Source of the DNA: Nannocystis exedens
GTDB taxonomy: Bacteria > Myxococcota_A > Polyangia > Polyangiales > Polyangiaceae
DNA: 39,538 nt
Direction of reading: 5' to 3'
Assembly (NCBI GenBank): GCA_945865595.1
Contig: CAMBEV010000003.1
Coordinates: 1-39,538 of the forward strand
Shown here: piece after piece, positions 1-39,538 of the stretch
Layout: the number at the start of each line of letters is the position of its first letter
Numbering within the stretch: position 1 is the first letter of the stretch
Program-made: the position numbers and the translations under genes
Notes under the pieces: generated by a model
Told to the model about the DNA's origin: nothing
The model's input: the letters and a program-made list of their open reading frames with translations, nothing else
Database searches by the model: none

Positions 1-1
1 A

Positions 2-370
2 CTCTTCAACGCACGCAAAGGTCGCGTGATGCGTGAATCCCTCCTCGAGTTTCTCGTCTCCGGTCTTCGCTATGTCTTCCCGGCACAGCTCGGTCTCTTC
101 GGCATCGGTATGCCCACCGCATTTAGCGCGGCTCCGCTTTCAAGCAAGCTGCGCATTGAAGAAGATGACGGCTGCGTGTGGCAAATGCCGAAGGGCAAGC
201 TCACTGCGAAGGGCCGTGTGATCGAACCGCTCTACCCAAACGCGCCCAAGGCTGCCGCGAAAGATCCGCAGCTTTACGAATACCTCGCCCTTGCCGATGC
301 GCTGCGTGTTGGCCGTGCACGCGAACGGGCCATTGCGCGCGATGAACTTGCGAGGAGACTCCATTCGTGA
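2..370 (+). CDS. C-terminal part of antitoxin-like winged-helix protein, AbiEi-type partner of a nucleotidyltransferase (5' end outside window)
   Basis: The frame is open to the window edge, so the gene is 5'-truncated here; GTG 26 and ATG 29 lie inside the domain and are unlikely starts. The visible part has the pattern RESLLEFLVSGLRYVFPAQ, then GMPTAFSAAPL, then LEPLYP-like and DPQLYEYLALADALRVGRAR segments. From memory, these mark the C-terminal region of small helix-turn-helix proteins encoded just before AbiEii-like nucleotidyltransferases. The DNA-binding HTH would lie upstream of base 1 (inference). Its stop overlaps the GTG start of the next gene in a GTGA (367-370), and GAGGAG at 352-357 serves as ribosome site for that gene, so the two are translationally coupled. 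Likely role: transcriptional autoregulator or antitoxin of the pair. The family match is good; antitoxin function is inferred from context. Confidence 0.65.
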   Translation, partial: LFNARKGRVMRESLLEFLVSGLRYVFPAQLGLFGIGMPTAFSAAPLSSKLRIEEDDGCVWQMPKGKLTAKGRVIEPLYPNAPKAAAKDPQLYEYLALADALRVGRARERAIARDELARRLHS

Positions 371-1059
371 ACTCGGGGCGCAAGAGTTCCCTTGCGGCAA
401 TTGAAACGATCGCGCGAGCTGTCGAGCACGGTCCCGACAAACTCGTCTTCGTGGGAGGCACTGTCACCGCGCTGTATCCCCTCGAGGGCAACATCAGGCC
501 GACGCTGGACGTCGACTGCGTCGTTGATGTGACCACCACGAGCGCCTACTACGATGTCGTCAAGAGACTTCACAACCTCGGTTTCAAGGCATGCACCGAC
601 GAAGGCGCGCCGCTCTGTCGACTCGTCTACCGCGGCATTCTTGTCGACCTGGTGGCAACGCCTGCCTTGCCGGTGGGACCGACGAATCGTTGGTACCGTG
701 ATGCAGTCAAAGAGGCAGGGCTCTACGAAGTGGCCAGTGATCTCACGGTGCTCGCCATCATACCGATGTACTTTGTGGCAACCAAGCTCGAGGCCTTTCG
801 TAGTCGTGGTGGCGGTGACTTCGCGGCGAGTCATGACCTTGAAGACGTGCTCACTGTTCTTGGTGGCCTGCCCGATCTGCGCAACGCCATCGACATAGAG
901 ACGAGCGAGGTAGCGCTTGCTCTACGAAGCGAACTTGCTGCACTCGCGGTGCGGGGCGCCTTCATCGATGCCGTTCCTGGGCACTGCGATGGTGAGGCGA
1001 CGGGGCAGGGGTGTGCGGACGTTGTGCTTGATTGGCTTGAGTCGGTCGTCGCTAGATGA
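367..1059 (+). CDS. AbiEii-like nucleotidyltransferase, probable toxin of a two-gene module
   Basis: 230 residues with a polymerase-beta-type nucleotidyltransferase core: GGT at residues 30-32, the metal-binding pair in LDVD (Asp48, Asp50) and a third carboxylate in ILVDLV (Asp94). A conserved KLEAFRSRGG(G)D segment and a later SHDLEDVL motif are typical of the AbiEii/DUF1814-like branch, where the Lys and Asp contribute to the active site. Such enzymes transfer nucleotides to RNA (tRNA for the MenT/AbiEii toxins studied) or protein. The GTG start at 367 is chosen because it overlaps the upstream stop and is preceded by GAGGAG 9 bases away. Nothing after it belongs to the operon. A housekeeping or decayed role cannot be excluded, but all core residues are present. 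Confidence 0.75.
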   Translation: MNSGRKSSLAAIETIARAVEHGPDKLVFVGGTVTALYPLEGNIRPTLDVDCVVDVTTTSAYYDVVKRLHNLGFKACTDEGAPLCRLVYRGILVDLVATPALPVGPTNRWYRDAVKEAGLYEVASDLTVLAIIPMYFVATKLEAFRSRGGGDFAASHDLEDVLTVLGGLPDLRNAIDIETSEVALALRSELAALAVRGAFIDAVPGHCDGEATGQGCADVVLDWLESVVAR

Positions 1060-1090
1060 CGGTGCCTGGACGCTCATTGAAATATTTCGC

Positions 1091-1134
1091 AACTTCCCCA
1101 CTTACATTTCGAACTTCCCCACCAACTTCCCCAC
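1091..1134. repeat. three direct copies of AACTTCCCCAC
   Basis: The 11-mer AACTTCCCCAC occurs exactly at 1091-1101, 1112-1122 and 1124-1134, so the copies are spaced 21 and 12 bases apart. They lie in the 257-base gap between the nucleotidyltransferase stop and the end of the convergent lipoprotein gene, in sequence that is more A/T-rich than its surroundings. Because no gene start faces this gap, the copies are unlikely to be ordinary promoter operators. They may be the scar of an insertion or a binding site for an unknown protein. The rest of the gap shows no gene. Confidence 0.6.
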
Positions 1135-1316
1135 TTGGTACGAAACGCATGGAACGCTCAGGTGTCGCACAAGGCAGAAATTGCAGGGTTTCGTAACGGT
1201 CTAGAACGGTGAGTGCCCGCTCAAATGGCCTTCACGCGGTGTTCCTCGACGGTGCGTACCGCGTCGATGCTGAGGCTCCAACGTGGAAGCCGCTCGGCCA
1301 CTTGGCGAAGCGTCCC

Positions 1317-1727
1317 TCACCGTGACACGACGGTCCCGCCCTTGGGTGTGCATTCTTGGGTCACGATCTCTTTGGTGCTCGGCTCGTAGGCCCACGCGTT
1401 CGCGCAGGAGAGCCCATTGGACAACCGACACGCTGCGACTTGGCCTGTCGTGGTGCACGGCTTTGTGTCCCACGTGGCGCCTGATGACTGTCTGCAAACG
1501 GACTCGGCGTCGGCGAGCGCTTGGGCGCTGGTAGTGGAACCATACTCGACGCAAAGCCGAACGCCACCAGGGCCGGCGGTCGGCTGATCACAGCTCGCGG
1601 TCACCGTGGTGCAGCCCGAGGGATTCGTGTCGCCGGCGTCGTTGCCTCCGGTTTCGGTCGCTCGGAGCGTGCACGCCGAGGCGGATATAAGTAACAGCGA
1701 CAGTAGTCGTTCGCGCAGGCTGATCAT
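1317..1727 (-). CDS. small Cys-rich secreted lipoprotein of unknown function
   Basis: 136 residues. The N-terminus MISLRERLLSLLLISASAC is a lipoprotein signal peptide with Cys19 as the predicted lipidation site, so the product should sit on a membrane, facing the periplasm or cell surface. The mature part begins with a Gly/Asp/Thr-rich spacer and then a compact region with eight cysteines, which probably form disulfides. I recognise no enzyme motif. ATG 1727 is chosen over an in-frame ATG at 1784 because it places the signal peptide at the very N-terminus. It follows the aminotransferase on the same strand by 57 bases and could be in that transcript, although an independent promoter is equally possible. 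Confidence 0.7.
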   Translation of the reverse strand: MISLRERLLSLLLISASACTLRATETGGNDAGDTNPSGCTTVTASCDQPTAGPGGVRLCVEYGSTTSAQALADAESVCRQSSGATWDTKPCTTTGQVAACRLSNGLSCANAWAYEPSTKEIVTQECTPKGGTVVSR

Positions 1728-1784
1728 GTGTCCCCAACGGAGAGGGGAACCCAGGCGGCATGCTGGCGTCAAGGCGTTATGCAA

Positions 1785-2927
1785 TCACAGATCGTCAACC
1801 ATCTTGCGCAATTCGGCGATGCCGCGCGCGAACTCGAGCTCGGAGGCGAGCAGGCTCACGACGAAGTAGGGCTCCTCTCTAAAGTCGAAAAAATGCCCCG
1901 GATGAACGAAGACGCCGTGCTCCTCGAGGAACCGCAACGCGAGGCTCGTTTCAGTGTCGACGCGTGGCAGGCGGATCACCGCGGACCAGCCGCCCTCTGC
2001 GTCGAGGACCGTCGCGGCCGAGCCCGCGACCCCCGCGACTGCGCGGTGATAGTTCGCTCGGATGCGCGTGCGAATCGCGTGGCGTGTGACTTCGCTTGCG
2101 CCAATCAGTTGCGATAGCGCGTGCTGCACGGGGGCACCCACCGAAAGGTAACTGTCGATGAGCAGTTCGAGTCGGGACAGCGCTTCGTCTACGCGTTCAC
2201 GCCTGCCTGCTACGGCGATCCAGCCGGCCTTCATCTGCGGGAGCGCGGCAAGCTTGGACAAGCCACTGAGCGCAAACGTCAACTCGCCTTCGATGTCGAT
2301 GGCGGAGCGCACGCGAGCGGGCACCTCGCGAAGACCGTATTCTGCAAATACCTCGTCGCTGATGATCGGCAATCCATGCTCAGCGATGGCCACAAGCTCG
2401 TCGCGTTTGGCGTAATTGCCGGTCGGGTTGTTTGGGCTGACCATGACGATCGCCCGCGTGCGTGGTCCAATTCCGCGGCGCACCGAGTCGAGATCGACGT
2501 GCCAAGCGCCGTCGTACAAGAGGCGGTAGGGCACGATGTGCACGCCATCGAACTGGGCGAGGTGCTCGAAGAGCGGATAACTCGGCTCAGGGATCAGCAC
2601 GTCGTCGCCCGGATCACAAAGTAACTTGAACAGTAGCGAATAGGCCTCGCTGGTGCTGGTTGTCAGCACCACTTGCGACGCCGCAGCTCCTAACGTTGCG
2701 GCGGCGGCCGATCGCGCTTGAGGCAGGCCGAACGGCTCGGGCTCGTACCGCAGCGAACGTCTGTCGGACAGGGCCGAGAGGATCGCGTCCTCGTCGTATG
2801 GGAAGGCGAGGTCAGTCGGATTGCTGACCGTGAGATCGATCGTGGGTCGTCCTTCGATGCGCCGCTTCGCGAGCGCGAGGAAAAACGGGTTGGTTTCTGA
2901 GGCGTGTGCCGTGCGGCGAGAGAGCAT
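1785..2927 (-). CDS. PLP-dependent class I/II aminotransferase
   Basis: 380 residues with fold-type I aminotransferase marks: an N-terminal IDLTVSNPTD segment, a YxP substrate-binding patch (EPSYPLFEH), SPNNPTGNY with the PLP-binding Asn, ISDEVFAEYG with the Asp that contacts the pyridine nitrogen, and the Schiff-base lysine (Lys225) in SGLSKLAALPQMKAG. It transfers the amino group between an amino acid and a 2-oxo acid in the cytoplasm; the substrate cannot be fixed from sequence. ATG 2927 begins 8 bases after the metH stop, so co-transcription with metH is likely, and a role in methionine or aromatic amino acid metabolism is possible but unproven. An in-frame ATG at 2975 would overlap metH by 40 bases and adds a non-conserved extension, so I rejected it. 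Confidence 0.88.
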   Translation of the reverse strand: MLSRRTAHASETNPFFLALAKRRIEGRPTIDLTVSNPTDLAFPYDEDAILSALSDRRSLRYEPEPFGLPQARSAAAATLGAAASQVVLTTSTSEAYSLLFKLLCDPGDDVLIPEPSYPLFEHLAQFDGVHIVPYRLLYDGAWHVDLDSVRRGIGPRTRAIVMVSPNNPTGNYAKRDELVAIAEHGLPIISDEVFAEYGLREVPARVRSAIDIEGELTFALSGLSKLAALPQMKAGWIAVAGRRERVDEALSRLELLIDSYLSVGAPVQHALSQLIGASEVTRHAIRTRIRANYHRAVAGVAGSAATVLDAEGGWSAVIRLPRVDTETSLALRFLEEHGVFVHPGHFFDFREEPYFVVSLLASELEFARGIAELRKMVDDL

Positions 2928-2935
2928 GAGATCGC

Positions 2936-6613
<3,678 letters not shown>

Positions 6614-6633
6614 GGCGATTGCCCGGCAGACTA

Positions 6634-6651
6634 GCCGGAAGCCGCTCCGGC
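6634..6651 (-). other. short GC-rich hairpin in the metH leader
   Basis: GCCGGA (6634-6639) and TCCGGC (6646-6651) are exact inverted repeats around a 6-base loop, about 20 bases upstream of the metH ATG and in the gap shared with the divergent small gene. It could modulate metH translation or mean nothing in such GC-rich DNA. It is too small for a cobalamin or SAM/SAH riboswitch. Confidence 0.3.
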
Positions 6652-6718
6652 GCGAAAAGCGATTCTGTCAGAGGCCGATTCGCGTTAGGCTGGTCAGCTT
6701 CATCGAGGAGGCTTTGCG

Positions 6719-6931
6719 ATGACGACGAAGAACGGACCCCCAAGCGAGCGCCCCGCTCCAAAAACTGACGGACGCAAACAGAGCCTCTATTTCCCCGAAG
6801 TGATGCTCGCTGAGATGAAGCTCGAAGCGAAGCGCCTCAACCGATCGCTCTCCTGGGTTGTGCAGCGCGCCTGGCGTACTGCGAAGCGTGACGTGAAGAA
6901 GATTCCCGGCGTGAACGACATCGAAGGGTGA
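6719..6931 (+). CDS. small ribbon-helix-helix-like protein, TIGR04563-type (Myxococcota)
   Basis: 70 residues. A disordered, Pro/Lys-rich head is followed by KQSLYFPEVMLAEMKLEA and RSLSWVVQRAWRTAKRDV. This is a beta-strand plus two-helix arrangement like the ribbon-helix-helix DNA-binding fold, with the wording typical of a small protein family I associate with Myxococcota (recalled as TIGR04563). A strong GAGGAG at 6705-6710, eight bases before ATG 6719, supports the start. It is transcribed away from metH and ends 6 bases before the stop of the convergent VWA lipoprotein gene. A regulatory DNA-binding role is inferred from the fold only; no target is visible. Confidence 0.75.
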   Translation: MTTKNGPPSERPAPKTDGRKQSLYFPEVMLAEMKLEAKRLNRSLSWVVQRAWRTAKRDVKKIPGVNDIEG

Positions 6932-6937
6932 GCGGCG

Positions 6938-7918
6938 TCACCGCGGTGGCGTGAAGTTCTTGCAGGCGGCGTCGAATGTTTGGAGCGCTTTGTTGAGAGC
7001 GCCCGACAGGTCGCCGTCGCAGATCGAGCTAAACACTGCCGTCTTGCCTACCTGGCTGACGAATTTCTTCAGGCGGGTGGCTTCCGCGGCATCGCCAAAT
7101 GAGGAGGTGCAGTCGGTCTGCCCAGCGATGACCGCTGTTGCCCAGCGATCGTGCCCTTGTTTGAGATCGTCAAAAAACTTGACGTAACTGGCCGTATCCT
7201 CGGCGATATCAGTGCATGACTGTGTGGCGCCCATCTTGAGGCTGGTCGAGCCGACCGAACAGTCTTCTTCGTCGGTGAGATAGACGATGCCAAGGAGGGC
7301 GTCGTCGCGAACGAAGCCCTTGTTGCTGTCTTTGAGGCGATCGCCCAAAGCAAGGCGACCCGCCTGTAACGGCATTTCCCAGCTGGGACCATTCGTGCCC
7401 ACGTTCGCGATGCTTGAGAAGGTACTTGTGAGGCTCGGATCGCTTCGTTCAAGCCACGCGCGCGACATGCTCTTGTTCGTGCGGAACCTTCCGTTGTCGC
7501 CTTTTTGGGACAGCCCGGGAACCGTGAAGCCGAAGATGTCTTGTGTGGTGGCGAGATCGACACCGGTTGTGGTCACTGCGATGCGGTAGTCGATCGGATC
7601 GCCGCCCTTCGTCGTGAACTTGTTCAGGACATCGATGAATTTTGGAAAATTCGCAGCGAGGTTCGCTTGCTCTTGGTCCATGGAGCCCGAGTCATCGACG
7701 ACGAAGACGAGGTCCATCTTCTTGCAAGCGGAGTCGTCTTCGGGGCGGTCGTTCGAGCCCAGGACTGCAGCGTCAACTTTGTTGACTGCGCCCCCGTCGC
7801 TTCCGGGCTCAGGTTGCGTAGCGTTGTCCGAAAATCGCGTATCGGCCGTTGTCCCACAGGCGATTCCTACCGACGACGTGAGCAAGAGAAACGTGAGGGC
7901 TTTCGTTGGAGTGCGCAT
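6938..7918 (-). CDS. VWA-domain lipoprotein
   Basis: 326 residues. The signal peptide MRTPTKALTFLLLTSSVGIAC gives a predicted lipidated Cys21. After an Asp/Gly-rich spacer, a von Willebrand factor A domain starts near residue 68 with the metal-ion site DxSxS as DDSGSMD (Asp75, Ser77, Ser79), a later Thr region and the acidic LTDEEDCS segment. VWA domains bind ligands or partner proteins through a divalent cation. Myxobacteria encode many such lipoproteins, some related to gliding or surface functions, but nothing here fixes the role. Several cysteine pairs suggest disulfides and an extracytoplasmic location. The gene is monocistronic or the first in its own unit; the next gene on the same strand lies upstream of it, 118 bases beyond its start. 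Confidence 0.85.
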   Translation of the reverse strand: MRTPTKALTFLLLTSSVGIACGTTADTRFSDNATQPEPGSDGGAVNKVDAAVLGSNDRPEDDSACKKMDLVFVVDDSGSMDQEQANLAANFPKFIDVLNKFTTKGGDPIDYRIAVTTTGVDLATTQDIFGFTVPGLSQKGDNGRFRTNKSMSRAWLERSDPSLTSTFSSIANVGTNGPSWEMPLQAGRLALGDRLKDSNKGFVRDDALLGIVYLTDEEDCSVGSTSLKMGATQSCTDIAEDTASYVKFFDDLKQGHDRWATAVIAGQTDCTSSFGDAAEATRLKKFVSQVGKTAVFSSICDGDLSGALNKALQTFDAACKNFTPPR

Positions 7919-8036
7919 CGGGCGGGATTATGGCGCTCGCCGCGCGCATTTGCGCTCTTGGCAGGGCAGGATGCCTCATTGAGACAGCTGCGCGATCTTG
8001 GGTAGCTGGTAAGCGGGCGAAGTTTGCGGTGAGCGG

Positions 8037-9293
8037 TCAGGGAGCAAGGCTCGTGTCGTCAAGTTCCTTGCCTTTGGTTTCGGGCACCATCGCGAAGATG
8101 AAGACGATCGCAAGCACGAGGCCGATGGGCGTCAGCGCTACGACAGGTCCGTAGCCGCCCACGTTTCCCGGAAGCGCGAGCCAACCGACGAAGAGCGGTG
8201 CGATGACGTACCCGATGCGACCGAGCATGTTGTTCGACCATGCGTAAGCGTCGGCGCGAAATTCAGTCGGAAAGAGCTCAGCCGTGATGGCGTTCATGAC
8301 GGACAATACGGCAGTGGCCCCAAAGATGGCAAAGATGAGCGCGACCGTAAGGCCCAAGGGCGTGTGGAGTGTGTACGCGCCCGCGATACCGATCGCCCCG
8401 GTGCCGTAAATCACTGCACCTCCGAGGCGTCGCCCGAAAACGTCAATCAGCTTTCCTGCTGCGAAGACGAGCGGCATCGACACGAGCGCTGCGATCGTGA
8501 TCGCCTTGCCGACCTGCCCGTCAGTCATGCCGCGTTCGCCCATGGCGAATTCCTTCCAGTAGGTCACGGCGGTTGACGAGCCGACGTAGGTAAAAAACCA
8601 GATCAGTGAGACCTTGAGGACCCACCCCTTCGAGCCGCTCCTCCAAATGCGAAACATGTCGGGCGTCTGCGAGATGAGCCCTTCCTTTTTTCGTGCCTCG
8701 AAACGAGCTGTTTCGCGCAGCCCGCGGCGAAGGTAGGCGATGAGCGCGAGGGGCACGATGGCGGACAGGTAAACGAAGCGCCAGTTGAATGGCGCCGCGA
8801 AAAAGGGATTTTTGAGCAGCAACGGCACAATGCCGGCGCACACCACGCCGCCCAACGCGGTGGTGGCCTGGATGACGCCGATGACGGTTCCGCGTCGCTC
8901 CGCCGGAAACTCTTCAGCGGCGTAGACCATGCTGATTGCCCATTCGCCGATCAGAAAGACGCGCGCAGCGAGTTGTGCGAGCGCGAAGATGATCGCGTTG
9001 GGTGCGAGGCCGGTCGCAAAGGTGCAGAGCGAGTAGCCGATGATGGTGACGGTCATCAGTGGCTTGCGACCCCAGCGATCGCCCATGCGCACGAGGAGGT
9101 ACGCCAGCATCGTGCCAATGTTGACGACCGTGATCATCGCCCCGCGTTCGAGCGACGAGAGGTTGAAGCTCGCGCCGATGTTCGGGAGCAGCTGCGAGAG
9201 CGCGAAGAAGTCGTAGCCCTCGAAGAAGCAAGCGACGCCGAGAAACGCGAAGAGCTTCTTTTGGTAGGGCGTGAAAGGGATCTTGGGCGCCAT
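8037..9293 (-). CDS. MFS transporter, sugar-porter-like
   Basis: 418 residues with about 12 predicted membrane segments. Major facilitator signatures are present: the N-half loop motif RMGDRWGRKPLM between helices 2 and 3, the equivalent DVFGRRLGG in the C-half, a charged GEW segment in helix 4, and a C-terminal VPETKGKELDD that resembles the PETKG motif of the sugar porter family. The start MAPKIPFTPYQKKLFAF is followed directly by the first helix. It should exchange or symport a small molecule across the inner membrane; the substrate is unknown, and a carboxylate or aromatic acid is as plausible as a sugar. It lies 20 bases after the stop of the histidine kinase gene on the same strand, so the two may be co-transcribed. 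Confidence 0.85.
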   Translation of the reverse strand: MAPKIPFTPYQKKLFAFLGVACFFEGYDFFALSQLLPNIGASFNLSSLERGAMITVVNIGTMLAYLLVRMGDRWGRKPLMTVTIIGYSLCTFATGLAPNAIIFALAQLAARVFLIGEWAISMVYAAEEFPAERRGTVIGVIQATTALGGVVCAGIVPLLLKNPFFAAPFNWRFVYLSAIVPLALIAYLRRGLRETARFEARKKEGLISQTPDMFRIWRSGSKGWVLKVSLIWFFTYVGSSTAVTYWKEFAMGERGMTDGQVGKAITIAALVSMPLVFAAGKLIDVFGRRLGGAVIYGTGAIGIAGAYTLHTPLGLTVALIFAIFGATAVLSVMNAITAELFPTEFRADAYAWSNNMLGRIGYVIAPLFVGWLALPGNVGGYGPVVALTPIGLVLAIVFIFAMVPETKGKELDDTSLAP

Positions 9294-9313
9294 TGCGCGC
9301 GAGGGTATCGCGG

Positions 9314-10840
9314 CTACGCGTCTTCCCGAGCCCGAATCGCCTTGCGCAACCGCTCCGACAACTCAGCCGGAGTGTAAGGTTTCAGCAAGAAGCCGTTGGG
9401 AGGCGCATCGTGAAAGTTAGCCTCGACGTCATTGTAACCGCTCGAGACCAATACGACCGCGTCCGGGTCGATCGCTCGCATCTGGCGAAGCGCCTCGTCG
9501 CCGCTCATTTCAGGCATCGTCATGTCGAGAATCACGGCGCTGATGTCGTCCGCGTGCGCGGCGAACACCTCGACGCCCTCGCGCCCATTTGTAGCTTCGA
9601 GTGTTGCAAACCCCATGCGCTGCAAAATGCGGCGCGCGGCCGATCGAACCACGGCCTCGTCGTCGACGATGAGAATGACGCCACTGCCCTGAAAGCTCAC
9701 GGGCGGGAGCGACCGCGATTTTTCGGCGGGTTGATCGCTTGCAGGTAGGAGGGCGCGAAAGGTGGAGCCTTCGCCGAGGCTGCTTTCGAGGCGAATGAGT
9801 CCGCGATGACCCCGAACGGCGCCGAGCACGGCAGCGAGGCCAAGGCCACGACCCGAGAATTTGGTCGTGAAGAACGGATCGAAGATCTTGGCGCGCGTTT
9901 CGTCGGACATGCCGATGCCGTTGTCCTGGACCTCGACGTACGCATAGCGCCCCGGGACGAACGCGTTCGGGTCGACAAAGGCGTCGTTGGGGATTTCGTG
10001 GATGGTTTCTTCGCCGGTCCGCACGGTCACAAGGCCGGCCTTCGCGCCGATCGCCTCTGCGGCATTGATGACGAGGTTCATGACGATCTGCTGAAATTGG
10101 GCGACGTCCACTTCGAGCGTCAATGGCTCGGAGGAGAGCTCGAGTTTGACCTCCACCTTCTTCGGGATCGTCGCTTCGAGCAGGTGAGCGATTTCGGTGA
10201 CCTGTTGTGACAAGTCAACATGCTTGACTTCGAAGTGGCCCTTGCCCGAATACGCCAGCATCTGCCGTGAGAGCGTGGCAGCGCGCCTACTCGTCAGGAG
10301 GATGTCCTGGAGCGTGGCGTGAACGGGACTGCCCTCGGGCAACTCGAGTTGAGCCAGCGTTGCATTACCGATGATGGCCGTCAGGAGGTTATTGAAGTCG
10401 TGGGCGATGCCGCCCGCGAGTACGCCGAGGCTCTCGAGCTTCTGCATTTGTAGCAGCTTCGATTGCATTTCAGTGGCTGCGGACTGGTGCTCGAACGCAG
10501 CCGTTACATCCATGCCGAGGCACGCGGCGCCTCGAGGCTCCCCATCGGCAGTGCGTCGAAACGACGCGATGAAGCGACGATCGTCGAGCACTATCGCGCG
10601 GTCACCTTCCCGAGAGGCAAGCGCATCGCGAAGGCCGAGTGCGATCGGGTTGCTATCGTCCATCGCGAAGATGTTGTCGCCTACCTGCGGGATGAGCGAC
10701 GTGGCCAATGCCGCGCCGCCCTCGCACACAAGAATGGTCCCGCGTTCATCGACCCCAACCACGACGAGCGGCTCGACCTTGTGGGCCGTCGCCATCAGTG
10801 CCAGCCGCACTTCGGCATCGCGACGTTTCTCGGCGTCCAT
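9314..10840 (-). CDS. hybrid sensor histidine kinase with C-terminal receiver domain
   Basis: 508 residues. An N-terminal PAS-like sensor (about 15-120) is followed by a coiled linker, a phosphoacceptor helix with GGIAHDFNN (His147), an ATPase domain with NLVINAAEA (N box), VQDNGIGM (G1) and [11 protein letters not shown] (G2), and a receiver domain with phospho-acceptor Asp439 in [12 protein letters not shown] and the conserved Lys in FLLKPY. There is no membrane segment, so sensing should be cytoplasmic. ATG 10840 is preferred over ATG 10861, which adds MLVYHAR and would leave only 7 bases to the divergent gene. No cognate regulator with an output domain is adjacent, so phosphotransfer to a distant partner is likely. 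Confidence 0.9.
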
Positions 10841-10850
10841 GCGTGCGTGG

Positions 10851-10856
10851 TACACT
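10851..10856 (+). promoter_or_regulatory. candidate -10 element in the histidine kinase / GNAT divergent gap
   Basis: TACACT lies 12 bases before the GNAT ATG (10869), within a 28-base gap between two divergent genes. If used, it would give a very short or nearly absent leader. No convincing -35 element is visible, because that position falls inside the kinase gene. Confidence 0.25.
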
Positions 10857-10868
10857 AACACCGAAAAG

Positions 10869-11288
10869 ATGGATCTCGAGATTCGCCTCGCTGTGCGATC
10901 AGAATGGCCTCAGCTCGCAAAGCTTGCGTGCGACCTTCGCCCGCACCTCGACGCGAGCGCATTTCTTGAGCGCGCGGGATTTCAGGAACTCTACGGTTAC
11001 CAATTGCACGCGGCGTTCGAGGGCCGCAACCCGGTGGGGCTGATGGGCGTGCGTGCCTGCTGCACTCTTGCGCGCGGAACCTTCCTTCAAATTGACGATC
11101 TCGTCGTTGACGAATCGCGGCGCGGCGCCGGAATTGGCCGGCACATGATGGACTACGCCGAGGCGTACGCAGGGTCGCTTGGGCTCGGTGCGCTCTATCT
11201 TGAGGCGCGGCCCACCGCGATTGGTTTCTATGAAACGCTGGGTCTCACGCATCATCCGAGTCCCGTGATGCGCAAAGTGTTTGGCTGA
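10869..11288 (+). CDS. GNAT-family N-acetyltransferase
   Basis: 139 residues forming a single GNAT domain. The acetyl-CoA pyrophosphate-binding motif is seen in VVDESRRGAGIGRHMMDYA, preceded by the beta-4 strand LQIDDLVV and followed by LYLEARPTAIGFYETLG, the usual motif B ending. It acetylates an amine on a small molecule or protein; the substrate is unknown. The N-terminal DLEIRLAVRSEWPQLAKLA is the normal first strand and helix, which supports ATG 10869 rather than an upstream start inside the divergent kinase gene. It is followed by the S46 peptidase gene after 46 bases on the same strand. The open frame does extend upstream, but only antisense to the kinase. Confidence 0.88.
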   Translation: MDLEIRLAVRSEWPQLAKLACDLRPHLDASAFLERAGFQELYGYQLHAAFEGRNPVGLMGVRACCTLARGTFLQIDDLVVDESRRGAGIGRHMMDYAEAYAGSLGLGALYLEARPTAIGFYETLGLTHHPSPVMRKVFG

Positions 11289-11334
11289 CCTTCGGCCTTC
11301 AAGCCGCATCCGAAAGCGGCTAAGGCGGGTGCCC

Positions 11335-13596
11335 ATGAGAAGCTACTCCGCGCTTTGGGTTCTTGTCTTTTCGGCGGGTTGCGGGGCGGCGCACGAGCGC
11401 GAGCGGCTGCTGGCAAAGGTTCCTCCGCCCACGAGCGAGGTGCCACAAGGTGCCCCAGAAGGCGTCATCCGCGCGATGGCATTGCCCAGCATGTCTGCTT
11501 CGGTATTCGCTGAGCCGACGGTGCCCGTCCGCTTCGAGAATCCAGGCGGGATGTGGATGCCACACCAAATTCTCGCGCATCAAGACAAACTCAAGTCGCT
11601 CGGTCTCGCGCTCGATCCGAAGCTTCTCTCTGAGCCTACATCCTCCGTGCTTGGCGCGGTGGTGAGCCTCGGCGGCTGTTCGGCATCATTTGTATCTCCC
11701 GATGGTCTGATCGTGACCAACCACCACTGCGCGACTGGCGCGCTGCAGTACAATTCAACCGCGACGTCGAACCTGCTCAAGGATGGCTTCGCGGCGAAAA
11801 CGCGTGCTGATGAAAAGTCAAACGGACCCACCGCGCGCGTGTTTGTAACTACTTCAGTTACAGATGTGACTGGCGACGTTCTTTCCGGCAGCGGCGCGAT
11901 CAAGGACGACGTCAAGCGCTACAAATTCGTCGAGGGGCGCCAGAAATCGCTCACCGAGAGTTGCGAAAAAGGCAAGACAGGCATCCGCTGCACGATCGCG
12001 CGATTCAACGACGGCGCGAAGTTCTTCCAAATCGAGCAGCTCGAGATCCGCGATGTGCGGCTGGTGCTTGCGCCGCCGGCGAGCATCGGAAACTACGGGG
12101 GAGAGGTCGACAACTGGCGGTGGCCTCGCCACACCGGCGACTTCACATTTTTCCGTGCGTACGTCGGCAGGGACGGAAAGCCAGCAGACTTTTCCGCCGA
12201 CAACGTCCCCTTCAAGCCAGCCCACACGCTCAAACTTGCATCGACGCCTCTCAAGGAAGGCGACCTCGTTTTCGTTGCGGGTTACCCGGGGCGCACCAAT
12301 CTGTACAAGGCGAGCGAGGAGCTCCGCGACGCAATCGAGTGGTTCTACCCGCGTCGCATTAAGCAGTTCGAGTCGTACATCAAGGTGATCGAAGAAGTGG
12401 GTGGCAAGGACCCCGACGCGAAGATCAAGGGCGCGAGCCTTTGGCGTGGGATGGCAAACTACCTGACCAACACGAAGGGCCAAATCGAAGGCCTTGCGCG
12501 CACAGGCTTACTCGAGAAGCGCAGCACCCAAGACGCGTCGTATGGGAAAGAGCTGAACGCGTTCGTGGCCTCCATGCGCCGATACCGTGAGAAGGATGCG
12601 GCCGTCCGGGAGTTGTCGTCGATGCCGCGCCTGTTGGGTGCGGCGACCACCATTGTGCGTATGGCCGAGGAGCGGGCGAAGGCCGATAAAGACCGGCATC
12701 CAGACTATCAAGAGCGCAACTGGAAGCGTGTGGAGCAGCAGCTGGTTGCGGTTGAGAAGGGCTACAACAAGGCCCTCGACCGTGACCTCATGGCGCACGC
12801 GGTTGAGCGCATCGCAAAGACCGACAAACATGATCGCAGTGAGGGTCGAGCGGCGCTACTAGGTAAAGATGTTGACGAAACGGCGGCCCGCGATTTTGTG
12901 ACCCGCGCGTACGAAGCCACAATCCTCGGGGACACCGCGAGCCGCGTCGACCTTTTCAAGTCCGCGACGGTTGCGACGCTCAAGAAGAGCAACGACCCGC
13001 TCATCCAGGCCGCTGTAAAGCTCCGCTCGCTCATGAAGGCGGCCGAGGACCGTGAGGACAAAGTGCTCGGCAGGTTCGCGCTCTTGAAGCCCAAGTACCT
13101 TGAGGCTCTGGGGGGCGATGCGTTGCCGCCGGATGCGAACGGCACGCTGCGAGTCACCTATGGAACCGTGCGTGGCTACAAGTCTGCCGAAGACAAGCCG
13201 CTGTACCGTCCATTTACTTTACTTTCTCAGGTTGTCGCAAAAAACACAGGTAAGGATCCCTTCGATGCCCCGGATGCACTGGTCGCGGCGTTCAACGCCC
13301 GCAAGGGAGGACCGTACAAGCACGACACGTTCGATGAGGTGCCAGTCAACTTTCTTTCCGATTTGCACATCACGGGAGGAAACTCAGGTTCTGCCACGCT
13401 GAACGCGAAGGGGGAGCTCGTCGGCCTCGCCTTCGATGGCAACTACGAAGCCATGTCGTCAGATTGGCAGTTTCAGCCGAAGATCACCCGCACGATACAC
13501 GTCGACCTTCGCTACATCTTGTGGACGCTCGACGCCGTCCTTGGGGCTCACGCCTTACTTGAGGAACTTGGGGTCAAGCCTTCCTTCGCTCCGTGA
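11335..13596 (+). CDS. S46-family dipeptidyl-peptidase, predicted lipoprotein
   Basis: 753 residues. The signal peptide MRSYSALWVLVFSAGC suggests lipidation at Cys16. The chymotrypsin-like S46 core is clear: VTNHHC (His130/His131) contains the catalytic histidine, NWRWPRHTGDF follows, and TGGNSGS carries the nucleophile Ser684. A long alpha-helical insertion typical of DPP7/DPP11 lies between them. The family removes dipeptides from peptide N-termini. The residue 18 after the catalytic Ser is Gly702, as in DPP7-type enzymes that prefer hydrophobic P1 residues; DPP11 has Arg there (established family knowledge, aligned by eye). ATG 11335 is chosen for the signal peptide over a TTG at 11281. 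Its 3' end overlaps the convergent patatin gene by 49 bases. Confidence 0.92.
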   Translation: MRSYSALWVLVFSAGCGAAHERERLLAKVPPPTSEVPQGAPEGVIRAMALPSMSASVFAEPTVPVRFENPGGMWMPHQILAHQDKLKSLGLALDPKLLSEPTSSVLGAVVSLGGCSASFVSPDGLIVTNHHCATGALQYNSTATSNLLKDGFAAKTRADEKSNGPTARVFVTTSVTDVTGDVLSGSGAIKDDVKRYKFVEGRQKSLTESCEKGKTGIRCTIARFNDGAKFFQIEQLEIRDVRLVLAPPASIGNYGGEVDNWRWPRHTGDFTFFRAYVGRDGKPADFSADNVPFKPAHTLKLASTPLKEGDLVFVAGYPGRTNLYKASEELRDAIEWFYPRRIKQFESYIKVIEEVGGKDPDAKIKGASLWRGMANYLTNTKGQIEGLARTGLLEKRSTQDASYGKELNAFVASMRRYREKDAAVRELSSMPRLLGAATTIVRMAEERAKADKDRHPDYQERNWKRVEQQLVAVEKGYNKALDRDLMAHAVERIAKTDKHDRSEGRAALLGKDVDETAARDFVTRAYEATILGDTASRVDLFKSATVATLKKSNDPLIQAAVKLRSLMKAAEDREDKVLGRFALLKPKYLEALGGDALPPDANGTLRVTYGTVRGYKSAEDKPLYRPFTLLSQVVAKNTGKDPFDAPDALVAAFNARKGGPYKHDTFDEVPVNFLSDLHITGGNSGSATLNAKGELVGLAFDGNYEAMSSDWQFQPKITRTIHVDLRYILWTLDAVLGAHALLEELGVKPSFAP

Positions 13597-14825
13597 ACGT
13601 CCTCAAAGAAAGCGCAAAGTTCGTCGTGGCGCTCGCGCGCGTCGCGGTAGCCGAGGTCGATCAGCGATGAGGCAAACTCGCCGTCGAACAATACGTAGCT
13701 GAGCAAGTCCGATTCGCTCTGGGCATCGGTGTCTGCGAGTGAGCTAATGACACGGCCAAGTACACCGCCGACCCGCTTTCCGAATGAAGCACGACGAACA
13801 TACGCCGCCGCCAGATCGCCGATGTTCTCTGACGAGCGGATCAAGACCGAGCGCATGGGGCGGAGGCCGCGCGGCGCTTGGAACCCCATCGCTTCGTTGA
13901 GGCGATTCATGAAGTCAGGGCCGTAGGCGCGAACACCGGACTCGAGAATGCGGTTGATGGTGTCAAGGCGCGCCAGATCGGTATCGAGGCGGTCAAGCAG
14001 AAGCGCGTTGAGCGTCTTGCCTAGTACAAACAGCGGTCCAGGAAAGAGCTCCTCGGCATGAGGGGTTGCCTCGCTGAACACTGGTGCGCCAATGTAACGA
14101 GGATTGATCACAATGACGCCGCCGGCTCCAAGGCGCCTTGCGGGCGACAGCGGCACGTTTTGCCGAAGCCCCCCGTCGCAATGGAACTCGTTGTCGATAC
14201 GCACCGAGGGAAACAGGATGGGAATCGCGGCCGACGCAAGCGCGTGCTGTGCGCTCAGCTGCGCGGCGCGTGGCTCTATTGTCGGGTCCATGCTCCAAGG
14301 TGGTAGGCCGAGGCCGCGCTGCTGAACGAAAACGACCGTCCGGCCCGTGACCACGTGGGTCGTTGACACCGTGATCGCGTCGAGGTGCCCGTCGTCAAGA
14401 TTCTTGCGTATCGCGCGGAAGGGAATCGCGTGCTCGAGCAAGTGTTCGAGGCCGCTTGGGTCAAGTAAGCCGCCCTCGCGCACAGGATTGCCGTGCGGCG
14501 ACGGTCTGGACGCAAAGAGCCGCTTGGCCATTTTCATGAGGCCCGGCGAATCGATGCGGATCATCTGATCGATGCGGAGCGTTCTCCAGATGGCGGCAAG
14601 CCGAGCGCCGCGGCCCCTTGGCGTGTCGGCGAATGCCGCGAGTGCGCACGCGTTCAGCGCGCCCACGCTCGTTCCGCAGAAGATGTCGAGGGGCACGTCG
14701 CGGCCCAGCGCGCGCGAGACCTCTTCGAGCAAGTAGTGGACGACGCCTACCTCGTACGCGCCGCGTGCCGCCCCGCCCGCAAGGACGAGTGCGACCCGAC
14801 TGCCAGGACGGTTGCTCTCGGGCAT
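13548..14825 (-). CDS. patatin-like phospholipase
   Basis: 425 residues. The patatin fold marks are complete: oxyanion-hole LVLAGGAARGAYEVG near residues 14-27, nucleophile elbow GTSVG with Ser53, and the catalytic Asp217 in CDGGLRQNVPL. It should hydrolyse acyl esters of phospholipids or related lipids. No signal peptide or C-terminal beta-barrel is evident, so it is probably cytoplasmic or peripherally membrane-bound. The C-terminal 130 residues are helical and not assigned. ATG 14825 is preferred to ATG 14849 because it starts directly before the first strand. It is divergent from the Hsp70 unit across 62 bases, and its last 49 bases are antisense to the end of the S46 gene. Confidence 0.92.
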   Translation of the reverse strand: MPESNRPGSRVALVLAGGAARGAYEVGVVHYLLEEVSRALGRDVPLDIFCGTSVGALNACALAAFADTPRGRGARLAAIWRTLRIDQMIRIDSPGLMKMAKRLFASRPSPHGNPVREGGLLDPSGLEHLLEHAIPFRAIRKNLDDGHLDAITVSTTHVVTGRTVVFVQQRGLGLPPWSMDPTIEPRAAQLSAQHALASAAIPILFPSVRIDNEFHCDGGLRQNVPLSPARRLGAGGVIVINPRYIGAPVFSEATPHAEELFPGPLFVLGKTLNALLLDRLDTDLARLDTINRILESGVRAYGPDFMNRLNEAMGFQAPRGLRPMRSVLIRSSENIGDLAAAYVRRASFGKRVGGVLGRVISSLADTDAQSESDLLSYVLFDGEFASSLIDLGYRDARERHDELCAFFEDVHGAKEGLTPSSSSKA

Positions 14826-14887
14826 TGGGCGACCACTGTAACCGAGCACCGCTATTCAGCGAAGTTCTGGGGTCGAGTATCCTACGG

Positions 14888-15892
14888 ATGATGCGCTCAC
14901 TCGAGTCACCGTGGACGAGCCGCCTCGAGTTGGAGAACGCGTTCCTCTCGCTGTGGGAGGCAGAGACCGCGGGGGCACCCTTCGGCCCGGGCATCGTGAG
15001 AGCCGCAGGCCTGTTGGTGGAGCTGCAAGCGCAGGCGTCTGGCTGTCCCGATGTTCTCGACGCGAAGGGGACCGCGCGGTGGTTGCGGACGGCCACACTC
15101 GACGCTTTGCCTCCTCGCTGTCTGCACCACATTGCCCTTTTTTGGTCACGCGTGCACCGGGTTGCATCCCGCCCGGAAGCCGGATGCTTGGCGATCTGCG
15201 CGTGGGCGGCCTTGGCGCATGAGCAACGGTATCTCGTTCACTTGCTTGACGACATGGGCGCGAACGAGGAGCAGCGCACCCAGGCGATTGACGAGATGGT
15301 GATCGCTCCGCTCGCTCTCGCAGGCAGGATTGCGGCTGAGTCGGCCGATTGCGCGGACAACGGGTTCGCGGCGGCGAAGCTCCTTGCGGACGCTGCAGGG
15401 TTTCCGCTCGAAGAGCCGTGGCGATCCCGGGTCGCAGAGGCTGCAGAGCGGGCCATTCACGAGGCCATCGCAAGGAGGCTCGACCCCTTAGAGGCGCAAC
15501 TGGGGATGCTCCCTCCGCCACCGGAGCTCGCTGAAATAGTCAAGAAAGTAGACCACACGTGGCGATGTTTTGGGCACCACGTCCGCGTGGAGCGGTTCAT
15601 TGCCGAGCATCTCGTTGATCCGGCTTGGCCCGTGTATCGTGCGCTCGCCGATATCGAGTTCCTCACGCTCATCGAGCCGCTCGAACTTCCCATCGACAGT
15701 TTGGTTCGGCGCATCGAGCGAGGCGAGGAGCTGTCGTTTCTCGCGGGTGCGGCCGACATGCTCGCGTTCTTCGCGTTCGCCCAGACCGACGACGGGGTCG
15801 CCGCCCCGATCTATCAGCGTATACTCAGGGTCTTTCCGACCCATAGCAACGCACAAAGGCGGCTTTCGGCTATCGCGGCGAGGCACGCATGA
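14888..15892 (+). CDS. helical protein of unknown function, first gene of the Hsp70 unit
   Basis: 334 residues (ATG 14888; an immediately following ATG at 14891 is equally possible). I do not recognise the family. The sequence is almost wholly alpha-helical, rich in Ala, Glu, Arg and Leu, without signal peptide or membrane segments. The last 35 residues, IYQRILRVFPTHSNAQRRL and beyond, look like one tetratricopeptide-type helix pair, so a protein-binding scaffold is possible. Its stop overlaps the ATG of the J-like gene as ATGA (15889-15892), which ties it to the chaperone genes. A TATCCT at 14878-14883 close to the start could be a -10 element with a near-leaderless transcript, but its -35 is poor. 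Inferred role: co-factor, client adaptor or client of the downstream Hsp70. Confidence 0.75.
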   Translation: MMRSLESPWTSRLELENAFLSLWEAETAGAPFGPGIVRAAGLLVELQAQASGCPDVLDAKGTARWLRTATLDALPPRCLHHIALFWSRVHRVASRPEAGCLAICAWAALAHEQRYLVHLLDDMGANEEQRTQAIDEMVIAPLALAGRIAAESADCADNGFAAAKLLADAAGFPLEEPWRSRVAEAAERAIHEAIARRLDPLEAQLGMLPPPPELAEIVKKVDHTWRCFGHHVRVERFIAEHLVDPAWPVYRALADIEFLTLIEPLELPIDSLVRRIERGEELSFLAGAADMLAFFAFAQTDDGVAAPIYQRILRVFPTHSNAQRRLSAIAARHA

Positions 15893-16173
15893 ACCCATTT
15901 GAACTCTTCGATCTCGATCCATCACTCGGCCTCGCCGAGATAACGCAACAGCTCCGCGAGCGGATGGAAGGCGCAGCGACCGAGGAGGAGCGGGACACCC
16001 TGCGTAGGGCGTGGGAGACTCTCACCCTCGTGCCGCAGGACCGCTTCCGGCTTGCCCTGTCGACGCCGCCCAGCTCGGGCGAGAGAGACGCGTCGCCGCA
16101 CTTCGAGTCCTCAAGAAACGGATTTGGGATTGATGTGCTCAATGAAATTGACTTTATTAACCTCTGCGAGTGA
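15889..16173 (+). CDS. J-domain-like small protein lacking the HPD motif
   Basis: 94 residues. Residues 2-60 resemble a J-domain outline: NPFELFDLDPSLGLAEIT as the entry and helix I, a second helix, then EERDTLRRAWETLTLVPQD as helix III, followed by RFRLAL like the conserved post-helix segment (D..R..YD in DnaJ). The loop tripeptide HPD, needed by classical J proteins to stimulate Hsp70 ATPase, is absent; the segment where it would lie reads QQLRERMEGAATE. A short linker and a distinctive hydrophobic/acidic tail, GIDVLNEIDFINLCE, end the protein. It overlaps the upstream gene by ATGA and its TGA directly abuts the Hsp70 GTG. I infer a degenerate or specialised Hsp70 partner; the resemblance is by eye and could be coincidental. 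Confidence 0.6.
   Translation: MNPFELFDLDPSLGLAEITQQLRERMEGAATEEERDTLRRAWETLTLVPQDRFRLALSTPPSSGERDASPHFESSRNGFGIDVLNEIDFINLCE
16130..16158 (+). promoter_or_regulatory. candidate internal promoter before the Hsp70 gene
   Basis: TTGATG (16130-16135) and TTTATT (16153-16158) are separated by 17 bases and each match four of six sigma-70 consensus positions. They lie in an unusually A/T-rich stretch at the 3' end of the J-like gene, 15 bases before the Hsp70 start. This could allow separate Hsp70 expression. The A/T-richness also encodes the conserved-looking tail of the J-like protein, so the match may be incidental. Confidence 0.25.
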
Positions 16174-18747
16174 GTGACCGCTATGCGCATCGACAGGCCA
16201 GTGGGCATTGACCTCGGAACCACCAACTCTGAGATCGCAGTTTTGGATCCCTCCGAGGCACAGATCCACCTCTACGTTGACCGGTTTGGCCGAAAGACGG
16301 TGCCCTCCGCGGTCGTCTATGACGCGAAGGAAGGCAAGTGGCTTGTCGGTCACGCGGCGCGTTCGAGGCGAGGGAAAGACCCTGCGCCCATCGAATCCAT
16401 CAAGCGCAAAATGGGTCAGCGAACGCTCGTCGACGCGGGAATAGGCCAGCAATCGCCCGAGGAAATATCGTCACGAATCTTGACTGAACTCGTCGAGAGG
16501 CTGCGCGAGCAACTGCAAGCGAAGACGCGGGAGGGAGTGACGGTGGCGGTGACCCGCGCCGTCATCACGGTGCCGGCCTACTTCGATGCGCCACAGGTGG
16601 AGGCGACCAAGCGCGCAGGCGAGATTGCGGGCCTTGAGGTCCTCGGCGTGCTTCAAGAGCCGACCGCAGCGGCGATGATGCACGTGTGGAAGCACGCCCT
16701 CGGCGATGGCAACTACCTCGTCTACGACCTCGGTGGTGGGACGTTCGACGTGTCGGTCGTGCGTGTTGTCGGGGGCGAGTACCAGGTGCTCGCGATCGAG
16801 GGCGACAACTACCTCGGCGGGGACGACTTCGACCGGCGCTTTGCCGAGTACATGCGCGATAAATTGTGCAAACAAGGTTACGATTTGAGCCTCGACGTGC
16901 TTGGCGATCGGGACGACGCTCGGCGATTTGTTGCGCTGATGTCGCTCGCGCAGCAGGTGAAAGAGTCGCTGACGACCGGGGAGTTTGTCCCCGTCTCACG
17001 CCAAGATGTGACCGTCGATCGCGCCGGTGAGAGCGTGAGCGTCGATTTTGAAGTGAGCCGAGAGAGTTACGAAGCGCTGATTGGCGACCTTGTCGACAAG
17101 ACCATGGCGTGTGCCGAAAAGGCGCTCGTGCAGTCCCAGGCGGCGGCCGAAGTCGGTATCGCGGACATCGACCGGATCATGCTCGTGGGAGGTTCGACTC
17201 GCGTTCCACTGGTGAGGCGAGCTGTCGAGAAGCTCGCGTCGTCGTGCAAAAACAGCGAAGTGCTCGCCGATGACGTGGACACGTCTGTTGCGCTCGGGGC
17301 CGCGCTCTATGCGGCCCAGCTCGGTGGCTTTCGCGTATCGACAGACAGTGCGTCGCTTTCTATTGTGACTCCACTTGTGACGAAGACGGACGACATCCGC
17401 ATCGGGGTTCGGTTTGAGCGTGTCCCCGATGGCTGCACGAGCGTTCGCGTCGAGACCGCCGACGCGCTGGTAGCGACCCTCGGTGGGCCGTTTGACCGCG
17501 AGAAGACCGAGCGCCTGACCATCGCCATGGGTGAGGCGAGTGAGGTCGCGATCGAGGTTGCGTTCATCAAGGGCCAAATATTGCTCGAGACGTTACAATT
17601 TGCCGTCTATCGGGGCGAGGCCAAGACGCGCGCCTCGGGGCTGTCTCGCCCGTCGGTGCTCGCCAAGGACATCTACCTTGAGGTCGCGCGCAGCGGGCGT
17701 CGCGATCGCAAACTCCTGATGGCCAAGGGCATGAGCCTTCCTGGGACGAGCGAGCACACTTTCGCCACAACCGATCAGAGTGGACTCGTTGTGCTGAGGT
17801 TGCTTCAGGGGCGCCTTCCGATCAAGACACTCGCGTTCGAGGTGCCAGCCACGCTTGTGGTCGGCACACAGGTATTGCTTCGCCTCAAATGCAGCGAGGC
17901 GATGTCGCTCGAGGCCGAGGCGATCGTCAGTGGCGCCAAGTTTTGGGCGCAGGTGGAGCCGGCGGAGCTCTCCCGTTTTCAAACCAAGCAGGACGTCGAG
18001 ACGCTGCTCGAGCGCGGTGAGCGCGCGCTTCACGAACGCGTGTCAAGCGACTTCGAGCGGCTCGAACTCAATGGGCTCGTTGTCTCGGTGCGCGAGGCCC
18101 TGCGCACCGATCCCGACAAGCTGGAATCGGTCGGCCAGCGCCTCTCTTGGCTACTCGATTCACTCGGCGATGGGGACGGTTCTGCGCTCTCGCCCCACCT
18201 CGATCGGTTCCTTGACGAGGTGGCGTTTGCTCGCTCTGTCGTCTACCGGAACCAGGGGACTGTCTTTGGCCTGTCGCGCGAAGATTGGGAAAGAAAGTTG
18301 ACCGCACTCGAGGGGCGGGGACGCGAGGCCTACTACGCCGAAGACGCGCCGATGTACAAGGACGCGAATCGCGAAGCAGAGGCTCTTCGGCGAACGATTT
18401 CACGGGCGGAAAGCGCGCAGACCGATATCGACGCGCCTGAGTACATTGCGCGATGGATCGAATCGCTTCAGGCCTACGGGCGTCGTGTGCGCGAGGCGCT
18501 GGGTGAGTTCGCAACCAGTGATTCGCCAGAGGTCGCGGCCGCGCAGCGTGCACAGCTCGAGGCGCTGCGCACGACAATGGCGCGTGATTTCGAGGGTCCG
18601 CTTTCTGCCATGCGCAACGAATCGCCCGTCGGTCGCATTGGAGCTCCGCTCGCGCGGCAGCGGCTCGCCGATCTCGAAACGGTAGCGGATCGCGCGACGC
18701 AGGCGCTCGAGCGCCTCGGGCGCCTTGGGCTTGTGGCGGATCGATGA
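16174..18747 (+). CDS. atypical Hsp70 chaperone (857 residues) with extra domain between ATPase and substrate-binding parts
   Basis: The nucleotide-binding domain (1-385) is fully Hsp70-like: phosphate-1 GIDLGTTNS (11-19), Lys77 in IKRKMG, VPAYFDAPQ, LQEPTAAAM, phosphate-2 DLGGGTFDVS (185-194, Thr190), and adenosine site MLVGGSTRVP (336-345). The usual DVLLLDVTPLSLG linker is not present. Instead about 125 beta-rich residues follow before LLMAKGMSLPGTSEHTF (514-530), which aligns by eye with DnaK's LIAKNTTIPT, and LRLLQGRLP with its HVLQGERP. This marks SBD-beta at about 512-615. The remaining 240 residues are helical and begin with a DnaK lid-like segment. DnaK has about 640 residues. GTG 16174 directly follows the upstream TGA; ATG 16183 is the alternative. 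The 3' end overlaps the next gene as ATGA. Client unknown. Confidence 0.9.
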   Translation: MTAMRIDRPVGIDLGTTNSEIAVLDPSEAQIHLYVDRFGRKTVPSAVVYDAKEGKWLVGHAARSRRGKDPAPIESIKRKMGQRTLVDAGIGQQSPEEISSRILTELVERLREQLQAKTREGVTVAVTRAVITVPAYFDAPQVEATKRAGEIAGLEVLGVLQEPTAAAMMHVWKHALGDGNYLVYDLGGGTFDVSVVRVVGGEYQVLAIEGDNYLGGDDFDRRFAEYMRDKLCKQGYDLSLDVLGDRDDARRFVALMSLAQQVKESLTTGEFVPVSRQDVTVDRAGESVSVDFEVSRESYEALIGDLVDKTMACAEKALVQSQAAAEVGIADIDRIMLVGGSTRVPLVRRAVEKLASSCKNSEVLADDVDTSVALGAALYAAQLGGFRVSTDSASLSIVTPLVTKTDDIRIGVRFERVPDGCTSVRVETADALVATLGGPFDREKTERLTIAMGEASEVAIEVAFIKGQILLETLQFAVYRGEAKTRASGLSRPSVLAKDIYLEVARSGRRDRKLLMAKGMSLPGTSEHTFATTDQSGLVVLRLLQGRLPIKTLAFEVPATLVVGTQVLLRLKCSEAMSLEAEAIVSGAKFWAQVEPAELSRFQTKQDVETLLERGERALHERVSSDFERLELNGLVVSVREALRTDPDKLESVGQRLSWLLDSLGDGDGSALSPHLDRFLDEVAFARSVVYRNQGTVFGLSREDWERKLTALEGRGREAYYAEDAPMYKDANREAEALRRTISRAESAQTDIDAPEYIARWIESLQAYGRRVREALGEFATSDSPEVAAAQRAQLEALRTTMARDFEGPLSAMRNESPVGRIGAPLARQRLADLETVADRATQALERLGRLGLVADR

Positions 18748-19505
18748 GCACAGGCCTGCGTGACCCAAGTCCCCACGTTCGGGCGACGGCGGTCGATGCG
18801 ATCGCGAAGCGTGGAGGCCACGATGTTCTGATGGCGCATGCGCGCAGGCTGCACATTCATCTCTCGCAGGCAGAGATCGATAGGCTCGCGGCTCATGGGG
18901 ACGGCAAGGCGACGCTTGCGCTCAAGCAGTTGATCGAGCGCATCGTTGCGGTGAAGCGCGCCCCCGCGCAGGCCGTTTCTGCGCTACGCGGGCTAGGAAG
19001 AATCGATTTCTCGATCGATGCCTGGCTCGCCTTCGCCAACGAGAGACCCATGCCTCGCAACGCGTCTCCAGACGGTACGGCGGCGCTGCTCGTGGAGTGT
19101 GTTCGCGAGCAAAATGAAGCCCGCTGTGCGGACGTAGTCAAGCTGGTGGACGATGTGCCAGTAAACCGTGTGACGGTGTTGCTCTGGACATCGCTCGGTC
19201 TGGCGCTTGGCCTGCCGCGCGTTTCGGGTGCCGCGGCGTTGATCGCGCAACGGTGGTTGGCGGACGATGACACGATTGTTCCCGTGCGTGGTTACATTTG
19301 GGCCGGGCAGCGGCTGCAAGCTGCAGGGGCTGACGCCACGCGCGCCTTTGAGTGTGCGATCTGGATGCGCGAACCGGGCGCTGAGGGTGCCCTAGCCGAC
19401 GAACTCTTGCGACAGGCCTGGCGCCGCCGAAGCGAGGGCGACGTGCGAGGAGCATTGGCGCTCGTACGTCGAGCGACAACGGCGGCAGGCGCGCTACGGA
19501 CCTGA
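18744..19505 (+). CDS. HEAT-like helical protein, last gene of the Hsp70 unit
   Basis: 253 residues, no signal peptide. Residues 7-25, DPSPHVRATAVDAIAKRGG, have the classic spacing of one HEAT-repeat helix pair; the rest is Ala/Leu/Arg-rich helix that might contain further, more diverged repeats. I recognise no enzymatic motif. It starts at an ATGA overlap with the Hsp70 stop, so it is almost certainly translated with it, and it ends the unit. Its last 12 bases overlap the end of the convergent metalloprotease gene. HEAT proteins usually provide protein-binding surfaces, so a role as adaptor or nucleotide-exchange-like cofactor is possible. That is inference; no similarity to GrpE or HspBP1 is claimed. 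Confidence 0.72.
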   Translation: MSTGLRDPSPHVRATAVDAIAKRGGHDVLMAHARRLHIHLSQAEIDRLAAHGDGKATLALKQLIERIVAVKRAPAQAVSALRGLGRIDFSIDAWLAFANERPMPRNASPDGTAALLVECVREQNEARCADVVKLVDDVPVNRVTVLLWTSLGLALGLPRVSGAAALIAQRWLADDDTIVPVRGYIWAGQRLQAAGADATRAFECAIWMREPGAEGALADELLRQAWRRRSEGDVRGALALVRRATTAAGALRT

Positions 19506-20732
19506 GCACTCGCTCGCTCTTGTGGCCGAACACGCTGCCTGCGAATCGCGGAGCGCTACGGACAAAGTCAAGTAACTGGACGATATGCCTTCGCTAGCCG
19601 CTGAGGAAATGTCTAGCCTTGCGGGCAGTGCCACGCCGGTCGGGAGGTCCACAAAATGGCCCGGTGAAAGCCCGAGAGTCTCGGCGATCGCATCTTGGCT
19701 TGCGGCTTCAAGATCGCCCGCCGTCCACTCCGCGATCGCGCGGTCGCCGATCGTGAGTGCACCTCTTACGTCGCTGAGCGGTGCTGTCCCATCGTTGAAC
19801 CAGACGAACATCAGCTTTGGCGTCGCGCCGGTGGCGCAATCCTTCCACTCAGCACCGTCGCGGTAGAGCTGGCCAGGGAAGGCGGCCTGTTCGCCACCCG
19901 GCTCGGACGCGTAGCAGTTGCTGTGCTTCTCTCCGCTCTTCAGTCGGATGCGCGGACTCGCAAGGATGTGCGCGCTGGTTCCCTCGGCTGGATAGAAATG
20001 CCGCATGAACGCGACGTCGTAGGCGCTGAGCACCGACAGATTGCCTTGCATCGTCGAGATAAGATCGCGGTCGGCCTCGGGCCAGTCCGTGGTGTGGCCC
20101 ATCCCGAAGCCGTGGCCAAGCTCGTGGGCGACGCCGCTGACCCGCGGGTAGTCCTTCGATGTAGGGTCTGAAAAGTGATCGTAGCAGTTACGATTGATTG
20201 ACACGACGAAGTTGCTGACTTTGCCGGTGCCGCGGGACCAGCCGCCCTTGTCGCCGCCGCGATATCGACAGGTGTTCATGACCCAGCTGGTGCAGGTTGC
20301 GTCGGTCTTGTCGGGGTGGCACGGGAAGCCCGCGTACGCTTGGTCGAGCGTATCGACGTACTCAATGTGGCTGACTGTTGGTGGCGTACTGAACAACTCG
20401 GCGACGCTTCGGTGGGGTTCGTCGGTGACGGTGACGCGTGCGTCGCTCGCCACAACGGTGTTGTAGAGGCCAACGGCGCCTTCAATCTCGAGGCGCGCGG
20501 CTGAGCCTGCGGGGAAGTGATCGCTGCAGACCGCAAGCGCCAGCTGACCTGACGCGAGCGACGACGCCGTGTGTTTGCTCCACCGCAGCTGAGACGTTGT
20601 GCGCTGGTTGTCGACGCCCAGTTGGAACGAGAGGGGCGCGGCGACGGTGCTTGCATCGGGAGGGGGTTCGGCAGCGATGGACCCGCACGCGGCCTGGGTG
20701 AGCGCGATGACCCCGAGGCTCAGACGCGTCAT
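19494..20732 (-). CDS. metzincin-type zinc metalloprotease lipoprotein
   Basis: 412 residues. The N-terminus MTRLSLGVIALTQAACG is a lipoprotein signal peptide (Cys16). The zinc site HELGHGFGMGH spans residues 203-213 and fits HExxHxxGxxH, with Glu204 as general base. A downstream STMQG supplies a candidate Met-turn and is followed by a SAYDVAFMRHFYP segment as in matrixin-like proteases. Cysteines before the zinc site (CHPDKTDATC, NTCRYRGG) suggest disulfides, which fits an extracytoplasmic enzyme. About 150 residues after the catalytic part form a separate, unassigned beta-rich region. Its ATG overlaps the peroxiredoxin stop (ATGA, 20729-20732), so the protease gene is translationally coupled behind an antioxidant gene. 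Confidence 0.88.
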   Translation of the reverse strand: MTRLSLGVIALTQAACGSIAAEPPPDASTVAAPLSFQLGVDNQRTTSQLRWSKHTASSLASGQLALAVCSDHFPAGSAARLEIEGAVGLYNTVVASDARVTVTDEPHRSVAELFSTPPTVSHIEYVDTLDQAYAGFPCHPDKTDATCTSWVMNTCRYRGGDKGGWSRGTGKVSNFVVSINRNCYDHFSDPTSKDYPRVSGVAHELGHGFGMGHTTDWPEADRDLISTMQGNLSVLSAYDVAFMRHFYPAEGTSAHILASPRIRLKSGEKHSNCYASEPGGEQAAFPGQLYRDGAEWKDCATGATPKLMFVWFNDGTAPLSDVRGALTIGDRAIAEWTAGDLEAASQDAIAETLGLSPGHFVDLPTGVALPARLDISSAASEGISSSYLTLSVALRDSQAACSATRASECSGP

Positions 20733-21268
20733 CGCGGCAGCACCGCGAAGACTTCTTGTGCGTGGATGCCAGGGTCGACGTCGGGGAACACCTTGAGGAC
20801 CTTTCCGTCGTGGCCGATGACGAACGTGACGCGCGCGGTCAGCCCAGCGAAGCGTTTGACACCGTATGCGTTCGCGATCGATCCGCTTTCGTCGGAAGCA
20901 AGTGGAAAGGGGAGCTTGTGGTCGGCGCGAAAGTTTTCGTGCGAGGCCTCGGAGTCCGACGACACGCCGATCAGCGTGGCGCCCCTCCGCTCGTACTCAT
21001 TGAAGTTGTCACGAAAAGCGCATGCTTCCTTCGTGCAGCCAGGTGTTCCGTCCTTCGGATAGAAGAAAACGACCGCCGCTTTGCCATGCAAGCTCGCGAG
21101 TGTGAAGCGTCTGCCCGAAGCATCACGCGCCGCAAAATCAGGAGCTGCTGTGCCGATCGTCAAGAGTCCTGACCCTCCGTCGGGGCGCCTAGGGGCTGCC
21201 ACGAGCGCGTAGCAGCCAAGAGCTGCGAGGCCGACGAGAGCGACAACAAGAATGTGCTTGCGCGACAT
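20729..21268 (-). CDS. exported or membrane-anchored peroxiredoxin (BCP/PrxQ type)
   Basis: 179 residues. An N-terminal hydrophobic segment (about 5-26) makes it a membrane-anchored or exported protein; a Cys at 19 makes lipidation conceivable, but the lipobox is imperfect. The thioredoxin-fold peroxiredoxin domain carries TPGCTKEACAFRD, with peroxidatic Cys78 and a second Cys83 five residues on. This is the arrangement of bacterioferritin-comigratory protein (PrxQ), which reduces hydroperoxides using an intramolecular disulfide. The conserved FYPKDGTPG and GVSSDS segments agree. Most BCP proteins are cytosolic, so the anchor is unusual. It is the first gene of a two-gene unit with the metalloprotease and is divergent from the GtrA gene across 165 bases. 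Confidence 0.9.
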   Translation of the reverse strand: MSRKHILVVALVGLAALGCYALVAAPRRPDGGSGLLTIGTAAPDFAARDASGRRFTLASLHGKAAVVFFYPKDGTPGCTKEACAFRDNFNEYERRGATLIGVSSDSEASHENFRADHKLPFPLASDESGSIANAYGVKRFAGLTARVTFVIGHDGKVLKVFPDVDPGIHAQEVFAVLPR

Positions 21269-21433
21269 GTGTGCAACGTAATCCTTCGCGGGGGCGTTGG
21301 CGATTGCGCACTTTTGCCTGGGAAGGGTGTGAACTGCCGTTGGCGGTCATCGCGCGGTTGGGTCGTATTTGACGGGTTTGTCGCCGCTTTGCGGCAACGA
21401 AGTCCGTGGCATACCGGTTGCGTAGATTTGCGC

Positions 21434-21841
21434 ATGCCGCTTCGACCGGACCGCCTTCTGCTTCGCCTTTTTCGCAGCCTGGGAGTGGGGGGCCTCGCGA
21501 CCCTCACCGACCTCATGGCCCTTACGCTTCTTGTGAGCGGAGTCGGTGTCCCATCTCGCGCCGCGAGCATTCCGGCTCTTGTGCTCGGTGCGGTCGTTCA
21601 ATTCGTGGGCAACAAGCGCTTCGCGTTTCGCGATCGGTCGCCCGACTGGGCGAGGCAAGGCCTTCAGTTCGCGGGCGTGGAGATGCTCGGCTTCGCGGCG
21701 AACGCGCTCCTCTTCGACCTGCTCGTGACGCGTACGCCGATGCCGTATGTGGTCGCGCGCTGCCTCGGTAGCTTCTTCGTCTACGTGGCGATTTGCATGC
21801 CGCTATGGACACGCATCTTCAAACACGTCGAGGAAGCATGA
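21434..21841 (+). CDS. GtrA-family membrane protein
   Basis: 135 residues with four predicted membrane helices (about 10-33, 41-62, 73-96, 103-124). The second loop has QFVGNKRFAF, matching the GtrA pattern NF..NR.(W/F).F. GtrA-like proteins are thought to flip polyprenyl-linked sugars or support a partner glycosyltransferase in the inner membrane. ATG 21434 is selected because it begins just before the first helix; the long frame upstream has no such features. The stop overlaps the next ATG as ATGA (21838-21841), linking it tightly to a glycosyltransferase. In the usual GtrA/GtrB pair the partner is a GT2 enzyme making undecaprenyl-phosphate-sugar; here it is a GT21-like enzyme. Confidence 0.85.
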   Translation: MPLRPDRLLLRLFRSLGVGGLATLTDLMALTLLVSGVGVPSRAASIPALVLGAVVQFVGNKRFAFRDRSPDWARQGLQFAGVEMLGFAANALLFDLLVTRTPMPYVVARCLGSFFVYVAICMPLWTRIFKHVEEA

Positions 21842-22977
21842 TGCTCAACTTATTGTGCCTCATCGTGATCGCACTATGCCTGTCGTGGACCACGTTCGGA
21901 CTTCTCGCAATAGGCGCACACAGCAAGAAGCCCGTCGCCATCCTCAAGCACGAGCACCCCGGCGTAACGATTCTCAAGCCGCTGTGCGGGACCGACCCTG
22001 GCCTGGTGAGCAACCTCGAGTCGTTCTTCAATCAGGACTACGCGCGGTACGAAATCGTGTTCGGCATCGAAGGCTCCCAACCTGCGCTTGTCGCGCTCGT
22101 CGAAGCGCTGCGACTTCGTTATCCCGCGGTGAGTACCAAGGTCGTCATTCACCAAGGCGGCTCAGGGCTCAACCCGAAGGTGCGCAACATTCGGCACATG
22201 GTGGAGCACGCCGCATACGACCTTCTGTTGATCAGCGACAGCAACATCAGTGCCCCGCCAGAGTATGTGCAAGATGCAATGGACACGTTTCTTGACGATC
22301 CCGAACACACCGGCGTCGTGACCAACCTGTTCGTCGGATACGGCGAGAGCACGCTCGGCTCAGCGCTCGAGAACGTGCAGCTCAATGGCTTTTGCGTAGC
22401 AGGGGCGGCGCTTCCCACGCTTCTTGGCGATGCGTGCGTTGTGGGCAAGTCGATGCTCTTTTCGCGCCGAACCCTCGAAAAGGTCGGTGGCTTCGAGAAG
22501 GTGTCAGACGTGCTCGCCGAAGACTTCGTGATGGGCAAGATGTTCCAGCACGCTGGGTACAAAGTGCGCCTCGCGAACGTGGTGCTGCGCAACATGACGC
22601 AGAATCTCTCGGTGCAAGCGTTCTTCGATCGTCACGTGCGCTGGGCGATGTTGCGCTTGCGCTTGCGGCCCGCCGCCTACCTGCTCGAGCCGTTCACGAG
22701 TCCATTGTTCACGTTGCCGTTTGCGTGGCACTTGATGGGGCGAGACGCGCTCTTCTTGGTGATGGCGCTTTGGCAGCTGCGCGACGTCGCCCAGTGGCTC
22801 ATTCTGCGTGGGCCGCACGCGAGTGTTCTGCCGATGGTGCTCGCACCGGTGCGCGATGCGCTGTCACTTTTGGCGTGGGCGGTCGCGCCTTTCAAGAAGC
22901 ACGTTGTGTGGCGCGGAACGCGTGTTCGGCTGGGCGCGGGCACGCTGCTGTTTCATGAGGCTACCCTCGCACCTTGA
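21838..22977 (+). CDS. GT21-like glycosyltransferase (ceramide glucosyltransferase / HpnI type)
   Basis: 379 residues with an N-terminal membrane helix (about 3-25) and at least two C-terminal ones. The cytoplasmic catalytic domain shows the GT21 arrangement: VTILKPLCGTDPGL at the start, LNPKVRNI, the DxD-like SDSNIS (Asp134), LAEDFVMG (Asp229), and RHVRW (265-269), the (Q/R)xxRW motif of processive-type and ceramide glucosyltransferases. Relatives glucosylate ceramide, or add N-acetylglucosamine to bacteriohopanetetrol (HpnI). The acceptor cannot be fixed from sequence. Since myxobacteria make sphingolipids, glycosylceramide formation is an attractive inference. The coupling to GtrA suggests that the lipid-linked product, or its donor, needs transbilayer movement. 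Two ATGs (21838, 21841) are adjacent; the first overlaps the GtrA stop. Confidence 0.85.
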   Translation: MMLNLLCLIVIALCLSWTTFGLLAIGAHSKKPVAILKHEHPGVTILKPLCGTDPGLVSNLESFFNQDYARYEIVFGIEGSQPALVALVEALRLRYPAVSTKVVIHQGGSGLNPKVRNIRHMVEHAAYDLLLISDSNISAPPEYVQDAMDTFLDDPEHTGVVTNLFVGYGESTLGSALENVQLNGFCVAGAALPTLLGDACVVGKSMLFSRRTLEKVGGFEKVSDVLAEDFVMGKMFQHAGYKVRLANVVLRNMTQNLSVQAFFDRHVRWAMLRLRLRPAAYLLEPFTSPLFTLPFAWHLMGRDALFLVMALWQLRDVAQWLILRGPHASVLPMVLAPVRDALSLLAWAVAPFKKHVVWRGTRVRLGAGTLLFHEATLAP

Positions 22978-23057
22978 ACGACCTTTCGCGCGCCTGAGGC
23001 GACTTCCGCTACATGACCGGTCCATCGGCGGCGTCTAATGACGAGGTGGAGGCGGAG

Positions 23058-25067
23058 ATGAAGAAGGTGTCAGGTTCGCGGCGCGCGGTCCGTGCTTTGG
23101 CGTTGTTGATCATGGGTGGCTTTGGCATTTTGCCCGCGCTCGAATCCTCTGAGTCCGTTGCCGCGCCTGGCGCTGCGCGCGCCTCGTCGGAGGGTGAGAA
23201 GCTGATCCAGCGTGTGTGCACTCTTGTCCCCCAATGTGGAAATCAAGAGAGCATGGCAAAGGCGCTATTGGCTCTTCCGTTGCTGAAGGAAGCGAAGGAT
23301 CCGGTGATTCAGAGCGTGCTCGCGAGCAAAGGCAAGTTGCCGATCACCAAGCTCGATGAAGTCGTTCGTCACCTCGGAAAGAAGCTGCGCGACTCGAGCG
23401 CGAAGAACAAACGGTTTTCTCTCGACGTGAACATTGATGCGGCGGGTCGCGAAGTGGCACTTGAGTTGGCCGCGGAACTCAATCCACACGCGGTTGCGAA
23501 AGCCGTCGTGACGGCGAATCTCTGCCGCTCAAAGAGTTGCTCGAAGGAAGCGGACGCGGTGCTTCACACGTGCAGCTTTCTCGCGCAAAAGACCTCGAGC
23601 CGTCCGGTCACCGAGCCGTTGCCAAAACAGATGGCCAACGTGACGCAAAACAGGCGGGGGGCCGGTTCGTACCTTGCGCAGCGCACGGCGTGGATTTGCC
23701 TCGCCGAACTCGAATACCGAACCGCGCTGGGGCTCGAAGGCGCAACTGATCTTGCGTATGCGAGCATCAAGAAGGCCGCCCTCTTGATGGCGCAAGGCGC
23801 AGCGAGGTCAGCGCCGGTCGACAAAATTGGACCCTTGAAGTGCAAGGGATCGTCGGCGAGCACCGCGGCGCTCTTTCAATGCACGCAGCCGCCGGGTGGC
23901 GCGACCCCGCCTTCGACGCCGGGCGGCCCGGCACCGATTGATCCAGTAAACGGTGCCGCGATGTCGGGCGGCGCGATGGGCCCCGGTGGCATCGCACAAG
24001 GCGTAACGAACACTGTGCCGTCGGAGTATCTACCGGGGGCTTGTTACGGCATCGATCCGATGAAGCTCTATGGCGGCGGCATTTCAGACGATGACCCGGG
24101 AAGCGCGGGCGGGACCAGTCCACCGACCGGCACCGGAGGCGGGACGCCGCCTGCGGGTACGGGTACGACCGGAGGTGGGACGCCGCCTGCGGGTACGGGT
24201 ACAACCGGCGGTGGCACGCCGCCTGCGGGTACGGGAGGCGGCGGAACATCCGGAGGGCCCATCACCGGCCCAAATGTGGGTCCGGCCGATACCGGAATCA
24301 AGTTACCGCTCGGGTTGAAAGACATCAACACCGACAAGGGACTCGACTTTGGGAGTTGGAACATCAACGGTGGTGCGTTTGGCCAAGGCGGGAAACTTCC
24401 TGGCGGTGGAGGCAGCCCGATTGGCGACGGTGGCTGGGTTGGTGGCGGTGTGAGCTGGATGCCAACGCCCGATTCGGACACGGCGCCTTCCGCATGCGGC
24501 CAATCGTTTTCCATGGCGATGGCTGCGTGCCTCACGGCGTTCGGGAGCGAACAAAGTAACGTGTCGTGCGGATCCGGCATCCAGTCGAGCACGGGCTCCG
24601 GCGCGAATCCTCTCGCGATGCCTGATCCCGATCACGCCCAGTCCATGCAATGTGGCTGCAAAGCGAAGAATGGCGGAGGATCGCCAGGCGGATCGTCGTC
24701 GACACGCTCGAGTACCGATACGGGTTCGGCAGGCTCCACCAAGAAGAAGGGCGCTCAAAAGTGCTGCCCGGCGCTATGCACGGTCGCGGATGAAGGTGCT
24801 GGCTCAATGTGTTCGCAGTGCGGCGGGGGCACACCTTCTTGCGCAGGGGGCGGAAGTGCGGATCTCTCAAAGCTTGGATTCTGCGGCGCGTTCGGCAACG
24901 ATCCAAGGTTCGTCAAACTGTGCGGCATGATCGATCCCGCGCCGTTTATGGCGATGAAGGCGGCATCAACGATGGGCGCTAAATTCAACAAGCCCACCCA
25001 AGCGAACCAGCAAAAGACAGCGGATCCCTTCACAAAAAAATCGGGCGCGAGTTCAAGCAAGCCGTAA
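23058..25067 (+). CDS. large secreted Cys- and Gly-rich protein with a GTPPAGTGTTGG repeat
   Basis: 669 residues from ATG 23058, which has GGAGG at 23047-23051 and places a signal peptide (basic head, hydrophobic core at about 13-28, likely cleavage after an Ala-rich SVAAP..ARA stretch) at the N-terminus. Residues 45-270 are alpha-helical with paired cysteines (CTLVPQC, CRSKSC). A low-complexity centre (about 285-410) is made of Gly, Thr and Pro, including two perfect 12-residue repeats and a partial third. The C-terminal third is Cys-rich (CGCKAKNGG, CCPALC, CSQCGGG, CAGGG), suggesting many disulfides. No catalytic motif or sorting signal (no LPXTG or MYXO-CTERM) is visible. A structural or surface role is only a guess. 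Confidence 0.8.
   Translation: MKKVSGSRRAVRALALLIMGGFGILPALESSESVAAPGAARASSEGEKLIQRVCTLVPQCGNQESMAKALLALPLLKEAKDPVIQSVLASKGKLPITKLDEVVRHLGKKLRDSSAKNKRFSLDVNIDAAGREVALELAAELNPHAVAKAVVTANLCRSKSCSKEADAVLHTCSFLAQKTSSRPVTEPLPKQMANVTQNRRGAGSYLAQRTAWICLAELEYRTALGLEGATDLAYASIKKAALLMAQGAARSAPVDKIGPLKCKGSSASTAALFQCTQPPGGATPPSTPGGPAPIDPVNGAAMSGGAMGPGGIAQGVTNTVPSEYLPGACYGIDPMKLYGGGISDDDPGSAGGTSPPTGTGGGTPPAGTGTTGGGTPPAGTGTTGGGTPPAGTGGGGTSGGPITGPNVGPADTGIKLPLGLKDINTDKGLDFGSWNINGGAFGQGGKLPGGGGSPIGDGGWVGGGVSWMPTPDSDTAPSACGQSFSMAMAACLTAFGSEQSNVSCGSGIQSSTGSGANPLAMPDPDHAQSMQCGCKAKNGGGSPGGSSSTRSSTDTGSAGSTKKKGAQKCCPALCTVADEGAGSMCSQCGGGTPSCAGGGSADLSKLGFCGAFGNDPRFVKLCGMIDPAPFMAMKAASTMGAKFNKPTQANQQKTADPFTKKSGASSSKP
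24141..24235 (+). repeat. 36-base in-frame tandem repeat in the secreted protein gene
   Basis: Two full units (24141-24176 and 24177-24212) and a partial third (24213-24235) encode Gly-Thr-Pro-Pro-Ala-Gly-Thr-Gly-Thr-Thr-Gly-Gly. The units differ at only a few silent bases, so the expansion is recent. Unit number could vary between strains through slippage without changing the reading frame. Confidence 0.85.
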
Positions 25068-25073
25068 GCGACA

Positions 25074-27077
25074 TCACTTCACGCGCCATTCTGCCGACAC
25101 GAAGAACGCCCTGCCCGGCAGCGGGTACCCAATCAAATCGTACCGCGGCTGATCGATTAAGTTCTGCGCAAACGCGCGCACCGACCACGCGCCCCCAAAG
25201 TGCGTGAGCTCGGCTTCCACATCAAGCGAGCCTTGCTCGGGAATGCGAACGAGCCCCGCAGGATCAGCCGTTCGGTTCGATTGGTAAACGTACCTGACTT
25301 CGAGTCGCGCGCGGTCCAGCCGCAGAGCAGGCACGCGCCCGCTGCGGACTTCAACCCGTGGAGCAAGCACAAGACGAGAGCGAAAGGGCAGCGGCATCGC
25401 GTCGCCTGGAATCGACATGTCTTGTGCGTCGAGGAAGGTGGCGTTCACCTCCATGAGCAAGAACGACCAAGGCGACACACCAAGCTGCGTCTCGACACCG
25501 AGCGTGCGGCTCTCGCCCACATTGAACGCGCGCAGGTAGCTGAGGCTTGCGCGACGAAATGCGATCAGATCATCGACAAAGCGCGCAAAGCCAAACGCTT
25601 CGCCGTAGACGACTCCCGTTTTCCCAAGCGGCGTGCGCCCCTTGGCTCCGACGTCAAATACGTAACCATTCTCGGTACGAAGCTCCGGATTGCCACGCGC
25701 AGCGCCCGAGATGCCGTACAGCTCGCCGAGCGTTGGAACCCGTCCGTAACGCGCAGCGCTTGCAGATAGTTCCACATCTTGACCTAGTGCGTAGCTCGCC
25801 GAAGCACGCAACATAGGCTGTGTCGAGGTCGGGCCGATCGGGGGATTGTCGAGCGTTCCGGGCATCCGCAAGGGGCCGTTCGTGGACTGATGTTCGAGTG
25901 CGCCGACGAACCTGAAGCCAATTTTTTCGCTGAGGGCGAGGTCCATTTGAACGCCGGGCCGTAGAAAAAAGCGGTCGGCGCTTGCCGAGGGCTGCGCAAG
26001 GGGCGCAAGCGTAAGCTGTTCGGTGGATAGTCGAATACTCGGTGCAAGTGTGACGCGTGCACTCATTTTCAGATGAACCTCAGAGCCACTCTCCGCACGC
26101 GCGCCACGCACGGTGGTTCCTGCCGCACCGAGGCCAAGCTCAAACTCGGGATCGTGGATGCGACTCTTGGCCACGAGCGCATGTGCAAAGCCGCGCCACT
26201 CGCAACTGGTGCCACAAGGCAACGTGGCGGAGATGCCGAGCAGCTCACGATCAAACCGTGCGCGCGCCGACCGTGTGGGCAAGAGCGCGAGTCCCGGAAC
26301 GCCCTGTTTGCGCGACACCACGTTTGCAACAACGTCGAGTCTGCCTCGGTCACCCAGCTTGACGGTTCCCAGCGACCACGCGTCCCAGGTTGCGGCGTCA
26401 GCGTTCGTACGCTGCGCGATGCGATCGTCATTGGTTACAAATCGAGTGCCGCGATCGTCAAGAAACTTGTAGTCGTTGCGTGCCCGCTCGTAGCGAACAC
26501 CCACGAGTGCGCCGGCACGTTCATCGCCGACTTGCGCCCGCGCGAAGTAACCTTCTGTGCCGAAGCTGCCGAGCATGCCTCCCGCTGCGGCTTCCGTTCG
26601 TTTCGGCCTGCGTGGCTCGAAGAAGATAGCGCCTGCGATGCCGAGTCGATCGGCCTCAAGGGGTGCGTGCCCGCGATAGATCTCGATACGCTCGATCATC
26701 CACAACGGCACAAGCGAGAGGTCGGCTGTGCCCGCGACGTCGTCGTTTAACCGAATTCCCGCGAGGTACACCGGCGTTTGCGCAGAGGTTGCGCCACGGA
26801 TGCTGGCCGTCGAGAGCGAACCGTAACCGCCAGTGTCCACAATGGCGACGCCCGGCTGTCTGCGCAGAACGTCACTCGCGCGCAAGCCGGGTGCCTCGAG
26901 CTCTTCGCGCGGGACGACGGCGGTCGCGCCATGCGGATCTTTTGATGTGCGTTCGGGCGTGCGATGTCGGCCGTGCACGACGACCTCATCGGTGTCTGCG
27001 AATGCGGGCGACGCCGTAACGGTCGCACTTACAGCTGAGAAAGCTAGAGCAACGCTGGTCCGCTTACGCACGCTCAT
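25074..27077 (-). CDS. TonB-dependent outer-membrane receptor
   Basis: 667 residues. A signal peptide (MSVRKRTSVALAFSAVSATV to about ASPAFA) precedes a TonB box, DEVVVHG, near residue 29. The plug domain (about 45-160) has the usual LRRQPGVAIVDTGGYGSLS, SIRGATSAQTPVYLAGIRL and ERIEIYRGHAPLE segments. The remainder is a beta-barrel with alternating hydrophobic strands and ends in GRAFFVSAEWRVK, close to the aromatic end normally needed for barrel assembly. The plug resembles BtuB/CirA-like receptors, but the ligand (cobalamin, iron chelate or other) cannot be assigned. It is alone on its strand; its stop is 6 bases from the stop of the convergent secreted-protein gene. No B12 riboswitch or Fur-like site was convincing upstream. 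Confidence 0.92.
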   Translation of the reverse strand: MSVRKRTSVALAFSAVSATVTASPAFADTDEVVVHGRHRTPERTSKDPHGATAVVPREELEAPGLRASDVLRRQPGVAIVDTGGYGSLSTASIRGATSAQTPVYLAGIRLNDDVAGTADLSLVPLWMIERIEIYRGHAPLEADRLGIAGAIFFEPRRPKRTEAAAGGMLGSFGTEGYFARAQVGDERAGALVGVRYERARNDYKFLDDRGTRFVTNDDRIAQRTNADAATWDAWSLGTVKLGDRGRLDVVANVVSRKQGVPGLALLPTRSARARFDRELLGISATLPCGTSCEWRGFAHALVAKSRIHDPEFELGLGAAGTTVRGARAESGSEVHLKMSARVTLAPSIRLSTEQLTLAPLAQPSASADRFFLRPGVQMDLALSEKIGFRFVGALEHQSTNGPLRMPGTLDNPPIGPTSTQPMLRASASYALGQDVELSASAARYGRVPTLGELYGISGAARGNPELRTENGYVFDVGAKGRTPLGKTGVVYGEAFGFARFVDDLIAFRRASLSYLRAFNVGESRTLGVETQLGVSPWSFLLMEVNATFLDAQDMSIPGDAMPLPFRSRLVLAPRVEVRSGRVPALRLDRARLEVRYVYQSNRTADPAGLVRIPEQGSLDVEAELTHFGGAWSVRAFAQNLIDQPRYDLIGYPLPGRAFFVSAEWRVK

Positions 27078-27079
27078 GA

Positions 27080-27307
27080 CTGGTAGCTCTGAGCTCTAGT
27101 CGGCCGACGTTCAGGGCGAAAGCGTCCGTGTGGCATGGTTCGGAGTTCCCCGATTGGCCGAACATGATGAAGACCGTGGTCGAGTTTGCCGCTGAAGATG
27201 AGAACGAAACGCGCATCACGGTCACGTGGGAACCCGTGGGCGATGTGACGGCAGAAGAGCTCGCCACATTCATCGCGGGCCGTCCCGGCATGACGCTCGG
27301 TTGGTAA
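27080..27307 (+). pseudogene. remnant of an SRPBCC / AHSA1-domain gene (C-terminal half only)
   Basis: In this frame the sequence reads WHGSEFPDWPN, then KTVVEFAAEDENETRITVTW, then EELATFIAGRPGMTLGW and a TAA at 27305. This is the characteristic last half of AHSA1-like SRPBCC proteins (a TVTF strand, a TRLTLTW strand, and a final helix ending in GM(T/Q)xGW). The family is about 140-160 residues; here about 60 are recognisable and the frame is closed by a TGA at 27077, at the start of the divergent TonB receptor gene. A short product from ATG 27164 or GTG 27128 is possible but would lack most of the ligand cavity. I infer that the 5' half was lost in a rearrangement that placed the receptor gene here. 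Confidence 0.65.
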
Positions 27308-27338
27308 CGCATGACGCGTGCCAACCGGCCGATAACCA

Positions 27339-27956
27339 TTATTTTTTTGCGCGGATCGTGAGTTTGATTAGCACGTCATCTTTGATGAGGTCGTCCGCTT
27401 TGCCGGCATAGACGATGCCAAAGTCTTTGCGGTTGATACCGAACTCAGCGTCGGCTTCGACCGTATTGCCGATTGCGTGGATAGATGCAGGAAATGAAAT
27501 TGACTTTGTGACGCCGTGAAGGGTCAGGTTGCCCGTGATGGTGGACAAGGAGCCTCTGTTGACGCCCTCTTTGATTTGCGTCGACACGAAGCTCGCCGTC
27601 GGGAACTTCTCGACGTCGAAGAAGTCCGCGCTCTTCAGGTGGCCGGTGAGCTTCGCTTGATCCGTGAACAGTGAAGAGGTGTCGATCTCTACCGAGACGA
27701 AAGACTTCTTGATGGTCCCTGTGAATTTGTTGAAGCCGCCTTCGTGCTTGGCCGTGATTTTGGCGCCGACGAAGGCGATCTTCGAGCCTTCGTTTGAGAA
27801 TGTGAGCGTGGTGGCGCCTTCGTCTTGAGGTTGCGCTGCAGCGGGCGCAACAGGGTTGCTCACCGTTGCCTTGGGGCTGTTCTTGGTTGGATTGGTGTCG
27901 CAAGCAGCGAGGGCAGCGAACAAGACGAGGGAAGCGAAAATAGGAGCTGTGCGCAT
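27339..27956 (-). CDS. YceI-family lipoprotein
   Basis: 205 residues. MRTAPIFASLVLFAALAAC is a lipoprotein signal peptide with Cys19. A Thr/Asn/Pro/Gln spacer is followed by the YceI lipocalin-like beta barrel: SKIAFVGAKITAKHEGGFN at the start, a VSVEIDTSSLFTD segment, LKSADFFDVEKFPTASFVST (the hallmark HLKSxDFFDxxxxPxxxF region), GNLTLHGVTKSISFPA and a final FGINRKDFGI. YceI proteins bind long isoprenoid or other amphipathic lipids in the periplasm. ATG 27956 has AAAGGA 8 bases upstream (27965-27970 on this strand). It is divergent from icmF across 174 bases. A functional link with the nearby mutase or receptor is not shown. Confidence 0.93.
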   Translation of the reverse strand: MRTAPIFASLVLFAALAACDTNPTKNSPKATVSNPVAPAAAQPQDEGATTLTFSNEGSKIAFVGAKITAKHEGGFNKFTGTIKKSFVSVEIDTSSLFTDQAKLTGHLKSADFFDVEKFPTASFVSTQIKEGVNRGSLSTITGNLTLHGVTKSISFPASIHAIGNTVEADAEFGINRKDFGIVYAGKADDLIKDDVLIKLTIRAKK

Positions 27957-28113
27957 AGATGGTTCCTTTGTGTAACCCGCGCACCTTATGCACGGTGAGG
28001 CTGGGCCGTCACGGTCAAACGGGTGGAACGCGGGGTTCGCTTGGTGCGACGAATGGAAGCGCTTCGCGATCCTCGAAGGAGTCGGATGCTGGGAGTATTG
28101 AGCGCATCTAGCA

Positions 28114-28122
28114 TGTGATAAA
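28114..28122 (+). promoter_or_regulatory. candidate extended -10 promoter of icmF
   Basis: TGTGATAAA combines a TG dinucleotide with GATAAA (four of six -10 consensus positions), 8 bases before the icmF GTG at 28131. There is no good -35 element at the normal distance, which is compatible with an extended -10 promoter. The leader would be very short. Confidence 0.3.
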
Positions 28123-28130
28123 ACAAGGGC

Positions 28131-31100
28131 GTGACGAGCCTCACGAAGCCAAAACACCACGTTCGAATTGTCACTGCCGCGTCGCTATTTGACGGGCACG
28201 ACGCGGCGATCAACATCATGCGCCGCATCCTTCAGGCCTCGGGCGCTGAGGTGATCCACCTGGGGCACAATCGGTCCGCTGCCGAGATCGTCGAGTGCGC
28301 CATTCAAGAAGACGCGCAGGCCATCGCAGTCACGAGCTACCAGGGTGGCCACGTCGAGTTCTTCAAGTACATGTTCGACCTCTTGAAGGCGCGAGGTGCA
28401 AAGACGCGCATCTTCGGCGGTGGTGGCGGCACGATTCTGCCTTCCGAAATCACCGAGCTGCACGACTACGGCATCGCCCGCATCTACTCGCCCGACGACG
28501 GTCGCGCGATGGGTCTCGAGGGCATGATCGCCGACGTGATCACCAAGTCCGATTTTGAGATGCGTGACGCGCGGTTAGACAAGTACATTGACGACGCGAA
28601 AAAGTGCGATCCGCAAGCCATCGCGGCGCTCATCACGATCGTTGAGACGCATCCCGAAGCCGCCGAAAGCTTGCGAGCCGCGCTGAACCCGCTCCAAAAA
28701 AAGGTACCGGTCCTCGGCATCACAGGCACTGGGGGGGCAGGGAAGAGCTCCCTCGTCGACGAACTCGTACGCCGCTTTGTTACGGACTTCGCCGACAAGA
28801 CGCTCGCGGTTATCTCGGTCGATCCATCGAAACGTAAATCAGGCGGCGCATTGCTTGGCGACCGCATTCGCATGAACGCGATCTTCAACCCGCGCGTCTA
28901 CATGCGATCGATGGCGACGCGCGAGGCCAACCTCTCGGTGAGTAAGCACGTGCGCGAAGCGATCGCGATCTGCAAAGCCGCCGGCTTCGATCTGATCATC
29001 GTCGAGACGTCGGGCATCGGCCAGTCCGACACTGAAGTGACCGACCTCGCGGACGCATCGCTCTACGTGATGACCAGCGAATACGGCGCTGCCACCCAGC
29101 TCGAGAAAATCGACATGATCGATTTCGCCGACGTGATCGCCATCAACAAGTTCGACAAAGCAGGTTCGCTCGACGCACTTCGCGATGTAAGAAAGCAATA
29201 CAAGCGCAGCAGAACTCTCTTCGCGGCCGATGACGACTCACTGCCCATCGTCGGAACGATCGCGTCGCAGTTTGGTGATCCCGGCACAAGCCGGCTCTAT
29301 CGGCTTCTCATCGAGACGCTCGAGAAGAAAACGGGAGTCGCCTTTCATTCGTCACTCGAAGTGCCCAGTATCGAAAGTGCGAAACTCGCGATCGTGCCTC
29401 CGCAGCGCGTGCGCTACCTCGCCGAGATCGCCGAAGACAGCGATCGCTACCACGCGTGGGTGAAGGAGCAGGCGCAGATCGCGCGGCAGCTCTATCAACT
29501 CAAGGGCGCAATCGCGCTCGTGAAGGGAAGTGGAGCCGAGCTGCGCGAGCGCTACTTGCATATCGAGTCAACGCTTGCGCGTGAGTGCAAGACGCTGCTC
29601 GACGAATGGCCGGCGACCAAAGCGCGGTACGGCGCGAAAATGGTCCAGTTTCAGGTACGAGGTAAGGTCATCGAGCAAGAGCTCACCAGCGAATCACTAT
29701 CGCGCCTTTCGATCCCAAAGGTGTCGCTGCCTCGGTTCGAAGATTGGGGTGACATTCTCACGTGGCAGCTCACCGAAAATGTACCGGGCGAGTTTCCTTT
29801 TGCGGCCGGTGTCTTTCCGCTCAAGCGCGAAGGCGAAGATCCGGCGCGCATGTTTGCAGGCGAGGGCGGGCCCGAACGGACGAACAAGCGCTTTCACTAT
29901 GTGTCGCGTGGGCTTCCAGCCAAACGCCTGTCGACCGCATTCGACTCGGTTACGCTTTATGGAGAGAACCCCGATCATCGGCCAGACATTTACGGCAAGG
30001 TCGGAAATAGCGGCGTCAGCGTTGCGAGTGTCGACGACGCTAAGAAACTCTACAGTGGTTTCGATCTTGCCTCGCCCACCACTAGCGTGTCGATGACGAT
30101 CAACGGGCCCGCGCCCATGTTGCTCGGCTTCTTCTTCAACGCGGCGATCGATCAACAGTGCGAGCGGCACATCCGTGCAGAAGGGCTTGTCGGACAGGTC
30201 GAAAAGAAAATTGACCAAATATACGCCGAGAAGGGTGAGTCACGCCCCGCCTACAACGGTGCGATCCCTGAAGGCAACGACGGCCTCGGCCTCGTGCTCC
30301 TTGGCGTGAGCGGCGACGAAGTGTTGCCGCGTGATGTCTATGAGAAGATTCGCGCAGCCACGCTTGCGCAGGTGCGGGGCACCGTGCAGGCCGATATTTT
30401 GAAAGAAGACCAGGCGCAAAATACGTGCATCTTCTCGACCGAATTCGCGCTCCGCATGATGGGCGACATTCAGCAGTTTTTCATCGACGAAAAAGTTCGC
30501 AACTTCTACTCGGTCTCGATCAGCGGCTACCACATCGCCGAAGCCGGTGCGAACCCGATTAGTCAACTTGCTTTCACGTTGGCCAACGGCTTCACGTTCG
30601 TCGAGTACTACCTCTCGCGCGGCATGAACGTTGACGACTTCGCGCCGAACTTTTCGTTCTTCTTCTCGAACGGTCTCGACCCCGAATACACGGTAATCGG
30701 CAGGGTTGCGCGCCGCATTTGGGCAAAAGCGATCAAGTACAAGTACAAAGGGAACGATCGGTCGCAGAAGCTCAAGTACCACATTCAAACCAGCGGCCGG
30801 AGCCTGCACGCGCAAGAGATCGCGTTCAACGACATCCGCACGACGCTTCAGGCCCTTTGCGCCATTCAGGACAATTGTAACTCGCTCCACACCAATGCTT
30901 ACGACGAAGCCGTCACCACGCCGACCGAGGAGAGCGTCAGGCGCGCGCTCGCGATTCAGCTCGTGATCAACCGCGAGCTGGGGCTCTCGAAGAACGAGAA
31001 TCCGTTGCAGGGTGCATTCATCATCGACGAGCTCACCGAGCTTGTCGAGCAAGCGGTGTACACCGAGTTCCGCCGCATCAGCGACCGCGGTGGGGTGCTC

Positions 31101-31475
31101 GGTGCAATGGAGCGCATGTACCAGCGCACGAAAATTCAGGAAGAGTCGCTCTACTACGAGACGAAGAAGCACGACGGCTCGTTGCCGCTCATTGGCGTGA
31201 ACACCTTCCTCGATCCGAAAGGATCACCCACGGTGATTCCACCCGAGGTCATTCGCTCGACGCGCGAAGAGAAGGAGTATGCGATCGCTTCGCGCGATGC
31301 GTTTCAGCGTCGCAATGCACAGCCTGCTGGTGTCGCACTCGCTCACCTCAAACGCACAGCGGTCGAGCAGGGTAACCTTTTCGGGTCGCTGATGGAGGCG
31401 TGCAAGGTGTGCACGTTGGGCCAGATTTCGAGCGCGCTCTACGAAGTGGGCGGGCAGTACCGACGCAACATGTAG
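28131..31475 (+). CDS. icmF: fused isobutyryl-CoA mutase IcmF (B12-dependent mutase with its G-protein chaperone)
   Basis: 1114 residues in the IcmF order. The N-terminal cobalamin-binding domain has [13 protein letters not shown] (His23 as lower cobalt ligand), [11 protein letters not shown] and [13 protein letters not shown] MeaB-like P-loop GTPase follows, with GTGGAGKS (199-206), [14 protein letters not shown] and NKFDKAGS. The C-terminal TIM-barrel mutase domain has [37 protein letters not shown] and [20 protein letters not shown]. It interconverts isobutyryl-CoA and n-butyryl-CoA, and in some species isovaleryl- and pivalyl-CoA, using adenosylcobalamin; the fused GTPase loads and protects the cofactor. 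It fits branched-chain acyl metabolism, a known trait of myxobacteria. GTG 28131 is the start that gives the standard N-terminus. The gene appears monocistronic. Confidence 0.96.
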
Positions 31476-31573
31476 TTGCGAGGGCCTGCGATTGACGCGT
31501 AACAAGCGAGCCCCTGTCGCGTACATGAGCTTCGCACCCTCACGTATCAACTCGCGCGTGCTAGGATTGAGTC

Positions 31574-31828
31574 GTGAGCCTAAACGATACTCACCCGAAG
31601 ATTGAGGCCATCCTCATCGAAGGCTATCGACGGATGAGCGCCGCGGAAAAAATGGCACGTGTGAGGGCAATGTCCGTGGCGGTTCAGGTCCTTGGGCTCG
31701 CAGATGTTCGCCGCGCTCATCCAGATGCCGACGAGCGCGAGCTTGCTCTGCGCCTTGCATCGCGTCGCCTTGATGCCGAAACCATGCGCCGCGCGTTCGG
31801 TTGGGACCCTGAATTAGAGGGGTTCTAA
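31574..31828 (+). CDS. small partner protein of a nucleotidyltransferase pair
   Basis: 84 residues, GTG start at 31574. The sequence is a helical protein of the kind often found just upstream of small nucleotidyltransferase genes: RRMSAAEKMARVRAMSVAVQ, then DVRRAHPDADERELALRLAS, ending in MRRAFGWDPELEGF. The combination of HPDASERELRLRL-like and AFGWDPE-like segments is one I recognise from such pairs, though the function is not established. It contains no DNA-binding helix-turn-helix that I can identify. The stop at 31826-31828 is 2 bases before the TTG start of the next gene, and the ribosome site of that gene overlaps this gene's last codons, so expression is coupled. An antitoxin role is inferred from arrangement only. 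Confidence 0.7.
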   Translation: MSLNDTHPKIEAILIEGYRRMSAAEKMARVRAMSVAVQVLGLADVRRAHPDADERELALRLASRRLDAETMRRAFGWDPELEGF

Positions 31829-31830
31829 CC

Positions 31831-32403
31831 TTGTTGGGAGACCCGCTCCTCGTCGTGGCAAAAATTGGCAAGGTGCTTGACGAACTGGGCATTCGCTACG
31901 TTGTCGGTGGATCGGTGGCTAGTTCTGTGTATGGCGTGCCCCGCGCGACGCAGGATGTTGATCTCGTGGCCGAACTATTCGGTAAGCATGTGGACCCCCT
32001 CGTCGCGATGCTTGCGAACGATTTCTACATCGATGCCGAGATGATTCGCGACGCGATTACACGGCGGGCGAGCTTCAACGTTGTGCATCTCGGGACCATG
32101 TTCAAGGCCGACATTTTTCTTTTCAAGCGTGAGCCGTGGATGGAAAGCGAGATGTCGCGCGGTCGTCTCGAAACGCTTGCGACCGAGGCTGGGCCGGTCA
32201 CGATTCGCTTCGCTTCGCCAGAAGACACGCTGCTTCATAAGCTCGTCTGGTTTCGCGCAGGCGGTGAGATCTCGGAGCGCCAGTGGGGCGACGTCCTCGG
32301 GGTGCTCAAGATACAGGGAGTGCGACTTGATCAGCACTACCTTGAGGCGTGGGCTCCACAGCTCGGCATCGCGGATCTCTTGCAGCGGGCGCAAACGCGC
32401 TGA
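31831..32403 (+). CDS. small nucleotidyltransferase, toxin-like
   Basis: 190 residues. The nucleotidyltransferase core has VVGGSVASSVYG (GGS at 26-28), the metal pair in TQDVDLV (Asp42, Asp44) and a third carboxylate in FKADIFLF (Asp94). ASPEDTLLHKLVWFRAGGE supplies the C-terminal segment with the conserved Lys found in this branch, and a final region with an SERQWGDVLG motif resembles the AbiEii/DUF6036 type. There is no ATG or GTG in position; TTG 31831 (or the adjacent TTG 31834) is taken because GAGGGG at 31817-31822 is correctly spaced and the frame starts there. Together with the upstream gene it forms a compact two-gene module distinct in partner from the one at the left edge. Confidence 0.75.
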   Translation: MLGDPLLVVAKIGKVLDELGIRYVVGGSVASSVYGVPRATQDVDLVAELFGKHVDPLVAMLANDFYIDAEMIRDAITRRASFNVVHLGTMFKADIFLFKREPWMESEMSRGRLETLATEAGPVTIRFASPEDTLLHKLVWFRAGGEISERQWGDVLGVLKIQGVRLDQHYLEAWAPQLGIADLLQRAQTR

Positions 32404-32669
32404 CACGGAATTGCCGAGGTCTTGTTTGGACGCGGCGGGAGTGTCGACACGCACACCGCAAGGCCGCACTCATGGAAATTGCCCGCCCGTACGGTTTCGG
32501 GCACCTTCGCCGCGTCAGCGTCCACGCGCGACACGAAGGCTCAGGGATCTAGACATGGGCCTTCATCTGTGCGCGGTCGTGCTCATCACCTGCGAGATGT
32601 CGTGAGTCGTCGCCACTTCTCGGCCGGTGGCTCGATGTGAAGATTTCTCCGCTTTCAGGCCGCCGTTAA

Positions 32670-33028
32670 CATTGCCAAACGCCGGAGTGGGACCGAGCGC
32701 TTCCCGTCGCGAGCACTGCGTTCGCGACGAAAGTCTACTCGCTTGACCAATTCTCAGACAAAGTTTGGCAAGGCGCGGGTAAGCAGCAGCGCCTTGCCCT
32801 CGCGGAATGGTGGCGCGGGGCATCTCGAAGGCGAGACGATATTCGCGAATGTTTCGACGTCGAACCGCTCAAGGAGACGGCGGCCAAACTCGCTGGCGAA
32901 GCGCTCGCCACACTCCCGCCAACACCTTCACACCTGAGGGCCGAACGTCGCAAACAGCGTGAACAAAATGCGCCTCCGACATGGCGCGACATGTGGGTGC
33001 TGCTATGCCCCGTGGTGGAGGACAGGGG
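32670..33028 (+). pseudogene. possible decayed gene fragment; no function assigned
   Basis: The 625 bases between the nucleotidyltransferase and the next lipoprotein hold no convincing intact gene. From 32670 (just after a TAA at 32667) one plus-strand frame is open and reads like protein through about 33000: VYSLDQFSDKVWQGAGKQQR, then LALAEWWRGASRRRDDIREC, then EPLKETAAKLAGEALATLP and TWRDMWVLL. There is no start codon at its beginning and no ribosome site. It runs into the signal-peptide region of the next gene in another frame, so it looks like a remnant. I recognise no family. The stretch 32404-32669 shows no gene I can support on either strand. Confidence 0.3.
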
Positions 33029-33946
33029 ATGTCAAAAGTCTACGTCGCAGCCGGTGCGCTGCTTTTTGCGGCCTGCGCTGTCGCGGAAGAGCCGCGTTTT
33101 GGGGATTCGCCAGGGAACCACCCGGTCCAGGACGAGCCACCGTCGGCACTGGGCCAAACCACCCGAGCGCCCCGATGTGGCGATCAGACCTGCGATGCGA
33201 CCGAGAGCTGCACGACGTGTCCGACCGATTGTGGGCAGTGCCCAAAGTGCGCGCTTGCGCCTTCGTGTACCTCAGCCGTTTCGGTGCCGGCCTCCACTGC
33301 CCATCAAACTAACCTGGATATCAAAGAAGATAGTCCAAGCAAGTCGTCGTCAAAGGACACCGGCGCTGCTGCTGCGGGCTGCCTTGACGCACAACTGCGC
33401 ATGCGGGTGAAGAAGCTGAAGGTCAGCAAGGGCGGTGGCGAGGGCTATTGCGTGGTGACCGCGAGCGATGGCGTCAGTTCGGAAGTGGCCATGACTTCCA
33501 AGACGCGCAATCTGGGCAAGGGCGACGAACACTATTTCGACCCGAATGGTTCGATGTTCTGGGGCGCCGGTGGGCTCCGCGCGACGATGAACAACTTGAC
33601 CATCACGTACAACTGCTTTCGCGTGAAGAGCGACGCTTGGTCAAAGGTCTTCAACGCGATAGCCGATGCGGCGGGTGAGGTAGGCACCCAGGCGGGGGAT
33701 TACGGCTGGGCCTTCGGTTTGGGTGAGGTGGCGGCGAGTGCGGCGGCGGCTGGCATCAAAGCGGCCAGCGGCGACGAGCTGCGCCTTAACGCGCAGCAGA
33801 CGATCCATCGCAACGAGCTGTTCTCTCTGACCAACGGGAAGTACTGGACCATCAAGAAGGATGGCGGAGACCTGTTCAATCCGTGGGAGTGGGAGCTAAC
33901 CGTCGAAAGCTGGGGCTGCGCGGACGCCACCTCCATTCCGCGCTGA
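33029..33946 (+). CDS. secreted lipoprotein with a myxobacterial CG..C/CPxDCG cysteine motif
   Basis: 305 residues. MSKVYVAAGALLFAAC is a lipoprotein signal peptide (Cys16); ATG 33029 has GGAGG at 33017-33021. A short linker leads to the motif CGDQTCDATESCTTCPTDCG at about 50-69, a Cys-rich unit of the CGNGxCxxxETCxxCPxDCG kind that recurs in myxobacterial surface proteins. A Ser/Lys/Asp-rich spacer follows, then a C-terminal domain (about 110-305) of beta-strands around a small Ala/Gly-rich helical hairpin, with three or four cysteines and an aromatic, Trp-rich end (WEWELTVESWGC). That domain is not recognised. A role at the cell surface is likely from the signal and motif alone. Confidence 0.8.
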   Translation: MSKVYVAAGALLFAACAVAEEPRFGDSPGNHPVQDEPPSALGQTTRAPRCGDQTCDATESCTTCPTDCGQCPKCALAPSCTSAVSVPASTAHQTNLDIKEDSPSKSSSKDTGAAAAGCLDAQLRMRVKKLKVSKGGGEGYCVVTASDGVSSEVAMTSKTRNLGKGDEHYFDPNGSMFWGAGGLRATMNNLTITYNCFRVKSDAWSKVFNAIADAAGEVGTQAGDYGWAFGLGEVAASAAAAGIKAASGDELRLNAQQTIHRNELFSLTNGKYWTIKKDGGDLFNPWEWELTVESWGCADATSIPR

Positions 33947-33958
33947 CGGCCCGCTGGG

Positions 33959-36001
33959 TCACCCCCCCAACGAAGCCAACGCCGCAAGCAACGCATCGGC
34001 GCTGTTGGCCATCTCGTCGGTCGACAGCGAAGGCTCGTCGGCAACTTCGCGTCGCAAGAGGAGCTCGTCCGGAACGTCGAGAAGGAAGCGACTCGGTGTG
34101 CGTGGCAGCGCATTGCCACGCGTGACGCGAGCGGTTGCGCGCGACAGGTACAGCTTCGACTTGGCGCGTGTCACTCCGACGTAAAAGAGGCGGCGCTCTT
34201 CCTCGATGTCGGCCGGTACGGAATCGGTGAGCTTCGTGTCGAGCGTGCGCGCGTGAGGCAAGAGGCCTTCTTCGAGCCCGATGAAAAACACGACGTCGAA
34301 CTCGAGGCCTTTTGCGCCGTGCAGCGTTGAGAGCACGACCGCCGATTTTGCGTCGTCATCATCGCCACCAAAGTCGAGCATCAGCGCTTGAAGAAAACTG
34401 CCGAGGCTGTCTTTGCCTTGCGCCGCCTCTTGATTGCTGAGTCGTCGCTCGCGGCGTTCGAAGGTGTTGAAGAGCGCTTCGATGTTTCCCCAGCGCCGGC
34501 TCGCCGCGTCTTTATTCGGTGACGAGACATCGATGTCCAAACGCAGACCGATCTCATCCGCGATCGCACGAAGCATTGCGCTCGCCGGCTCACCGCGTGA
34601 CAGCACAGCCTTCGCGTTCTGGATCACACGCTCGAGCACGCGACAACCCGACCGAGTGGGGCTTGGCAAGTGGTCGATGCCGTCGGCGCGCTCCACGGCT
34701 TGCCACAGCGTCCAGCCGTTCGCGAAGGCGCCCGTCGTGAGCTTCTCAAGCCCGGTCTCGCCGATGCCGCGCGCGGGATAGTTGATGACACGCCGCAAGC
34801 TGATCTCATCGTAACTATTGATGACCACTTTTGCGTAGGCGAGCAGGTCCTTGACTTCTTTGCGCTCGAAAAATTGCGTTCCGCCAATCAGTCGATAGGG
34901 CACGCCGTTTTCGCGCAGGGCCGCCTCGATGAGCATGCTCTGGCTGTTCGAGCGATAGAGAACCGCGATTTCTTCCGGCTTGATTCCCGCTTTTGTGTGC
35001 TTGCGCGCTTCACGTGCGACGAACGACGCCTCGGCTTCGGGTGTGCTTGCGACGACGGCTTCAACGGGGTCGCCTCCGGTCTTCGACGTAAACAGGGCCT
35101 TCGGATACTTGGCGTCCGTGCGCTTGGCGATCGCTGCGTTGGCGACGGCAAGGACGGGGCTCACCGAGCGGTAATTCTGCTCAAGTTTGATGACCTTTGC
35201 GCCTTTGAAGTGGTCCTCGAATTCGAGGATGTTTCGCACGTCGGCGCCTCGCCACGCGTAGATGGACTGGTCGTCGTCGCCCACCACGCAGATGTTGCGA
35301 TAAGGTTCAGAAAGTTGACGAAGCAGCTGAAGCTGCGCGCGGTTCGTGTCCTGATACTCATCGACCATGAGGTAGCGGTAGCGCTCTCGCCATCGCTGCA
35401 GGATCGCGGGCTGCGATTCCCACAGACGCGCGACTTCGCAGACGAGATCGTCAAAGTCGTACGCGCGAAACTGCCGAAGGGCCGATTGGTACTTCGGAAA
35501 GATCAATTTAGCCATCTCGTCGTACTCGTCGACTTCGGGCATGTCGTCGGCGTGCATGAACGCGTTCTTGGCGTTCGAAATGCGCGACAAAATGGCGGAT
35601 GCGTCGAGGTTGCGTCCGACGTTGATCGACCGCATGCACTCTTTGATGGCACCGAGGGCGTCACCTTGGTCGAAGATCGTAAACGTCCCACCGAGGGCTC
35701 GGCGTTCCTCCTTGAGGACCTGCAAGCCAAACGAGTGAAAGGTCGAAATTGTCAACGCGCTTGATGAAGCGCGACCCTTTGGGCCAAGCAGCTGCGCAAC
35801 ACGTTCGCGCATTTCGCCTGCGGCCTTGTTGGTGAAGGTGAGCGCGACGATGGCGCGAGCGGGCACGCCCTTTTCGAGAAGGCGCACCATCCGTTGTGTG
35901 ATCACCCGTGTTTTCCCGGAGCCGGCGCCCGCGAGAATCAGAAGCGGCCCCTCTTGATGCTCGACCGCTTCAAGTTGCGCAGGGTTCAGCCGGAGCGACA
36001 T
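33959..36001 (-). CDS. UvrD/Rep-family ATP-dependent DNA helicase
   Basis: 680 residues with all superfamily 1A motifs: LNPAQLEAVEH (Q motif), LAGAGSGKT (23-31, Walker A), FTNKAAGEMRERV (Ia), MVDEYQDTNRAQ (II), VVGDDDQSIYAWRGADV (III), KLEQNYRS (IV), STLHGAKGLEFDVVFFIGLE (V) and YVGVTRAKSKLYLS (VI). It unwinds DNA with 3'-5' polarity and would act in repair or in removal of blocks at forks. The length is closest to Rep (about 670) rather than UvrD or PcrA (720 or more), and no C-terminal Tudor-like tail is apparent, so I leave the name open. ATG 36001 opens directly into MSLRLNPAQ. It is divergent from the large lipoprotein gene. Confidence 0.95.
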   Translation of the reverse strand: MSLRLNPAQLEAVEHQEGPLLILAGAGSGKTRVITQRMVRLLEKGVPARAIVALTFTNKAAGEMRERVAQLLGPKGRASSSALTISTFHSFGLQVLKEERRALGGTFTIFDQGDALGAIKECMRSINVGRNLDASAILSRISNAKNAFMHADDMPEVDEYDEMAKLIFPKYQSALRQFRAYDFDDLVCEVARLWESQPAILQRWRERYRYLMVDEYQDTNRAQLQLLRQLSEPYRNICVVGDDDQSIYAWRGADVRNILEFEDHFKGAKVIKLEQNYRSVSPVLAVANAAIAKRTDAKYPKALFTSKTGGDPVEAVVASTPEAEASFVAREARKHTKAGIKPEEIAVLYRSNSQSMLIEAALRENGVPYRLIGGTQFFERKEVKDLLAYAKVVINSYDEISLRRVINYPARGIGETGLEKLTTGAFANGWTLWQAVERADGIDHLPSPTRSGCRVLERVIQNAKAVLSRGEPASAMLRAIADEIGLRLDIDVSSPNKDAASRRWGNIEALFNTFERRERRLSNQEAAQGKDSLGSFLQALMLDFGGDDDDAKSAVVLSTLHGAKGLEFDVVFFIGLEEGLLPHARTLDTKLTDSVPADIEEERRLFYVGVTRAKSKLYLSRATARVTRGNALPRTPSRFLLDVPDELLLRREVADEPSLSTDEMANSADALLAALASLGG

Positions 36002-36060
36002 GGGGGGTGCTTATCAATCACAGCTTGCGTGTTGCGGCCAGCATGCGTACCAAAAAGGCC

Positions 36061-37833
36061 ATGTCTGATCTCAAATCTCAGCGTGTTCGAAGCTTTTCAT
36101 TTGTGGCCATTGCGGCAGTTCTTGCGGCGTGCGGACCTGCTGCAGCTCCAAACGTGCCGGTGGTTGTCCAGACCGAGAGCGCGCCGAGCGTGGTGCCCTC
36201 CAAGGAAGTGAAAGCGCTGCCGACCGGCGACACCAGCGCCGTTGCCGCGCCGAATTCGCTCGTGGTGAGTGGCCACATCCGAAGTTTGAGTGAGTTCGAA
36301 GCGAACCTCGGCCAAGGTGCGGGGTCGTTTCTTGGCAATACGTTCGGAGAGGCGCGCGACACGTTCGACCTCGCCCAACCGATCGACTTCGCGGTCGTGG
36401 CGGGCGGAGTGGGCCGAACGCTCAAGGCCGAGTTTGCCATTTCGCTTCCGCTCAAGAACAACACGCTCACGCGAACGTCGCTTGAGCACGAGAACGCCGT
36501 GATCGAAAAGGACGGCATTCTGTACCTCGAGGGCAAGCACGGCGATGAGTCGAAGACCCGGTGTGCGGTCGCCCCATCGTTCGGCGCAGTAACCCATCGC
36601 ATGATCTGTGCAGGCGATGGTGCTTCGCTCGAGGCGCTGGCGCCGTACCTGGCACGCACGGTGACTCGCGAAGAGGTCAAGAATCTTGTCGCTGTGCATT
36701 TCGACATCCATCCGCTGCAGGAAACCGTGCGGTCTTTTCGCGCGCTGGGTGAGTCGGAGATTCAAGACCGTATGGGTCGCAAAGAGCGTGAACTGTTCGG
36801 ACCGGTGCTTGGCCGAATGCTTGATGCGTATGTCGACTTTGCAGGCGACATGTCGACGGGTGACTTGTTGATGGACTCGGGCCCAACCGATACGACTGCC
36901 GTACTGACCTTCCATTTTGAGTCTTCGAAGTCGATTCTCACGAGGAGCGCACTTGAGCACTCCGAGCGCACCGCGCCGCCGGCCGAGTCGTTCTTGCAGA
37001 TGCCCAGAGACGCTCAACTCGCGGGCTCGTATAGCGGGGTGCCGAAGCTCGCGAAAGAGTGGATCGGTGAGTTCAAGGGCACTCTCAAGACGGCAGTCGA
37101 TCAGCTTCCTAGCGGTGGCAAGTTCGGCAAGGAGAAGACGCAGGCAGTCAAGATGATTTCCGACCTTGCGGATCTGTTGCTTGCCGATGCGCCGGCCGCT
37201 TATGGGGTTGGCTATCAAGGCTCGGCCAAGAGGCTGGCGCGGCATCCCGAGAGCGCGTGGTTTGCACTCGTACAAGACGTGCCGGTCAGCAAGTGGGTAG
37301 CGATCGGAAAGCAGATTCCTGTACCGAAAGAGGCGGCGGGGCTAGTCAAGTTCGGCCCAGCGGCCGCAGCTCGCCACTTGCCCGCGGGCTCGTTCACCCT
37401 GGAGCTCACACCGCCGCGCCAACCCACTTATGTGCTTGCGTTCATCCCGCTTGGGAAATCCAAGACGCTCGTCGCGTTCGGAGGTTCAGAAGCAGCGCTT
37501 CAGCGCGTGGTCGCGAGCGTGTCCGGCCAAGGCAAGACCGGACTCGGAACCGTTGCTGCGATCGAAGCCCTCAAGGGGACCCGCGCAAGCTCGTTTTTCG
37601 CGGTCCGGGCCACGGCGCTCGAGATTCGTGGTGCAGCCGCTGACGACTTCATCACGATGACCAGCACCGCGGCTACGGCGGGTGCAGCCGGTTCGGTGAC
37701 CCTGAAGACTACGGCGCCCAAAACGCTGGTCTCGATGCTTTTGATGGAGCTCAAGCGCAAGGGCGGACGTGAGACTGGCGACCACGGCCAGCCCAGCGAG
37801 CCCAAACTTGGCCCCGCTCCGTCCGATAACTGA
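36061..37833 (+). CDS. large lipoprotein of unknown function
   Basis: 590 residues. The signal peptide from MSDLKSQRVRSFSFVAIA to VLAAC predicts lipidation at Cys24. ATG 36061 follows AAAAAGG (36051-36057) closely; an in-frame ATG at 36043 would add MRTKKA and also keep a signal peptide. The mature protein is mixed alpha/beta without catalytic motifs that I recognise. It has a repeated theme of FxxxxP and GxGxSxK segments, for example FAVVAGGVGRTLKAEFAISL and YVLAFIPLGKSKTLVAFG, that may reflect two related halves. The nearest comparison is to uncharacterised periplasmic proteins with beta-rich folds. It is 13 bases from the next gene on the same strand, suggesting a transcript shared with the membrane protein that follows. 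Confidence 0.75.
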   Translation: MSDLKSQRVRSFSFVAIAAVLAACGPAAAPNVPVVVQTESAPSVVPSKEVKALPTGDTSAVAAPNSLVVSGHIRSLSEFEANLGQGAGSFLGNTFGEARDTFDLAQPIDFAVVAGGVGRTLKAEFAISLPLKNNTLTRTSLEHENAVIEKDGILYLEGKHGDESKTRCAVAPSFGAVTHRMICAGDGASLEALAPYLARTVTREEVKNLVAVHFDIHPLQETVRSFRALGESEIQDRMGRKERELFGPVLGRMLDAYVDFAGDMSTGDLLMDSGPTDTTAVLTFHFESSKSILTRSALEHSERTAPPAESFLQMPRDAQLAGSYSGVPKLAKEWIGEFKGTLKTAVDQLPSGGKFGKEKTQAVKMISDLADLLLADAPAAYGVGYQGSAKRLARHPESAWFALVQDVPVSKWVAIGKQIPVPKEAAGLVKFGPAAAARHLPAGSFTLELTPPRQPTYVLAFIPLGKSKTLVAFGGSEAALQRVVASVSGQGKTGLGTVAAIEALKGTRASSFFAVRATALEIRGAAADDFITMTSTAATAGAAGSVTLKTTAPKTLVSMLLMELKRKGGRETGDHGQPSEPKLGPAPSDN

Positions 37834-37846
37834 CACTTTGCCCTAG

Positions 37847-39538
37847 ATGTGGGTTCGATGGTGTGCCGCTGCAGCGGTCTGCGGGGTGGGGGTCCTTTCT
37901 TCGCCTGTTGCTTTGGCGTGGCAAGAGGTCCACGTCGTTGCGGACGATGTGCGGATTACCCTTGAGCCCGAGGGTCGCGCACGGTTCGAGCACACGACCC
38001 AGGTGGCCGTAGTCCGCGGTCCGTACAGCGGGTTCGATCTTTCACCCGTCGACGCAACGCTGATCGCTGAACCCCAAGCGACTTGCCGAACTGACGGCGG
38101 GGTAGACCATGGTGCGAGCGCGACGCTCGAGGGCGAGACGCTTCACGTTCGCCTCGACGATCCGAAGGCGGTTCGCAAGGGCAAGCTCACGTGTACGACC
38201 CGGTACAGCCTCGACGCGGCGGCGCGCGACCTGCTTGTCGTCGAAAGGGGCCTCGCACGGTTTGTATGGAGTGCTCCACGCTCGCCCGAAGGATTTGATA
38301 CCGCAAGAGTTACGATTTCGCTGCCCTCCGCTCCGACTGAACCCGCAGCAGTAAACGCTGAAACTGGCGAGCTCGATCGCACGATCGTGACCTCGCTTGG
38401 GCGCCTGCAGCAACGCGACGAATTGCAGATGACAAGGCCGCACATTCCACGTGGCGGTCGCGGGCGATGGGCGGTGCGTTTCGACGCGCGTGCGGTGACC
38501 GTGATGCCGCGGCCTGCTGCGACGCCCGTCGCCGTTAGCGGTCCGGTGGCGAACGATCAGGCGCGGTATGGGTGGATGGCGGTGCTTTTGGCCGCAGCAC
38601 TCAGCGCCATTGTTGTGCTGAAAGACCGCGCGGTTCGCAGGGCTGGTGAGGGCCACCCGATTGCGCTGATTCGGATGCCCGCTGCGCTCCGTGCGGCCGC
38701 GACCACAGCGCTCGTGATGCTCGCCGCGTGGGCAGCGCTTCGTGAATGGGTTGCGCTTGCGACGGCGCTCTTGGCGCTCGTGGTTCCCGCCATGCTCTAT
38801 CGGGCGCCGCGATTCGCGGTTCATCCGCGTTCTCCGGGCCAGTGGTTCATGCTGAAGCCCGCCGACGCGTTCTCGCAGTCTTCATCTTCGCGCGACATGT
38901 TTGACTGCCGAGGCCGTCGTGGGGCGTTCGCGCTCGGCACAGTGTTCCTGGTCGCTGCGGCGCTTGCGACCCTTTCGTATCATGTGCTGTTACCAGGTCT
39001 GTTTCTGCTTGGCGTTGGCGTTCCGCTCGTCTCGGCGGTGGCTTTCATTAGCGGTGGGATGGGTCAACGAGCACCCTCGATCAAGCGCGGTATCGACGCC
39101 CTTACCCCGGTGTATTGCGCGCTCTCCGGCTCCAAAGAGTTGCGCGTCGTTCCGTGGGCGCGCATGCCCGTGTCGAGCAATGGTCAAGCATGTGAACCAG
39201 ATGAGATGCGGCTGCTCCTGCTGCCACAGCCTCTGCTTCCCGGGCTCCGCGGAATGGAGGTGGCGGTCGCTTTTACGGTAAGTCTCACGGCCGTACGCCC
39301 GCACCTTGAGCTGCTGGTGCGTACCGTTGAGGGGTCGACGGCGCACGCGGCAGCCCGGTCGTTGTTTGGCGACTTGCGTCCGCAGCCAGGCCGCAAACCA
39401 GACGAACGGGTGTGGTCGATCACACTGCCAAAGCAGACTGTCGAGGCGACAAAGCGGGTGCAGGCCATCGCTAGCGTTTTGCGCGAGGCCCGTGCGCCGC
39501 AGCAGGGCGCACCGATTGAGGCCGAACCTTTGCGCAAG
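37847..39538 (+). CDS. secreted/membrane protein of unknown function (3' end outside window)
   Basis: 564 codons are visible from ATG 37847 and the frame is still open at the window end. The N-terminus MWVRWCAAAAVCGVG and following SSPVALA look like a cleaved signal peptide. Residues 25-235 are beta-rich and would face the periplasm; four or five membrane helices follow between about 242 and 405 (MAVLLAAALSAIVVL, LVMLAAWAALREWVALATA, GAFALGTVFLVAAALATLSY). The last visible part, about 410-564, is again soluble, possibly cytoplasmic. No family is recognised. The gene begins 13 bases after the lipoprotein gene and is probably co-expressed with it, so a shared envelope function is possible. The ribosome site is weak. 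Confidence 0.7.
   Translation, partial: MWVRWCAAAAVCGVGVLSSPVALAWQEVHVVADDVRITLEPEGRARFEHTTQVAVVRGPYSGFDLSPVDATLIAEPQATCRTDGGVDHGASATLEGETLHVRLDDPKAVRKGKLTCTTRYSLDAAARDLLVVERGLARFVWSAPRSPEGFDTARVTISLPSAPTEPAAVNAETGELDRTIVTSLGRLQQRDELQMTRPHIPRGGRGRWAVRFDARAVTVMPRPAATPVAVSGPVANDQARYGWMAVLLAAALSAIVVLKDRAVRRAGEGHPIALIRMPAALRAAATTALVMLAAWAALREWVALATALLALVVPAMLYRAPRFAVHPRSPGQWFMLKPADAFSQSSSSRDMFDCRGRRGAFALGTVFLVAAALATLSYHVLLPGLFLLGVGVPLVSAVAFISGGMGQRAPSIKRGIDALTPVYCALSGSKELRVVPWARMPVSSNGQACEPDEMRLLLLPQPLLPGLRGMEVAVAFTVSLTAVRPHLELLVRTVEGSTAHAAARSLFGDLRPQPGRKPDERVWSITLPKQTVEATKRVQAIASVLREARAPQQGAPIEAEPLRK

Follow-up and report, generated by a model that had tools for sequence, protein, structure and literature searches.

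An HPD-less J-like protein and a divergent Hsp70 are encoded side by side in Nannocystis exedens and other Myxococcota

HPD-R167 signalling between J domain and Hsp70 is regarded as the trigger common to all Hsp70 machines. The mitochondrial protein Pam16 (Tim16) carries an HPD-less J-like domain linked to an Hsp70 system; its loop between helices II and III retains the usual length, and it acts within a membrane translocon as the partner of Pam18. In DnaK, the aspartate of the HPD motif contacts R167, the histidine contacts linker residue L391, and the J-domain signal reaches T199 by way of the linker (PMC13012618). D393 and D481 are the alternative pairing partners of R167, and interfaces between J proteins and Hsp70s are variable and co-evolving (PMC7289447). 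Closest in build to the protein described here is AtcJ of Shewanella oneidensis, a J protein of similarly small size that also ends in a C-terminal tail and is encoded in an operon with proteins that have no known domains; no Hsp70 gene is described in that operon, and AtcJ has a functional J domain with HPD and uses the general DnaK (PMC6715715).

The window analyzed is a stretch of 39,538 nucleotides from Nannocystis exedens (contig CAMBEV010000003.1 of assembly GCA_945865595.1) and all coordinates without a locus name refer to it. An open reading frame at 15889-16173 on the forward strand encodes a protein of 94 residues, MNPFELFDLDPSLGLAEITQQLRERMEGAATEEERDTLRRAWETLTLVPQDRFRLALSTPPSSGERDASPHFESSRNGFGIDVLNEIDFINLCE, noted in a preliminary description as J-domain-like but without HPD. 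Its ATG overlaps the stop codon of an upstream gene, here called U, in an ATGA overlap, and its own stop codon is separated by 9 nt from the ATG of an Hsp70 gene at 16183. Two orthologues within the genus share 54-59% identity with the J-like protein. Comparison with the L069 orthologue gave 30, 24 and 63 differences at first, second and third codon positions respectively, an excess at the third position that is expected of a protein under constraint. Beyond the genus pair, family members were present in approximately 45 further genomes. These observations confirm that the 94-residue reading frame is a real, conserved gene.

Matches to the family were confined to Myxococcota, as judged by a profile search within that phylum and by one short peptide pattern searched over 84,980 species beyond it. 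Relatives, the order and 379 genomes of the phylum together yielded approximately 53 distinct usable members, a set that omits L041 and L059, which have a wrong start, and L170, in which the contig end cuts the gene. The core consensus was NPFERYDLDPxxGPxAITERLRELAEDAxDExERxxIRAAWExLTLHPxRRLRAALxAHPE. Strong conservation was seen in helix III (AWE.LT) and in the turn between helices I and II (LDP..G...IT), with P11, I18, T19, R39, W42, L45, R52, A56 and P61 invariant across 29 aligned members. Searches of Pfam, NCBIfam, PHROGs and PDB sequences with single members and with the family alignment returned no matches, and none of 29 members matched the J-domain profile PF00226 at E<=1; the family is unnamed in any library searched.

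AF2 modelling on the family alignment gave four helices in the order and with the lengths found in J domains, with a pLDDT of 84-89 across the block. All on the forward strand, these are helix I (residues 3-6, within NPFELF; 15895-15906), helix II (residues 15-28; 15931-15972), helix III (residues 32-47; 15982-16029), which bears the conserved R..AWE.LT signature, and helix IV (residues 49-58; 16033-16062), QKRAA-like and containing the invariant R52. Helices II and III are joined by a loop of only three residues (15973-15981), from which approximately 9-10 residues, those that bear HPD in J domains, are missing. Helix II is not basic: its net charge is -1 in the window protein and the family mean is -0.4, compared with +2.2 in J domains. 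Residues 61-94 were predicted to be disordered. The preliminary description had recognized the outline of helices I and III; the J-like fold stood, but the model contains all four helices. It had also proposed structure prediction against J domains as a check, and a Foldseek search of PDB with the model placed HscB (1fpo), Tid1, Thermus DnaJ and Sis1 near the top of the matches, all at E >0.2, with the Sis1 match superposing at 1.9 A over 62 columns.

Profile comparison gave a stronger signal. The core profile of the family scored 29.4 against a J-domain profile, compared with 9.1 +/- 1.8 for 100 column-permuted J profiles, and 31.7 against a profile of HscB J domains built from six sequences only, compared with 10.0 +/- 2.5 for permuted profiles and 10.7 for a helical decoy. 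Corresponding hhalign probabilities for the core against J domains were 82-85%, with scores about 9-11 SD over the permuted profiles. A narrower first comparison, using the 29-member full-length alignment and 8 J domains, had given a probability of 3%, and convincing homology came solely from the wider, core-only profile. Both the J-domain and the HscB alignments were collinear over all helices, with a gap of approximately nine residues at the HPD loop. It is improbable that the protein is not a J domain by descent and is instead an unrelated small helical Hsp70 cofactor, such as an exchange factor or an assembly subunit, whose J-like appearance arose by convergence: such an origin would fit the empty library searches and the non-significant Foldseek values, but not the collinear alignment with its gap at HPD, the distance from permuted profiles and a helical decoy that stays at background. 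From the profile comparison and the model we conclude that the protein descends from a J domain and has undergone deletion of the HPD loop. The closest J profile was that of the HscB type, and the NPFE start and the helix III-IV signature AW..L..HP..R are common to HscB/Hsc20 J domains and the J-like protein. In contrast to HscB, however, the J-like protein is 94 residues long with a disordered tail, lacks the HPD loop and the HSCB_C domain and adjoins a different Hsp70; a separate hscB is present in the same genome, and each genome can carry one. Kinship to HscB is a lead only.

In the alignment of homologues, which had been proposed as a check, none of the approximately 53 distinct members has HPD between helices II and III. 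Some members do have the letters HPD or HPE at other positions, either after helix IV (AHPE/DxR; AHPETR, AHPDSH) or in the turn between helices III and IV (LTLHPDDR). The form just after helix IV (AHP[ED]) is conserved in most Polyangiales members, for example L039, L042 and L048. Relocation of the motif was considered and rejected, as many Polyangiales carry HPE or HPD after helix IV but the window's genus has TPP and VPQ where its relatives have the displaced letters, and HPR is found elsewhere. A second family of HPD-less J domains was observed in the same genus (L241:2169-2369 in G000:C300, and L235, L236 and L238). Its sequence reads DYFALLGV..EASGHEIRRAYL.LRRTLEPARLP, with EPA, EPS or EPG in place of HPD and the loop length kept, within proteins of about 320-570 residues.

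In almost all loci the Hsp70 gene lies directly downstream of the J-like gene, an arrangement also seen by tblastn, and in most cases -4 to +98 nt separate the two. One clear exception to this tandem order is L126/L168 (G286), where the two genes are on opposite strands. When weak J-like matches above E=1e-4 were set aside, 40 of 379 genomes contained matches both to the J-like profile and to the C-terminal half of the partner Hsp70, a single genome (65% complete) contained the J-like gene alone, and two contained the Hsp70 alone (Fisher p ~1e-50, a value inflated by shared ancestry). The pair is flanked by genes for helical proteins, which across loci mostly have no Pfam match. Gene U (14888-15892, forward strand), the first of the cluster, encodes a helical, TPR-like protein of approximately 334 residues that matches no Pfam family; tblastn relatives stand at the corresponding position in the majority of Polyangiales loci, and a protein of approximately 410 residues is found in this position in other lineages. 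Downstream, gene D (18744-19505, forward strand) overlaps the Hsp70 gene by 4 nt and encodes a helical protein of 253 residues with HEAT-like repeats. D proteins of Polyangiales, that of the window included, formed a single blast cluster, and in other loci D reaches approximately 500 residues. The D protein of the window is shorter than that of L069 (378 residues), possibly through N-terminal shortening. In lineage f57 the gene order is clpP-clpX-lon-J-like-Hsp70-helical repeat (L167:1056-8514), an arrangement that assigns the pair to protein quality control, and lon also directly precedes the pair in L171:3419-7685. Gene order and sequence comparison support U, J-like, Hsp70 and D being a four-gene operon of proteostasis type.

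The partner Hsp70 (16183-18747, forward strand) is a protein of 854 residues that matched PF00012 (E=2.8e-73), and its AF2 model (mean pLDDT 86) matched DnaK in Foldseek (E=5.5e-39). As in DnaK-type Hsp70s (PF00012), an ATPase domain with all catalytic residues is followed by a beta substrate domain and a helical lid. In the AF2 layout the ATPase domain extends to about residue 381, followed by a beta domain at about 383-477, a second beta domain at about 497-591 and a helical region at 602-845. On the forward strand these correspond to the nucleotide-binding domain (16183-17325), an extra and poorly conserved beta domain (17329-17670), a domain resembling SBD-beta (17671-17958) and a lid-like region (17959-18744). 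Mean column identity is 0.71 in the second beta domain compared with 0.43 in the first. In a profile comparison with DnaK, alignment is regained at the second and better conserved of the two, weakly but in collinear order, from which we conclude that approximately 100 residues have been inserted at the place of the short linker of DnaK, ahead of SBD-beta. The VLLL linker itself has been lost.

Residues of the partner were mapped to a DnaK reference sequence whose numbering was checked by script; on this mapping R167, N170, R151 and D393 were each kept in none of 42 distinct partner ATPase domains. R167 is replaced by G, A or S, N170 by Q or H, R151 by V, I or M, and D393 by F, I, L or V; in the window protein, R151, R167 and N170 correspond to V139, G155 and Q158. 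D8, G10, K70, R71, P143, E171, T173, T199 and D201 are unchanged in 42/42 partners, and the catalytic residues of the window protein are kept. In the same genome, four canonical Hsp70s have all of the four residues that the partner has lost. R167 is missing as well from L134, another divergent Hsp70-like protein, and its loss is therefore not confined to the partner family. E206 is R or K in all 42 partner domains. A charge-swapped interface was considered and set aside: this substitution and the non-basic helix II would fit it, but the overall acidic patch is close to that of the canonical Hsp70s encoded in this genome. Together, alignment and modelling support the view that the receiver side of the HPD trigger is gone from the partner Hsp70 and that its ATPase site is intact.

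These results allow Pam16 to be reconsidered, as the preliminary description had offered it as a model. An HPD-less J-like protein beside an Hsp70 was indeed found, but the II-III loop is shortened here and full-length in Pam16, and the J-like profile scored 9.4 against a Pam16 profile made from only two sequences, compared with 7.6 +/- 1.6 for permuted profiles. A regulator of the Pam16 kind, which would pair with and restrain a canonical J protein and not touch its own Hsp70, is very unlikely. It would be in keeping with an HPD-less J fold in a genome that has canonical J proteins (8 PF00226 matches); however, there is no match to a Pam16 profile or Pfam family, the operon contains no gene for an HPD-bearing J protein, and strict linkage is to the Hsp70 itself, which is without the HPD receiver residues. 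Pam16 is at most an analogy, one that holds only for a J-like protein lacking HPD.

Our preferred reading, to which we assign a rough probability of 0.5, is that the protein is an HPD-less J-fold structural or adaptor subunit without HPD-R167 signalling and with a partner-binding tail. A J-domain-derived protein with a deleted II-III HPD loop would thereby serve as a dedicated subunit of the adjoining divergent Hsp70. Its J fold would dock on or tether the Hsp70, where the classical HPD-R167-linker trigger would be unusable, and it would act as an adaptor and not as an ATPase activator. The fold, the loss of HPD, co-inheritance, the loss of the receiver and the operon are supported by sequence comparison and modelling; docking, absence of stimulation and binding by the tail are what we infer from them. 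Loss of R167, D393 and VLLL from the partner makes the predicted non-stimulating docking more plausible. Rather unlikely, in our estimation, is that the J-like protein stimulates the ATPase by way of a re-engineered interface that has co-evolved and is independent of both HPD and R167. Full conservation of the ATPase residues, strict pairing and the strongly conserved helix III and helix I-II turn are all consistent with such an activator, and the coordinated change on the J-like and Hsp70 sides would fit a rewired interface. Against it, the published route from J domain to T199 (PMC13012618) passes through two elements that are gone here, HPD and the VLLL linker.

For the adaptor reading, the flexible tail would provide a short linear motif binding a partner, most probably either one of the helical proteins encoded in the operon or the adjoining Hsp70. 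This C-terminal tail, GFGIDVLNEIDFINLCE (residues 78-94; 16120-16170, forward strand), is predicted to be disordered, with a pLDDT of about 50-54. The preliminary description had called its DNA strikingly A/T-rich, and the measured GC content of 39%, compared with 64.5% in the rest of the gene, agrees; a value this low is reached in only 0.12% of the contig's 51-bp windows. Tail GC is 37-39% in two relatives of the genus, a recurrence indicating that AT-richness goes with the conserved residues. Conservation of the tail, another check that had been proposed, was found within the genus, where tails follow the pattern FxIDxIxxIDFINxxxE, but elsewhere amounted to a loose, weak D-phi-phi-x-x-P motif. 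Many tails outside the genus read LxLxDLxxxPS followed by a C-terminal DDPhL, and the strict form of D-phi-phi-x-x-P matched 31 of 53 tails, a count not controlled for chance expectation. Given a motif that is weak beyond the genus and a lineage in which lon stands in place of U, no tail partner common to all members suggests itself. AtcJ uses its last 21 residues to bind AtcC, a partner from its operon, with nanomolar affinity (PMC6715715), and this provides the best model for the tail. The J-like protein, unlike AtcJ, is without HPD.

A further reading, which we hold only tentatively, is that the two halves of the HPD switch disappeared jointly and something else took their place, so that the HPD-less J fold would be a constant adaptor of an Hsp70 whose linker has been rebuilt and whose cycle would be triggered otherwise than by a J domain. 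The bacterial pair is co-inherited across several lineages of Myxococcota, with a J fold and an Hsp70 that are both without the HPD-R167 elements and an ATPase site that is intact. It would offer a natural, cultivable test of the roles of J domains besides triggering hydrolysis, and also of the way in which an Hsp70 can go through its cycle when the canonical linker is absent.

Follow-up and report, generated by a model that had tools for sequence, protein, structure and literature searches.

A translationally coupled gtrA–GT21 gene pair conserved within a Myxococcota clade: a candidate module for making and moving a membrane glycolipid

As far as the accessible parts of the literature go, proteins of the GtrA family are tied to polyprenyl-phosphate sugars only and are proposed to act as flippases of C55-P-sugars, flipping itself being without direct evidence (PMC7389260, PMC11127046). 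The way in which bacterial sphingolipids pass from inner to outer membrane is likewise not known, according to the accessible text of a study of Caulobacter, where the sphingolipid gene cluster has lptG/lptF neighbours (PMC11324152); CC_1166 is described in part of the literature as a potential flippase within the Caulobacter sphingolipid cluster. In E. coli BL21(DE3) (NC_012971, locus L179), too, we found the sphingolipid genes adjoining annotated lptG and lptF. Our literature search, with subscription journals mostly outside its reach, returned no paper joining GT21 with HpnI, or GtrA with ceramide/glycosyltransferase/flippase.

The gene pair described here lies on contig C3 of a 3.54 Mb assembly of 423 contigs (90.48% complete; genome G000 below), within a window of 39,538 nucleotides, the window being the whole stretch of DNA that was analysed. 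Its features are as follows.

20729-21268, minus strand: redoxin gene, divergent, upstream of gtrA
21434..21841, plus strand: gtrA (GtrA/DPMS-TM family, PF04138), 135 amino acids, ATG at 21434, stop TGA at 21839-21841; hydrophobic segments by hydropathy at residues about 12-61, 76-100 and 102-132
21838..21841, plus strand: ATGA stop/start overlap of gtrA and the GT21 gene
21838..22977, plus strand: GT21 lipid glycosyltransferase gene (PF13506), 379 amino acids, ATG at 21838 (or 21841), stop at 22975-22977
22069..22083, plus strand: EGSQP, residues E78-P82, site of the D1 aspartate (human GCS D92), aspartate lost
22234..22248, plus strand: SDSNI, D2 motif, residues 133-137, D in 88/88 rows
22513..22527, plus strand: LAEDF, D3 motif, residues 226-230, D in 88/88 rows
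22630..22644, plus strand: RHVRW, (Q/R)xxRW motif, residues 265-269, last R and W in 88/88 rows
23013-25067, plus strand: ORF downstream of the GT21 gene, without a Pfam match

An ATGA-overlapping gtrA/GT21 pair with SDSNI, LAEDF and RHVRW motifs had been described in the initial annotation, and coordinates, Pfam matches and motifs all agree with this. The gtrA product matches PF04138 (GtrA_DPMS_TM) with E 4.1e-20 and 72.6 bits against a gathering score of 26.1, and the glycosyltransferase matches PF13506 (Glyco_transf_21) with E 9.9e-43 and 146 bits against 21.7. The genome search found a single GT21 and a single GtrA in the whole genome, and the MAGs nzgw256 and nzgw257 ('Myxococcales bacterium') are its nearest named relatives. 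Purifying selection acts on both genes, dN/dS against two congeners being 0.02-0.12 for the glycosyltransferase (YN00 estimates obtained in two of three pairs) and 0.06-0.14 for gtrA. The flanking redoxin gene and the ORF at 23013-25067 look unrelated to the pair. Elsewhere in the window, a single plus-strand ORF at 28131-31475 combines B12-binding, MeaB and methylmalonyl-CoA mutase domains, the set expected of a fused IcmF-type mutase.

A scan of a genome collection with a GT21 alignment gave 207 confirmed loci, of which the best 80 were used together with the window (81 loci) and searched for GtrA with a purpose-built profile. GtrA adjoins GT21 in 23 of the 81, lying directly upstream in 22, the window included, and directly downstream in one (L105). 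In a tree of 88 GT21 sequences (the window, the 80 loci, six plasmid loci and human ceramide glucosyltransferase, GCS), all 23 GtrA-paired rows fall within one 43-row Myxococcota clade (ultrafast bootstrap 97, with the bootstrap not settled, and SH-aLRT 99); outside it, none of the 38 genome loci has an adjacent GtrA. Mapped onto this tree, the adjacency label changes eight times, against 20.5 times when labels are shuffled. The coupling claimed in the initial annotation is a conserved property: of the 22 loci in which gtrA comes first, 17 have its stop codon overlapping the GT21 start, in 14 of them by exactly four bases at the nearest start, and the remaining loci have gaps of 2, 11, 27, 67 and 113 bases. 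The ATGA overlap is present again in L105, where the gene order is swapped, and in G042, whose GT21 (34% identity) is not on the tree, a GtrA frame has its likely ATG inside the end of the glycosyltransferase gene. GtrA and GT21 distances correlate (r 0.84, a value reached in none of 5000 permutations), a correlation that common descent by itself would likewise produce. Comparison of the neighbourhoods found no other protein family accompanying the pair throughout the clade, and we found no plasmid-borne relatives of the window GtrA. The adjacency is not due to chance and marks a genuine conserved module, and we hold with high confidence that gtrA and the GT21 gene are functionally coupled.

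The partnership is not universal within the clade. No adjacent GtrA is seen in 20 of the 43 rows, among them L058 and L070, whose upstream sequence of fewer than 210 bases is too short to show a GtrA there. Fifteen genomes with a clade GT21 were chosen by hand on identity (this choice excludes G054, whose partial match lies at the end of a contig), and nine of them carry the coupled pair: G000-G003, G016, G024, G027, G028 (twice) and G047. No GtrA other than the coupled one is present in G000-G003, G027 and G047; the genus of the window keeps GtrA with GT21 alone, and we therefore read GtrA as serving GT21, not a general polyprenyl pathway. In G063 and G066 a GtrA is present but elsewhere in the genome, and in G009, G036, G049 and G051 none was found anywhere, so that GtrA is dispensable for some clade members. 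All named members of the clade derive from MAGs. Two rows deserve separate mention. The pair in L049, from a MAG labelled Anaerolineales (Chloroflexota), is near-identical to that of Polyangiaceae L037, and its contig is probably misbinned. In L016/L079 (G027, contig C66) the GtrA-adjacent glycosyltransferase gene has an in-frame TAG, the remainder of the frame still matching.

What kind of enzyme is the GT21 protein? The 21-row alignment A1 shows no variation at D134, D229, R268 and W269, and the corresponding residues in human GCS numbering (D144, D236, R275 and W276) are retained in 88/88 rows of the larger set. The position of GCS D92 is occupied by D in 84 of the 88 rows; this D is missing from the window, L033 and L034, and L079 has a gap at the position. 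We take D92 to be the D1 of the D1,D2,D3,(Q/R)xxRW pattern and to matter for the nucleotide. The GCS-type set is thus incomplete in the window enzyme, with D2, D3 and RxxRW present and D1 absent; given the purifying selection on both genes, the loss may point to an altered donor instead of an inactive enzyme. An AlphaFold2 model built from 38 sequences (pLDDT 92.6) has an N-terminal helix (residues 2-28), a GT-A domain and a bundle of C-terminal helices (residues 278-352). Its closest solved folds are hyaluronan synthase (Z 25.2, rmsd 3.8 over 340 residues) and cellulose synthase, and the enzyme is accordingly predicted to have the membrane GT-A fold of these two. Human GCS (26q* entries) is absent among the fold matches listed, which has no bearing on the fold; in the sequence comparison, ceramide glucosyltransferase 26qf matches the window enzyme over residues 39-368 (E 5.1e-37, 130.9 bits). 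The window enzyme is very likely a lipid glycosyltransferase. The earlier label 'ceramide-glucosyltransferase-like' holds at the level of GT21 and goes too far below it: in the tree, the 43-row clade stands apart both from the HpnI rows and from the branch that carries human GCS and the rhizobial and rhodobacterial GT21s, and the accessible part of the literature has characterised GT21 enzymes using diacylglycerol (DAG) as well (PMC3972451).

We propose that gtrA and the GT21 gene encode a two-gene, translationally coupled inner-membrane module. At the cytoplasmic surface, GT21 would use a nucleotide donor to attach a single sugar to the hydroxyl group of a membrane lipid, with (dihydro)ceramide as the most likely acceptor and DAG as the second choice, and GtrA would carry the glycolipid into the periplasmic leaflet, with an onward route to the outer membrane possible. 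In this scheme we infer which lipid accepts and which sugar is donated, as well as the direction and the flipping role of GtrA. That ceramide is the acceptor we regard as an even call, and movement of the GT21 product by GtrA seems to us just as evenly balanced; the proposal as a whole, from coupled module through glycosylated ceramide to transport by GtrA, is tentative and falls somewhat short of probable.

Ceramide supply was assessed across the genome, the gtrA/GT21 pair itself adjoining no ceramide gene. Two contigs of G000 carry the relevant genes.

Contig C250 (L167), 2642-1557, minus strand: homologue of bCerS (aca/cerS), 38% to E. coli BL21 YghO, 1.4e-78
Contig C250 (L167), 1500-580, minus strand: CerR homologue, epimerase-like, next on the same strand, 5.3e-38
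Contig C116 (L127), 3231-4478, minus strand: AOS-B, an alpha-oxoamine synthase
Contig C116 (L127), 4472-5596 and 5596-6882, both minus strand: two KAS genes
Contig C116 (L127), 6984-7226 and 7245-7502, both plus strand: two ACP genes (PF00550), divergent from the KAS genes

YghO and epimerase genes are named as dihydroceramide genes in the accessible part of one source (PMC9386255). A bCerS homologue is found in eight of the nine genomes carrying the coupled pair and in 75 of 79 genomes of the order, in which ceramide synthesis is probably general; being near-universal, its presence cannot favour ceramide over DAG as the acceptor. The one pair-carrying genome without it is G001 (labelled as the same genus, 86% complete), where no full AOS match was found either.

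AOS-B is the sole alpha-oxoamine synthase of the window genome. It scores 331 bits with the BioF model and 323 with a serine palmitoyltransferase (SPT) model, both below cut-off, and lies under every curated SPT cut-off. On the AOS tree it branches apart from BioF and Kbl; its sister group comprises the SPTs of E. coli BL21 and Sphingobacterium together with the SPT-like AOS-A of relatives (16-row node, 100/99, with several long branches). Among the 79 genomes, AOS-B (at least 63% identity) occurs in 41, AOS-A (at least 69%) in 30 and both together in none, counts that are uncorrected for kinship, come from genome lists compiled by hand and include, for AOS-A, a split gene and a partial one. 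Such a pattern is what two enzymes able to replace each other at a single step would produce, and AOS-B is a candidate second class of SPT in this Myxococcota order. An identity of AOS-B with BioF or Kbl was ruled out: it co-occurs with a BioF-like protein or Kbl in G002, G028, G049, G051, G063 and G066 and is separate from them on trees. As for a dedicated aasR adjoining AOS-B, a tblastn of E. coli BL21 aasR against 27 loci gave no match.

The view that the genome has no SPT, and hence no ceramide, was dropped once the bCerS–CerR pair and the AOS-B cluster had been found. The initial annotation had named SPT and hpn genes as those to look for and had suggested that the pair could make and translocate a glycosphingolipid. 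Ceramide genes are indeed present, as homologues of bCerS and CerR and an SPT-like AOS-B below SPT cut-offs, and the hopene cyclase is absent from the window genome; the glycosphingolipid branch of the suggestion gains strength, with ceramide as acceptor and flipping by GtrA staying at the strength given above. In its most specific form, a synthase–flippase module in which GT21 makes a glycosylceramide that GtrA flips, with the base supplied by AOS-B acting as an unusual SPT together with the two KAS and two ACPs of its cluster, we consider the reading doubtful.

The most serious alternative is that GT21 glycosylates DAG in the manner of rhizobial Pgt, with GtrA moving the glycosyl-DAG or acting as a helper subunit. 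In the accessible parts of the relevant papers, Pgts are classed in GT21 (PMC8231724) and Agrobacterium Pgt prefers DAG over ceramide (PMC3972451); moreover, DAG should always be present, and G001, with its lack of ceramide markers, poses no problem here. Yet the rhizobial GT21 L117, which may or may not be Pgt, branches elsewhere, with GCS, and the ceramide genes of nearly all genomes make ceramide at least equally available. We judge a DAG-directed module rather unlikely.

Alternatively, GT21 might make a polyprenyl-phosphate sugar that GtrA flips for use by a distant GT-C enzyme, in the style of the Gtr/GtcA three-component systems. This is the role described for GtrA family proteins in the accessible text of the sources (PMC7389260, PMC11127046), and GtrA is related to the membrane-spanning domain found in a dolichol-phosphate mannose synthase (DPMS). 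Against it, a Pfam scan of 26 window proteins found neither a GtrB-type GT2 nor a GT-C gene, no third gene accompanies the pair, and the known acceptors of GT21 enzymes are lipid hydroxyls. A polyprenyl-phosphate product is quite unlikely.

A purely architectural role for GtrA has the tight translational coupling, which suits a complex, in its favour, and a profile of 22 GtrA proteins matches the transmembrane domain fused to DPMS in 5mlz (E 6.1e-4), so that a structural role is possible. On this view GtrA would sit in the membrane as a subunit and either anchor GT21 or offer it its acceptor, a task that the fused GtrA-like domain of archaeal DPMS may also perform. The modelled GT21 has an N-terminal helix and a C-terminal helical bundle of its own, though, and the four clade-GT21 genomes without GtrA also speak against an obligate partner of this kind, which we hold to be distinctly unlikely.

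That GT21 of the window genus has altered or lost its original activity is a reading prompted by the missing D1 aspartate, which 84 of 88 rows retain and only the window, L033 and L034 have lost (one further row having a gap). It is very improbable in the face of a dN/dS of 0.02-0.12 among these three sequences, the retention of all the remaining motif residues and a confident AlphaFold2 model.

The hopanoid branch of the initial annotation, in which GT21 would be HpnI and add a sugar to bacteriohopanetetrol, is scarcely credible: among NCBIfam models, HpnI (TIGR03472) fits the window enzyme best, over its full length, and matches all 38 rows of alignment A3, but the score of 258.5 bits is under the curated cut-off of 310, annotated HpnI genes have hpnJ as a neighbour where the window GT21 does not, and the three HpnI rows (one of them, L115, carrying no annotation) fall outside the 43-row clade (97/99). 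No match to squalene-hopene cyclase (PF13249) was found in seven pair-carrying genomes, G000-G003, G016, G028 and G047 (the window genome being 90.5% complete), and this refutes a hopanoid as a necessary acceptor; G024 has a subthreshold match and G027 a clear one.

If the preferred reading, in which GT21 glycosylates ceramide and GtrA moves the product, is true, GtrA/GT21 would be a candidate for the step that is missing at the inner membrane in the export of bacterial glycosphingolipids. The conserved, coupled pair opens both the choice of lipid acceptor and the flipping of glycolipids to direct test on one pair of genes, and provides a testable candidate for the making and moving of bacterial sugar-ceramides in uncultured relatives of myxobacteria.

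Elsewhere in the GT21 tree, a group mainly from Nitrospirota (L074, L078, L080-L082, L085, L086, L089, L091-L093, L095, L096, L098, L100, L103, L108, L109 and others) includes 23 loci in which a nearby gene begins in PHP-like fashion and 16 with a GH1-like gene, names that we assign from the appearance of the sequences.

How, then, does the pair compare with known systems? With GCS (GT21, 26qf) the window enzyme shares a GT-A enzyme with D2, D3 and RxxRW motifs, but it belongs to another GT21 branch and lacks the D1 aspartate; we know of no GtrA partner of GCS. HpnI resembles it in a full-length profile match and differs in the sub-cut-off score, the separate branch and the want of hpnJ and cyclase. 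Pgt has a lipid acceptor and the same family in common with it, as far as the accessible part of the source goes (PMC8231724), whereas the rhizobial GT21 L117, which may or may not be Pgt, lies on the other branch and no GtrA partner is described in that part. Caulobacter Sgt1/Sgt2 are a parallel for bacterial ceramide glycosylation, although in the accessible text they were chosen from GT4 candidates, not GT21 (PMC6445935). The three-component Gtr systems (GtrA–GtrB–Gtr*, GtcA type) likewise couple a partner of the GtrA family to a glycosyltransferase; here, however, that enzyme is a GT21 and not a GtrB-like GT2, and there is no neighbouring GT-C gene. In DPMS (5mlz) a GtrA-like domain also works with a glycosyltransferase, but it is fused to it and the acceptor is a polyprenyl phosphate, in contrast to the two genes and GT21 enzyme of the window. 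The conserved module of GtrA and a lipid glycosyltransferase is thus a variation on kinds of system that are already known.
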